Shown: positions 1 to 64,000 of the stretch, one piece after another | Position numbering within the stretch: the first letter of the stretch is position 1 | Layout: each line of letters opens with the position of its first letter | Assembly (NCBI GenBank): GCA_963920525.1 | Contig: OY986438.1 | Location: forward strand, 189,664,962 to 189,728,961 | Reading direction: 5' to 3' | DNA length: 64,000 bases | Source: Dichetophora obliterata | Taxonomy: Eukaryota > Arthropoda > Insecta > Diptera > Sciomyzidae | Program-made: the position numbers and the translations under genes | Notes under the pieces: model-generated | Told to the model about the DNA's origin: nothing | Database searches by the model: none | The model's input: only the letters and a program-made list of their open reading frames with translations

Positions 1-3000
1 GTTTAAAAAAGGTCAAGTCGAACCGATGTACTGCATTGAAAAAGCGTTGAATAGACGGTTCAGTGCCATGGATCGTCTGTTGAATTTGGACAACTTTCAT
101 GCCATTGAAGGTGTTTACATTTTCCCAGTTACTTATGCATACTTTTAAAATATATATTATCTAAATAAAAATTTCAGGTCTGGAGAATATAATCATTAAC
201 CTAAGCTCAACGCGCATACTCAGTCGCGTGCTCATGCAAGCTTCGCGTAAATTTTTAAACAATTGCGTTGAGATCTGCTTGAGTAATAATAAAATATTAA
301 ATGCCAACTTCCCTAAAGTGCTTGCGTTAATGGCCAATTTGAAGGCTATTGATTTGGGCAACAACTGGATACACGATTTGAATGACATCAAAGAGCTCGA
401 CAAGCTTGGCCTTAAATCACTACGGCTCGATGGTAATCCTCTGTGTGTCAAATATAGCTTTGCTAGCGAATATATTAATGCGGTTAAAAAACACTTTCCA
501 GAACTGCAAAAACTGGTAAGCATTATGGGCATAAAGGTAGTTTCACCATTTTTACACAACAATATAAAAAAACTGTACTATTGTGACCAAAGCTTTTAAA
601 GGTAAATTCCATTCCAGTGATCTTCGTAGCGTTGGGATTAGGAAATAAATAAAATAAGTGTTTACTGCGATGTGCCCAATCTGTGCTATTATGTGCCGCC
701 TTGAAAAAAGTTGGTGAATTTTTTTTTTGGTAAGCTAGCCGCATCATTATTTTTTTAAAAATTCTACTGTTGTGCTTAGATGTGCTAGACTTGTGCTGTA
801 TGGAATGTATGTAAAGAGTTTAAAGCTAAATATTCACATGTTCACTCGTTTTCTTTAAGGTAAGATTATACACTTTTTATGATGCAACTTCTCTCTACTG
901 CAAATTGTAGCACAGTTCGAGCACATCACAGCACAACTTTAAAATATCTGAAAAAATGATGGAGGGGCGTTATAATGTAGCAATGATATTTGGGTTGGTT
1001 CTTAAAATTATCCATTGCGGAGAAAGTGTGAAAAAGCTGTAGTAGCTGAACTCTATTATAGCACAACTCGAGCAATTCAAAGCAAACTTTAAAACTTCTG
1101 ATTAATGGCGGAGCCTAACAATACAGCTCATCAAAATCATTCAATTTGAAAAAGTTTCTTTCCAGTACGTCATATAATAGCACAAATCAAGCACATCACA
1201 GCACAATTTTAAAATTTTAGAAGAAATTATGGCTTAGCTCATAAAAATCATTCAATTTGAATAAAATGTTTTGCTGTGCGTCACATAATAGCACAGCATA
1301 ATTTTAAAATTTTTCAAAAAATTATGGCGTAGCTCATTAAAAAAGCTTAAAAAATCATACAATTTATTGCTTTAAAAAATTAAAAATTGCTTACTTTATA
1401 CATATGCAAAATTTAATTCTTTGGAAGTGAGTCTTAAAAATCAATATTATTTTATGTTAAATTTTAGGATCTCGTAGATATCACTGGTAAAGGCAACTTG
1501 AGCACACAAAAAAATTTTCTCTGTGATGTCAAGGGCTATGATTTTGTAGAACAATTTGTAATGGAATACTTCCAAAAATTCAGCTCGCCAGATCGTGTAG
1601 AAATACTAGGTATTAAAATATATAGTTAAATTTATTTAAATTCTCAAACTCAAATTCTCTCTTTTTTTCAGAAATTTATCATCCCAATGCTTTATTTACT
1701 ATGACCTGTAATTATGTAGCTATGTCTGCACATGGCATAAAACGACTTTCGAAATATGTAGAACAGTCGCGAAATATATGCAAAATGTCTGATTTTTCAC
1801 GCGCTTTTACCACAGTACACGCGGGCAAAAATGAGATCAGTCAGGTGCTCATGCGTTTGCCAAAGATGGATTTCGATATGCTTAGTTTTGCCACCGATAC
1901 GACAGCTTATGATGTAAGGCTTTTAAATTTATTTGATACATTTTGTGACTATGCTCTTTTTAAATCCGTGCAGGAGAAAATGATTGTCATCATTGTTAAT
2001 GGTATCTTTATGGATAGAGCACCTACTATTGTCGATAGCGATATATTAATGGGCTTTACATGCACCTTTGTCCTGACAGCAGTGGAACGCAAGCTGGTTA
2101 GTTTGTGTGCTTATTGTAATGACTATAATCGATGTATCTATTTTATTAAATTCGTCTTTTTCTAATGTTTTTTAGGGTGCCTTAAAGTGTGCTGCTTCGT
2201 ATAAAATTGTCAATCAACAATTTAATGTTTTCAGTCCCACCAATGCGCAAACAAAACTTGCTTTTAAATACACAAAACCTGAAGATAAAATAAAAGCAGA
2301 TGATATGACAGTAGCGGACAAAGAGGCATTGCTTATTATGCTGCAAGAAGTCACTTCGTTGAAGTCCATATGGTGCACCAGGTATGTCTGTTTATTATAG
2401 TGTTTTTCGTTCCAATCTCAATTCCACTTGATAATCGTTAGTCCATGTACCATATCCTTCAAGGAAGTATTCTGATTTAGCTCGGTGAAGCGATTTTTCC
2501 AAGTTCAAACAATGGTTACAGTATAGGACTGTTGTTTGAAATATCTTGAACTGCTTAGCTGAGTTAAATTTTGTTTTAAGACTTTTAGGAAAAATTTTGC
2601 ATATTTATTACCTATTAAAATTGGGAACATACTGTAACCAAAATTTATACAAAGTGGTTATGAACATCCCCTCAATATAAAAACAAAACCCGGTAAAACT
2701 CAGAAACGGCATATGGTATTATTTTCATGACCACAACAAAAACAAAAGTTCATCATCCCATCTATAACATTACGAAACGACATAGTAAAAAAAATCAATT
2801 CTTTAGTCAAAAACCAATCCTCTATCTAAAATAGTTCCCAAAAACTTTTCTACATGTATAATGCTAGATATTCTTACTCTGCAGACATTTCCAATCGCCT
2901 CGCAAATCGCTTGCAAATTGCTTGGAAGGTGTGACAATCGCCAACAAGCTCATTTGGGAGTCATGCGGATATCGCCGACTGAAAGCAGCCGATGCCATGA

Positions 3001-5536
3001 AAGTGATTCGCCAGGAAGATTAGCAAACGAGTCGCCTAAAGGGTTCGTAAGTGATTCGCTGGTAAGAGTCGCCAACGAATCGCCTAAAGGGTTCGTAAGC
3101 GATTCGCTGGTAATAGTCGCCAACGAATCGCCGAGAGTGGTCTTAAGCGATTCGTAGGAAGAGTCGCCAACGAATCAGCGAGAGTGGTCCTAAGCGATTC
3201 GTAGGAAGAGTCGTACGCATTGCAAAAATAGTGATATGTTTCCAGGGAGAATTAAAAAAAGATTGAAATGGGAAACCTGATAGAATTGATGAAACTCGGT
3301 AGAAAAGAATATTTGTACATTAGGTCGGGTAAAAAAAGTATCTAAAATATTTCTTGGCTCATTGTATTACCCTCCACCAGAGCTGGGTTGTAATGATTCC
3401 TTTTTAATTTAATTCCACCTCAATTAAAATTCCTTGGAATTAGGAATTGATAACTGTACATCTGAATACCTCAGGAATGTAATTAGAAAAACTTCTCAAT
3501 TACATTGCAGGAATTGTAATGGGTAATTGAAGATATCAATTCCTCAGAAATGGAATTGAGAAAATCGCTAATTCCATTACAGGAATTGTAATTGGTAATT
3601 AAATACATCAATTCCTCGGAATGTAATTGGAAAAAATTGTCAATACCATTGCAGGAATTGTAATGGGTAATTGACCACTTCAATTCCTCAGGAATGGAAT
3701 TGAAAAAAAATGTAAATTTTATTACAAGAATTGCAATTGGTAATTGAACGCCTCAATTCCTTAGGAATAGAATTGGAAAACATTGCTATGCTAGTAGATT
3801 AATAAAATTTTGTACAGGGGTGTGAAAGTTGTGTACCACTCACCTTGCAAAAAGTCGGCGGGATTGCACCAGGTAGCGTAGTAGCTATATTGCTCTATCT
3901 CAAAATGTATTTAATTAAAAAAATTTGTATCTTCGATACAGTACATTTATTTGTAAATATTTCATAAACCGTCTGACAGTGGGAGTCAAATAAAGTTGTC
4001 TAATACATAATGAAGTAGTTTTGAGTTAATGAAAAAGTAATTGAAATTTTAACTCCAAATTACAATTCCTGTAATAGATTTTTTCCAATTCCATTATGAC
4101 TAATTGAAGTGCTCAATTACCATTTAAAATTACTGTAATGGAATTGACCATTTCTTTCAATTCCATTCCAAGGAATTGAGGTGTTCAATTGCCAATTACA
4201 ATTCCTGTAATGGAATTAAAAATTTTATCCAATTATATTCCTGAGAAATTAAGAGGACCAATTCCAAGGAATTGAAATTGAACTGTAAAGAGTACTTTTT
4301 GACCCAGCTCTGCCCTCCACGATAGAATTTTGTGTTGTTTTAATGACATGAAGTTAATGACAAAAAAGTAAGTTTCAAAAATTTATGTGAAATAATTACT
4401 CCAATATCTCTTTCCAATCAAAAGTTATGGCTAACAATTTATTTTTTCATATCATTGACTATCTATAGTAATGAAACTAATTTTTGTATAAAAATTCTCT
4501 TTTACTTGAATCAGTATAAAAATTTTTTCAGAAACCTGCTCGTTCGGGATGTTTTTTTAACCAATTAAGGACCAACTTTTTTAAAAAAATTCTAGCAAAC
4601 CTAAGGGTTAAGACATCGCGAATTCCTTTCGTGGAGGGACTACAATGAGCTAAGAAATATTTTAGACCGAGTTTATCAAACACTTTTTTAATTTGTATGG
4701 AGACCGACCCGGCCTAACGTCCATACCAATAAAACTTCAACAATCAAATTTTTGTTGAGCAAATGGTTGAGGAATATAGCATTTAAATTATTTTTTCCTC
4801 CACTGTATATTTGCTTTTTTAAACAATTCATAGAACTAAAAATAAAATTTCAAGGTTGATAAACTAAATTCGAAATCCAAATGCAAAAAATTGTATACGT
4901 GTGTCTATAGTATCGTTTATTAAGACTTTTCCTACTTCATCATGATTGCATTCTTCCTAATGGAATTGAACCACCAACACCAAGTTATCGTTTCTTTTTT
5001 TAAAAGTTCTTAGACAGCAACTTTAAAAAATTGTGTAGGTTAAACTGTTATAAAGCATGCTTTGGGAAGGGGTTTCAATTAATGGAAAGTTTCAAAAATG
5101 ATTTTTTGGTAAAAGCTTGACTTTCGGGCTAAAATGTTTTGTAAAGTTATTAATAAGATTATGAAAATTTATTTCATAGAAGTCATGGAAAAAATATCAC
5201 ATATCAATGGTTTTAGAGATACCATTTTTGTTTTGTGGGGCTGTTTAAATATATACATATTCTGATCACTCATATCTGTTGGACCAATTTCGATTAACCG
5301 CCTCATTTTTTATCACGAAAATAAATTAGTTTTTCGACATTTTAAAGGAAAATTTTAACGACTACTAAATAAGTAGGGCTCCTAAAGTTTTTCATACAAA
5401 TTTTTTGTAATATTATTCCTTATTTTGTTTTACTTGCAGATGCCTAGAAGATGCCAAATGGGACTTTGAAGGCGCTTTGGGCATATTCATGCATCTTTGT
5501 GAGAAAAATGAGATTCCAGATACTGCATTTATTTAA
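1..5536 (+). CDS. Nuclear RNA export factor (NXF family), 5'-partial, seven exons
   Basis: Exons read from splice signals and continuous frame: <1-110, 178-515, 1468-1609, 1672-1913, 1974-2096, 2176-2381, 5440-5536 (stop TAA 5534-5536). All introns are GT-AG and phases match at every junction. Domains in order: leucine-rich repeats in exon 2 (motifs CLSNNKI, AIDLGNNWI, SLRLDGNPLC), NTF2-like domain in exons 3-6 (starts at YDFVEQFVMEYFQKF; includes VIIVNGIFMD and TFVLTAVERK), and a UBA-like TAP-C domain split by the last intron (CLEDAKWDFEGALGIF, end IPDTAFI). Known for the family: LRR and NTF2-like/Nxt1 modules bind RNA and adaptor, and TAP-C contacts nucleoporins or partner proteins; acts at the nuclear pore in mRNA or piRNA-precursor export. 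The RNA-binding N-terminus lies outside the window. Flies have several paralogues (Nxf1, Nxf2, Nxf3, Nxf4) and I cannot say which this is. No in-frame stop or broken splice site, so probably functional. Confidence 0.93.
516..1467. repeat. NXF intron with degenerate ~110-bp repeats
   Basis: This intron carries at least four decayed copies of a unit containing TAGCACA..CGAGCACATCACAGCACAA followed by TTTAAAAT and ATTATGGCG, near 907, 1057, 1178 and 1288. Spacing is about 110-150 bp. The mirror motif TTGTGCTG / GTGCTATTATGTGC occurs at 680-800, so the block may be a worn inverted-repeat element. No coding content. Confidence 0.5.
2861..3230 (+). repeat. GCGATTCG-type tandem array, copy 1 (in last NXF intron)
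   Basis: Left part (TGCAGACATTTCCAATCGCC, 2880-2990) is followed by about four ~58-bp units built on GATTCGC..GGAAGAGTCGCCAACGAATCGCC..AAGGGTTCGTAAGC. The whole block reappears in reverse orientation at 27080-27590, including the non-tandem left part, so it is a dispersed mobile repeat rather than a local satellite. The open frame here (98 codons) is a by-product of the repeat. Confidence 0.75.
3320..4718. mobile_element. Old inverted-repeat element interrupted by a hAT-type element
   Basis: The left arm 3320-3377 (TTAGGTCGGGT ... ATATTTCTTGGCTCATTGTA) is the inverse of 4633-4718 (TACAATGAGCTAAGAAATAT ... GACCCGGCCTAAC). The arms diverge by several mismatches and about 35 bp is missing on the left, so it is older than the insertion it carries at 3378-4312. 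The part at about 4378-4510 also matches a repeat at 57325-57450. Confidence 0.6.
3378..4312. mobile_element. hAT-type foldback/MITE with 8-bp TSD CCCTCCAC
   Basis: Termini CAGAGCTGGGT / ACCCAGCTCTG are inverted repeats flanked by a perfect 8-bp duplication CCCTCCAC (3370-3377 and 4313-4320), the target-site length of hAT transposases. Inside, ~75-bp tandem units (ATTCCATTACAGGAATTGTA .. GGTAATTGA) run in one orientation on the left (3420-3800) and the opposite one on the right (4050-4270), around a unique 3803-4010 core. There is no transposase, so it is non-autonomous. It sits inside the last NXF intron. Confidence 0.85.
4719..5439. other. Rest of last NXF intron
   Basis: AT-rich sequence with no ORF, no clear inverted repeat and no conserved motif recognised, ending in the polypyrimidine tract and CAG acceptor of the TAP-C exon. 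Confidence 0.5.
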
Positions 5537-5794
5537 GTTATAACCTAAACAATTTGTTTTTATTATTAGTTTTTAAGTGTTCTAAGTTGCGAAGATTTGT
5601 AAAATGTATACAACTGACTTGATTAGAGATGCTTAAGTATAAGACTAAAAAATATATTAACTGGACAATACATCAGATGTTGGCTAGGCATAAAGTTTTT
5701 AGCAAGTTGTATTTTATCTTAAATCAAAGCGTTGCCATGCACTCTTTTATCTCCAACACTGTTCGACAATTTTAAACCTTGTTTAAATTACAGA

Positions 5795-6790
5795 TTTCGA
5801 CCAAGGGATTATGGAAGAGGAGAAAAAACTATACAAGTGTGAGATTACACTGAAAAAACTTTACACTTTTTTATATGACAATAATATGATTGTTGAGCAA
5901 TTGTTAGAAAAATTTAAATGCAATTTTGATAATATTAGAGATATGAATGAACCGAAATATTACTTTGGACTTGAAATAGAGAGGACAGATGGAAGATTAT
6001 CTGTCTCTCAGCCGGGTTAAAAAGTTAACTTAGTAAGGAAGTATGGTCTAGAAAATACAAAAGAGACAAAGCTTCCAATGCAAGCTAAATTGCAGTTGCA
6101 AAAAGAAATTCCCACGTGGGGAATCTGAAAAAATGGAAGCCGTTAAATATCACGAGATTATAGGGTCCTTATTTTATCTTGCATTATATAGCCTATCAGA
6201 CATTGCTTTTAGCGTTAACATGCTGTCACGATTTTCACAAGACCTAAGGAGACGGTACTGAAATGCAGCTCTACAAGTTGTAAAGTATCTTAACATATCT
6301 AAATCGACTGTGTTATCATATCACAAAACAGGATTATCATTAATAGGATTCGTGGATGCTAACTCAAGATGTAAACGATAGCAAATCACAATCTGGTTTT
6401 TGTTTTGTTCTTGCAGGTGCTGCTATCACATGGGAGCCACGAAAAGAAAAAGTAATAGCAACTTCTAGTGTGGAAGCTGAGTATGCAGCATGGACAGATG
6501 CTGCAAAAGAAGCTATATACCCAAGTTACTTGCTAGAGGAGTTGGGATTTAAAAGCAATAATCCAATAACAATACTCGCAGAGCGCATAGCACATGGCGA
6601 AGTTTGGAGGACATTGCTCAAGGACGAAACATATTGACTACAATTATCACTTTAAAGAGATGTGGTTGACCGAAAGATCGTCGAATAAAAATACGTTCCA
6701 ACAAACGAAATGCCAGCAGATAGTTTAACAAAAACTGTTCCAAAAGACAAATATAATTTTTGTTGCAAACATTTTGGATTAATATTTCAA
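5795..6790 (+). pseudogene. Ty1/copia retrotransposon, RT C-terminal part and RNase H, broken
   Basis: Broken frames give the end of a copia reverse transcriptase and its RNase H: FLYDNNMIVEQL (expected YVDD core, here YDNN), EPKYYFGLEIERTDGRLSVSQ, then after stops SLFYLALYS, NMLSRFSQDP, and SQSGFCFVLAGAAITWEPRK..VIATSSVEAEYAAW..AKEAIY. The final segment includes the usual PTNEMPADSLTK end. At least three in-frame stops or frameshifts occur, so it is dead. The 5' part (gag, protease, integrase, most of RT) is missing. It begins about 260 bp downstream of the NXF stop in the same orientation. Confidence 0.85.
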
Positions 6791-6812
6791 ACTGGTTTAT
6801 CTTGAGGAGGCG

Positions 6813-7170
6813 CGTTGTATTATCAAGTTTTACTTTGTTTAGAAATAATTTACTAAATCGTTTGTTATCGTTCATGTGGAATTTACGGCAGAAACCACAG
6901 CATACTACTGAAGAGTTGATGTAGCTATCAACGAAATAGTCTGTCTAGTCTGCTTGGTGGTCTGTTTTGCAAAGAACTTGTTGTTGCAACCTGTTGCTTC
7001 ATTAACATATTTGGCATTAAGCTCAGATGAATTGAGCTCAAAAATTATTTTTTTTAGTTAGATGTATAAAAATAAAATCATGCATGCTTATTTATTGTTT
7101 TTTCGTTTAGAAAATATCATTTTATTTTTCATTCAAATAAAATTTTGCGAATCAATTATTGTTTATAAAA
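6813..7170 (+). mobile_element. Possible 3' LTR of the copia remnant
   Basis: A purine-rich tract (GAGGAGG) directly after the RNase H remnant is followed by TTGTATTATC, where copia-type 3' LTRs normally start. A TATA-like TGTATAAAAATAAAA lies at 7061. No second LTR is present, so the right boundary cannot be fixed. Confidence 0.3.
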
Positions 7171-7179
7171 ATATAATTC

Positions 7180-7415
7180 GCATAATCGCGAATAACGTTG
7201 TAAACGATCAAATTGTAATTTTGCACTTTTGCACATTTTACAAGCACGTGAAATGTTCTTCCATTGACTGACACTTTAAAATGCGATAAAAATACCCTAA
7301 ACTGCTTTGTTTTTACTCAGTACTGTTTTTATATAATATAAGAGAGTAATCCTAACAGGTGTTCGCAAAAAACTTTAAGGAAAAATGTCGTTTACAACGT
7401 TATTCCCGATTATGC
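7180..7415. mobile_element. Small inverted-repeat element
   Basis: GCATAATCGCGAATAACGTT at about 7180-7208 is repeated in inverse orientation at 7388-7415 with one or two mismatches (AACGTTATTCCCGATTATGC). The interior has no coding capacity. It fits a short MITE; no target duplication is clear. Confidence 0.45.
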
Positions 7416-7534
7416 TTTAATTTACAATAGCTAATTTTTAACATTTGTTTATAAAAATATCAGTTGAGTGCTAACTTTAAAGAATTTTAAAAGAAATAGG
7501 AAAAGTTAAAAGTTTTCCGAGACTTTCAAAAGCC

Positions 7535-7645
7535 ATTTTAGTTTTTATTTTATTTATTTTTTATTTTATTTCTTTTTTATTTTATTTATTTTTTATTTTA
7601 TTTATTTTTTATTTTATTTTATTTATTTATAATCTGCAAGCCAAT
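7535..7645. repeat. Low-complexity (TTTTATTTATT)n tract
   Basis: About 110 bp composed of TTTATT/TTTTTATT units with a single TTTC interruption. It is a simple repeat with no further meaning visible. Confidence 0.8.
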
Positions 7646-8040
7646 AAAGGCTGAAACGATTACATAGAAATTCATTATTTGCTTCCGTAACAAGAGTAAC
7701 ATGTTTAAATAAGTCAATTTCAAAAGACTTTTGAGACTTTTATTTTTATAGAAACTTTACTAAAGGTCTGTTAACACAACAATTATGCCAAAGGAATATT
7801 TTAAGTAGTTTTGATGTTACACAATTGTTTAATTTTAAGTAAATTTAAGACATACGGCTTGTTAGAGACACTAAATAATTGTAACAATACTGCAACACTG
7901 TTACTCATTGGTAGCTCTGTTGCAGATACTCAGCTGATACTTTACCTAAATATTGCAATTATTTTGCGCTGCTTCTGTGATCGAACATGAGACTTTCAGA
8001 ATGATTTTTTTTTTATTAAATTTAGCGCTTGATAACTTTG
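7646..8040. other. Non-coding, nothing recognised
   Basis: AT-rich sequence without ORFs, repeats or motifs I can support. Confidence 0.4.
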
Positions 8041-8049
8041 CAGACAACG

Positions 8050-9000
8050 CACAGTGCGTTTTTTTCGATTTTAGAATGACATTTGCCTTATCTCAGAAAC
8101 CATAAAAGCTAGAGTCATGCAATTTTGTACAAATGGGTTTTAGCCTAAATTAAGTAACAGCACAAATTAGAATTCTAGGTATCGCCTACCTCCCATACAA
8201 ACAATATTTTTTAATAGAAAAAACACGCATAAAATTGCTTATTTGTGTTTTTAAAGTGTAAAGTTAGTTTATTTAACTTCACTTAAACGTCATAATAAAA
8301 ATATTTCAAATCGGTTCAAATTACGAAGTTAAAAAAAAAAATTAAAAATGGTTGCTAATACAAAATTAAGTCACAACTTGTTTAAAATGATGAATTTTAT
8401 TTTATTTTTCTTTAAATTTAAGAGTACCTACAAAGTATCTTGGAAATCAGTGCGTTTTAAGGCAAAATATGATTTTGAAGCGTTTCTTTAAATTAAGTGT
8501 TTTTTCTTGTGCGCAACTTTGAGAAATCAATTTTTTCAGCAACAATATACTATATTTTATGAAAGTATAATTATCCGATTGTAAGGAGGTCGAACTATTT
8601 AGATTCTTTTCACTAAATTTTTGTAAAATAACTACTGCTTAATAAATTTAGACGTTTTTTCTATTTTTTTGTTTTTTATAATATATTTTTAGTTTGTTAC
8701 AAATTCAATGGTAATTAAGTGAATATAAAAAAAAAACAAAATTTAAATATATGCTTTCCTTCTCTTCTAAGTAATAAATGTTTCAAATTGCCTTACTATT
8801 TTAGTTTGGAAAGCGTTACTTTTTTCGGAAAAAGTTTCAACTTTCAAAAATTCCATAAAAATTTCAGAAGAGGGCATCAATTTCATAATATCATTTCCAT
8901 AAATTTCATCAATTATCTGCCGAAAAAAAAAATATATTTTATTTAGATTAAAAAAAAAATTTTGTTAGCCTAAAATCGAAAAATGCGCAGTGTGCAACAG
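8050..9000. mobile_element. Possible ~950-bp element with ~27-bp inverted ends
   Basis: GCACAGTGCGTTTTTTTCGA at 8050 and its inverse TCGAAAAATGCGCAGTGTGC at 8977 face each other. The interior is AT-rich and lacks long ORFs; the 75-codon frame at 8719 matches nothing I know. No target duplication identified, so the call is tentative. Confidence 0.35.
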
Positions 9001-9950
9001 AAGAAAATTGTTTTTAAAATATTGAAAATCAAGAAAGCAAAGTTTTTGCGCAGAAGATAGTTTTTGTAACCGATATTTTTAAGAAGAGAACAGTGACGAA
9101 AACTGCAAAGTTTTTTAAATTTAATAAATGGAATATAATATAATATCTGTACATTAATATGATATGATGTATAGATTTCAATATAGTTAATACAAATTTT
9201 TCTTGCCTTTCTTCTTCCATAACACTCGAGCAGTATAAATAATCATGTTGCTGGGTTCCTGCATTTTGGGCGCGCCAAATGCCAAATTTCTGCTTAACTT
9301 TTGCAATAGTTGCAGGATATTTTGTATCGAACGTGATACTGTGATATGTAGCGCAGTATTGCTGCAGTCATTGAGACTCGAACAAGTCCATATATTAAAA
9401 GTTACTTAGACGTTGACTTTTAGAACGTCGATAAACGTGTGTTTTTTCTCCTCATCCGGAACTTGATCCGAATCTAATGTGCAATTATTTTGATTGTTGG
9501 ACTGAGCTATGAAAACTTATTGACAGACATCTAAGTTGTTTTATGCAGTTTTTTGCGATAAAGTCGGACAGCTGTTTAAATGAAGCTGTTTCTGGTATTT
9601 CATATATATTTTTCAATATTGCTACTTCACTAATATTTCAATAATCAATAATATTTTTGCTTTAATCTAGGTAGCCTCGCCTATATGTTAAAAAGAGACA
9701 TCAAATCAATATTGATGTAATTAAAAGTGATAACAAGTATGACACTAAGATCGCTGCTAGACACTTAGGACCTTGCATCGCTCCATTGTTTTCGGGTGAC
9801 TTCTTATCATTTTAATTGTATAGTAAGTAGTTAATAAATAAAAGTTTTTTTTAATCAGCACTGCATGATTTCATATGCGACTTTAGAGAAGTTATCTGCC
9901 TAGTCAAGTTGAAACGGATTTTGAATTCACTGCCGTAACGTCTAACTACA
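9001..9950. other. Non-coding stretch, no supported gene
   Basis: Single-copy-looking sequence. A GGGCGCGCC string at 9268 sits in no recognisable gene or element. Short ORFs here have no protein-like composition. Confidence 0.4.
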
Positions 9951-10019
9951 AATGTATATTGCACATTTTTTGGATTATAAAAATATTTTTGGAATCTCAA
10001 CTAATTTAGAGACGATACT

Positions 10020-10700
10020 CAGTTTGTGGCACAGTGGCTGTAAAAAGTGTTCAAACACATTTTATATTCACTTGCAACTCTTTCTCACACTCACTCTCTC
10101 TTGCTGCTCTATGCTCTCCGCTCTGTTACAACATGCGCTCTGCGCTTGTGTTTCATTCTCTTGTTGGCCAACAATAGATGTTCATCAAACGAATGCTGAA
10201 TAGTTTTCCATTCTTATATGACCAGTACCAACTTGTCGCTGCTTCAGTTGCAATTCGAACGTGGACACAAGTATTACGTTGCTTAACGCTAACGGAGAAT
10301 AATATAGAAAAAGTGCGCCTAAATATTTGAAGTAGGTTCTGCATAAAAGTAGTATTAAAATAAAATAGCCCAAAATTAAAAAAAAAAAATCAACTCAAGA
10401 AAAGATTGCATCAAATCTTATGCATCAAAAAGAAAAAAAATTAACATTAATATCAACAAAAGTGCACCTGCAGCAGATAGTTATTTTGTTGTTTGGTTTT
10501 GTGAAAACTATTCATGCATACAAAAAGCAAACAAAAAAAAATATATATATATAAATAATGAATACATCTGCTTCCAACGCAGTAGCTTCATTAAAAATTC
10601 AGCTACATGTATTAACACTTTTGTAAAAATTCACCCATTGAATTTGAAATTAAGTGATCGGTGATGAGTTCCACACCCATTTCACCCCACTCACACAGCA
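10020..10700 (+). promoter_or_regulatory. Candidate promoter and A-rich 5' untranslated exon
   Basis: A CT-rich stretch of GAGA-factor type on the opposite strand (CACTCACTCTCTCTTGC, 10088-10105) is followed by an initiator-like TTCAGTT (10243) and then about 400 bp of A/CAA-rich, ATG-poor sequence resembling fly 5' leaders (ATCAACTCAAGAAAAG, ATATCAACAAAAGTGCACC). No TATA box and no downstream promoter element in the right place; no unambiguous splice donor. It could be the first exon of a gene whose coding exons lie outside the window. Confidence 0.25.
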
Positions 10701-11613
10701 GCTGAGTACTATGTATTTAAGCTATTTTAAGTGCCTTTTATTTTTTTCTATAAACTATTATTAATTAAAATATGAAGAATATGTAGCTATCTGTTCTACG
10801 AAAATTATTATTTTTCTTTAACGACTAACGCAGTTTAGTGTTTGCATATTAGACAAATTAATATGTCTCGTTCATAAAAAAAATATGCCTTTTAGTTTTC
10901 CCTCTGTAGCTTTAATTAATTGCCTATTTTTATGCACAGACGAGACAACTCGAAATTAAGTGAGTTTTTTTTTTAATGTTGTTCCGCTTTTGATGAATTC
11001 CGTGGCTACGCAAAGTAACTAACAATAGTTGGAATTTAGCGTTTTTTTTAAATACATAGTTTTCGCTTTCACGGTTGCCGCTTTTGTTTGGGCTAGAGAC
11101 AAATAAAGGCTTCCGTCATTTTCAAGAATTTCCAAAAATATATCGTTACAAACTATTTGTGGCTATTTACTAAATTATAACCATGCATGTGTTTTTCAAT
11201 GTCTTGCATACTTTCGATATTTTTAGACCTTTAATAACATAATTTATATTTATATTTTTGAAAAGTTAAGTTCTTGAAAGATTTTCGGTATGAATGAATG
11301 CTATAGATTTTATTGAATTCAAATAAATTTGCCCCAAATACGGGCACATTGGTTGCTTGACGTTTAATTCTAAGGCTAAGAGTAAAAGCACGCGCATTTA
11401 ATCTAAATTATTTTAGACAGATCTGTTTGCTTAAATTTAATACAAAGAGCTGTTAAAAAAATGAAAAAAATGAGTTTTAAGTAATGTTTTTTTTATAATA
11501 TATTGCAATTTTAGCCAATTTACTTTGATAAAGAGGTTTTTATAAGCAATAAATTACAATTAAATTAAATTACAATTATATTAAATTACAATTACAATTA
11601 TATATGAATTTAC
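10701..11613. other. Non-coding stretch, nothing supported
   Basis: AT-rich, with short homopolymer runs and an ATTACAATTA-type simple repeat at 11553-11600. No ORF, inverted repeat or RNA gene seen. Confidence 0.4.
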
Positions 11614-11882
11614 CAGCCCTATTCTGGCAAAGTAACAATTTTTACCCAGTATTTTTAATATTTCTGTCTTTGTTGTAATTTTTTAATTTCAAAACAAAAT
11701 TTGAAGCTCAAAAATAACAAATTTTGATAAAAATTGTCATCTGCTTTTCAGGTAGTGACAATTTTATTAAAACATTTTGTGTTTTGAGCTTCAAATTTTG
11801 ACTTGAAAACAAAAATTACAAAAAACACATGGAAATATTAAAAATACTAGGTACCAATTGTTACTTTACCAGAATAGGGCTG
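11614..11882. mobile_element. MITE family A (CAGCCCTATTCTGGCAAA), complete copy
   Basis: A 269-bp near-palindrome. Termini CAGCCCTATTCTGGCAAAGT / inverse at the right end continue as roughly 120-bp arms (ATTTTTAATATTTC, AAATTTGAAGCTCAAAA) around a short centre. The same family occurs truncated at 15342 and complete but interrupted at 22228-23049. Confidence 0.8.
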
Positions 11883-13070
11883 TTAAAATAATTGTAGGAG
11901 TAGTATTTTTTTATTAAAAACAAAATGTAACTTCATATTACAATTTATTAATTAAATTTTTTTAATAATAATTTAAATTTATTTAAAAAAACCCTGCAAT
12001 CTTTAAAAAAACATAAAAAATAAAAAAAAAAAAGAAAAGATATATATTAGGGGTTTATTAGACGTGTATTAAAAAAAACTTGAAAAAAAATCTTGAAACT
12101 CAAAATGTTTAATTCGCGCGTGCGAATAAAATAACTAATACATTCTATGCGAAGGTTTTTCAAGAATACTGTATTGACAATTTTACACTATTTCAAAAGC
12201 AGTTATATATTAAAAAAATAAAAAAACCACATTAAAAAAATATTTAAAAATGTCATAATTCGAAATATGTTAAATTCCAAATAAATTTCAAAATTTTGAA
12301 TAAGTGTAAACTTTCAAAAGTGTAAAATATTGCAAACATTGTCAAATTTAAAAAATATGTAAAGCTTTAAATGAAGTGTCAAAATTTTAAAAAGTGTAAA
12401 ATTTCGAAAAAGTGCCAAAATGAGTAAATAAAGGAATGATTTTACTTTAGGGTCCACACGCCATTTTTTTTTAAATTTTATTATATAAATTTGGACCTTC
12501 TAAGCCCAAGTATGCATTACGCTCGCAAGTAGTTTACGAGATAAAATTCGTGAAAAATTATCACACTTTTGCCAAAGTTTGACATTGTTGTTCTCGAAAT
12601 TTGACACTTTTCCGTTTTTTTTTTAAATTTAACACTTTATTCGAAATAACAATATTGTTTGAAATTTAAAGATTTTTTCAAGACTAATGCATATTTTTTA
12701 TTTTATAATTTTTTTCAAGATTTTTGTTTCAAATTTTATTTAAAAATTTATTTTTAAAATTATTTTTTTAAGATTTTGGTTGTTTCAAGATTTTGCCATT
12801 CAAACAATAGGCCCAATCCCGTGTATTAGGCAATATTAAAAGTTTTTAAAATAATTTTAACAATAACTATAGCTGCTTTCCATTCGCTTCAAAATAATCC
12901 AGATTATTTTTTTTACATGCAAAGCAAAAACAAAAATAATCCTATAACAAATAAGATTATTTTTGCTATCCATGTAAAATTGTGATATAGCCTTAAAAAA
13001 ATTTTAAGCACAGGTGGCGCACCTGTATATTTTTATGAGCTGTCATTTCATTTTTTGAATTATTAGTTTG
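11883..13070. repeat. AT-rich region with AAGTGTAAA-type degenerate repeats
   Basis: Between 12290 and 12430 the motif AAGTGT(A/C)AAA..TTTC recurs five or more times. The inverse forms (TTTGACACTTTT, TTTAACACTTTATTCGAA) occur at 12575-12650, so the block is a loose foldback. A further small palindrome, AATAATCC..GGATTATT type, lies at 12890-12985. No coding content. Confidence 0.4.
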
Positions 13071-13073
13071 TTT

Positions 13074-13397
13074 GATACCATGACTATTAGGTAGCCATGA
13101 CAGCTACCTATTTTCTCACGAGCTGCGATCATCGAATGTTAAACAAAAGAAAACAAAACAAACCGCGTGTGTCCCACACATTGAACGCGTTCAGCGGAGC
13201 CAACAATTGCACTTAATTATTTATATAATTGCATAATATTAATAATATAATTTAATATTTTACAATTTTTTGACGTTTAGAGTAAAACACGTTCAGAGAA
13301 AAACATCGTTCACTAAGGTATCGCTACCATAACAGTTCACAACAGTTTTGAACGACACACTTTCTCATGACACCTAATAGTTATTGTATCATGATTG
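13074..13397. mobile_element. MITE family E, copy 1 (GATACMATGACTATTAGGT)
   Basis: The left end GATACCATGACTATTAGGTA and the right end, read inversely as GATACAATAACTATTAGGTG, form terminal inverted repeats about 320 bp apart. The left end continues with CTCACGAGCTGCGATC, also present in the related copy at 48771-49100. No ORF. Confidence 0.65.
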
Positions 13398-13399
13398 CT

Positions 13400-14095
13400 T
13401 GTGTGAATTTAATTTTGACTGCAACGAAAATTCCTTTCGAGAAAATTTGTTATCGCTATTATATTAAGGTGAAAGGAACGCAGCTAATATAAAGAGCATG
13501 ACCATTGTAAAAATGTAAGTATTGCTTGTAATGCTTTTAAAAGAGCGCAAATTTTGTATTTATGCAATGAAAACTTTGGTGAAAAAAAATCTATTCAACA
13601 CATGTAATTTTCTTGCCGTCTTGTGGATTGCTTATGGGCGATGTATTTTAAGCATTTCTATTTAAAAATTTCTTAAAGTTGAAAAAATGTTCACCCCTAA
13701 AATTAATATTTTGGGTAATGCCGGGTTATTTTGAATGTAATTAAATTAAATTAAAATTAAATTAAAATAAATTACATTATGCCAACTGCTGTAATGAAGT
13801 TTAACTCGAAACAAGGACAACTCAATGCCTAAACTATTCAAATTAGGGGGTTAAAATATTCTACAAAAAAATTTCTCATACAATTTTACTATAAATTAGT
13901 GAACACAATAACTACGTAAAAGGCGGTTACTTACATTTTATGTTAGTACATATAATTTTTTTAATTCCGTTGAACGATCAGTCTATAATTATTTTGGTTG
14001 TTGGACTGTGTAATGCGTTAATCAGTTCAGCTAGAAATGTGAAATTTCATCGCTCAGCTGCCTACTTCTTGTCTTCCCGAGTAAAAATATTAGCA
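13400..14095. other. Non-coding stretch
   Basis: No supported gene. The TTAAATTAAAATTAAATT run at 13738-13770 is a simple repeat. Confidence 0.4.
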
Positions 14096-14104
14096 GTTAA
14101 GCAG

Positions 14105-14670
14105 TGGTCAAACATGGGCCGCACGGCCGTACAAGGGTCGAACATGGTTTAAAACTAATCCAAAAAGCCTATCGGCCTAAAGTTGAGTCGAACATCGGCC
14201 ATATAAGGCCTAAATTAAGTTGTACAGCCGCTGTACGCTCGTTGTATGACACAACATTTCTCAAAGCTCTTATTTAACAGCAATCGAATACGCAACAATA
14301 AAAGAAAAAGCCTCACTCGGCGATGTTGATGTTGATAGTATCGCCACTTGTGTGTATCGATAATTTATAATAATTTTTTATTAGTTTGTGCCAGGTAACA
14401 CATGCGTACATTCAAATTATTTCAGCATGAATATCCAATTTTAATTGAAAAGCTGTTCATTTTCATTATAGAGTAATCACTGTTCAGCCGATGTACAGCC
14501 GAGATTATTTCGAAATGGCCTCTGAATTGCCGTTGTACGACCCTTGTCCGGACGCTGTCTGGCCAAAAAGTTCTACAAACGACCCGACCCTTGTACAGCT
14601 CTTGTACGACCGAGAATAATATTTAAAAATAGTCCTTATTCGGCCGCTGTTCGGCCTTAGTTGAAAAGGT
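14105..14670. mobile_element. Foldback-like element rich in CGGCCGTWCA motifs
   Basis: Left side: GGGCCGCACGGCCGTACAAG, ATCGGCC, ACAGCCGCTGTACG. Right side: inverse-related GATGTACAGCCGAG, GACCCTTGTACAGCTCTTG, TTCGGCCGCTGTTCGGCC. The GC-rich motif groups at both sides and the AT-rich centre (14280-14460) suggest an old inverted-repeat element. Exact ends are unclear. Confidence 0.45.
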
Positions 14671-14759
14671 ATTTTTAATCGGGTCAAGAAAAAAAATTAT
14701 ATATTAAGAATGTTTTAATTAATTTCAAATAAAAACTATATGTTTTTCGAATTTTTATA

Positions 14760-15341
14760 ATTTTTTTGTGTTCGATATGCCAGAAAAGGGCACTTTAAGG
14801 GATTTTTTTTAAAAAATGTCAAGTTTAAAATTATTTTTTGTTAAAACTTTTTCTTAAAATTTAGGCTTTATAAACTTTTTTGCACAAAATAGCTTAAGAC
14901 TATGCCAAAAACATCCGTAATATTTTTTAAATTTTGCTTTTTTGGAGTTTTGGGAATTGATTTCGTAAAAATACTCTACAAACTTGAAATTTTCAAAACG
15001 GTACACTTCGAGGAAATATTTTCATAACGACCAGGTTATTTAAAGTAAACGCACCATTTCCTGTGTCAATATTAGTCATAGTTTAAGAAAATATTTTTAA
15101 TTTTTCCTGTATGATAACTTATTTTGGAGAAAAATTAACTGAAAAACGAGGTGCGTAGCAGTTTTTTTTAAATTAACACTCAAAACAAAGTTATAGCGAT
15201 TTCTTTTTAAAATACCACTTTTTCATGCTTATATGTCAATATATTTTTATGAAATTTCCACAGTTTTCTTCTATTTTTTAAAGAACCAAAATCCCAATCC
15301 GTAATTCATTACTTTCGAAAAAATAATAAGAACCACCCTAA
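14760..15341 (+). repeat. Dispersed repeat, copy 1 (second copy at 21290-21905)
   Basis: Shared blocks in the same order and orientation: ATAACGACCAGGT(T/A), AGTTTAAGAAAA or AGTTCAAGAAAA, GTGCG(T/C)A(G/C)C, ATTCATTACTTTCGAAA and the end ACCACYCTAA. The copies are strongly diverged, and neither contains a long ORF. Confidence 0.5.
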
Positions 15342-15480
15342 CAGCCCTATTCTGGCAAATTAGCAATTGTTAACCAGTATTTTGAATATTTCTATGTGTT
15401 TTTTTGCAATGTTTTGATTTCAAAACAAAATTTGAAGCCCAAAAAACAAAATTTTTTAATGTAATTGTCAATATATAGCC
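15342..15480 (+). mobile_element. MITE family A, truncated left half
   Basis: Starts CAGCCCTATTCTGGCAAAT and follows the family for about 140 bp to the centre (AAATTTGAAGCCCAAAAAAC), then stops. The right half is missing. Confidence 0.75.
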
Positions 15481-15492
15481 TTTAACAACAAC

Positions 15493-15700
15493 AGGGGTAT
15501 TCACGATTCAATGCACTTGCCAGTGCAGTTGAGGACTTGTGCAGTAAGGTTTTCGTCAACACACCCTTATCACTATTTCAAAGCTGTCAAAATTTTTAAT
15601 GTGCACATTTTTAAAGTTTGAGACTATAGTAGAAAAGCACTTGTGCAGATTTTTGACGTACGTGTATTCAACTGCACTGGCATTGAATCGTGAATACCTA
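15493..15700. mobile_element. MITE family B, copy 1 (AGGGGTATTCACGATTCA)
   Basis: Termini AGGGGTATTCACGATTCAAT and inverse ATTGAATCGTGAATACCT. Subterminal CTTGCCAGTGCAGTTGAGG mirrors CAACTGCACTGGCA. A better preserved copy lies at 44494-44785. Non-autonomous, 208 bp. Confidence 0.75.
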
Positions 15701-15708
15701 TATACCCT

Positions 15709-16883
15709 ATATCGGTCATTCCATGTCAAATCGGACGCTTTTGTCCAAAATCTAATTTTGACGATTCCGATTTTTTTTCAAATTTTTCACGTCGATAAAA
15801 CTTTCAAAACAAAAAATATTTGCATACTTTTTTATAATTTTTTATTTTTTTGCAGTTATACACAGTGAAAAATTAAAATGAAAAAATTGTCATTCAAACA
15901 TGAAGTCAAACAACTATATTTTCTAAACCGTTAGTCCTACAAAAAAATGTTTAAGACACATTTTAAGATCTTGAATAGTCTTTATTGTGGTGTCCTTTTT
16001 TACAAACATTTTCGTAAAATATTTTAAATTTTTTGACCACTAAAAATTTCATTCATATTTTTCATAGTCAGCACCACTATTTTTTGGCATTTTGAATATG
16101 TTATCGTATTGAGGCATTCATTCTTAATGTTTTCTTAAAATTTGATGTTGGAGAAGCAATGTTTACTATTTTAAACGAAATTTTCAAAAACTGAGTACAC
16201 AAGTTTTAAATACAAAATACTTTAATGTTAAATTAAAAATGGAATTTTTAGTACTTTTTGCTAAGCTAGGTATATCGTCGCTGCGCCAATAAAAACAGTT
16301 ATATGTAGAGCAAAAAAACAAATTTTTTTCAGAGCATTTCTAGTACTGCGAGCAATAACTGTTTTTGATCACTTCTAAATCATAAGAGATATAAACAACT
16401 GCAAATGCAGAAATGTGGGTAATAGATAGTGTAAACAAAATATGCTATAAAAAATTTAAAAAAATCACATAACTGTTTTTGTTGGCGCAGCGACGATATG
16501 TAAAATCAGTCACATTAAAAAATTTTATCAACTCGTTAAAATATTGTACTATTCCTCTGCAGACACTCTATTTTTGAAATTTGCTAAAATATAATTATAT
16601 TTGCTATTACAATAAAGACCAATTCAAGATCTTTAAAATATGTCTTAAACATTTTCTTGTAGGACTAATGGTTTAGAAGATATATTTGTTTGAGTACATG
16701 TCCGAATGACAATTTTTGTTTTTCCTTATAATTTTTCACTGTGTATAAAAAAAATTGAAAATTCCAAAAAAAAATATGCAAATATTTTTCTTTTTTAAAG
16801 TACTATCCACGTGCAAAGTACCAAATTTTTACAGAAATGTGAGTTTGGAAAAGTGTCCGATTTGACTTGGAATGACCGATATA
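15709..16883. mobile_element. Foldback element C with ~300-bp arms
   Basis: Termini ATCGGTCATTCCATGTCAAA and inverse TTGACTTGGAATGACCGATA. Inverse pairs continue inward: TTTTCACTGTGT / ACACAGTGAAAA, TAGTCCTACAA / TTGTAGGACTA, TCAAGATCTTTA / TAAAGATC type. The unique centre was entered by MITE D (16272-16499). No ORF of transposase type. Confidence 0.75.
16272..16499. mobile_element. MITE family D, copy 1 (ATATCGTCGCTGCGCC), nested in element C
   Basis: ATATCGTCGCTGCGCCAATA on the left is mirrored by TTGGCGCAGCGACGATAT on the right; next inward AAAAACAGTTATATG mirrors CATAACTGTTTTT. 228 bp. A second family member with the same outermost bases lies at 61201-61487. Confidence 0.75.
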
Positions 16884-19050
16884 TATTTTTTTAATTTCGG
16901 ACATCATAAAAACAACATTTCGTCTGTTTTTCCGGTGGTACAAACTAAAAATTCTGTAAGTGACAAAAAGCAATCAGGGCAAGCGATTAAAAAGTGGGTG
17001 GACTTCTGTTAATTTTTTTCAATGGACATTGAGTTGAATATTGAAAGAATATTTTGTTGTTGTTTGAGATTTGTTATAAGCCACTTAATTCTATAATATT
17101 AAAAAAGATCTTGTATTTAAAATCAAGAATGATTTAAACTATCAAACATTTAGAATTTGTATTTAAATCATGTAAAATAAAAAAAAATATTAGCCATTAA
17201 TACGCTTGAAAAATTAATGATGGCATATTTTCTTAAGTATTTATTTTATAATAAAAAAATCTTACAAAATAAATAATATATACCCCGATTTTTTTCCGGT
17301 GAACTTTTTACATTTTTTTTATCAAGAAATCGCAGGCTTTGGTCAATAAACTGAAGTTGAACTAATTTTCTAAAATTATAGTGGCAAACGCACTTCACTC
17401 TCCATTCAGATAAGAAATTTTCAATTATAAATAACAAATTCAACCATGATAAGCGCAATAGTAAATAATTACGAAGAAGTATTCCATAAAATACATAAAT
17501 CTTATCGGCTAAAAAGGACTAATAGTCAGTTGTGCTGAGTATCAGCCGATATAATAGACTCTTAATCCGAAAAGAGAGTTATCTAATTTTTGGTCGCAGT
17601 TCAAAATCTAACATTTTTGTTGTTGTTGTTTCAGTTCCTATCCAAGGAATTTCGAAGTTATTTCATTAATTAAGCCTATTAACGTTTTAAAAAAACTCTG
17701 CACGTTTTCTTACAAGAATGTTTGGCTTCAAAAAAATTTCGTTAATTGCGACAATATTCAAAATGGTAAGGTTTGTCGTAAACGTGTATTGTTTATGTAA
17801 TGATATCAAACCAACAACAGCAAAATAATAAAAATTCTTGAATACCTTATAAACATAACATAATAGCAAGAGACTAAAATAGCAAACTCCATTTGGCCAT
17901 TATGGTCAACAAAATCTGTAACTACATTCCCAGCTCGTAAAAACTGTCAAAAAATAAAAACTGACCTAAGCAGTGTTTAAATATTGTTGTGTTGTATTGT
18001 GTTGTTTACAATAACGATACTAAAAAAAATTCTTTGAATCAGTCAAAATATTAAAATGCATATCAGCAAAACTTGCTGTTTCCCAGTCTCAATGTATTCG
18101 CGCTTCGCTTGAGTAGAGAGATGGAATTTGATACGCTTTTTTCCTGTTCAGATCGTAATGTCTTAGCATATCTTATAATAGGTGTGATATATTTTTATAT
18201 GTAAATGTGTTTGTTGTTATATAATTTGGCTTAAGATATAGATTTTTATGTAGATTTTTATCTTGCTTTCATTTTATCTATCTTATCTCCTCTGGTAACG
18301 ACTCTATTAAAGCATTATTCAATCGGTTAATGAAAGGTTTTCATATTTTATTGAATAAATTTTAAAAAGTCTAAAAGTTTATTAGGCTTCACTGCAATAA
18401 AGGTTGTATTGTTGTTATTATTTTTCATGTTGTATAACTGCCACTCACACATAAGCGATGAGTGTTTTTTTTTTGTTGAGTTGATAATTTCTAATAAGAA
18501 ATTTTGAATACTGAAGTAGCGCTAAAATTCACAAAAAATATTTGTTTTTAAAATAATGAAAGGTTTAAATAAATTCCGAAAATAAGAGTTTATTCTATTC
18601 AAGCTGAGTTTTTTAAAGAAAAAGACTAAATTTCGATGGTATCGTACGTCTAGACGTAGAATTTCTTTTTATACAGTAATAGAGATTGTTTAAGTTTATT
18701 TATATAACGCTCTTATTATTATATTACTAATAAATTAATTGCTGTCTTTAACTTCAAATTAAAAAATTTAATATACACTAAAAAAATAATGGAAAAATAG
18801 TTATATATAATAGCATATTTCAATGCGAATTTAATACATTGCTTGAGCTTGTGCCAACAACGCTCAAAACTCGTAAAAAGTAGGAATATTTATTGTATTA
18901 ATCTTGCTGAAGATTAACAAAAACAATCACAAACGACAAAAACGAAAGCAACTGATATGTATATACAACTGATATGCATATATACATATATTTAAATTTT
19001 ACATACATACTAATAACAACAACAACAACACAAGCAGTTACTGAAAAAAT
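16884..19050. other. Non-coding stretch, no supported gene
   Basis: AT-rich single-copy-looking DNA. ORFs of 60-70 codons at 17246 and 17687 (minus) have no recognisable domain. A (TATA/ATAC)n-rich tract and an (AAC)n tract sit at 18955-19035. Confidence 0.4.
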
Positions 19051-19055
19051 ACATA

Positions 19056-20430
19056 TACAGTGAAAGCTCCCAAAGACGGACGCTCTAACTGTGCGTTTAG
19101 ACCGCCTGAACGAACGAAAGAAACCTCGTTCGTTCGCTCGGTTTAAACACTTTGCCCGAACGAACAGTGTTCGCTATAAATTTATCGCGAACAATGTTTG
19201 CCCGGTGTAAACAGTAAATTAGGGCGAACGAACGAAGGTTCCTTCGTTCGCTCTGATCGAACAAGCTTCGATCTTTTTGGGCGAATACGGTGTTGCGCTG
19301 TGTTTAAAAACAGAAAAGTAGCAAAAAGGAGTAGCTTTAGAGAATAATTTATGAAAAGTACTAAATATGTAGTAATTTAGTTTTATGTTTTTTAAAGTGT
19401 TCTGTTAACTTTCGCTGCAATATGATTGTGTCGTGTAAAGGGCCCAATTAAGTTTTTAAGCGGAAAACCCTATATTTTATTTATTTGAGGCGACTGTTTA
19501 TTTGAGGTCATTTTTTTTTTTAAATAACTATATAACTTTTAATAAATATTTTGAGTTTATGGATAGCAAATATTATTTAATATAGCAGGAGTCCGCAATA
19601 GAGCTCCTTCAAATAAAATAAAAATATATTTTAGGTTCTGCTGAAACTTTTGAGTTTTTAATTGAAGATTTTAGAAAAATGTGGATATTAACCAAAATGG
19701 TAGTTGAAAATTCGATTTGTGACTAAAAGCAATTCTTTAAAGTTATAACATAAAAAGGATGTCTCTAAAATAAAAATCGAACGACTGAAAGTATCAATTT
19801 TATTTGCTTAATAAGTGCATACAATTTGGGAACAATTTTTATTTAATTGACTTAAAATTTACGAAATTTATTGACACACGAAAAATGTGAAAACATTTAA
19901 TTTTTGTTCTCGAAAAACTTAAATGGGCCCTTAAGTTAAACACACGTCTTTTCTATAATAACTAATACGAGTAATATATTGTTATGGAGTGGCAAATCAT
20001 TTGTTGTTGAGAAACGGAGTATAAGTTTTAGTACTAATATAAAAATAAGGAGTTATCAACCCTGCATTTATTGATGTTCGGCCAAATGCACAAATTGCTG
20101 TTTACACCGCCTGAACGAACAAGATGGCGGCCAATGTTTGTTCGCGATTGATGTTCGTGCGGTCTAAACAGTACTCCGAACGAAGAATTTATTTCAATAA
20201 ATTGTTCGCTATAAATTTTTCGTTCGTTCAAGCGGTCTAAACCCACAGTAATAAGCGGACATTTTCTATAAGCGGACACATTCTTGGGAACGATCAATTT
20301 TAGATTTTTTTTTCTATATAAAATGCTCTCCCAAACACGGACTTTCCGATAAACGGACGCGGACACACAAACATGTCTATTTACGAAAAAAAATCTCATA
20401 TAAGCGGACAATTTTGTCTTTGTTAGATCA
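19056..20430. mobile_element. Probable pogo/Tc1-type element, interrupted
   Basis: Left end TACAGTGAAAGCTCCCAAAG..ACGGACGCTC resembles pogo/Tc1-type ends. On the right the related AAGCGGACA motif appears repeatedly (20253, 20269, 20402) with CGGACTTTCCGATAAACGGA at 20338. The middle is occupied by the GAACGAAC element. The right terminus is not certain. Confidence 0.4.
19095..20242. mobile_element. GAACGAAC-rich element with TTTAGACCGC inverted ends
   Basis: Left end GTTTAGACCGCCTGAACGAA; right end inverse GTTTAGACCGCTTGAACGAA. Subterminal copies of GAACGAAC / GTTCGTTC and TTCGCTATAAATTT follow on both sides (19105-19290 and 20090-20230), including further TTTA(C/G)ACCGCCTGAACG motifs at 20107 and GTGCGGTCTAAAC at 20158. 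The interior (19290-20080) has no recognisable coding sequence. Confidence 0.65.
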
Positions 20431-20462
20431 TAAACATTCCTAACGGGCCGGCATGTCAGCAC

Positions 20463-21055
20463 TAACGTTAAAAGAAGCACTCCAAGAGATCTTTTTGAGT
20501 ACTAACAAGTCAGCTGCTAGCGTGAAAGGGCTGACCCTACGTATGACACACCATTGTAATTTTAACATTGTATGTCCTAGATGTCCTGTCAAAAAGCACT
20601 CAATTGCTTCAAAAGACCTCTCAAGGAAAGCTTTGGGTTAGCATTTCGTTTAATTGCTTAAAAAGAGGCTCTTGGAAACCTTTGTGGCAGCAGTTCTTTT
20701 TGTTTTAAATACACTTTTAAATCTTTTTGAACTGCTCTCTTCTTCACTTATCAGCACTTAACAAGTTCATAAAGAACTTCAAAGAAAAAGAGAACAGTTC
20801 AAAAAACTTGAAAAGTGTATTCAAAAAAACGAACTGCTGACAAAAAGATTTCCAAGAGCCTCTTTTGAAGCAATTAAACGAAGTGCTGACCCAAAGCTTT
20901 CCTTGAGAGGTCTTTTGAAGCAATTAAGTTCTTTTTTCCTAGGACATACAATGCTAAAATTACAATGGTGTGTCATACGTCGGGTCAGCACTTTCAAGCT
21001 TTCAGCTGACTTGTAAGCACTCAAAAAGACCTTTTGGAGGGCTTCTTTTCCCGTT
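20463..21055. mobile_element. ~590-bp near-perfect foldback element
   Basis: Almost the whole length is palindromic: AACGTTAAAAGAAGCACTCC..AGTCAGCTG..TGACACACCATTGTAATTTT on the left faces its inverse on the right (AAAATTACAATGGTGTGTCA, CAGCTGACTTG, CTTTTCCCGTT). Arms are about 280 bp around a short centre near 20760. There is no coding sequence; the ORFs at 20453 (+) and 20821 (-) are the same arm read from both sides. Confidence 0.85.
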
Positions 21056-21289
21056 GGGTTATTACTTTTCTTCTTTCTTTTTTTTTTGTTTTAATGTTTT
21101 CGACAGTTCGACGCGTTTTTTTTTCTTTTTTCGAATTTACTCTGAATGAGAAATTAGAGTCCAAGAAACTTACGCCAATAATATTTTATTATTGACAGCT
21201 TATGTTAAAATTAAAACAATTCTGTGTCCATTTTTTAAATACACATTCTAAATGTTTGATAGTTTAAATCACACTTGATTTAAATGTCC

Positions 21290-21905
21290 ATTTTTCGATG
21301 TTTTTTTCAAAACCTGAATTTTTTAATTTTTTGGGATTTTTTCCGTAAAATTTACAAACAAGAAATTTCAAAAAAGGTAAAATTTTAGCAAAAAATTTTT
21401 ATAACGACCAGGTAGTTTAATGTAATCGCATAATTTTTTGTATCTGTTTTAAATACAGTTCAAGAAAACATTTCCTCAAAAACATTTCAATTTCCGAAAT
21501 TTATTTCAAATTTGCATTTTTACGATTTTTTTTAATACAACAAGAAAAAAAAATTTGATATTTTTCGAAAAGTAAAAAATTACAACTCTGGTAGTTTTTG
21601 TCTAATTTTAATGTTTGGTCATTAAATCATTTAAAAGAAAAATTAAATAAAAAAAAAGGGTGCGCACCGTTTTTTTAAAGTTTACACTTAAAAAACTGTT
21701 ATGGGAATTGTTTTGAAAAAAGAGCACTTTTTCCCATATAAATTAGATTTTCAACTTAAAGGTCGCAAGCGCCACTTATTAATCAATATCAAAGCAAAAT
21801 CAATATTTGTTCTAAAAATTTTGCAGTTTACTTCTTTTTTGTGGAGGAACAAAACCCCCGGCCTTTATTCATTACTTTCGAAAGAAAAATAAGGACCACT
21901 CTAAT
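21290..21905 (+). repeat. Dispersed repeat, copy 2 (partner of 14760-15341)
   Basis: Same block order as copy 1, ending ATTCATTACTTTCGAAAG..GGACCACTCTAA. Carries a 63-codon ORF at 21701 that is not conserved in copy 1, so I treat it as chance. Confidence 0.5.
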
Positions 21906-22227
21906 GTATATATTTAAATTTTAATTTATATTGTACTAGATTTGTTTTTGTCTATTGAAGAATAAAAATTATTTTAAATTAGAATATCGCAATGTCCATT
22001 TTTTTAATTTGAGTTTTAATATTATTTTTTTGTCATTCCCACAAAAGGACCTCTCTCATATACAAAGTTACAGGGCAAAAAGTAGGTAACCATCGGTAAA
22101 AAAGTAAAAGTAAAAGTTTCGAGAAATCTTGCTTCACAGTTTTCAATCGCCAGAAGAGTTATATGAAAGGGTCTTTTGTTTTTGTGTCATAACTTTGCCT
22201 AGGGTCATGCTAGAAGCTCCATATTTT
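21906..22227. other. Non-coding stretch
   Basis: No gene or repeat supported. Confidence 0.3.
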
Positions 22228-23049
22228 CAGCCCTATTCTGGCAAAGTAACAATTGCTAATCAGTATTTTAAATATCGCTGATAAAACAAAATTTGAAGCT
22301 CAAAAAACAAAATTTTTTAATGAAATTGTCACTATCTGAAAAGTAGGTGACAATTTTTATAAAAATTTATTATTTTTGAGCTTAAAATTTTGTTTTGAAA
22401 TCAAAAAATTACAACAAACCAGGGACCGAGAATAACTGTTATTTTACAATTTTCAGATGAAAAAGGCATAACGAAAAAGTGGCCGGAGGACTTTTTTAAA
22501 TATATCATTATTATCGTAATGGCAGCAGCTTCGCGATTATTAAATGCCTTTTTTAATTTTTGGCTGTTACTATAAAAATTAAAATTAACTGTTATTTTTT
22601 GCCTTTTATTTTTTCGGGCAAAAATAACTGTTACTTTTGACTTTTATTTTTTAAGGCCGAATAAAGAACTTTAAAAACTAAAAAGTTTTATAGCTCAAAA
22701 TGTGCGCGCTAATGAGACGATAAAAATTGCATAAAACCTTTTTTGCCGTTCCAGTGGCCTTTAAAAAATTCAAATTGCCTGATATTTTTGACCGAAAAAA
22801 TAAAAGGCACAAAATAACTGTTATTTTTGACCAAAAAAATAAAAGTCAAAAGTAACAGTTATTTTTTGCCCGAAAAAAATAAAAGGCATTAAATAACTAG
22901 TATTTTTGTCGGAAAAAATAAAAGTTAAATGATAACTGTTAATATCTGACTTTTTTGATAAAACCCATAACCAGTACGGTCCCTGCAACAAACACATAGG
23001 AGTATTAAAAATACTGGGTAAATATTGCTATTTTGCCAGAATAGGGCTG
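22228..23049. mobile_element. MITE family A, complete copy split by a second element
   Basis: Left part 22228-22419 starts CAGCCCTATTCTGGCAAAGT; right part 22986-23049 ends GCCAGAATAGGGCTG. Removing 22420-22985 and one copy of CAACAAAC rejoins the family sequence seen at 11614-11882 (..TTACAACAAACACATAGG..). Confidence 0.85.
22420..22985. mobile_element. hAT-type foldback (CAGGGACCG ends) nested in MITE A, 8-bp TSD
   Basis: Termini CAGGGACCG / CGGTCCCTG are flanked by a perfect 8-bp duplication CAACAAAC (22412-22419 and 22986-22993). The 566-bp interior is two inverse sets of AATAACTGTTATTTTT and AAATAAAAGGCA / TGCCTTTTATTTT motifs. The uninterrupted sister MITE confirms the empty site. No coding capacity. 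Confidence 0.9.
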
Positions 23050-23743
23050 TATGTGTGTTTATAAAGATATATGCGTGGAACACACCTACATCAGTAACTC
23101 AGTTCTGTCTTAAGTCGACTTAAGCGATTATTGCTCGTGAACACAGATATTTAAAACGATTACCTTTAACAAACAAAACGACGTTGCGTTCGTGATTTCG
23201 GCACAAACCAAACCAAACCAGCAACCATAACAACAACATAAGCAGCTACTGAAGTATTTTATGCTGGATTTTACTCATACAAAAATGTGATTTTTTCTTC
23301 AAAAGAATAGAAGATTTTGATATTTTGTGACTTTAATAAAGAAGTGATAAAAATAAAAGTGAGATATTCGTTTCATTTGCTCCATAACTGCTATTTGGAC
23401 ATATAGCTATTCTCTCTTTGTACGATGAATATTAAAGGCATACCCCAAAATTTCCACTAAAAACGCTACATCTGCTTGTAGGAATGTGCTGTTAATTCTT
23501 CACTAAATTAATCTCAATAAATGTTTTATGGGACGGTAATAATTCAAGGCAAAGATATATTTATATTTTTCGAAAATATTGTCTAGATAGATAAAGAAGA
23601 GATGTTCGTTAACAGTTTAAAAGAAAAAGTATCCAAAATTTTTTAAAGATAATTTTCTTTGAGACTATCTTTAACACAAGGTAATTTTTATTTACAGGCT
23701 CGTGAAATTATTTAAAGTTAACAAATTCTACATAAAATTCATC
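23050..23743. other. Non-coding stretch
   Basis: Contains CA-rich leader-like sequence (ACCAAACCAAACCAGCAACC, 23210-23230) and an initiator-like TCAGTT at 23099, but nothing strong enough to call a promoter. Confidence 0.3.
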
Positions 23744-23745
23744 TA

Positions 23746-24530
23746 AAATTGGGGTAAAATGGGGAAATTCGGCGCAATTTTTTTTGTTGGTCTTATTTCA
23801 TAACTCTGATCATATATCCATGTTGCATTGACATTAAAATTAAAGCTACTTTGATTAAGCAACTTTCGATCAAAGATACTAACAATGCGAGGCATACCAT
23901 TTACAAGTTATGAGGGACTATCCGAGCACCAAAAAATTGGGGCTATTCGGCGCACCATAGTTTTCAGTGTATTTCACGGAAATCCAAGTGAAATATACCA
24001 AAAATATGTATCAACACAGTTAATTCAACAGTAATCGTTTATGTTATATTCGTGTTTAAATTTAAAGTTGGCACGATTTGAACCATTGTTTTTCTAGCTT
24101 CAGTGGCCCATTTTTTCTTCTCACATCATCATTTGTGCTTCGATTTCATTGAACGATTTTGCTGACTTTTCAGCATTTCTATTAAAAAATAGTAAAACCA
24201 TAAAAATCAACTCGAACAAACGAATATCAGGCGTCTAACTAATGTGCTTTAGCACACATTTCACTTATCATCAATTGGCATTAAGAGTAAAAACATTGTT
24301 TTTCAATAAATTCCGTGAGCGGGATGAAATAAACACTAAACATAAAAAAAACACGTTTCTTAAGCTCTAGTGTAAAGAAACAACTGAATAGGTTGAAGTT
24401 ACTCCAACCAATGTAGCGCAACTTTTTGGCGCTATTGTGACACTAATAAATTTTTTCACAGAGTTTCCGTATCTAATAATATTTCAACTGCGCCGGGTTA
24501 CCCAGTGCGCCGATTTACCCCGTTCTCCTC
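23746..24530. mobile_element. Pogo-like MITE (GGGGTAAAATGGGG ends) with TA flanks
   Basis: Left end GGGGTAAAATGGGGAAATTC..GGCGCA; right end TGCGCCGATTTACCCCGTTC. TA sits on both sides (23744-23745, 24531-24532). Further GGCGCACC and TGCGCCGGGTTACCC motifs lie inside. The end sequence resembles that of the larger pogo-like element at 34124-38102. No transposase. Confidence 0.6.
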
Positions 24531-24979
24531 TATGTATAATGGGAAAATAAATATATCATTGAATTATTGAAACATAACATTAAATTATGAAAGTTAAGAA
24601 GTGAGAAACCACCATCTTACACATCTACAACGTCACTGCATACATACAGTTGCAGTCAAAATAATATTAATTATATTATTGAATGCCCAGTGTAGCAAAC
24701 GCATCTGTTTCGAATTCGAGACGGACTTATTTCTTCGTATTTTTTTATCCGAAATGGATTTCGCATCCGGAACTGATCCTTTTTCGTGTGAAACTCCTCT
24801 CAAAAAAAAAACAGTTTCGGAACGGACTTCATATACGAATCCATTTCGAACTATTTTTTTAAAATAATGCGAATTAGCAACGGACTCGTTTTTTTTAAAT
24901 AGCTCGGATTCAAAACGAAACAATAAGGTGTATGCTGTATTCAAAATCTTTTTTGGTTTTTTTGTTATTTCAGTTCTAA

Positions 24980-25410
24980 CTGATTATAATAGACGGAACG
25001 GAACGTAGTTAAGTGTCATCGTGGCGGGACGAAAAGTTTTCAAAACGTGGAGTGGCAATTATTATAGCATCGGAAGAGTTAATTGTTTTCTAAAATATAT
25101 TTTATAACAAAAGAAATTCCATCAATTCTTCTTTTCTGATTATTTTAAAACATGAATTCAATCAAAATTTAACAAAAATACGGAAAACAAAACAAATGCA
25201 GAATAAAATTAATAGCAGTATCTGCCAACATACATTTTTTTATCAAAACGTTACGGAACGCAGCGGAAAAATAAAAATTCAATAGATCTCAACGTCGCGT
25301 GCCGCTCCGTTCCGTTTTTTATAATCGAACTCATAAGAAACTCATGTAATAGATTGTAAAGTGACATTTCTCAACATTCTGTAACGTTCCGTTCTGTCTA
25401 TTATAATCAG
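24980..25410. mobile_element. MITE family F (CTGATTATAATAGAC)
   Basis: Left CTGATTATAATAGACGGAAC..GGAACGT and right inverse ACGTTCCGTTCTGTCTATTA..TAATCAG form about 27-bp inverted ends. A second GGAACG..CCGTTCCG motif pair lies inside at 25253 and 25306. No ORF. Confidence 0.75.
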
Positions 25411-25428
25411 CGCTTTTAAATAAATAAA

Positions 25429-25562
25429 CAGCCTAACCAAAAAAAATTTAATGTCGACTCTAAATTTAGTGTGAGCTTTTCTGACAATTTTTTTATAGAA
25501 TTTGTTGTCAAAAGCTTATACTAAATTTAGAGTCGACATTAAAATTTTTTTTGGTTAGGCTG
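25429..25562. mobile_element. 134-bp palindromic MITE (CAGCCTAACCAAAAAAAA)
   Basis: Left arm CAGCCTAACCAAAAAAAATT..AATGTCGACTCTAAATTTAG is the inverse of the right arm ending TTTTTTTTGGTTAGGCTG, with only a short centre (25490-25505). It lies 18 bp after MITE F, inside the Tc1 element. Confidence 0.85.
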
Positions 25563-26105
25563 ATATATTTTCAATAAATGAGGAAATGAAAATTTATTTT
25601 AATAATTTCTTATTCATGATTTTTTTGTTTTCTTGGCTATCCGATCTTGTGCATAGTGGAAGAACTTCTTCGCCACGTCCTTCATTGTCGATACTAGCTC
25701 GTTTGGGTATTTTCTTTGAAATTAACCTAAATAAAAAAATTAATATATAAGATTTACATATTAAAAGGCCTTAGTTTGCATGCGTAGCCCTAAACTTTTC
25801 GATGCAAGAAAAGTTGGAATATATGACGATTTGTGAAGCAAAGTATAAAACAAACGCAATTAAAAAAGTTTCTGGAAAGTATATTGCGTACGGCTATCCA
25901 ATAGTCACATGTAGTTATATAAAAAAAAAAAAAATAAAAAAAAGATTTTGTAACAAATTTAAGACTGACTGCCTTTTATATTAACGTTGTGACCATATTT
26001 TGACGGATTCGTTACGGGTTCGAAACGGCTCCATCGAACCATTATAAAGCGAAATGCGTATGAACAGACACGTTACGGGTTCGAAACGGATCCGCATGCG
26101 TTTTT

Positions 26106-26690
26106 GTGCCCATTGAGTGGGTAACAAAATTAGTTGAGCGCGTAGTGAGCTATTCGAAGAATTGCCCATTTGCAGCTGCTATTGAAATAAAAGATGAGCT
26201 ACATGTAGAGGCTAACATCGAAGCAGTCCGCAAACGCTCGCGAAAACATTACCTGCCAGCTCGTAGTCCAAGAAAGGGCCCCTACTTATAAAAAAGCATG
26301 TGACAAAAGGTAAAAATTTGCAAAAGAACAATTGAATTGGCCAGCAGCAAGAAGGGGGAACATTTTGTGGTCAGATGAGTTAAAGATCGTGCGTTATGGC
26401 GGCAAGGGGTCATGCCAATATGTCACACGACCACCAATCTCCAAAAAAAAAAACACGGAGTTCAAAACAAAAACTATTAAATTTGGTGGAACCAGTTTCA
26501 TTTTACAGAGTTGGACCAATTTTCTAGAGCAAAAATAAATATTGGATCTGCACCTGTATGTCCAAATAATGCAGGAGGTTATGTTTCATATGCCAGCGAA
26601 AAAATTAAACTGGCATATGGGTCATTGTCCTGCTGAAAGACCCAAAGCACACAAGCCAGGTAGCGCAACAGTGGTTTCAGACTAACAACA
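26106..26690 (+). pseudogene. Tc1-like transposase, broken
   Basis: Frames recognisable in order: second helix-turn-helix and linker (AAIEIKDELHVEANIEAVRK, LPARSPRKGP), catalytic-core start (NWPAARRGNILWSDELKIVR; first catalytic D in WSDE), FGGTS, then the second acidic region in another frame (DPKHTSQVAQQWFQTNN). The third catalytic residue and C-terminus are lost where the GCGATTCG block begins. Multiple stops and frameshifts: dead. Confidence 0.85.
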
Positions 26691-26806
26691 CAATAATAAT
26701 ATCTTTAAAACATACTTATTTTTACTAATATCTTACTTGTATGAAAAATATAAGTTAATTTTTTTTTTCGAAGTAAATCATACTTCTATTTTTTGGACCG
26801 TCTTCA

Positions 26807-27080
26807 TTTCAATCGCCCAAGCGATGCTTGCGCGATTCAAGAAACATTTTTAAAATCTTCCTTCGTTTGTTCCGGCGATCGTTGGAAGATATATCGCATT
26901 TCGATCGCCAAGCGATGAATGCACGAATCAAGAAAACTCTTCAAAATCTTCCTTCGCTCATTCCAGCGATCATTGGAAGATCGTTCGCTTTTCGATCGCC
27001 CAAGCGATGAATGCGCGATTCAAGAGAAATATTCAAAATCTTACTTCGCTCATTCCGGCGATCGTTGAGACTCTCTTGGC
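26807..27080. repeat. Three 91-92-bp tandem units (TTTCGATCGCCCAAGCGATG)
   Basis: Units begin at 26807, 26899 and 26990 with TTTC(A/G)ATCGCC(C)AAGCGATG, each carrying ATTCAAGA..TCAAAATCTTCCTTCG and GCGATCGTTGGAAGAT. They are part of the same composite repeat as the array that follows. Confidence 0.85.
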
Positions 27081-27590
27081 GATTAGCTTAGGACTCTTCC
27101 CAGCCAATCGCTTAAGGCCCCTCTCGGCGATTCGTTAGCGACTCTACCTAGCGAATCGCATACGAACCCTTTAGGCGAGTTGTTTGCTAATCTTCTCGGT
27201 TAATCGCTTAAGACCCTTCTCGGCGATTCGTTAGCGACTCTTACCAGAGAATCGCTTACGAACCCTTCAGGCGATTCGTTTGCGAATCTTCCCGGCGAAT
27301 CGCTTTTATGGCCTCAGCAGCTTACAATCGGTGATAGTTAATTTGTTGTGGGTTCATGTGCACTGCGACCCATTGTATCTTTTGTTCATGCCCTTGATTA
27401 AATGTCCAGATTTAGGCTTTTAATGAATTTTAGCACTGTTTCTAGCTTGGTGTTCCAAATTGTTGATGAGGGCACTACTGCCCTACAGTCGGCAATACCC
27501 AGATGACTCCCAAATAAGCTTTCCGGCGATTGTCACATCTTCCAAGCGATTCGCTGGCGATTCTGAGGCGATTGAAAATGTTTGCAGGGC
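27080..27590 (-). repeat. GCGATTCG-type tandem array, copy 2 (inverse of 2861-3230)
   Basis: About five ~58-bp units (GGCGATTCGTTAGCGACTCT, GAATCGCTTACGAACCCTT) followed by the non-tandem part, which on the minus strand reads CCCTGCAAACATTTTCAATC, as in copy 1. It ends at a CCCTGCAAAC-type terminus next to CAATAATT. It interrupts the 3' part of the Tc1 element. Confidence 0.75.
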
Positions 27591-27704
27591 AATAATTTAT
27601 TACAAAAATATTTACAAAATAAGAGACCATGACAACAAATACAAGTATTTTTGCTAAATGTTTCATTTGCGGTGGGTACACTACTATTATTTTGACCGCA
27701 ACTG

Positions 27705-29255
27705 TATAAATATATGTATGTGGTTGAAAATGCATAGTTTTTCTTATTCCACATTGACGTACATCAGAACGATAACAAAGACATATTTTTTTCGAAGCAC
27801 AAAAGTACCAACAAGTGGTTGAAACTCTTTTCAACACACAACAAAAATGAAGTGGCTGCTGGTTGAAAAAATTGCAGCAACATAAAGTAACCAACATCAA
27901 CAGTAAAACAAGAAAAAGACACACCAGCAAGCACACAAACTCGCACTTAATCAATCTATGGCGGCGGCTGACATGGTCATGACCAAATAGACGACCGGTT
28001 TGTATACCAAAACAATATAGATCTTACCATGTTGCAACACACAAAGAAACCACTTTTAAGAGTTTTCCAAGACATGTTTTTTATGCTTTTATTTGTTTTG
28101 TTATTTCCACTTTCTCGACTGTGTTATTTATGAAGGGTCATAAAGTTGAAATTTTATTGCCGAACAAATATACAGCGGTACCTTGTACTAAAGTGGGCGT
28201 TGAATGGCGAGCTCTTAACGCAGTGAAATTACAAACCTCGACTATAAGCGTTTATAAATGGGAAGGATATTTATTTCTTGAGTAGATGATAAAGGCGACA
28301 CAAGGATGAACTCAACTCAGTGAAGATATTTTTTACTCTCGTTATTTGTTCCGGCAAATTACAACAACAACAACTTCAGTTACTATTATATATAATTGTT
28401 ATTAACACTTTTATTGTCATAAAATACCATCATGTCGAGTAAAAGCATAAGACGAAGTACGATGAAGAACGTCTAAAGATACTGGAAGTCAAGCATGTTG
28501 ACGGCTCTGACATGTAAACATGCCACAATAAATAAACAAATGAACAAACATTACAAAAGAACAATAAACACTGGTGTGTATAAGTTTTTCTACACTTGAA
28601 AGTGATTTATGCACTGTGATATGATTTGACCATACTTTTCCCTACTTACTTCTTTGTCGCTGTCTTAAAATGTGTCATGTTTATTTTTATAAATCTTTAA
28701 TGTGTTGCTTCCCAAATTAGAAAAGGGGTCCCCCACCGAATGTTTGTTTTTTATTTTTTGGTTTTGTTTTTTTCCTCTTTACACTATCATAACAAGTTCT
28801 TTAATATTTGAAGTAGTTCCACTGGTGATTGCTATGGGCGTTGAGCACGCAAATGATTTTGGTAGCAGTTTTGCTGTCACCATTTTGGAGTTTTAAACAA
28901 AAATATTCACATAACAAGAGAAGAGGTCTTATGTTTGGACAAAACGAGGTTAATTTACAGTAGCTATGGTAATAGTACGAGTTATACGGACGTTTATTTA
29001 CTTAAATTGAATCCAGCATTATTCGCTACGATTAAAACTTGACACAAAAGAGTGCTTTTTCTATGGAAGAATTGAAAATTTTAATAGGTCTTAATGTGGC
29101 TTATTTTAAATAAAGCCTAATGCTCTTTATTTCAACATGAACACAAAACTTTTTCATAAGACATACTTAAAATAGAGACTGATCCGAGTTTTCAGCTCAA
29201 CATCAACTCAAAAAATATTTTTTAGTGAAACTGTAGTCTCGATAATTGAAAAAAC
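27705..29255. other. Non-coding stretch, no supported gene
   Basis: Mostly single-copy-looking DNA. At 28432 a well-placed ATG (CATCATGTCGAG) opens only 15 codons; the +1 frame just after it reads KHKTKYDEERLKILEVKH before a stop, protein-like but too short to name. ORF 28702-28896 has no recognisable domain. Confidence 0.35.
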
Positions 29256-29259
29256 TAGT

Positions 29260-29515
29260 TTTTGAGGGATGCAGTTCAAGATAATTTATTTTGTTTTGAC
29301 AATTTCATATTCGCAGTAAGAAAAGTATATTATGTATATAAATAAGATTTTTAATTAAACATAAGATGCATTCCTTAAAAACTAATAAAAAAAATGCATT
29401 AAAAATTAGTTTTTAAGGGGTTTAAAATAATTTATTTATTTTGTTTAAATAATTTTATATTCGCAGTAAGAAATATCATATTTATGTTTCACAAATAAGA
29501 TTTTTAAATAAAAGA
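29260..29515 (+). repeat. Direct duplication, ~115-bp units
   Basis: ACTAGTTTTTGAGGG..ATATTCGCAGTAAGAAA..AAATAAGATTTTTAA at 29260-29375 recurs with divergence at 29405-29515 (ATTAGTTTTTAAGGGG..ATATTCGCAGTAAGAAA). A local tandem duplication. Confidence 0.6.
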
Positions 29516-29667
29516 CTAATATGAATATGAAATTAAATATGAAAATAAATGATGATGAATAAATGATAAATGTGATAATCAAGAGGATACAGATATAGAT
29601 ATAGAGAGGAAAATGAATATGGAAGTGAATTTATAAAAATTAATAGGGTTATGTACACTCACGGTAA

Positions 29668-30919
29668 AAAAAGCCGACTTAATAATTTAATAACCTACAT
29701 TCTTGTGTGCCGAAATCGAAAAAAAAATAGAAGCAAATTTTATAGAAATTCTTAAAGAAGGATATGTTGAGAGTCTATCGCACCTAATTTGACTTCTTAA
29801 TGCTGTCATAATTATTTGTAATTTATTTTTAAAGTTGAAGTGTTCGAATTTTTTTGTGCCTGACATTCATAGGATTTTTACTGCCACTTGTCTTGTTGGA
29901 AATGAAAAATAAATTAATTTTTTTTCCGTAGAATTTTGCGTAAGATAAGGCTATGTAAAAAGAAATCCAATAAAATAAAAAATGAAGCGTGTAGCGAAGC
30001 AAATTCTTGTACTTTTCTTTAACTTAAAAAAGGAGTGTTTCTATAAATTTTAATTAAATAATTTTACATTTATGATATTTGTTTTTTCAAAAACTTAATT
30101 GCACGTAAAAATACCTTTCTATTGAACTTAAGAACATCGAAATCGGTTAGGAATTCCTTAAATGGCATTAATTTTAAAGTAATTTTTTTTGTCAAAAACT
30201 TTTCTCATGTAAGTATATGTTTGCTAGCATACAAAACGCATCCATTACGTCAAATCTTTTATAAAGTCTTATTTCCTTCAAAATGCTACCCAAAAAAAGG
30301 ATTTGTTTTTAATTTTCAACAAGGCAAATGGCTGTAAAAATTCAACAAATGTCGGCACAACAAAATTCGAACATTTCAACTTTAAGCATAGTACTCTGTT
30401 CAGTTTCATGTGAAATTCCACTCAAATCTCTTTACAAGATATGACAGCTGCGAAACAAGCAAACAAAATTTTCGTCAGAGCAGTACTCTGTTCCGCAGCG
30501 TGAAATTATCTGAGCAACATTTTTTCACGACAATTTAATTGTACTGCCTATTTATTTGAAGTGAAAAGAGAGATATCATATGAAATCTCCCAACATATTC
30601 TCTGAATCTCTCTGAGAAACGTTGCCATAGGAATTCCTCGCAACAAACTTTAAGTCAGAAATTTCACGCAACAAATAAATAGATGTTGCCAATCACGCAA
30701 ACGAACAGAGTACTAGGCTTTAAAAATAAATTGAAAAAAAATTATGATGACTTTGAGAGGTCAAATTAGTTGCGATGGACTCTCAACATATCCCTCTTTA
30801 TGAATTTTTATAAAGTTTAGTTGTGCTGTTTTTTTTGGTCGATTTCGGCACACTGTGTTTTAATTCAAGAACAAGAATATTTGTCATTTAATTATTAAGC
30901 CGGCTTTTTTTTGTTAATG
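29668..30919. mobile_element. Element with ~180-bp inverted ends, interrupted by MITE H
   Basis: Left AAAAAAAGCCGACTTAATAA..GTGTGCCGAAATCGA..GTTGAGAGTCTATCGCACCT; right inverse (AGTTGCGATGGACTCTCAAC, TCGATTTCGGCACAC, TTATTAAGCCGGCTTTTTT). No transposase recognised; the 71-codon ORF at 30122 is unassigned. Confidence 0.65.
30385..30720. mobile_element. MITE family H, copy 1
   Basis: Outer ends TAGTACTCTGTTCAGTTTCA and inverse CGAACAGAGTACTA; inside CGCAGCGTGAAATTATC, AAGAGAGATATCATATGAAA, AACGTTGCCATAGG. CTTTAA flanks both ends. It lies inside the 29668-30919 element, with a partner copy in the opposite orientation at 31016. Confidence 0.75.
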
Positions 30920-31015
30920 ATATACATACAGGTTTATGTGGATATGGGTATGAATTTGAACATGAGCATAAAAGAAATATTTTGAACAACTTTCTTAATA
31001 TTTTTAATTCTAAGG

Positions 31016-31378
31016 CCTAGTACTCTGTTCGTTTGCGTGAAATTTCGCTGGCAACATCTATTTATTTGTTGCGTGAAATTTCTAACTTAAAGTTTGTTGC
31101 GAGCAATTTCTATGGCAACGTTTCTCAGAGAGACTCAGAGAATAAGTTGGGAGATTTCATATGATATCTCTCTTTTCACTTCAAAATAAATAGGCAGTAC
31201 AATTAAATTGTGGTGAAAAAATGTTGCTCAGAAACATGTTGCGATAATTTCACGCTGCGGAACATAGTACTGATCTAACGAAAATATTGCGAAAATTTCC
31301 ACGCTTGTTTCGCAGCTGTCATACTTTGCATGGAGATTTGAGTAAAATTTCACATGAAACTGAATAGACTATGCTTAA
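31016..31378. mobile_element. MITE family H, copy 2, inverted relative to copy 1
   Basis: TAGTACTCTGTTCGTTTGCG ... TTTCACATGAAACTGAATAG matches copy 1 read on the other strand over its whole length, with small indels. About 300 bp separate the two copies, so they could form a long hairpin. Confidence 0.75.
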
Positions 31379-31989
31379 AAATAAAATAAACACTTTCATA
31401 GAATTGATAATACACTTATTTTTTTTTGTAAATAAAATTATTTTTATATTTTGCTTTTCTTGCCTTAGTTAGAAGATTTCGCGGAAAAGACACAACTTTT
31501 CCGTTTTCTAGAGATAAACCAAATCAATAAATGTTAAAAAACAAACACGAAACAAATTTAACAAGCATTTTAGATACCTTGTCAATGTTATACCCGCGTT
31601 AATTAATTCCATATTAATTGATGTCATCTTTTTTTTCTGTCACTTAGAAAATGCATTTGTCAACGCACGGTTTGTTGTTAATTTTTCCTTCTTGCTATGC
31701 AACAACAAAAGAACATGTACCAACAATAATACAAACACATTCACATCAACAAAAAAAAAAACAACATCTACTTAACGATGCTGATGACGACGTGCAGTAA
31801 GTAGAAGCAAAATTTTTCTGAAACTTTTGTTGTTTGAAAAGCTGCTAAATATGTAGGATATGCATCATAGAATAGCCAATACACAATCCTTTTAAGGGGT
31901 ATGAACAGTGTAAAGGTTAGAATTTTGGGTGTTTTTATTATATTTTATAAAAACAAATCGATTTGATGGATTTATATGAAACTTTGTAC
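31379..31989. other. Non-coding stretch
   Basis: Nothing supported beyond short A-runs. Confidence 0.3.
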
Positions 31990-32004
31990 ACATCTTTAGT
32001 ACAG

Positions 32005-32776
32005 AAAATCCAATGTGTTTTACGTAGACACCTGCCGTGTAGGCTTAATTCTACGGTGCTCCATAGCGTGGGACCGAAATATTGCGTCGGCCAACGCCCC
32101 TTTGAGGGTTCAAAGGTACCAAATTAGCTAAATGTTGTGATGACATGTCGCAACCCTTGGTAGGGGTGGAGGCCTATCTAAAACCTCTTCCGTACTCTGG
32201 GGTACGGCACCCGGTTTGAGAATGCAAACCTACACCGAGCTGAGCAGCTCTACCCGCGATATAGGTGATAAACACACAGCCACCACGAATCTCCCCGAAG
32301 GGCCGACCCAATCAGTCAACCTGGCACATGCCAAGGGGCTACCGACTGCCCGTGGTACCAACTTTCAAGTCTTTGGTCGGACCTCGTAGCATACTAAAAG
32401 CATACTACTACCAGTTTTAGCTCATCACAGCTCCGGACTGGTTACCAATCAAACATAAAGGGACAAATCAACAAGAAGTGAACAGCCACATTCACACACC
32501 ATTCAATTTGGACCAACACATTCACACAAAGCAGAAACATACAATGAATACCACAAACTCAAAAACGCCTGGCGCGCCGCCTCTCAAACACCTGACATGC
32601 ATACTGATCCAACCTAGAAAGGTGTTCGCTAGAAGCTAGCACATTTTCTAGGTCGAAATCCCCATTCACACTCAACACACCCATTGCACGCAAATCACGA
32701 ATGTCATCATAAAGAGGACACTCACGAAGCACGTGCAACCAGTCCTCACGAACTGCCCCACATTCACACTCCGCAT
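32005..32776 (-). mobile_element. 5'-truncated LINE (LOA/I-group type), 3' end only, 15-bp TSD
   Basis: A GC-richer block inserted between perfect 15-bp duplications ACATCTTTAGTACAG (31990-32004 and 32777-32791). On the minus strand it carries the last ~72 codons of ORF2 and a ~550-bp 3' UTR. Long TSD plus 5' truncation is the signature of target-primed reverse transcription. No poly(A) tail at its 3' end, as in several I/LOA-group families. Confidence 0.9.
32559..32776 (-). pseudogene. LINE ORF2 C-terminus with CCHC motif
   Basis: The reading frame ends ECECGAVREDWLHVLRECPL .. VLASSEHLSRL .. CQVFERRRARRF, stop. The C-x-C-x7-H-x4-C arrangement is the cysteine/histidine motif at the end of many non-LTR retrotransposon polymerases. 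The apparent start Met-Tyr is donated by the target duplication, so it is not a true start. Frame intact over what is left. Confidence 0.85.
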
Positions 32777-32791
32777 ACATCTTTAGTACAG

Positions 32792-34120
32792 TAATAAGTA
32801 CTTAAAAATATTTTCTTTAATGTTTTTTTGCATATTGGTCCTTTGAAAATGGCACTTCTTGAATCTGGTTTTAGTGCCGTTGACAGCAATTCATTCGAAT
32901 GGATCATCTGAGGACAAAAAACGGAAAAGATTCTTAAAATATATATTACTAGCTATAGCCGGAAAAATGGCGGCCAATTTTTTGTATCTATTTGTATTTA
33001 TTAGATCAATTATGTTAACATTTTAGAATAATCGTTTACATGCTGCATGAACGGGGACATAACAAAATAACATTTTTTAAATTTAACATTAAATAAATTA
33101 AATAAAATGGAAAACATTACATAAATTATGTTTAAAATAATTAAGAACTACATTAGAAATTGAAAGAAAATTCAAAAGATATGAAAAGTGTAAAATTAAA
33201 CTTAAACACTATATTACCATAAAATATAAATTAAAAGAGATTATGTATAAAGCTTTAAAAAAAAAAAGAAATTCAGAAGATCGAGTAGGAAAGAGTTAAG
33301 AGAAGTATTCGAAAATTAAATGCTTAAAGTAGAAGCAAAATTTTTCTGCAATTATGTATAAAGTTTTAAAGAAAACAGAAATTCAAAGAAGAGAAGAAAA
33401 GTATTCGAAAATTAAATGCTTAAAGTACTTAATATTTCAGACATTTTTTAAATTATTATGAAGTGACAACCTAAGTCTTATCGCGCTAACGAAAAACAAT
33501 CTACTAGAGTTGTTAAAATTATACGTCATAATTTTTTGCAAATTTTTCAATAGAAAAATGTTTATAAACAAAAAAAAAACACATCCAAAAATTTGGTAAA
33601 GAATCTCTATCTTTCAAGCAAATAAAAATCTTTAACAATCAAAATTTTTTGAAACAAAAGACTTCAGAAGAATAAAACTAGTAATGGATAAATAAAGATT
33701 ACAGCAAAGAAGAAACTCCTGATTAAGATAAATTATAAATATATTAAAAGCCATAATATTTGACATGAGTAAAAGTTTTGGTGATTAACATAATGTAATT
33801 ACTTAATCAATCAACAACATAAATTCTAAGAGAAAAACACAGATGATGGATTCATTAGGCAGTTCTTCACTTCATGTTTGAATAAACAAACAGCATAGAT
33901 ATATCTATATTTAATATTAATATATTAAAATGTTAATGGGGATGTGTGTGTGTGTGTTGTTGTTGGTCTGACTATAATTAAAGACAATTTGTCATTAGTT
34001 AAAGAAGTTACCTTTGTTTCTGAAGTCAAAGACGCAACATTTTGCTTACCTACTGAAAAATCGAAAATTTATGAGGGTTATGCAATAAAATGATCAGTCA
34101 AACTTTTACTAAGGCCGAAT
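32792..34120. other. A-rich non-coding stretch with a local duplication
   Basis: No gene supported. A ~110-bp tandem duplication occupies about 33240-33430 (TTATGTATAAAG(C/T)TTTAAA .. GTATTCGAAAATTAAATGCT twice). A TTTGTATTTATTA motif at 32988 also occurs at 35392, at the 3' end of a LINE, so part of this may be a LINE 3' UTR remnant. Confidence 0.4.
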
Positions 34121-34437
34121 ATAGGGTGAAGTGGGGTGATGTGTAACATGTTTTTTTTTATCCAATAAAAATGCTAGGAAATTCATTTTGGATAGGTTCA
34201 AAAGCCTATTCCTTGCAGAAGACCAATTTGAATTGGTGTTTTCATAGCTGTTGAATAATTTGAGAAATGGAATATTTTTAGAACAACAAGGTCAAACATG
34301 GCTTTTTGGGACTTTTTCAAATCGGTGTGATGATGTGTAACACCAACAAAATATTAGTTTCAAGACCAGAAAATTAAATTTTTTTGTGTTTATTTTTACT
34401 TTTTTTGTTTAGTTAAAGTATTATTTTAAAAACTTAA

Positions 34438-34560
34438 TTAAATTACTGCACGTACCGACATTTTTCCATTTTTTGTTAGTGTAATGGCATTCATCAATTT
34501 CTTTTGATCGACTGCTGTGATAAGCCCTCTCTTCACGTATTTTCGTGGCATAGCTATGTC
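34438..34560 (-). pseudogene. Pogo-type transposase N-terminal (Psq/CENP-B helix-turn-helix) fragment
   Basis: The minus-strand frame MPRKYVKRG .. DQKKLMNAITLTKNGKMSVR then stop has the start and first helices of the pipsqueak-like HTH of pogo/Tigger transposases. DNA-binding helix 3, the DDE core and the C-terminus are absent. Confidence 0.65.
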
Positions 34561-35079
34561 TATAGCTATGTATTGTTTATTACAATACAAAAAAAAAAAT
34601 AAAAAAAAAATTAAAAATGCAAAAACTTCAATAAAACACACAAAACTATAATGTCTTAGATGTGTTACACACAAGCGCGTCGAAGGCTAATTTCATCTGG
34701 GGGGGCAGTACAAATGGGGATGCAAAAAAAAAATCACCAAAATTTTTTAAAAGAAACATGAATATGAATAAACAAATTTTTTATTTTAGTTTCAAAATAA
34801 AAAAAAAATACTAAATAAATAAATATTAAAATTTCATTCTTTTTAAAAGTTTTTACAATTTCGATATAAGAGATAATTTTTTATAGGATCTTTCATATGG
34901 TAATATAAGAAATAATTGTTGCTTTTATAAAGCAAGACTAGGTATATCTTTACATGGTTTAAATGCAATTAGGTACAAAAAGTTATATCAATTTAAATTC
35001 TTCCAAAATGTTTCTTTCTGTCCTTGCGAAAAACAAACTCTTTCACCACCTCCATCGAATTCAATTCTTCGGTTTTATC

Positions 35080-35265
35080 TTTGTGAATATGTATAAGTGC
35101 CGCATGAGAGAGTCGTTTCTGTGTTTCATAGTTGCTCAAAGATACGTTTTAAGTCGTCTTAGTGCACTAAAAGGACGCTCAGATGAAGCTGCTGACGCAG
35201 GCACAGTCAAAACCAAAGCAACAAGTTTTTCAACTTCATTCAATAGTTTGCATTCAATAGAATTG
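35080..35265 (-). pseudogene. hAT transposase C-terminal dimerisation region, broken
   Basis: Minus-strand frame LLNEVEKLVALVLTVPASAA then SSERPFSALRRLKTYL, stop, TMKHRNDSLMRHLYI. This is the conserved hATC pattern (LP.SSA..ERSFS.LRRLKTYLRSTM) with an in-frame stop. The catalytic core is missing. The plus-strand ORF 34963-35271 is its antisense shadow. Confidence 0.8.
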
Positions 35266-35387
35266 AAGTAGAAACTCTACATTTTGTTCTATCTTTTTGC
35301 AAGCACAGAGAAAGAAAATGGTTATCCGAAAGCATGCTTATGAAGAAGAGCGAAAGAAGAGCAAAATATAAAATACAAAAATATTAT

Positions 35388-37660
35388 TGTATTTGTATTT
35401 GTATTTATTAAATTGCGACAAGCTAGTACAACAAGATTCAACAAAGAAACCTTATTATTATAGTACTAGCTTCATATATTGATTTAGATTATAATGATTA
35501 ACAATTTTGCTTATAGCTAAAGAATTAAAAATAAATTAAATGTAGCAGTAACATTGTAACAATATAAATTAATGGTACGAAAAAATGAATTAAAAATGAA
35601 TTAAAATTGTTTTAATTGCATTTGAAAAAAATTTGATCAAAAAGCCTACTTTTACAAAAATATTAATTAATGTTTAGAATGAGAAACAAATTAAAAGTGC
35701 TGAAAATAACAAAAATAAAATAAAACAAACATAAAAATAAATAAAAGAAAAAGAAAATAAAAGAAAGTGAATAAAATTTATTAGAGAAAAAAAATTAATA
35801 AGATTTTTTTTTTTTTTTTTTTTTGTTTTTTTTTTTTTTTTTAAGATTTTTTCATTGCAACGAGGAGAAATATAAGTTAAGTTTATTTTTATATTGCACG
35901 GTATTTTGGATAGATCTTAGTTCAATGGGTAACGAGTTCCAAAGACGTATAGCATAGATATAGAATTGTCTTTCCGATGTAAGGCAAAAATGTCGTAGCT
36001 GGATTAGAGCTTTTGCTCGATTTGATCGCGAGAAGATAAGCCTTTCACGTATATAGACAGGCTCACCAGAGTATATAACTTTGTGCAGCAGCAGCAAAGT
36101 ACGGAATTTAAGAACATTTACAAAGGACATATTAAATATGCGAAAAGAATAATGTGAAACGCTGTCCCTAGATTTCAACCCAAAAACGTATCTTGCGATA
36201 TTGTTGAAAAGCACATTTAGTTTTGCTGTGCAAGCAGCATCGCAATTAGCAAACAACTCACATCCGTAGAGGAGAGTAGGGAGAAGATAAGTCTTAGCTA
36301 GAAGTAACCTAATTCGCAATGGGGTGAAGAACTGAGTGATCCACAGTACACGTAACATGCCATATATTCTTCCAACAGTACTCAAAATGTGTGCGTTCCA
36401 AGTTAAGGTTCGATTAAAAATAATACCAAGATTTTTAGCAGAATTTACAAACTGTATTGGGCAGTTGTTTAGTAGTATATTTGGAAAGTTTTCAATGTCT
36501 ATTATTCTTTTTGTGATAACTATGCACTTCGACTTATTTGGGTTAAGGCTCAAACCATTCTCCCCGGCCCATCTGGTGATGAGACTTAGATCAGTATTAA
36601 TGTTCGATACACAATATGATACAGAATCTCGAAAACAGCTTGCATACAGCTGCACATCGTCTGCATACAGATGAGTCTTACAGTTTTGTAGAATCCTAGG
36701 TAAATCATTTATGTACATGGAGAACAGGAGTGGCCCAAGGATTGACCCTTGAGGAACACCACGTGAGACAGGTAGAAGTGTGGATGTTAGAGAATTTATA
36801 CTTACGGCTTGCGATCTGTTAGATAGATAAGACCGCATAAGGTTAGCTGCAGTAGAAGTAAAGTTAAATAAATTTGTGAGTTTAGTAAAGAGGATATTAT
36901 GATCAACGGTATCAAAAGCTTTCGTATGGTCCAATAGGATTAAAAAGCTTACCTTATTATCATCGAGGGCTGAACGAATATCTTCAATAACATCTATTAG
37001 TGCTGTTACACAGCCTCGCTGAGCTCTAAAGCCTGACTGTCTATTACTTAGCAGTTTATTATCAAGAACAAATTGATTAATTTGTTGGTAAATTAGGCGC
37101 TCCAGAGCCTTGGAAAGGTATGGTAATATAGCAATCGGGCGAAATTCGTTGCAATTTTTCGGAACAGGTATAACTTTAGCTACCTTCCAGCTGATGGGAA
37201 AACTTGAAGTGGTTAAGATTGTGTTGAAAATGTGAGTAATATAAGGTAACAGTATGGGGAGAAGAATTTTAAGAAATGCTGGGTGGGTATCATCAAAACC
37301 AGCAGCATTCGATTTAATCGCTAGAATGCTTTGGAGAACATCACATTTACTAACGCAATGAAATGAAAAGCGAACATTATGATCGAGGCTTCCAAATGAG
37401 TTCGTGTATACATTTCCCTTGACTGCAGGCATTGGAATATTGACGAACTTTTTATTTAGATCATTTACATCCACAGTATCGCAACTACGAGTAGTATCCT
37501 TGCCAATACCAATTTTACGGATTTCTTTCCACAATTTCTTGCTATCAATTGCATTCTCAAATTTTTCGCTATAGTAATTGATTTTTATGTTATTATTGTT
37601 GTAAAAAAGAACTGATATTTTGAATAGCTTTTGAAGTTTTCTTTTAAAATTGTTTATCTA
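35388..37660 (-). mobile_element. 5'-truncated LINE (Jockey/CR1 group) nested in hAT
   Basis: Contains an uninterrupted RT reading frame (separate entry) followed by an A-rich 3' UTR with a 40-bp poly(T)/poly(A) stretch at 35806-35847 and, at 35388-35410, repeats of TACAAA on the minus strand that may be the 3' end. If the 40-bp tract is the tail, the element ends at about 35806 instead. No clear target duplication. Confidence 0.75.
35852..37657 (-). CDS. LINE reverse transcriptase, 5'-truncated but frame intact
   Basis: About 600 codons without a stop; the ATG at 37534 is internal, since the frame stays open to 37657. Motifs in order: KVAKVIPVPK, FRPIAILPYLSKALERL, QSGFRAQRGC, LLDHTKAFDTVDHNIL (first catalytic D), VSRGVPQGSILGPLLFS, HLYADDVQLY (YADD active site), then thumb/connector NPNKSKCIV, NLGIIF and a C-terminal RLWNSLPIELR. 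The endonuclease and N-terminus are lost by 5' truncation. RT enzymes of this group copy their own RNA at a nicked target; this copy cannot move alone but its RT domain looks intact, implying recent insertion. Clade within Jockey/CR1 group uncertain. Confidence 0.9.
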   Translation of the reverse strand: MNNFKRKLQKLFKISVLFYNNNNIKINYYSEKFENAIDSKKLWKEIRKIGIGKDTTRSCDTVDVNDLNKKFVNIPMPAVKGNVYTNSFGSLDHNVRFSFHCVSKCDVLQSILAIKSNAAGFDDTHPAFLKILLPILLPYITHIFNTILTTSSFPISWKVAKVIPVPKNCNEFRPIAILPYLSKALERLIYQQINQFVLDNKLLSNRQSGFRAQRGCVTALIDVIEDIRSALDDNKVSFLILLDHTKAFDTVDHNILFTKLTNLFNFTSTAANLMRSYLSNRSQAVSINSLTSTLLPVSRGVPQGSILGPLLFSMYINDLPRILQNCKTHLYADDVQLYASCFRDSVSYCVSNINTDLSLITRWAGENGLSLNPNKSKCIVITKRIIDIENFPNILLNNCPIQFVNSAKNLGIIFNRTLTWNAHILSTVGRIYGMLRVLWITQFFTPLRIRLLLAKTYLLPTLLYGCELFANCDAACTAKLNVLFNNIARYVFGLKSRDSVSHYSFRIFNMSFVNVLKFRTLLLLHKVIYSGEPVYIRERLIFSRSNRAKALIQLRHFCLTSERQFYIYAIRLWNSLPIELRSIQNTVQYKNKLNLYFSSLQ

Positions 37661-38806
37661 GCTAAATAAGCGGCCGGGGGCAATTGCCCCTTTCCTCCCG
37701 CTTGATACGCCAATGGTGACACATCACCCCACCGTGAGTGCTTCACATCACTCCAATGTATGCAATTTTTTTGTCATTGATGGTATTTTACCGCAATGTG
37801 AAAAAATGCAAAATCATTTGTGATATATAAAGATATTAAAGAAAAGCACATTTTCATCTACTTTCAAAATCTTATGAAATTTTTATCCGAAAAACTATTG
37901 TTGGTAAATTAAAAAAAAATTTTTCAAACTTTGTACAAACTCTAAAAAAAAATTATGTTAGCATACTTCTAAAATTTACTAAAAACTAGATGCTGTCAAA
38001 CGAAACAGATCACAGTTGTTCATTCATTCAAATATTAAAATTTGGTAAGGAAAATCGCCGTGTTGTACATCACCCCACGGTACACATTACCCCACTTCAC
38101 GCTACAAAATTGAAGGAAACACCCTTTTCGAAAGCTATGTAACAGCTGTTTAGTAACACAACTAACATAAGATGATTGTAAAAACATTTATTTCATTATC
38201 GAACCGAAAAATTAGCTATACTCGATTTTCAAATAGAATTGACCCTATTCATCAATTCGAATATTGTAAAGTATACTGCAGATGTTGTTTTGCCCTTTCT
38301 AACATAAACAAAAACGTACAAATTTTGTTACAAATAAAGGCCATATTATGTTAATACGCCTACCTGGCGTGCCAGGTATTCAAAATTATATAATTTTTTA
38401 ATCAGCAGCACCTCCTGTCTGTCTGTGTGTCCGACTGTGATAGCGATAACAACCGTTATTTACGGTCTATCGCAGCGTTTCTCAACCTTTTTCAGCCACG
38501 TACCCTTTTGCGACCTCAATAAAGTTATGGTACCCCCTGGAACAAAAGTCGAATTTTAACTCATTATTTACTTTAAATAAAGAATTATTTGAATGAAAAA
38601 TAACTATTCTTAACAATATAAAAAAATAATGGTAGGTTAATTCAAAATATTATTTCGATTTTTTTATAATCCATTTTAATAAATGTAATTAGATCTTTTA
38701 AACAAAAATAAAAAATATATATTAACAAAAGCATTCATATGAGATTATGATTTTTTTTAAATAAGATAAGGAACACAAGTATTTAAAAATTATCTTTTTT
38801 TAATAA

Positions 38807-39030
38807 TAGTGTTATGCTTTAACCTCGGCAAGCATTTCCAGCTCTCAGTTGTTCTTGTCCTTTAATTCCACATTTCTCCTCAATTTTGCTGTGGATTTTT
38901 TGTTTCAATAATTCTTAAATGTAGTAAAGAACAAAGAAAGCGAAAAGAATCTTGCCCGCACCCGGATTCGAACCGGGAACCTCTAAGTTGATAGTCTAGC
39001 TCTATTGTCACTAGACTACAAAGGCCGACA
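38807..39030 (-). mobile_element. tRNA-derived SINE, copy 1
   Basis: On the minus strand: tRNA-like head starting GTCGGCCTTTGTAGTCTAGT, A box TAGTCTAGTGA, B box GGTTCGAATCC, then a non-tRNA body (TTCGCTTTCTTTGTTC .. GGACAAGAACAACTGAGAGC .. GGAAATGCTTGCCGAGG). The second copy at 49385-49610 matches over its whole length, so this is a SINE and not a tRNA gene. It lies inside the hAT remnant. Confidence 0.85.
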
Positions 39031-39099
39031 AAAGCATGAAGTTATTAATTTAAAAAAAAAATTTCTTAAAAATGTTTTAAAATACATATTAATGAGATC

Positions 39100-39352
39100 C
39101 CTGGAAGGAAGGAAGATAAAGTCTTTTAAAATCTGGTTTGATGGATGAGCATCATATCCAAAAGTGCATCTAATCTGTTTCTATACTTGTTTTTGATGAA
39201 TGTGTACGATAAAACGCTCTTTCTGCCAACTCAGTGTTGGTGAAAGGTAACAGAAATTTAATCGCTTTTTCATGCAGTCCTGCGTATTTAATACTAGCAT
39301 GAGTCCAAAAACTAACACGATGGTTTTCGTTGTATTTTTCTTTTAGTTTCAA
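39100..39352 (-). pseudogene. hAT transposase C-terminus, fragment
   Basis: Minus strand: MKLKEKYNENHRVSFWTHAS .. YAGLHEKAIKFLLPFTNTEL AERAF, then (frame disturbed) LKDF. This is the C-terminal dimerisation block of ZBED5/FAM200-like hAT transposases (LPFPTTYLAERGFS type). Core missing. Flanks the SINE. Confidence 0.75.
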
Positions 39353-40303
39353 ACAAAAGTTGCTCTGTAAACTAATTATTTACTAATTTTAACCTGACCT
39401 GAAACTCTGTGCTATCGAAATTCTGTATGAGTGTTTTATTCAAAAATAGAGATCAAGTTAAAAAATCAGCCAAATCGGATAAAACCACTCCTACCTCACA
39501 TACAAAGTGAATTTACCAAAACGATAAATCTCTTTAAATTGCATAAAAACTAATCTAATAACTTCAAACATGCACCTTAACATGCACTTTGAGTATGAAA
39601 TTTGTAAAAATCGAATAAAAACCATGGCTACCTCCTATACAAAGTGACTTTATGAAATCAGTAAAATCTTCACAAATTCAACAAAAAATAGTACAATAGC
39701 TTCAAATTTTGCAAATTAGCTTAAATTTTAACTATGCACTTGATGTGTGAAGCTTGTTAAATAAACTGAAAACTGCACCTACCTCCCATACAAAGTGACG
39801 TCATCATTATATCAAAATCTTTCATTCCAAAAAATTAAAAAAAAATATTGGTTTAAATTTGATTTTTTACACATAAGCTTTTACACATAAGTAAAAGTTT
39901 TAACACATTTACACATCCTGAGTATCAAATTTGAAATATTTGAACAAAAACCACGTCCTTTAAATACAATAATACAACATTGAAAACTTAGAATATATTA
40001 AAATAGGATTTAAACGTCGGTCCATTCGAAGATAATTTCTTGCTAGTTTTTATATGGACTTGATATATTTTAATCGAACTTGGTACCTAAGGGTTTGTGA
40101 AGTAACTGATTATGATTTGAAAATTAGAATTTCAAAATGCAAAATGGCGGATCCAATGTGACTACGGCGACTATAAACATAAATGAAAAAACAGAAACGA
40201 AAATGTTTGTTTTATAATATAAAAATTGAGTAAAATGCAAATTATAGATTATTATAGATTAATTGTCTTCAACATTACCATTAAATTCGTTATCACAATC
40301 ATG

Positions 40304-40639
40304 GCTTGAAATGTCATTTCTAAGGCCACGTTCATAGTGGACGCTTTGGCAAAAGCTGGTTCATAAAACAGCTTTGTCGAGCTTTTTTGGTCATACTGAA
40401 CGCTTATTCATCGTTTGACAAAGTAGCTTCTTGAGCTTATAGGTGTCTATAGTGTGCGCTTTCTGCTTGTGCGAGCAAGCGAGATGGAGATATTAACGCT
40501 GAAAACCATTTAAAAAGTAGCTTTATGCTTGGAGTCAGCTTGCACTATAAACAGTTTGAGCTTTTTCCATATGCTTATACACAAACAGCAAAACCTCTCA
40601 GCTTACTATGAACGCGGCCTTAGAAATGACATTTCAAGC
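40304..40639. mobile_element. MITE with 30-bp inverted ends (GCTTGAAATGTCATTTCTAA)
   Basis: GCTTGAAATGTCATTTCTAA..GGCCACGTTCATAGT on the left is mirrored by ACTATGAACGCGGCCTTAG..AAATGACATTTCAAGC on the right (two mismatches). 336 bp, no ORF. Confidence 0.8.
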
Positions 40640-40886
40640 TTAAAGAATACAACAAACTTTGTTGAATCAAAAACATTGATTTCTTAATATATAAATAAAA
40701 GTTGAAAGTGCTAATATTAAAAAATGTTCAGGAGCACGAACTGATTGTTGTTGGGGTAGTATAACTGTCATTTTAATGAAACTTGAAGCTTGGAACTATG
40801 TATAGAAACACTTAAAACTGCATTTTTAAAAAAAATTGGCATGTGTAGTGGCTGTGCAATTCTGCAATTTACCGATATATATTGTA

Positions 40887-41811
40887 CAGGGTTGTCAATA
40901 TTCGAAGCGCCCATCTGGCAACACTGTAACTTTCCGCAGTGATGCCAAATCGACTAATGACATACCGCGTTTGAAGCGTCATTCCAAGCAAATGTTTACA
41001 ATGGAACAGTACACGCCACGCGAACGCTCTAAAATTGTTGAAATTAACATTCAACAAAACAAGTCAATAGTGAAAACTCAACTCAATGAGCGATGAAGCT
41101 CATTTTCAGTTGAACGGAACGGTAAACAAACAAAATTGCCGTATTTATGCCACTGAAAATCCACAAGAGATTCAAGAGGTACCTCTTCACGATGCAAAAG
41201 TCACTGTTTGGTGCGGCGTTTGTGCTAAAATGCTCATTGGGCCGTTCTTTTTCGAATGGCCACAGAGTTGCTGTCAATCAGGAGCGTTATCGCGATATGA
41301 TAAACAATTTTTTCATGCCAATCGTTCGTCGAAAGCGTATCAGGCACTACTGGTTTCAACAAGATGGCGCGCCACCACACACAAGCCACACTACAATCGA
41401 TTTTTTGAAGCAATTGTTCCCTGGCCGTTTGATGTCAAAAAATGGTGATTTCGATTGGCCGCCAAGATCACCAGATTTAACGCCTCCAGACTTCTTTTTG
41501 TGGGGTTATTTGAAATCAAAGGTTTACGTCAACAAGCCAAAGACCCTAGAAGAGCTGAAAACCAACATCCGTCAAGAAATAACCGCCATTCCCATCGAAA
41601 TGTTGAAGAAAACCATGGAAAATGCTGCAAAACGGGCACAATATGTCGTAGAGGCCAATGGCGACCATTTACGAGATATCATATTCAAGAAATAATGTAA
41701 GCAAATCTACTTGAACCCATTTAAATGATATTCATGACGAACAGACAAAAAATTGTGGTTTCTTTGATTTATTTAAAAATAAAATGGGCGCTTCGAATAT
41801 TGCCAACCCTG
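40887..41811 (+). mobile_element. Mariner-type element (DD41D), internally deleted
   Basis: Ends CAGGGTTGTCAATATTCGAA and inverse TTCGAATATTGCCAACCCTG. TA precedes the left end; the right flank is TG, a decayed TA. The subterminal CATCTGGCAACACTGTAAC is shared with the copy at 58035-58964, but the bases just before it (GAAGCGCC versus GACGGACC) distinguish two subfamilies. Confidence 0.9.
41001..41695 (+). pseudogene. DD41D mariner transposase, deleted and frameshifted
   Basis: Starts MEQYTPRERSKIVEI..KSIVKTQ (N-terminus), then a deletion removes the rest of the DNA-binding region and joins to SDEAHFQLNGTVNKQNCRIY, where the first catalytic D is kept. A small deletion near 41257 shifts the frame (GPFFFE to HRVAVNQERYRD). 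Then WFQQDGAPPHTS (second D) and RSPDLTPPDFFLWGYLKSKV (third D), with 41 residues between second and third acidic residues, hence DD41D. C-terminus GDHLRDIIFKK is intact. Cannot bind or cut DNA. Confidence 0.9.
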
Positions 41812-41812
41812 T

Positions 41813-43640
41813 GGGTGCTTGAAAAGAAAATAAAACTTTGCATACACGCACAGACTATTGTGCCGCGTAAAAAAAGAAAAATTATTATTGCAGACTAGTA
41901 TATAGAACATATAAAGCGTACAGTGGTAACATTTGAAAACAAATTTCTACTTTTATCGTCGTAATTTCGCTATTCGTTTCTATGTGCGTAGCAATGGAAC
42001 GAAACAGCATGCTAGGGGGAAAAAAGTCAAAATCGAATTTAAATTTTTTTAATGTGATATGTTAACATAAGTAGCATTACTTGTTCTCCAGATATTGCTT
42101 AAAGTATGTTCCAGCTGTATGGAAGGTGCCACGCCTACTTTTCCAAAGATCTAAAAACCCTTTTTTGTAGTTTGGTATGCCCAAAATACCAAAAACGGTC
42201 ATAAATGTCAACAAAATAATTTTTTCTCTCTAATATGTTCCAATCGTTCCACTGTGCAGCATCATCTATCGACTATCGTTCTAACATAAGTATGAACTAT
42301 AGTCATCGAATTTCATCTCAGTCAAGTCGTTCAGAAGTTATGCAATTACAAACAGACTGTTCAACGATTTTTCATTTGAAGAGTAGCCATATTAACCCTT
42401 ATATACTCTTGATGTTTTTTGCTTTTGGCAAGGTTTTCACCATTTAAAACCTGTGTTTTGAGCAATTTTACTAGACTTTACTCGAAATAAAGATAATATT
42501 TGTGTACTAATATTGCTTTTTAGTCATGTATGACACTTTCCAGAGCTGAATGATGTTTGTTTATCTCTTGTCAATTACAGCTTACTTTAAACTAGCACAT
42601 GATCGAGACATGACTCAAACAATTTAAATAATTAACGTCTGCATATCATTAATAGTATTGGTTGCACCTATAGGCTAAAGATATATTATGTCATATTACA
42701 ACGAAAACAAGAAGTATGGAAAGTTCATTCAAATAAAACAGGTCAGCAAAAAAGCTTCAGCTACAAAGATGAGACACTCAAGTTTTTATATAAGCATTAG
42801 TAAGAGATGCAAGCTATGTAGAGTAGAGTGGAAAAAAACCATTCCAAAATTAAAAAATATTTATAGTAGACTATTGCCTCTCAACGTATATTTACGACAC
42901 TTCATGTCTTGTTATCGATGTTAATGGCGCATGATTAACACTTAGTTGTGAATTAATTTTAACTTAAAAAGATTTTGATAAAATTAAAAACATATATGAG
43001 AAGCAAAGCCAAACGTACTTAATAATGTGCAGATACACATAGATAAAGAGTCTCAGATCTAGCAACTGTCTGTCAACAATAACACACTAGTTTCAATGAC
43101 GCAGCTAGCAGTTGACAGCTAAAGTGTCGTCACACTTGAAAGTCATAAGAAATGGCGTCAAATGTCAAACATTCGAATCTTTAGCCCATCAAACAAGCAT
43201 AAATAAAACAAAAAGTAACACAATAAAAATAAATAGTTCCACAGAGATTTGTTCTCGCTTCAATCAATCACACTTAATGGCCACCAAATGAAAATAAAGA
43301 CCTTATCGTTTGGCTTCAACTTGTCGAAAAACTACAAATAACGTTTAGTTTTACGAGTATGCTTTCCAACAGCCAGCCGATAATGAGCGCAAATAGTTTT
43401 GACACATCAAAGTCAAAGGCGCGAGCGCATTAATTAATTATTCCGGATGCATTGCAACGCTAAGCATTTCATTGAACATTTCTTGGCTGAAATTTTATTG
43501 CATTTCATGGAAATGACGTGTGAAGGGAATACATAAAAAACTATGGGTCTATGCGCGCAAAAAAGTAAATCTTCAAGATCTCATACTTTTCGACTATGTT
43601 TCTTGCTAAGTTCTATTAAAGTTCATAATAAATGACGTTT
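41813..43640. other. Non-coding stretch, no supported gene
   Basis: Single-copy-looking DNA, less AT-rich than average at 42990-43530, which could be regulatory but shows no site cluster I can defend. ORFs at 42235 and 42688 have no recognisable domain. Confidence 0.4.
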
Positions 43641-43649
43641 TTTTAGAGG

Positions 43650-43990
43650 AGGAGAGCTCTAAATTGGCAACACTGTTTTCTGTGATAGCTGATTTGACAT
43701 TTTTTGGTTGTTTTCAAGTTAGTTTTGACAATTCATCATGAATAGACTCACGCCGGAGCAATGTTTGCAAATTGTTAAAATTTATTTTGAGAAGCACGTT
43801 TCAATTCGAACACCATGGAATCATTGGTCCAATTGTCTTCAAAAATGATGATGGTCAGAACGTTACAATTAACGGCGTGTGATACAACACATGATTGCTA
43901 ACTTTTCATGCCTCAATTGGATTTACTGCAAAGAGTGTGAAAATTAGACCTTAAGATTACGCTTTGTACATTCCAGCCATGGCGGCCATA
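43650..43990 (+). pseudogene. Second mariner-type remnant, internally deleted
   Basis: ATG at 43738 opens MNRLTPEQCLQIVKIYFEKH (typical mariner N-terminus), then the sequence jumps to HHGIIGPIVFKNDDGQNVTING, the region after the first catalytic residue. Everything between and after is missing. An upstream GGCAACACTG at 43666 is like mariner subterminal sequence. Related to, but distinct from, the DD41D copies. Confidence 0.65.
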
Positions 43991-44493
43991 TGCTCAAAAT
44001 CATATTCAAATATTAATACAAAAAAATTAAAGGTCTGTTCCCGTACTCTAACGTTTAAGTTCAATTTAACAGTTTTGCAGGTTTTAGTCCAAGAAGCGTT
44101 GCCATGGTTGAAAAAATGGTAAATGAGAGAAAATGGTAAAAAAAAATTTCCTCTCCCGGTCAAAAGTAGTAAGTTTTAGTCCGAGAAGTTTCTTCTCGTA
44201 AAAATGTTAAAAGTGTCAAACTGTTTTAAATCAGCTGTTTAAAATTTAGCAAAGAAATTGCAAAATATGAAAAATTCTTTTAAATAAATAAAAACTATAG
44301 TGGTATTTGCCCTTTTGTATATTAGATGTACTGATTGTAATTATAACTATAAATATATTATACATTGCCTTCTTAAGAGAAAGAGTGAAATACCTTTTTT
44401 ATATCATAATATTTTCGATTGTCTACACTGGTGATGAAATGTCAAAACATTGCACTCAAAAATGACAACTAAGCTACAATCATCTTTAATATT
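43991..44493. other. Non-coding stretch
   Basis: AT-rich; TTTTAGTCC(A/G)AGAAG occurs twice (44083, 44178). Nothing assigned. Confidence 0.3.
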
Positions 44494-44785
44494 AGGGGTA
44501 TTCACGATTCAGTGCACTTGCCTGTGCAGTTGAGGACTTGAGGACTTGTGCAGTTGTCCAGTTAGGTTTTCGTGAACACACCACCATCACCATGTCAAAG
44601 CTGTCAACATTTTTCAATGCACACAAGTGCACAACTGCTCAACTGCTCAAGACCTCAAGTTGAAGGTAATAGTAGAAAAACACTTGTGCAGATTTTTGAT
44701 GTACGTACTTTTTGTTTTTGTAAAGTGCACAAGTCCTCAAGTCCTCAACTGCACAGGCAAGTGCACTGAATCGTGAATACCCCTA
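44494..44785. mobile_element. MITE family B, copy 2
   Basis: AGGGGTATTCACGATTCAGT..GCACTTGCCTGTGCAGTTGA and inverse at the right (TGCACTGAATCGTGAATACC..CCT). Inner AGGACTTG / CAAGTCCT repeats extend the arms to about 60 bp. Longer and better preserved than the copy at 15493. Confidence 0.85.
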
Positions 44786-45952
44786 TTGTAAAGATACACA
44801 CAGAGTGTAACTTCTCAAGCTATCTTATTTGTTGTTGTGTGTGCTTAGTGTACTTTTTATACAGAAGTAAACTGGTGTATGCATAAATACACAAAAGAGC
44901 GAATACCCCTAATGGGAATGAAAACCAGAAACATGGTAAAATGTGTAAAATTTAAGTTAAAATCTTAGACATCCAAGAAACTAAAGAAATAAATTGTACA
45001 AAATTACCAAAACTACAATATATGTAAGCGATGAAGTGAAGACAAGCTATGGGGAATTGGCCAACTATTTCTCTTTAAGTCAAAAGAAACTTATCAATTT
45101 TATATAAACCTTAATAATGAAAAAATTGTTAAAGATCCCAAAAAATTTTTTTACTACTTCATTGTTAAATGTAAATTTGACGGATATCCTACATCCATGT
45201 TTAAAGGTAACGTAATTTCTTTGAACGTACAAGAGATTTGCAATCTTTACGCATATTAATTTAAAGAGGTTTTCTGAGTCACCACAAGTAATACTTATAA
45301 TCTCCCTCCCGTTTAAGAAATACGCCCCATAATTAATCATGTACAACTAACGCGAGACGAAATATCCAAAGCAATTGAAGAACTGTATCTAAATAAAGGA
45401 CCCGGCCCAGACCTGTTACTCACGCTTACTAGTTCAATGTTTAGACTCACTAATCATGCCTTATATAATATTTAAAAATTCCCCTCACCAAGGTGCTTTT
45501 CCATTGTATTGGAAAACATCACAACTCAGACCAATTTATAAAAATTGTGACAAAAGTCGTTTGAAAATTATAGAGGAATTGCCATATTATCGGCTATTCT
45601 AAAACTGTTCGAAAAACTTATATGCCCAAAACTAAAATTTATAATAAATCATTGAACAGCAACATGGTTTCCGTAAAGGTAGATCAACCACAACAAATCT
45701 CATGACCATGATCTCTGATGTTTTAAGTAAAATGGAAAAAGGACATCAAGTAGAGGAAATTTACACTGACTTTTGCAAAGCTTTTGATCGTGTCGATCAT
45801 TATTTCTTGGCCTCTAAATTGGAAAACTTTGGTATCTCAGGATCTTTGCTCAATTGATTGAAGTCCCATCTCCACGACAGGTCCCAATTTGTAAAATTTT
45901 AAGGTACCTTACACAAATAGATTTTAGTTACATCTGGCGTACCACAAGGTAG

Positions 45953-46478
45953 CAGTGTTACCAACTCCCAAAAATATTTATCCCTAAAGCTTTAGTCAAA
46001 AACCCCTAAAATCGCCACAATTACTTGGGAATCCCCCCACCCCAAAAAAAAATCAATTAAAATTTTGTTATAGTCTTTAGTTATAAATGATTTAATATTT
46101 ACAAAAAAAAATCGGTTTCTTCGGTTTTTTTCAAAACAAGGTAAACGGGATTTTAAATTTTTGTTGTAAAAATCAAACACTTGAGTTGTCAAACCTTACA
46201 AAATCACCTTTTCTGTCTCTTTCACTCATTCACATCGCGTTCACTTTATTTTTTTACACCATGGTAACAAGTAGGGAATGAAAAGTCAAAAAATGGAGGA
46301 GTAAGTGCATAGCAATATCGGAATAAATTAAAAAAACTTCGTAGTTAATTGGATTATCCAATGCTTAAGAATATCAAAAAATCCCTAAAAAGCCCCTAAA
46401 AATATAAAACCCCTTAAAAATCACATTCCACCTTTTCCCCCTAAATTTAGGGGGAAAACCCCTAAGTTGGGAGCACTG
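45953..46478. mobile_element. hAT-type MITE in the LINE, 8-bp TSD CAAGGTAG
   Basis: Ends CAGTGTTACCAACTCCC and inverse of CAGTGCTCCCAACTTAGGG, flanked by perfect CAAGGTAG (45945-45952, 46479-46486). Interior contains runs of CCCCTAAA type sequence at both sides. It splits the GVPQGS motif codons of the LINE. The ORF 45992-46192 (minus) is unassigned. Confidence 0.9.
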
Positions 46479-46905
46479 CAAGGTAGTCACTTTTTTCCAC
46501 TGCTCTTTAACATTTTTGTCTCAGACCTATTTAACATACAACGCGATATCCCAAATCTAGACGACCTAAAAATGTACCATGTTATTAAATCGGAATCAGA
46601 TGTAATTTACTTACAGTCGAAATCGGTCAACTCTTGAGCACTGGTGCAATCAAACTAAGCTTTATAAAATGTTAACAAATGTTAACAAATGCTGCGTAAT
46701 AACTTTCTCCCCTAAAAATTTAGTAACAAATTACAGTTACTTCCTCAATAGCAATAAACTTAAAAGAGTCAACTATATCGTTGATCTTGGAGTAGTCTTG
46801 GACAACAATTTGCGATTGATTTAAGATTGTGAGCTTTAGATCAAGTGAGTTTTCAAGAAGGCAACAACAACAACAACAACTCTGTATAGAGTCAATCACT
46901 TAGCT

Positions 46906-46954
46906 GACTAGACAGTCTGTTTCGGAAATCGCTACATATTCCTCATCAGTAGTC
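46906..46954 (-). ncRNA. Hammerhead ribozyme, left arm (mirror copy)
   Basis: Exact inverse copy of the right-arm ribozyme, so it is active only in minus-strand RNA. Core CTGATGA and GAA, stem I GACTA/TAGTC, stem II GGAA/TTCC, short stem III. Transcripts from either direction therefore contain one ribozyme and one antisense copy able to pair with it. Confidence 0.85.
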
Positions 46955-47251
46955 TTTGAGTGATTAAGCTGTGATCAACTCACTGTTTAAACTAGCATAT
47001 GAATGTGCAGATCCTCTAATTCATTCTTATGAATTATATGGCTGCGAACACCAATGAATATTGAAATAAATGAAGAAGCAACTAGAACAGATGGCAACCC
47101 TTGATAGAGTTGATGGCGGTGATCTAAAATGGCCTACTGCTTTGAAGTGTCATATGATTAGCAGCCATATAATTCATAAGAATGAATTAGAGGATCTGCA
47201 CATTCATATGCTAGTTTAAACAGTGAGTTGATCACAGCTTAATCACTCAAA

Positions 47252-47300
47252 GACTACTGATGAGGAATATGTAGCGATTTCCGAAACAGACTGTCTAGTC
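47252..47300 (+). ncRNA. Hammerhead ribozyme, right arm
   Basis: In order: stem I 5' strand GACTA (47252-47256); core CTGATGA (47257-47263); stem II GGAA .. TTCC with an ~11-nt loop (47264-47282); core GAA (47283-47285); stem III ACA .. TGT with a 3-nt loop GAC (47286-47294); H17 = C47295, predicted cleavage after it; stem I 3' strand TAGTC (47296-47300), perfect complement of GACTA. The very short stem III is characteristic of hammerheads in Penelope-like elements and retrozymes, which often act as dimers or in tandem. Confidence 0.85.
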
Positions 47301-48440
47301 AGCTAAGTGATTGACTCTATACAGAGTTGTTGTTGTTGTTGTTGCCTTCTTGAAAACTCACTTGATCTAAAGCTCACAATCTTAATTCATGTAATTATTC
47401 AATAGATCATAAAAACTAATTAATTTGCGATTCAACTTACATTATGATAAAATTGCATCTTAGGCTAGTAAACAACTTGGTTTTATAAAACGACGTGCAA
47501 AATAAAACTGTGCATTACTGCGCCCTCTTCTTGAGTATGTATGCATTATTTGAAATCCTGCCTTTGAATCACACAGTGAGAGACTTGAAGCTGTTCAAAA
47601 GCAATTCCTGCTTTTTGCGCTTAGGGACACGTATAACCCCTGTGAGTACAATATATTGCCTAATTATGATTATAGGCATAGTCTTCTGAACTTAATGCCC
47701 CTTTCTTCAAGAAGGACTTTACTTAGTGCATGTGTTACCTTCAATATCATTAACGGTGTTGTTGATAGCGAGTATATACAACAAGATACGATTTAATGAC
47801 CCGATCAGACGTACACGGCATACTTGACTATTAAATGATAAATAGATGCTGCAGAGATTCAATAATATCAGTGAGTACAATTCACCCTCTATGTCTAAAC
47901 TTACTTTTAAGAAAAACCTTTCCAAGTCCCTATTTCCGTCTTAATACCTTCCCTCACAAAACTAGGCTCCCAACCTGTGAATTTAAGCAAAATTTAAGTG
48001 TATTTAGGATAAATAACTTGGGTTAATAAATAAATAAATTCTTGGCTTCTTTATAAATCTTAATCTGCATTTAAGCATGCCTTCTCCAAGTCTCTTTTGC
48101 CTACTTAAATCCCAAAAATACTGCGCTTTTTCTTTATTGTCATTTTAGTCGTTAAGAATTAAATGCTAAGATAATAAATACTCTTTTTTTAAGAGAATCC
48201 CTTCCAATTCTCTATTCCCTTCTTAGATCTCTCCCATTTCTTAGCTATACATAATATGGTAGTATCTAAAGGTACTTTTATTCTTTTATTTTTTCCTTTT
48301 CTTTTTGACGTGTTCTTGAAATCATGTCATTTACGTGGGCGGAATACACCCATTTTGATTTGCATATCTTCCAAAACCATAACAAGGAAAGGGGTGAGGA
48401 AAAGAAAAAAAACCTGATAGAATAAGTAAATAAATATTAA

Positions 48441-48770
48441 TTTGAGAATTTATTTCAATAAGGGTTCTCATCTAAGCATGTAAGCAAGTACAACATTTAA
48501 ACTTTTGATGAGCGATAAAGTGTAAATGTCGACAAAATGACAATAGCGGTTAAGGTTGTGGAATCATCTTTATTGAGTTTTAAATCTTTATAAAACCTTT
48601 TTTAACATAAAAAATAAATAAAATTTGTATTTTTTTCAACTACTTTAAGCAAGCGTAATAATCAACATTTACATGCTAGCTTACGCTCTAAAATGGGCTG
48701 TGAAATGATGGTACATAACTCACACATTTTGACAGATAGTTTACGCGCATGTAAGTTCACAAGATTCACA
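48441..48770. other. Non-coding stretch
   Basis: No gene. GCATGTAA near 48748 recurs inversely at 49119, so the ends of MITE E copy 2 may extend this far. Confidence 0.3.
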
Positions 48771-49100
48771 ACATGATACAATTATTTGACAAGGTAGCCG
48801 CGTAGACTGACTTTTTTCTCACGAGCGGCGATGGGTAGTTGCCAAAATTAGCTGTTTATGCAATTAATCAAAGAAAAGTGAAAAAATAAGCGTCGAATTA
48901 AGCATAGCTAGTCAACCGTAACAAACTAAAAACATTTCAATCAACTTCGCGAATAAATTTAATGAATCAAAGGTTAGTTAAAAATAAGCACATAGCTAGT
49001 CAACAGCAGCAAACTACAACATTCTTTAGCTGTTTTTGACAACTACCAATCGCCAAAAAGCTGTCACGGCTACCTTGTAAAATAATTGTATCATGATTCA
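48771..49100. mobile_element. MITE family E, copy 2
   Basis: Left ATGATACAATTATTTGACAA..GGTAGCCG; right inverse ATGATACAATTATTTTACAA..GGTAGCCG, only one mismatch over 27 bp. Inside TTTTCTCACGAGCGGCGATG matches copy 1 (13074-13397). Confidence 0.8.
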
Positions 49101-49384
49101 CAATGCTTACGGGCCAGTTACATGCCCTTGACCTTAATCGCGCCGTGTTGCAGATCTGCAACATTTAGGAATTGTTCTAGAAAAATATCTCAAAGAGATA
49201 CAACTTTTGTTTGTTTTTAAAGATCAAAGAACCAAGGCATATGCGCCTTATACAAACAAGGTTTGGTCTTTGACCTGAAAGGAAAATGATAGATTATTAA
49301 GAGGAATTCATTGAAACCATACGGGAATTATTGATTAGGCGAAACAAACGTGAAAGACAATTTGAATTGCTTTTTAACAGAGGC

Positions 49385-49610
49385 TAGTGTTAAGCCTTAC
49401 CTCGGCAAGCATTTCCAGCCCTTAGTAGGTTCCTGTCCTTTAATTCTACATTTTCCACAATTTAGTTGTGGATTTTTAGTTTTCCATAATTCTTATATGT
49501 AAGAAAGAACAAAGAAAGTGAAAAGAACCATGCCCGAGCCCGGACTCGAACCAGGGATCTCTGGGTTGATAGTCTAGCGCACACTCCACTAGACTACAAA
49601 GGCCGACTAC
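49385..49610 (-). mobile_element. tRNA-derived SINE, copy 2
   Basis: Same head and body as the copy at 38807: minus strand GTCGGCCTTTGTAGTCTAGT, perfect A box TAGTCTAGTGG and B box GGTTCGAGTCC, body with CTTTCTTTGTTCTTTC and GGAAATGCTTGCCGAGG. The tRNA-like anticodon loop would read CTATCAA with an imperfect stem, and no proper acceptor stem forms, so it is not a working tRNA. Confidence 0.85.
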
Positions 49611-50229
49611 AAATTAAGTCGGAATTCTTATAAATGACACATAAATATTCTAAACAACTCTAACTTTTCAATTATAGAGTAAATCAATCAACAGTTATTT
49701 TTTATTTTTAGTTGCAACTGCGTGATTTTGAATTTGGCAGTAGTTTGTGTTTTGTAATATTTTTACTATATTTGCAAATGACTAATACTGTTATAAAAAG
49801 TGTTAATAATTAAAATAAAAGTTTAAGAGCTTTTTGGTGAGTTATTAAACTACACTAATCATGAATTACTACATTAAAAGCAATGTTATATTCCCTGAAA
49901 TATATTAATATTTTGAACTGTAAAAAATTTTTTCTTGCAAATATTTGTATAATTTTTAAGACTCTCTCTTTATTTTTAAGACAGTTCTAGAGATTTTTAG
50001 GTAAAAAATTGAAATTGACATTATTGCGCTCTATAGGGTTAATACTGTTACATATGAATGTGACAATTTTTCTTAGACAATTTTAGTCTAAAAAGCGTTT
50101 CAGTACTTTGTTGTGTCTTACTCTATTTTTAAAAGATTTGTTCTTACTCTCACGCTTTTGACAGTTTTACCATTTTTAGTCCGAAAAATACAGGAACAGA
50201 TCTAAAGTTTATTTTATGAATTTTAAAAC
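49611..50229. other. Non-coding stretch
   Basis: AT-rich, no gene or clear repeat; TTTTTAGTCCGAAAAATACA at 50175 distantly resembles sequence at 44170. Confidence 0.3.
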
Positions 50230-51920
50230 ATTTTCTTGTGTTTTATCTCAATTTCAAGCTCTCCGCCTCTAAAAATGACACCCAATACTAGAAATTTTAA
50301 AGTTCCTGTGAGCAACAGGTATTTTGTTGTTGATATTTATTAAATGTGGTAAAAAATGTATGGTAATTACATATTTAACTGTAGGTCGATTAAGGTCTAA
50401 TGTATGAATGTGTGCCAGCCATTTCTGTCGCTCGCTTACTGGCACAAGTTGGAAAGTCCAAGCTTCGTCAAGTTGTTCTCTACTTGGTCTTTCCAACGAA
50501 GATGCAGTCGTCCTCTTTTGCGTAGACCGCCGCTGGGCATCGAATAGAATATTTTCTTTAATATCGTCTTTCATGCGCTGAACATGACCTAGTTAGTAAA
50601 GTCACACGATTTAATTGCGCTTGACTATGTCGATGTCGGCGTATAGGTCATCCAGTTCATAATTCCACCGTATTCGGTGTTCGCCATTAACAAGAATTGG
50701 TTTATAGAACTTCCGAAGGCTTCTAAAGTCTTTTCATCTGAAATGCTCAGCGTCTAGGTTTGAGATGTATAAAGTAGGACGGGCCTGTTGAGCGATTTTT
50801 GTTCGTCGAAAGAGGGCTCTGCTTCTCAAAGCCCAAAGTAACACCTGTTGGCAAGTGTTATCATTTGTTTGATCTCAATGCTGATATCGCTGGTTGAGTT
50901 AGTGCTGGATCCCAGATAGATAAAGTCCTACACAACCTCTTAGGAGGTATTGTCAACTGTAACGTAGGTTCCAAGACACTGGGAGTGTTTGTTGACACCA
51001 AGTGTTTTGTATTATTTGCGATTACTGCAAGACCCATTCGACTTGCTTCTCTTTCTAATGTAAAGAATGCTGCACTGACTTTGCGCGTATTGTGGGCAAT
51101 GATATCAATGTCATCAGCATACAAAAGCAGCATCAGTGTCAAGTTGCTTAGTGTCACAATGCAAAGTTGCATTAGTTTTGCAGGAATACCAAATTCAAAT
51201 CCAGTCATGATGGAGTATAGGTGATTACTTATTGCGCTGTCAAAGGCGGCTCTGCAGTCGACAAAAAGATAGTGGGTATCGATTTGTTCTTCGTTGGTCT
51301 TCTCCAAGATTTTTCGTAGCGTGAAGATCTGGTCAATGATGGACTTATAGTGGGATCAGCTTTCCTGTGGATTGGGTAGAGCACACCGAAATTACGATCG
51401 TTCGGAATGCACTCCTCCGACCATATTCTGCCAATGACCATATTCTAGTGTATTCATTTTAATAGGGCTTCTCTTCCGTTCTGAAATAGCTCAGCAGGTT
51501 GGCCATTGGCTCCCGCGATTTTGTTATTTTTAAGCCGAGCTATAGCTGTCAGAACTTCAACATAGTCGGGCCGCGGAACCTTGACGCTGTTGTCCATAAT
51601 TTAGGTTTCTCTTTTGGCAAGATTGTTGTCAGCATTGCCATTTAGGAGCTTAGAGAAATGTTTCCTTTATAACGTCGGTGTTCTCTGGATATCTTTCACT
51701 AGATTCCCGTTTACATCGTTGCAGGAAGAGGCTTCGGTTTTAAAACCATCAGCAAAGTGTGTTATCTCTTCGAATAATTTTCGGTTCTCAATCCTCTTGC
51801 CATGCATCTCAATCTTTTCATGCTCGCGCTCTTATGCTTCTCTTTTTTCTGCCTGAAAATAAGTCTTTCTTCCATTCTCTTCTCCTTGTATAGCTCTTTG
51901 TATTGGTATGTATGCAAAGG
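50230..51920 (-). pseudogene. Non-LTR retrotransposon RT (RTE-like, clade uncertain), decayed
   Basis: Minus strand, in order: IQRAIQGEENGRKTYFQ (51900), EKIEMHGKRIENRKLFEEIT, HFSKLLNGNADNN, VPRPDYVEVLTAIARLKNNK (about 51570), IWSEECIPNDRNFGVLYPIH, EEQIDTHYLFVDCRAAFDSA (catalytic D), a deletion removing the RQGD block, LLLYADDIDIIAHNTRKVSA AFFTLE (YADD), ISIEIKQMITLANRCYFGL, RIRWNYELDDLYADIDIVKR, and GHVQRMKDDIKENILFDAQR. Frameshifts at several places and a truncated 5' end make it dead. It differs clearly from the Jockey-type LINE at 45-48 kb. Confidence 0.85.
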
Positions 51921-52019
51921 GGAGTGGTCACCTAAAATTGCACTTTATAGATAAATTTACATTTTCTTTCAAGTTGGTAGTGCTGTCTTTGACATCTGTG
52001 TCAAATTTCATGACAGAAC

Positions 52020-52260
52020 GTTCAAAATGATTTAGCATTTAGCTTTCATTTTTGTGAACAACAAAGAGAAGTTTCTCGATTTTTGCAATGTGTGATATAG
52101 TTGGTCAAAGAAAATGCATTTATTTTGCTTGCGGAATAAAATTTCTGCAACAGAAAATGTTACAGAAGCCATTCTATATCAATAACAAGAGTGTTTGAGT
52201 GCTGCAAGATGTGCACAGAGGGACGAGAAAGCATCGATGATGCGCCAGGTAAAGTTAAAG
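52020..52260 (+). pseudogene. Mariner transposase N-terminal fragment
   Basis: Across frames: QRKCIYFACGIKF, then VFECCKMCTEGRESIDDAPG (ORF start at 52191). This is the two-part helix-turn-helix end of mariner transposases (..VFEWHKRFKEGRESVEDD type). The catalytic core is missing. Confidence 0.6.
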
Positions 52261-52314
52261 TTAGGTTAAGGTGGCGGCAGGTCTTTAGACCAAATTATTG
52301 GTCCGTTATGATAC

Positions 52315-52907
52315 CAGTGGCGATATGTTGTAACTTCACTGTCGAAGCGAAAATCGAAGTGAAGTTTTCGATCTGGCAGTATGTTGTAATATTTTCGTTC
52401 GACAGGCACTTTGGTTTGTTTCGAAGTTATGTTTGAACATTTAAGAGCTGCACGCAAGCTTTTTTCTGATACTCGGCTTGCTAAATAACGTGAATCAATA
52501 TTTTTTAAAAATTGTTTTATTAATAAAAAATGTCATTTAAACTAAAAATGATAAATTGGTTACTTTCAACAAATAACATTGTTTGAAAAAAGTAAGGTCA
52601 ACTTAATTTGAACAAACAGTGCTAAGGTAACCATATATATACTTTTATTAAAGACAATACTTTTATTATTTCACTAACTTAAAATCATTATTCAACACTT
52701 CTGTGTTAAATAAATAATATATAATTAATAAAACCATGCTTAAATGGATAAATATTTCCATTTATAATTACTTCGCTTCTCGATCACTGCCACCAAAATA
52801 AAGTGATATTTTATCGCAAATATCGCCTGTCGAATGTGTTACAACATACCGACTTTCGATAATTTCGATAACTTCGAAACTTTCGAAGTTACAACATGTT
52901 GCCACAG
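52315..52907. mobile_element. Inverted-repeat element (CAGTGGCGATATGTTGTAAC)
   Basis: Left CAGTGGCGATATGTTGTAAC..TTC; right inverse GAAGTTACAACATGTTGCCA..CAG. A second inner TATGTTGTAATATT / GTGTTACAACATAC pair and several TTTCGAAG / CTTCGAAA motifs follow. No TSD or ORF. Confidence 0.65.
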
Positions 52908-53354
52908 ACATTATCAAAGACGACAAAAAAATATCGAAGCATAAGCAAAACGTCAATCAAATCAAGTGATTGGTGCTCGAAAAAGACGGTTAATCAACAC
53001 CTGGTTGATACTACGGTACGACTTCACAAGGTAGTGTAAGGGCTGAATGTGCTCTCTTTCTTAATGACCAGAATTGTAAAAACCATTGCCATCGCTTTTT
53101 ACTCTCCGCGTCATTTGATTAAGACCAATGCTAATAAGATTTATTTCAATTCACAGAAGTTTTTATATTGGGAAAACAAATTTAGTTTTTTTTTATAGAA
53201 AGGGAAATATTTATTCAATATTTTTTATTAAGTAACAGCAATTTATTCATAAGTAAATATATATTTGTGCACAAATTTTGCCGCGCTCTAAAAGTTTCAC
53301 ACTTTTTAATCGAGCCATTAGAAAAAGGCCATCTATTAAATTAATGAAATTAAA

Positions 53355-53573
53355 CAGCCCAATTCTGAATGATTTTTCCCGGGGAATCGGAAAAGGGAGT
53401 TTTAATTTTTAAGATAAAGTTCAAAAACGTTTTGGAAATTTTTAATGCCAATTTGTTCATCAACCGTCAATATTTATGAGTGTTAAAAAAATATGTGATA
53501 TCCTTATCTGATATCTTAAAATATAAAAATAGCTTTTCTAATTCCCCGGGAAAAATTATTCAGAATTGGGCTG
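53355..53573. mobile_element. 219-bp MITE (CAGCCCAATTCTGAATGATT)
   Basis: CAGCCCAATTCTGAATGATT..TTTCCCGGGGAAT on the left, mirrored by ATTCCCCGGGAAAAATTATT..CAGAATTGGGCTG on the right. The start CAGCCC(A/T)ATTCTG resembles MITE family A, but the rest differs. Confidence 0.85.
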
Positions 53574-53649
53574 AAATAGTTTTAATTAAAAATGTTTTAA
53601 AGAGTAGGTAAGTGCTTTAAACCTTACCGTTTTCAGTAGTGTGTGGAAT

Positions 53650-54815
53650 CTCCATTTTTAGAAATTACTTCAAAAATAGGTAGGGAGTGAATCATAGAGT
53701 GATTTTAAATAGTTTTAGTTGACGTCTGCCCAATCAGACATTTATGGCACTTATCAAGGAATTTTTGTCTTCAAATTGCTTTCCATTTTCGTAGACTTTT
53801 CGCGACAACCACCTCCAAACGTTTTCCACGATATTGAAATTCTGAGAATACGGAGGTCATGCCAAAAGTTCAACAGACTGTCCATCATTTTTCTATCCTT
53901 GCAGGATAGAGAAATGGATCGGGGCATTATATTGCTTATAAATCCATGAGAGTCAACCGAAAAGGTTATGAAACTGAGAACAAGCATTTTTCAGGATATT
54001 TTTTTAGGATAGAGCAGTTATTCTGTTATTCTCAAAAACCAAATCAATCGTTCCGTAATTGCTTCCCATGCCATTACCCCTCCTTCTCGGCTATGGTGTC
54101 TAGCCAAAAACTTTTGTTCTTTCCTCAAATCGTGGAAGTACACAGTAAAAAATATGAGCATAAATTTTATACTATTTTGTATACATATAAATCCAAACCA
54201 AAAATGTTTTAAAATTTATACCATCAGATCTTATAAATTTTTCCAGACCATTTTTCTCGTCAGATCAATCGAAACCACTATATTTATACATTTCCCGATT
54301 TCGGTGAATTTTTTCCCTTCGAACCAGAATATATTTTAATTTACACATGATATCCATGCAAAATTTTTAAATTATATTTGTTTTATTATTTTTATAATAT
54401 TGAGTGGTATAAAATTTATAAATTATTTGGAATAAAAAAAGTTTATACCACACAAATGTTACAAAAAAGATAAAATATACCCTCACATTTTTTACTGTGT
54501 ACTTATTTTCGTCCGAAAATACAACCCTTTTAAACTGGTTCTTCCACGCCATCTTATCTTTTCTCGAAAATAGTCTCTTTTCGACTATTTTGCCGAAACT
54601 CCAATCGTAATTGGTGGTTGAGAGGTGGCTTCTTTCTTAATTTTTTACGTTGAGTGTGTTCCAACGATTTAATAATTCGCCAAACTGTTGAAAGTCTGGC
54701 ATTTATTCCAGTTTCAGCTTTTAATTTAGCCGCAAACTTAGCAGAATTAGAAGCTGCTCGTAGTAACAAACGATTTTCCTGGGCTGAAGTGGCTCTATAA
54801 ATTTGGCCTTTCATA
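53650..54815 (-). pseudogene. Tc1-like transposase, broken, split by a MITE
   Basis: Minus strand: MKGQIYRATSAQENRLLLRA..LSTVWRIIKSLEHTQRKKLR (HTH, 54815-54650), KGLYFRTK (core start, near first D), then after the MITE (54141-54499) WLDTIAEKEG..MAWEAITERLIWF and, in other frames, NAPIHFS (second D region, D lost) and ELLAWPPYSQNFNIVENVWR WLSRKVYENGKQF (end of core). About six frameshifts or stops. The MITE removed, the reading order is continuous. Confidence 0.85.
54141..54499. mobile_element. MITE with TA target duplication (CACAGTAAAAAATATGAG)
   Basis: Ends CACAGTAAAAAATATGAG and inverse CTCACATTTTTTACTGTG, each flanked by TA (54139-54140, 54500-54501), as for Tc1/mariner-mobilised MITEs. 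Inner AAATTTTATAC / GTATAAAATTTATAA motifs are also inverse. It interrupts the Tc1 transposase, giving the order of events. Confidence 0.9.
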
Positions 54816-54861
54816 TTTTTCCCGTATAAGCATTTTGCCTAATTTTGCATTCTCATCGGTT

Positions 54862-55314
54862 GCTGATTTTGTATGAGCTGTCAAATTTGTTGAGACAGTT
54901 TTGGCCACCGACTCTCCGCCCTAACACTACCTTGTCTAGTTATACCATGATGCTCTCAACATTTCAAATGGATCCGTTTTAAAAGTTTTGAAAGAGCTTT
55001 TGTGTTTCAAGAAAGTCAAGTCTCGTTTGGTGTCCAGAAACACTTTTTTTTGGCAAACTGAATTCTTTCATCGCAATCTTTTTACCAAAAAAATAGACTC
55101 ATATCGTTCCACAACTAGCGATTTCGCCTGATTTAACTCCGTGCGACTTCTGACTATTCAGCATACTCAAAAGACCGCTGCAGTGACACAGTTTTGAATC
55201 GATCGAGGAGATAAACTCTCGAATCGATAAACTCTCTTGCTTTAAAAAACGAACGCTAAATGGTTAACCACTAAACATAATGGCTTCAAATTTGACACAT
55301 TTGGTCAAACACAG
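54862..55314 (+). repeat. Segmental duplication, copy 1: end of Tc1 element plus deleted mariner
   Basis: About 97% identical, by eye, to 60252-60708 in the same orientation. It spans the last 73 bp of the Tc1-like element, then a mariner transposase remnant (frames: NISNGSVLKVLKELLCFKKV, PQLAISPDLTPCDF, FSILKRPL, FESIEEINSRID) whose middle, including the first two catalytic residues, is deleted. Copies share that deletion. Confidence 0.85.
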
Positions 55315-56555
55315 AACTACCAGTTTAAAACATAAAATATTTAGCTGTATCTATAAAGAGTGCGCTGTTAAAGGTGACCAGTCCTTTTTCAAATTTTGTA
55401 CACTGAATATTCTTTTGCCTTGTTATAACAATTTTTTACTCGCCCAACTGCACACTTTTGGCTACTTTTCGATTTTGGTTTATTTATAAAAAACATGGCA
55501 TTGAAGTTTCGTTGAAATTAATTTTGTTGAACTAATGTTTGTGATTATAGATTGGATTGACCTACTTTTGTACTATACTTTTCGCTCGGCTAGCGCCATA
55601 AAAATTGATATTTTTTTTTTGGAATGAAAGAAGTGAGAGCAGTTGATTTGTTGTATGGAAAATATAAAAATGAATTTTAGCATTAAAAAAAATTGTAAAG
55701 ATACTCGTATCTGCACAGTACTGTAAAAAATACAAATTAAATTATTCTGTTTTCAATCGAAGACTACTTTTTTAAGAGTGACCCTCTTTATATTTTTTTT
55801 AACAAAACTCTTATGTGCCTTATCCATGATGAAAATCCATAGCAAAAATAATTAATCCTAAAATGAAGATAAATTCTTTTATGCTGAATTTTTTGACTAG
55901 AGGTTGTCAGATTGGGCTAAGTAATGATGAAATAAAGCCAAAACAAAATTATGATAATAAAATATTACTTGAGCATAACCTTGACAATTTTTTGAAATGG
56001 AAAAATTTCAAAAACTGCATGTTTCTTTTGCATTTATATTTATTTTGATCACTTTATCATGTTTTGTTTCTCATATATTATTGTTTCTAACCAAAATTTG
56101 CATAAAGAAATTGTCGGAAAACAATTCGAATCAAAATTTGATTTCAAATTACAATGTTTGTTGGAATGTGTTTGAAATCATGCGTTAAAAATTAATCAAA
56201 TAATGTATGGGCAGCACTGTTAAGATACGCGTGTGGCTTTTGGCGCCAAAAACAGTTTGTGTTCATCACAATAAATAAATAGTTTCGTGCTCTTTTGTTG
56301 ATTATGTATGAGTATATAGCTGAGGGATTTAAGATTTGCGTCATCTTAAAATTAACGAACACTTTTGTTAGACATTTACGAGGCGAGGCATATCAATTTA
56401 ATTTAACCCTAGAGTCTCCATGGGGTGCTTATGCACCGCAAATAAAAAATAAAATGATGAAATTGCAAGTTTTTATTATTTTCGTTTTTATTTAATACCT
56501 TGCAGCTTTTTGTTTTCACCTTTTATTTCTGTATCACAATGAATTACTGTCATCT
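55315..56555. other. Non-coding stretch, no supported gene
   Basis: AT-rich; ORFs of 60-69 codons at 55280, 55863, 55997 and 56295 have no domain I recognise. Confidence 0.4.
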
Positions 56556-56559
56556 ATAG

Positions 56560-57830
56560 TAATAAAACTCATTTTCTGTTTGTTTGTTTGTTTGTTTGGC
56601 CTTAATACAAATCTAAACGGCTCAACGGATTTTGCTCATACTAAGTATACATATTAAGTGCATCCCAACTTAAAATTTTAAATACTTAGTTTTTGCCACG
56701 CCCCCTCTGAAATTTTTAACTAACGGTAATTTTGTTATTGTAAAACTTTTCAGTATCGGAGATTTTTATGTATTTAATACTAAAAATTTTTTGTTATTTT
56801 GACATCAAAAAACATTCACATATTTTCAAAATTGGAGGAATTTACAGTACAACGACTTTTTCATAAAACATCGTTACCTAAGAATGAGAAAAAAACGACA
56901 TGAAAATCAAAGTTTGATCTTTCGATGAAAATATCTCCGCTGTCAATTACTATATATTATTCAAATTTTTTTTGTTAAAAAATTCAATAAAATTACTTCA
57001 CAAAAATTGGTTGAACTGTACCGTTAAGTCAGTGTATATATGTTTTATGATTATGTCAAAAAAGGCCCAAAATATTGACTTTTTACTCAAAAAATGACTC
57101 AAAAACTGTTGTTGTTGTAAAAATTAAATCAATCAAAAATTGCACATCTAACTACCTTTTATATGACATAGCATTTATTTGCAAAAATTCTTCCAGTTAA
57201 GCGCAAACATTATTTTACTGTTCTTCTCATCAAAACAACCCCTGATTTTTTTCGCGAAATTTATTTTTTCCAAAATGTTGTTTTTATATTTTTTACAAAA
57301 AAGTCAAGTCTCAAAAATAATTTATGTGAAAAAATTACCCCAATATCTCTTTCCAATCAAAAGTTATGGCTAAAAATCTATTTTTTCATACCAGACTATT
57401 AATAAAACTGAGTTTTGTTTTAAAATTCTCTTTATAATTTGAACGTCCCCATTTATCTCTAAGAATGCAGTTGTGTGTCTAGAGTAATTACAAACATTTT
57501 GGTTTTTATAAAATCTTCCTTATCTACTTAGTTTTTTGCCAAATAATTGATTTTGCTCAATTGATAGCTAATAATGAAAAAAATTATATGAAAATCAAGG
57601 TTTTTACTTTTAATGCCAATATCTCCGCTGTTTTTATTATATTTCATTAATTATTTTTTTTTGTTAAAAAGTTCAAAAATATTTTTTAACATAAATCTTT
57701 GTTTAGACTTTAAAATGTCCATATCTCAAGGACGCATTGATTCCTACCTTAATATTTGCATTTTTTTTCCAGGGCCTACCCTAGCGTCAGACAAATTTTT
57801 TTTTATATTTTCACATCAGACTTGAAATCC
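56560..57830. repeat. Dispersed repeat with ~690-bp internal duplication
   Basis: Begins near (TTTG)n at 56577 and GGCTCAACGGATTTTGCTCA. The block ATGAAAATCAA(A/G)GTTT .. AATATCTCCGCTGT .. TTTTTTTTGTTAAAAA occurs at 56895-56985 and again at 57588-57675. The part ATATCTCTTTCCAATCAAAA..GTTATGGCTAA at 57339 also occurs at 4403. No coding content. Confidence 0.6.
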
Positions 57831-58034
57831 CCTCTTATACTGTCAAAAAATGTACTTATACTAAAAAACATGTACTTATAGTAAAAAGTAACATTTATTG
57901 GGTCCACCCTCAATATCAAAAATTTTTAAAATTCGAAATTGTGAATCAAGTTTTTAATTATTTTATTAATATTAATGAACACGACTTAAAACAACTCTAG
58001 ATCATATGAATATTTATATATAATTCATTCTATA

Positions 58035-58964
58035 CAGGGTTGCCCATATTCGACGGACCCACGTTTTTTTTTAAAAAAATCAAAGAAAAAAATAAAAATT
58101 TGGCGGTTGGCAATCTTAATCATTTAATTTGTTCCAAGTAGATTTGTTTACATCAATTTTTGAATATGATATCTCTCAAATGGCCGCCTCTGGCGTTGAT
58201 GGCGTATTGTGCCCTTTTTGCAGCATTTTCCATCGTTTTCGCCAACATTTCGGCCGGAATAGCGGCTATTTCTTCACGAATGTTGTCCTTGAGCTCTTCT
58301 ACGGTCCTTGGCTTGTTAACGTAAACCTTTGACTTCAAATATCCCCACAAGAAGAAGTCAGGCGGCGTCAAATCGGGCGAACGCAGTGGCCAGTCCAAAT
58401 CATCACTTTTCGACATCAAATTCTTCAGAAAATCGATTGTTATGCGACTTGTGTGCGGTGGAGCGCCGTCTTGTTGAAACCAGAACTGCCTCATACGCTT
58501 TCGACGAATAATTGGCATCACAAAATTGGTCATCATGTCGCGATAACGCTCCTGGTTGATGGTAACAGCATGGCCATTTTCATTTTGGAAGAAAAACGGC
58601 CCAATAACCGTTTTCGCACTAACGCCGCACCAAACTGTGACTTTTTCGTCATGAAGAGGCACTTCTTGAATCTCCTGAGGATTTTCAGTGGCGTAAATAC
58701 GGCAATTTTGCTTATTTACGGTCCCATTCAATGTGCACTTCTCACATTTTTTAATCTTTTAAAAGCACGTTGAGTTTTCACAATTGACTTCTTCTGTTGA
58801 ATGTAAATTTCAACTATTTCAGAGCGCTCGCGTGGCGTGTATTGTTCCATGGTAAAAATCTGCTTGAACTGACGCTTCAAACGCGGTATGTCATTAAGCG
58901 ATCTGACATATCTGTCAAAAGTTATGGCGTTGCCAGATGGGTCCGTCGAATATGGGCAGCCCTG
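58035..58964 (-). mobile_element. Mariner-type element (DD41D family), second subfamily, TA TSD
   Basis: Ends CAGGGTTGCCCATATTCGAC and inverse of CAGGGCTGCCCATATTCGAC, flanked by TA on both sides (58033-58034, 58965-58966). Internally deleted like the 40887 copy but at different breakpoints. Confidence 0.92.
58153..58850 (-). pseudogene. DD41D-family transposase, deleted; C-terminal frame open
   Basis: Start ATG at 58850: MEQYTPRERSEIVEIYIQQK KSIVKTQRAFKRL, then a deletion and frameshift join to NGTVNKQNCRIY. From 58731 the frame stays open for 192 codons to GGHLRDIIFKN. It includes WFQQDGAPPHTS (second D) and RSPDLTPPDFFLWG (third D); the first catalytic D (SDEAHF) is deleted. Spacing between second and third D is 36 residues because five are missing relative to the 41-residue spacing of the other copy. 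Not functional. Confidence 0.9.
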
Positions 58965-58966
58965 TA

Positions 58967-60112
58967 CTTATTTGGTTCACATTTCAAGTCCATTACATTT
59001 CGAAAGCAAGGATTAAAAAAAAATTATTAATAAAATAAAATGAGTTTCTAGGGTTAAGACTTTAAAAATTTGATGATAAATTCATAAAAGCTTCATTTTT
59101 ACGGCTAAGGTTAAGTGCACAAATAATATATATGAGTTTTTGCTAAATTATTTCCTCATTTACGACCTTTGTAAGAACGTTGCCAGTGTTCTTATTTTTA
59201 ATTGATTTGTTTTTGGTTTTATGAATTTTGTCGCGTTCCTGTGTAACAAAATTTAAATTAAAAATTTTGGCAAATCTCTGTCTTGTATAAATAGAAATAT
59301 ATAAATATTAAATCTTTTTGAATATTTTCAATGTTGTTTTTAATGTGATGACAAAACAAAATAGCACTTGTTTGTATTGTAAGCGGCTGTTGTTTGAAAT
59401 TAGAAAAAAAAAATTTGAAAACTTATGCAAAACGTGTGGGCGCGACACATTTGTAAGAACATTTTCAATAAAATTTTCGAGACTTTTTTTTCTAATATAA
59501 TGAGCTATTTCTGAGTTGACAGATGTTTTAAAGGGTTACCACACTTGCGGTGAAAAAAATAGAGAATTTTTATGAATTTTTTTTGGAGTAGCTTTCGAGT
59601 AATTTTTGTCGCCAATTTCAAATAGGCCATTTCGAAAAAAACGCGTTTAAAGTTTCAACTTCAGTCGTCTACGCAAATGATTCTTCTCTTTCAAAGCTCA
59701 TATCTCAGTCAATTTTGTTCGGAAATTTTAAGGACGTATTCGCATATAGTTATATTTTAAAAATATGAGAAAAATCGAAAAAATGCAAAGTTACAAGTGG
59801 GGGTAGCCCCTTAATTCATTCGGTACAAAATTCCTGTTCACGTTCTCAGCTTTTCTCTAAAGCATTTCTCTAAAACATATACAAAGCTCTAAAAACTTTT
59901 GCAAAAGTTTAAGTTTTCAACTTTTTGTTTTTAAACTTGCATACGTTTTCACCCCAAATTTTCCCCCTTTTTTGATTGAAAATTTTTGCTGAATAAGTTA
60001 ATAAAATTAGCTAAAAAAAAGTTGACCTAAAAGTAGTAACAATATTAAATAAAAAGGTTGGAATTTTCTATCCTTAAGTTGAAAAACAACGCATAAGGTT
60101 GTTTCTATTACT
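58967..60112. other. Non-coding stretch
   Basis: AT-rich with no supported gene; the ORF at 59318-59500 contains two CxxC pairs (CLYCKRLL .. LCKTCGRD), zinc-finger-like, but is isolated and short, so I do not call it. Confidence 0.35.
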
Positions 60113-60114
60113 AG

Positions 60115-60251
60115 AGATGGGTGCGTGCAACATTTTTGAGGCACGGGCACGGACGAGCAGGACGACAATTTGCACGGGCACTCACAAACACGCAATTTAG
60201 TTTTCGTACTTGCACGAAATCGCACGAACCCACAAAACAAAGCACGAAAAC
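60115..60251 (+). mobile_element. hAT left end only (TAGAGATGGGTGCGTGC), truncated
   Basis: TAGAGATGGGTGCGTGCAAC .. GCACGAAATCGCACGAACCC is the same 130 bp as the start of the complete element at 60723. It breaks off at the start of duplication copy 2. Confidence 0.85.
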
Positions 60252-60708
60252 GCTGATTTTGTATGAGCTGTCAAATTTGTTGTGACAGTTTTGGCCACCG
60301 ACTCTCCGCCCTAACACTACCTTGTCTAGTTATACCATGATGCTCTCAACATTTCAATTGGATCCGTTTTAAAAGTTTTGAAAGAGCTTTTGTGTTTCAA
60401 GAAAGTCAAGTCTCGTTTGATGCCCAGAAACACTTTTTTTTGGCAAATTGATTTGTTTCTTCGCAATCTTTTTACCAAAAAAATAGATTCATATCGTTCC
60501 ACAACTAGCGATTTCGCCTGATTTAACTCCGTGTGACTTCTGACTATTCAGCATACTCAAAAGACCGCTGCAGTGACACAGATTTGAATCGATCGAGGAG
60601 ATAAACTCTCGAATCGATAAACTCTCTTTATTGCTTTAGAAAACGAACGCTAAATGGTTAACCACTAAACATAATGGCTTCAAATTTGACACATTTGGTC
60701 AAACACAG
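60252..60708 (+). repeat. Segmental duplication, copy 2
   Basis: Counterpart of 54862-55314. Starts in the same place inside the Tc1-like terminal region (GCTGATTTTGTATGAGCTGT) and ends at ..GGTCAAACACAG. Here the flanks are a truncated hAT end on the left and a complete copy of the same hAT family 15 bp to the right. Confidence 0.85.
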
Positions 60709-60722
60709 GTAGTACCTTTTAC

Positions 60723-61644
60723 TAGAGATGGGTGCGTGCAACATTTTTGAGGCACGGGCACGCACGAGCACGACGACCATTTGCACGGGCACTCACAAAC
60801 ACGCAATTTAGTTTTCGTACTTGCACGAAATCGCACGAACCCGCAAAACAAATCACGAAAATGCATGAAAAAGCACGATTTAAAACTTTGCAAAGTAGGT
60901 ATGAAAAATATGAAAAAGTTGAAACTTAAAAATATTGGAATTATTATAATTAGAGATCAGATTTTTATGCAAGATCAGTTTTAAATCAAATTCTGTGTAA
61001 AAGTAGGACAGCAACAATTATTTGTTTTATAAAAATATTGGTAAAGACATATTTTATCTAAATCTTTTAAAATTTTGCATAAAATTTGTATATTTTAGAT
61101 TTTTGACACTAATTTTTTATACGTTTTGCATAAAAATCCGATCCCTAATTATAACATTAGAATGTAATTTCAGTATTTTTATCAGTTTTATTCAAATAAC
61201 ATATCGTCGTTGCGCTTGCGATACTGCGTATATAGCAAAAAGGCCAAAATTCATTTCATTTTCATTTTGAGCATTTATGATTGATTTATTCATTTTTATT
61301 TTCCTTTAAATGCTTATTTTAAAAAAATGAAAATATCTAATTTCAATAAATGTTTAGTTGAGTTGAAAATCCATTCAATACTTTAAAAGAAAATCAGTTT
61401 TTCTGTACTACTTTTAAATTTTACTATGACAGTATGTGTGCATGTGCTGGTGGCGGATACGCGGCATTGCACGCGCAACGACGATATGAATTTTGATGAA
61501 ATAAAAACATAGTTGCAAAGTGAAAGTAGTAATATTTTACTGCACGAAATCTGAAAAGCACGCACGACTTTGCTTTTCTTAAGCACGCGCATGCACGAAG
61601 TTATTTTTTAAGGCACGGCGTGTCACGGCAGGCGCCCATCTCTT
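60723..61644. mobile_element. hAT-type element rich in GCACG motifs, 8-bp TSD
   Basis: Ends TAGAGATGGG and CCCATCTCTT, flanked by CCTTTTAC (60715-60722) and CCTTTTAT (61645-61652), 7 of 8 identical. Subterminal GCACG / CGTGC motifs recur on both sides (GAGGCACGGGCACGCACGAG; AAGCACGCGCATGCACGAAG). No transposase; ORFs here are repeat shadows. MITE D copy 2 lies inside. Confidence 0.85.
61201..61487. mobile_element. MITE family D, copy 2, nested in hAT
   Basis: ATATCGTCGTTGCGCTTGCG on the left and CACGCGCAACGACGATAT on the right; outermost bases as in 16272-16499. 287 bp, AT-rich interior. Confidence 0.75.
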
Positions 61645-61652
61645 CCTTTTAT

Positions 61653-62260
61653 CCAAGTACTCAATACCCAAAAAGTTAAAAAATCAACCGAATAAGTTGA
61701 AAAAATGTACTAAAACGCAAGAAATGAAAATGGTCATAAGCAGGCGGATCTCAACACTGTTCCTGGCTTATGAAAAAAATGTTCAACCAAAATAGAAAAA
61801 GTTAAGTGAAGAGTTGAAAATGTTGTCTTTTAGGTTGAAGTCATTTTATGACTAAAAAAGATAAAGAATCTGACATGAATTGTTCGAAAAGTGATCTTAA
61901 AAGTTGAAAATTTCGTCTTTTAGATTGGAACTTATAAACATATATTGATTTTAACTAGGTGTTAGTTTTCTAGTACTTACTAGGCTTTTTTTAGCCTAGT
62001 TTAAGTTGACATTTGTTAAATCCAAAGATAAAGTGAACTTACTTAAATTTGGTATCAGTTTTTTAGTGCTGGTTTTAAAAGATCACAGTTAAGAGCTTGT
62101 CAATGTGGCAGCACCTTTGAATGCCAAAGATGAATATATATATTTTTAAAACTTTAAAAGAATGGTATGATTTGGTGAAAATATTCAAAAAAATTCCGAC
62201 CAACTTTATTATGATTTCCTTTATATTCTTTTTTATGTTAAAGGTTCATATTGCTATTAT
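61653..62260. other. Non-coding stretch
   Basis: TTGAAAATTTCGTCTTTTAG-like motifs at about 61820 and 61908 are repeated; nothing else supported. Confidence 0.3.
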
Positions 62261-62269
62261 TCTTTATTA

Positions 62270-63175
62270 GGGTTGCAGTCATTAGGCCATCAATAATCTC
62301 TGTGTCAGTGGGTACAGAGTATGAAAAGATTGCAATGATTTTGTATTGCCAATGACTTCAGGTTATGATTGCAATCTTTAAATCATTTTTAATTCCAATG
62401 ACTTCAATATATTTATACAAGAAGCCCTGATATAATTTTTGATTTATTGAATGCATAAAAAACTTTAAATCGTTGCTGATTTCATTGAAATTGAAATTAC
62501 AGTCATGAGTGCAAAACTAAATTGTTTCATTCCTTCATTCTTTTTTAAATATTTATTTAAAAAGATCACCTTAAGTGTCTTTGTTGAAGTCTTTAAAGTC
62601 AATTTAAATTTCTTGAAGTCAAATGATGGAAATCTTTTAAAATGAATTAAATCATGGGCGAGGGAAATCATTTAAGCCACGATACATAATTTCTTAACTT
62701 AGACTTTACCATTAACAAATTCAAAAGATAATATGCAACAAAAACTATTCAATTCAAAGACAAAACGAAATAAGCGAAAAATGCAAAACAAAATTTTTTT
62801 ACTTTTATCTTTTCTGTCAAGGCCTTCTTAAGCAAAACTGTATTCCCCATACAAAATGACTTCAAAAATTTTCGAATGGAATTAAAAGACTTCAAATTAT
62901 TTCACAATTTCAGTAACTAAAAAAATGATTTCAACTGACTTCTAATGATTTCAATAACTTCAAATTGATAACAATTGAATGCAATCAATGACTCCAAGGA
63001 ACACAACTTCAGTCAAAGTGAATGAATGAAAAGACTTCCAATTAAAAGACTTAAATTTTTCCCCAATTGATTTCAAAGTCATGGCATCAAAATGGTTGCT
63101 GATTTCAGAACTTGAAGTCGTGACATCAAAAAATGATTATTTGACCTAAATCATTTATTTCTTTGGCATTCCGTG
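62270..63175. repeat. Region dense in ATGACTTCAA / TTGAAGTCA motifs
   Basis: ATGACTTCA, GACTTCAA, TGATTTCA and inverse GAAGTCA occur more than fifteen times with irregular spacing. No unit can be aligned, so it is either very old tandem sequence or a chance-biased region. The ORF at 62465 (minus) is made of the same motif. Confidence 0.4.
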
Positions 63176-63364
63176 CCAGTTTTGTATTGCTTGAATGCAA
63201 GTTTTTACAACACTGCAACAACGGTGGGTTCTATTGGAAAAAGCAGTACGGGGCAATAGGCGTCGATTGCTTCCAAACACATTAATTTATTAATTCTCTA
63301 TGTAATATTTTTCTTGCAATTTCCAAAAAAGAACATTTAATATATTTATACGTTTAAATAACGT

Positions 63365-64000
63365 AATAGGGGTATATTAACTTTGTCACTCCGTTTGTAA
63401 CTCCGATAGGGAGGAGTGGCCGGTACAGTAAGTCGATTAAACCTTGTCCGTCTGTCCGTCTGTCTGTCTGTGATCACGACCGGTATAAAAAAGTATATAT
63501 ATTCTTGATCAGCATCACCTGCTGAGTCGATTTAGCCATGTCCGTCTGTGCGTCTGTCCTTCTGTCTGCCTGTGATCAGAGCCGTAATTTTATAGCTATC
63601 GTAACGAAATTCAATATATAAGCTTTTATTCAAAAATAGAGATCACGTTCAAAAATGAGCCAAATCGGATGAAAACCACGCCTACCTCCCATACAAAGTG
63701 ACTTAATCAAAATAGTTAAATCTCTTAAATTCCACAAAAATTAATCTAATCACTTCAAATTTTGCACATAAGCTTTAACCTTTAAGATGAATATGAGGTT
63801 TGTAAAAGTCGAATACAAATCTCGTCAATCTCCCATACAAAGTGAGTTTATCAAAACTGTAAAATCTCTTATAATTCCGAAAAAATTAATCTAATAACTA
63901 AAAATTTTGCACATAAGCTAAAACAATTAATATGTACTTCAAGTATTAAATTTGAAAAAATCGAATGAAAACCACGGCTACCTCCCATACAAAGTGAGGC
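63365..64000 (+). repeat. Mini-me type element with tandem ~150-bp units, runs off the edge
   Basis: Contains two GTCY microsatellites (TCCGTCTGTCCGTCTGTCTG at 63449; GTCCTTCTGTCTGCCTGTGA at 63554), a TATATATAT stretch with the conserved core TTCTTGATCAGCATCACCTG (63503) followed by CTGAGTCGATTTAGCCATGT, then units starting near 63682, 63827 and 63978 with CTACCTCCCATACAAAGTGA. Same organisation as 38340-39965. Confidence 0.75.

What the first reader, a model, noticed from the sequence alone, without database searches (positions are those of the whole stretch)
46818..47421. Perfect 225-bp inverted pair of hammerhead-ribozyme arms with an 11-bp TSD inside a LINE
Seen: two arms of equal length, no mismatch found, 115-bp spacer, 36-nt one-sided tail, TSD AATTTGCGATT, empty site restores the LINE frame. 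Each arm has a complete hammerhead (CUGAUGA, GAA, stem I 5/5 paired, short stem III). Known: Penelope-like elements and retrozymes carry such hammerheads in their terminal repeats and may have inverted pLTRs. Inference: a non-autonomous, inverted-arm ribozyme retroposon needing foreign RT. It is far younger than the surrounding decayed LINE, so the family may be active in this fly. The head-to-head design means every transcript carries a ribozyme plus its own antisense.
Basis: partly seen in the sequence, partly recalled or inferred. Interest (0 to 1): 0.92.

Follow-up and report, generated by a model that had tools for sequence, protein, structure and literature searches.

The report
Ribozyme retrozyme inserted from both ends
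In what is likely a fly genome, a short non-coding mobile element built around a predicted self-cutting RNA carries the same two-ended insertion marks as Penelope-like retrotransposons of that genome, so those retrotransposons likely supply the enzyme that copies it, which would answer who moves such elements in animals.

Summary
In detail: two 231-bp inverted arms (2 mismatches; inner 225 bp perfect), 36-nt one-sided tail, 11-bp target duplication in a decayed LINE, one complete type I hammerhead motif per arm. The arms are not a fixed design but one insertion product of an ORF-less family with a 578-bp tandem unit (retrozyme A; an exact 40-mer occurs 418 times). Copies mostly start at two RNA positions about 34 nt apart. 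In 20 of 20 copies with two arm starts, one arm uses the inner site and the other the outer; 16 of these have 10-16-bp target duplications. Arms of one insertion share non-consensus letters (12 versus permuted mean 2.5, 0 of 2000). The genome holds many Penelope-like elements (PLEs). The two whose ends could be read show the same pattern, and six of seven PLE start regions share with retrozyme A, and with a second retrozyme family, a compensated pseudoknot-like fold whose arm a' lies between the sites. Likely mechanism: PLE machinery primes on both overhangs of one cut from same-source RNA, and the two cDNAs are joined. Cleavage, circles and mobilisation are untested. Animal retrozymes are known and PLEs were already proposed as movers; this adds structural evidence and a testable RNA element.

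The parts
46807..46817 (.). left target site duplication AATTTGCGATT
   Evidence: direct repeat with 47422-47432; flanks read on as one LINE frame
46818..47048 (-). left arm: retrozyme A cDNA begun at the inner start site (no tail), RNA sense on the - strand
   Evidence: 231 nt, 2 mismatches to the right arm; maps to unit positions 444->88
46894..46965 (-). type I hammerhead motif of the left arm
   Evidence: core CTGATGA/GAAA; stem I 5 bp plus outer 7 bp, stem II 4 bp, stem III 3 bp
47049..47157 (+). spacer: part of the right cDNA, unit sequence that precedes the arm in the 578-bp unit, not a separate module
   Evidence: one alignment with the right arm, unit 328->128; centre junction overlaps by 1 nt
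47158..47388 (+). right arm of retrozyme A
47241..47312 (+). type I hammerhead motif of the right arm, predicted cleavage after C47295
   Evidence: core motif intact in 54 of 58 arms
47363..47369 (+). predicted pseudoknot arm a (TGATCTA)
   Evidence: complements 47403-47409; compensated in PLE families
47372..47375 (+). predicted pseudoknot arm b (GCTC); its partner hairpin lies downstream of the outer start and is absent from this copy
47386..47421 (+). one-sided tail, the stretch between inner and outer start sites
   Evidence: present on the right only; the right end maps to the outer site (unit 128)
47403..47409 (+). predicted pseudoknot arm a' (TAGATCA), between the two start sites
47422..47432 (.). 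right target site duplication
6876..7040 (+). copy of a second hammerhead family (retrozyme B) in the same window
   Evidence: hammerhead core at 6904-6949; 42 matches listed, 2424 candidates of which 40 scored

Best explanation
The palindrome is one insertion of a non-coding element family (an animal retrozyme with a 578-bp unit and a predicted hammerhead ribozyme) that was likely made by Penelope-type machinery priming on both ends of one staggered cut and copying same-source RNA from two fixed start sites. Shown by sequence: the family, its tandem unit, the TSDs, the two start clusters, their one-of-each pairing in the copies studied, shared letters between arms, and a matching architecture in PLEs of the same genome. 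Inferred: a PLE protein binds a pseudoknot-like element downstream of the ribozyme and cuts A/T-rich DNA with an overhang of about 10-16 nt. One 3' end starts cDNA at the inner site and the other at the outer site. Both cDNAs run up the RNA, round one or more units, stop at varied places and are joined by short overlaps or a few filler bases. The hammerhead is predicted to trim transcripts to 578-nt monomers that may be circularised; cleavage and circles are untested.
For: Family: 43 match rows = the window's two arms plus 38 other loci, 98-100% for full-length rows; 1267 first-look candidates, 40 scored. Exact 40-mer 418 times, reversed-pattern control 0. 578-bp unit without long ORF. Start sites: of 65 alignments of 60 bp or more, 29 start at unit 88-104, 27 at 124-134 and 9 elsewhere; stops are spread. 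Pairing: 20 of 20 two-start copies have one of each (12 inner-left, 8 outer-left; L015 and L022 assigned by hand because of later inserts); chance 9e-7 if ends were independent. TSDs of 10-16 bp adjoin the ends in 16 of the 20; the random-site control reached 10 bp in 7 of 300. Same source: 12 non-consensus letters shared between arms, permuted mean 2.48, max 8, 0 of 2000 (20 two-armed loci with 60 or more common positions, which include L046 and leave out L039). In one head-to-head array of 6+3 units all spacings are 577, and at its centre both arms carry the same three differences from the reference unit, one of which is in none of the 37 start regions. Partner: PLE frames of 847, 834, 898 and 865 aa counted stop to stop, with direct pLTRs and minimal hammerhead motifs; L048 and L049, the two with an inverted pLTR in the stretch fetched, have an inner left and an outer right end, read by eye. 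Shared RNA element in retrozyme A, retrozyme B and six of seven PLE start regions: 93.8% of cells paired, 9 of 14 pairs with two-sided changes, none of 500 shuffles reaches the covariation score. Whole-region shuffles: 0 of 400 for A (L019 copy), L048, L049, L051, L053 and L065, 3 of 400 for L066. The start region of A aligns to PLE L048 above all 500 shuffles. Inner start 12-14 nt before a', outer 14-18 nt after it, in A, L048 and L049. Literature: for an Anolis PLE, cleavage and extension of both strands, two internal start sites and the tail between them were shown in vitro (PMC11167929).
Against: No experiment. No Rfam hammerhead match and the MFE fold is not the hammerhead. PLE L050 does not fit the RNA element (24 of 400 and 93 of 300 shuffles), nor do two mutated retrozyme copies, L015 and L011 (102 and 31 of 400). 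The best of 580 background windows scored 32, equal to L048 and close to L066 at 33. The descriptor was drawn after seeing A and the first PLEs; only family B was fresh, its loop is 9 nt not 8, the descriptor was widened for it and its hairpin came from another locus than a/a'. The paired segments were picked for complementarity, which flatters its controls, and L050 was left out. Mean arm-to-arm distance did not differ from random pairs (1841 of 5000). Tandem units within L009 and L019 differ in haplotype, which a single monomer circle would not give. 17 of 39 loci have only one arm start, and L020, L031, L035 and L046 carry an inverted piece that does not end at a start site. The loci are the best matches to a complete arm, not a random sample. 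In Anolis the start site did not appear to differ between strands, so the one-of-each rule is not reported there.
Confidence: 0.78

Rival explanations
1. Snap-back (self-priming): a single cDNA or antisense transcript folds on itself and is copied, giving inverted arms, as proposed earlier for rotifer PLEs.
For: Head-to-head arms are common in PLEs and were explained this way for Adineta (PMC3846280). Arms share letters, which a snap-back would also give.
Against: A copied arm should include the tail; instead exactly one arm has it in 20 of 20 two-start copies. The two arms stop at unrelated unit positions, with overlaps of 1-5 nt in 10 and gaps of 1-31 nt in 10 of 20 junctions.
Confidence: 0.08
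2. The family is not a retrozyme but the pseudo-LTR (or an internally deleted form) of an unseen autonomous PLE, moved in trans by its parent.
For: Same layout as PLE pLTRs: hammerhead, start sites, tail, pseudoknot-like element; sequence similarity to L048 at the start region.
Against: Tandem unit of 578 bp with no long ORF; arrays of 6+8 and 6+3 evenly spaced units; no PLE-like frame seen in the flanks of the 20 loci of 9.9 kb; none of the four PLEs read in full matches the unit beyond short simple stretches; its stem III has 3 bp with a loop, unlike the minimal PLE motifs read here. Only four of many PLE copies were read in full.
Confidence: 0.1
3. Two separate single-arm insertions landed next to each other, or a DNA-level inversion made the palindrome.
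For: Single-start copies exist (17 of 39 loci); L015 and L022 hold later inserts.
Against: One TSD brackets both arms in 16 of 20 two-start copies; inner/outer pairing in 20 of 20; shared letters.
Confidence: 0.03
4. Assembly artefact or a chance palindrome.
For: Long palindromes are a known source of assembly error (general knowledge).
Against: 38 further loci with their own flanks; the arms differ by 2 bases and their cDNAs extend unequally.
Confidence: 0.01

Closest known systems
Animal non-LTR retrozymes (Cervera and de la Pena 2020, PMC7229834; parts 1-4 of 6 read)
   Same: Type I hammerhead, tandem units, no ORF, low GC, TSDs longer than 4 bp, PLEs in the same genome
   Different: Unit 578 bp (they report RNAs of about 170-400 nt); head-to-head two-start insertions, a tail rule and a PLE-like start element are not described in the parts read; there PLEs were only proposed as the mover
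Penelope-like elements with GIY-YIG endonuclease (Frangieh 2024, PMC11167929, parts 1-2 of 4 read; rotifer PLEs 2013, PMC3846280, passages and Discussion read)
   Same: Tail of about 30-40 nt on one of two inverted terminal copies, TSDs of about 8-10 bp in the rotifer examples, A/T-rich targets, two internal RT start sites, hammerhead
   Different: No RT or endonuclease is encoded; the whole unit is non-coding
Plant LTR retrozymes (PMC4918200, search listing only; features as described in PMC7229834)
   Same: Non-autonomous, hammerhead-bearing, circular RNA intermediates proposed
   Different: Type III hammerheads, LTRs with PBS and PPT, 4-bp TSDs

Membership tests
Animal non-LTR retrozyme | type I hammerhead motif in each unit | tested here: met
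   core in both arms, intact in 54 of 58 arms, stems compensated in family B by eye; Rfam did not call it
Animal non-LTR retrozyme | tandem repeats of one unit, no protein | tested here: met
   578-bp unit without long ORF; evenly spaced arrays
Animal non-LTR retrozyme | unit about 150-450 bp, GC below 45-50% | tested here: inconclusive
   GC 34.3% fits; length 578 exceeds the reported range
Animal non-LTR retrozyme | TSD, when present, longer than 4 bp | tested here: met
   10-16 bp in 16 of 20 two-start copies
Animal non-LTR retrozyme | no LTR, primer binding site or polypurine tract | not tested
   no dedicated search was run
Animal non-LTR retrozyme | self-cleavage and circular RNA in tissue | not testable with these tools
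   no RNA data
Penelope-like element | ORF with telomerase-like RT and GIY-YIG | tested here: not met
   no long ORF in the unit; none seen in flanks of 20 loci
Penelope-like element | tail on one of two inverted terminal copies | tested here: met
   20 of 20 two-start copies; it inserts like a PLE without being one
PLE identity of L048-L051 | RT and GIY-YIG domains | tested here: met
   Pfam RVT_1 over cut-off in L049 and L051, GIY-YIG below cut-off in L050, no family in L048; L048 aligns end to end with L049 at 55% and with L050 at 30%; nearly all listed L048 homologues carry PF00078, PF26215 or PF28514, and the named ones among the 120 listed of 228 are from flies

The most novel reading that the evidence does not exclude
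Retrozymes are the SINEs of Penelope-like elements. Both carry the same RNA element, a pseudoknot whose arm lies between two template start sites, and insertion by this telomerase-related machinery uses one site per DNA strand on same-source RNA, so that it is a two-ended stitching of two cDNAs rather than one-sided target-primed copying.
Probability: 0.5. Interest if true: 0.9.

Novelty: new variant of a known kind. Interest (0 to 1): 0.82.

Why it matters
In the two 2020 papers I read in part, the enzyme that moves animal retrozymes was not shown and PLEs were named the likely candidate. The matching ends and shared start element make that directly testable with purified protein and RNA. The one-of-each rule would constrain how PLEs, whose RT is related to telomerase, use both strands of a cut. 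My library searches (retrozyme with Penelope-like and insect since 2020; hammerhead with Penelope and target priming; Penelope with pseudoknot; PLE RNA structure since 2023; dipteran or head-to-head hammerhead repeats) listed no paper that by title or abstract start describes this; most subscription papers are not held, so this is not proof of absence.

Tried and rejected
Rfam and MFE folding did not recover the hammerhead; the miRNA and sRNA rows lie below those families' gathering scores and follow the long hairpin, so they were set aside. PF01541 gave one genome match, read by eye as an SLX1-like host gene, not a PLE. PF26215 is not in this Pfam copy. A DNA pattern for a recalled PLE motif found 0; a hammerhead pattern in viral contigs found 0. 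Mean arm distance could not tell shared from separate templates; shared letters could. A first, unweighted descriptor was swamped by A/T helices; the re-weighted one is, and it was widened for family B. A possible retrozyme-PLE chimera at L057 was not shown: the stretch after the retrozyme has no significant match to the four PLEs read, and the rest could not be fetched. In one search one pair 959 bp apart was not counted as an array. A genome count of one array's 23-mer was asked 15 times and never answered.

Full report
What is in the window. At 46818-47421 lies a 604-bp insertion bounded by an 11-bp duplication inside a decayed LINE. Its 231-bp arms are inverted with 2 mismatches; the inner 225 bp are perfect. 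Each arm holds a type I hammerhead core with 5 bp plus an outer 7 bp in stem I, 4 in stem II and 3 in stem III.

It is a family. The arm finds 38 further loci, all the other places listed by a search in which 1267 candidates were seen and 40 scored. I fetched all 38. They are the best matches to a complete arm, so the sample favours young, complete copies. Tandem copies give a 578-bp unit (one of three units read has 581) without a long ORF. An exact 40-mer from the start region occurs 418 times. A second family, B, lies in the same window at 6876-7040 and has 42 listed matches and 2424 candidates; its hammerhead stems are compensated relative to A, read by eye.

Two start sites. Numbering the unit from the predicted cleavage site, 65 alignments of 60 bp or more start as follows: 29 at 88-104 (inner), 27 at 124-134 (outer), 9 elsewhere; their other ends are spread. 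Of 39 loci (38 plus the window) 20 have two starts, 17 have one (8 inner, 8 outer, L021 at 108), and L038 and L040 fit neither. L015 and L022 were put among the two-start copies by hand, allowing for later inserts of about 1.6 and 3.1 kb. All 20 have one inner and one outer end, on either side (12 and 8). If ends were independent the chance is 9e-7. Direct repeats of 10-16 bp adjoin the ends in 16 of 20; in L015 and L022 similar repeats are seen by eye only, and L026 and L027 have none clear. The control reached 10 bp in 7 of 300 random pairs. The arms meet with 1-5 nt overlap in 10 copies and with 1-31 nt of other sequence in 10.

One source for both arms. In 20 two-armed loci with at least 60 common positions (these include L046 and leave out L039), arms of one insertion share 12 non-consensus letters; permuted pairs share 2.48 on average, at most 8, 0 of 2000 reaching 12. 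Total arm distance does not show this. The listed part (about 100 of 418 places) holds ten arrays; the four with more than one spacing (12, 7, 3 and 2 spacings) are uniform within, and arrays differ between 577 and 580. One array has six units one way and three the other, all at 577. At its centre both arms carry the same three differences from the reference unit. Yet tandem units in L009 and L019 differ in haplotype, so at least some templates were multimers or were switched.

The likely partner. A PLE probe gave 149 match rows in the genome, 142 of 2808 candidates scored. Four PLEs were read: open frames of 847, 834, 898 and 865 aa counted stop to stop, pLTRs, minimal hammerhead motifs. Their identity rests on Pfam RVT_1 for L049 and L051, a sub-threshold GIY-YIG in L050, a 55% end-to-end match of L048 to L049, and database relatives of L048. 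L048 and L049 have an inverted pLTR and show an inner left and an outer right end, read by eye. An Anolis PLE cuts and extends both strands in vitro and starts at two internal sites that bound the tail. In rotifer PLEs the tail is described as optionally present on one of the inverted pLTRs. So the asymmetry is known in outline; its strictness here and its presence in a retrozyme are what I add.

A shared RNA element. Downstream of the ribozyme, retrozyme A has arm a (TGATCTA), b (GCTC), the inner site, a' (TAGATCA), the outer site and a hairpin TGGC[AGAGCACG]GCCA whose loop can pair with b. I looked at 24 PLE upstream pieces: four from the PLEs read and 20 further stretches. Six of the 20 hold the whole region (L053, L054, L058, L059, L065, L066) and L069 part of it; the rest show other sequence there. 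With near-identical copies dropped (L054, L058, L059), seven were tested: L048, L049, L050, L051, L053, L065, L066. Six fit, L050 does not. L066 has one mismatch in b, and the L048 hairpin has 2 bp. Helices are compensated: a is GATC, GACC or GGCC with matching a'; b is GCTC, GCCC or CCTC with matching loop. Shuffling whole regions gave 0 of 400 at the observed score for A (L019 copy), L048, L049, L051, L053 and L065, 3 of 400 for L066, 24 of 400 for L050; the mutated copies L015 and L011 do not fit; 580 background windows reached at most 32, the score of L048. With the widened descriptor L048 and L066 are each reached by 3 of 300, L050 by 93, B by 1, the others by 0. The descriptor was made after seeing A and the first PLEs; family B was the fresh test and fits with a 9-nt loop, from pieces of two loci. 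The start region of A also resembles L048 in sequence (score 28 against a shuffled maximum of 19.5; L065 is no better than shuffles). This fold is a prediction.

Reading. The simplest account is a retrozyme moved by PLE machinery, with both 3' overhangs of a cut priming on same-source RNA at one site each. The palindrome, the tail and the spacer of the finding follow from this. Papers: PMC11167929 parts 1-2 of 4; PMC7229834 parts 1-4 of 6; PMC3846280 passages and Discussion; PMC7761336 and PMC12910113 passages; others search listings only; two papers on PLE hammerheads are not held.

Noticed in passing
window 6876-7040: Second, more diverged hammerhead retrozyme family (B) just after a Copia-like 3' end (by eye); 2424 candidates in the genome and its own pseudoknot-like element.
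   Followed up: partly
G000 C1:138091214-138098959 and C2:24067325-24072131: Large head-to-head arrays of retrozyme A, 6+8 units at 578 and 6+3 units at 577, uniform within each array.
   Followed up: partly
L057 (C1:275383877-275384227): Retrozyme A sequence antisense and upstream of a truncated PLE; possible chimeric two-ended insertion, junction not read.
   Followed up: partly
G000 C3:157476766-157483188 and C1:157245696-157252110: PLE matches in direct tandem at 2946- and 2957-bp spacing.
   Followed up: no
window 38953-39025 and 49531-49603 (-): Two tRNA-like Rfam matches with similar 5' halves, perhaps a tRNA-derived SINE.
   Followed up: no
window 41126-41695 (+) and 58153-58758 (-): Two mariner-type transposase fragments, judged by eye from their translation.
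   Followed up: no
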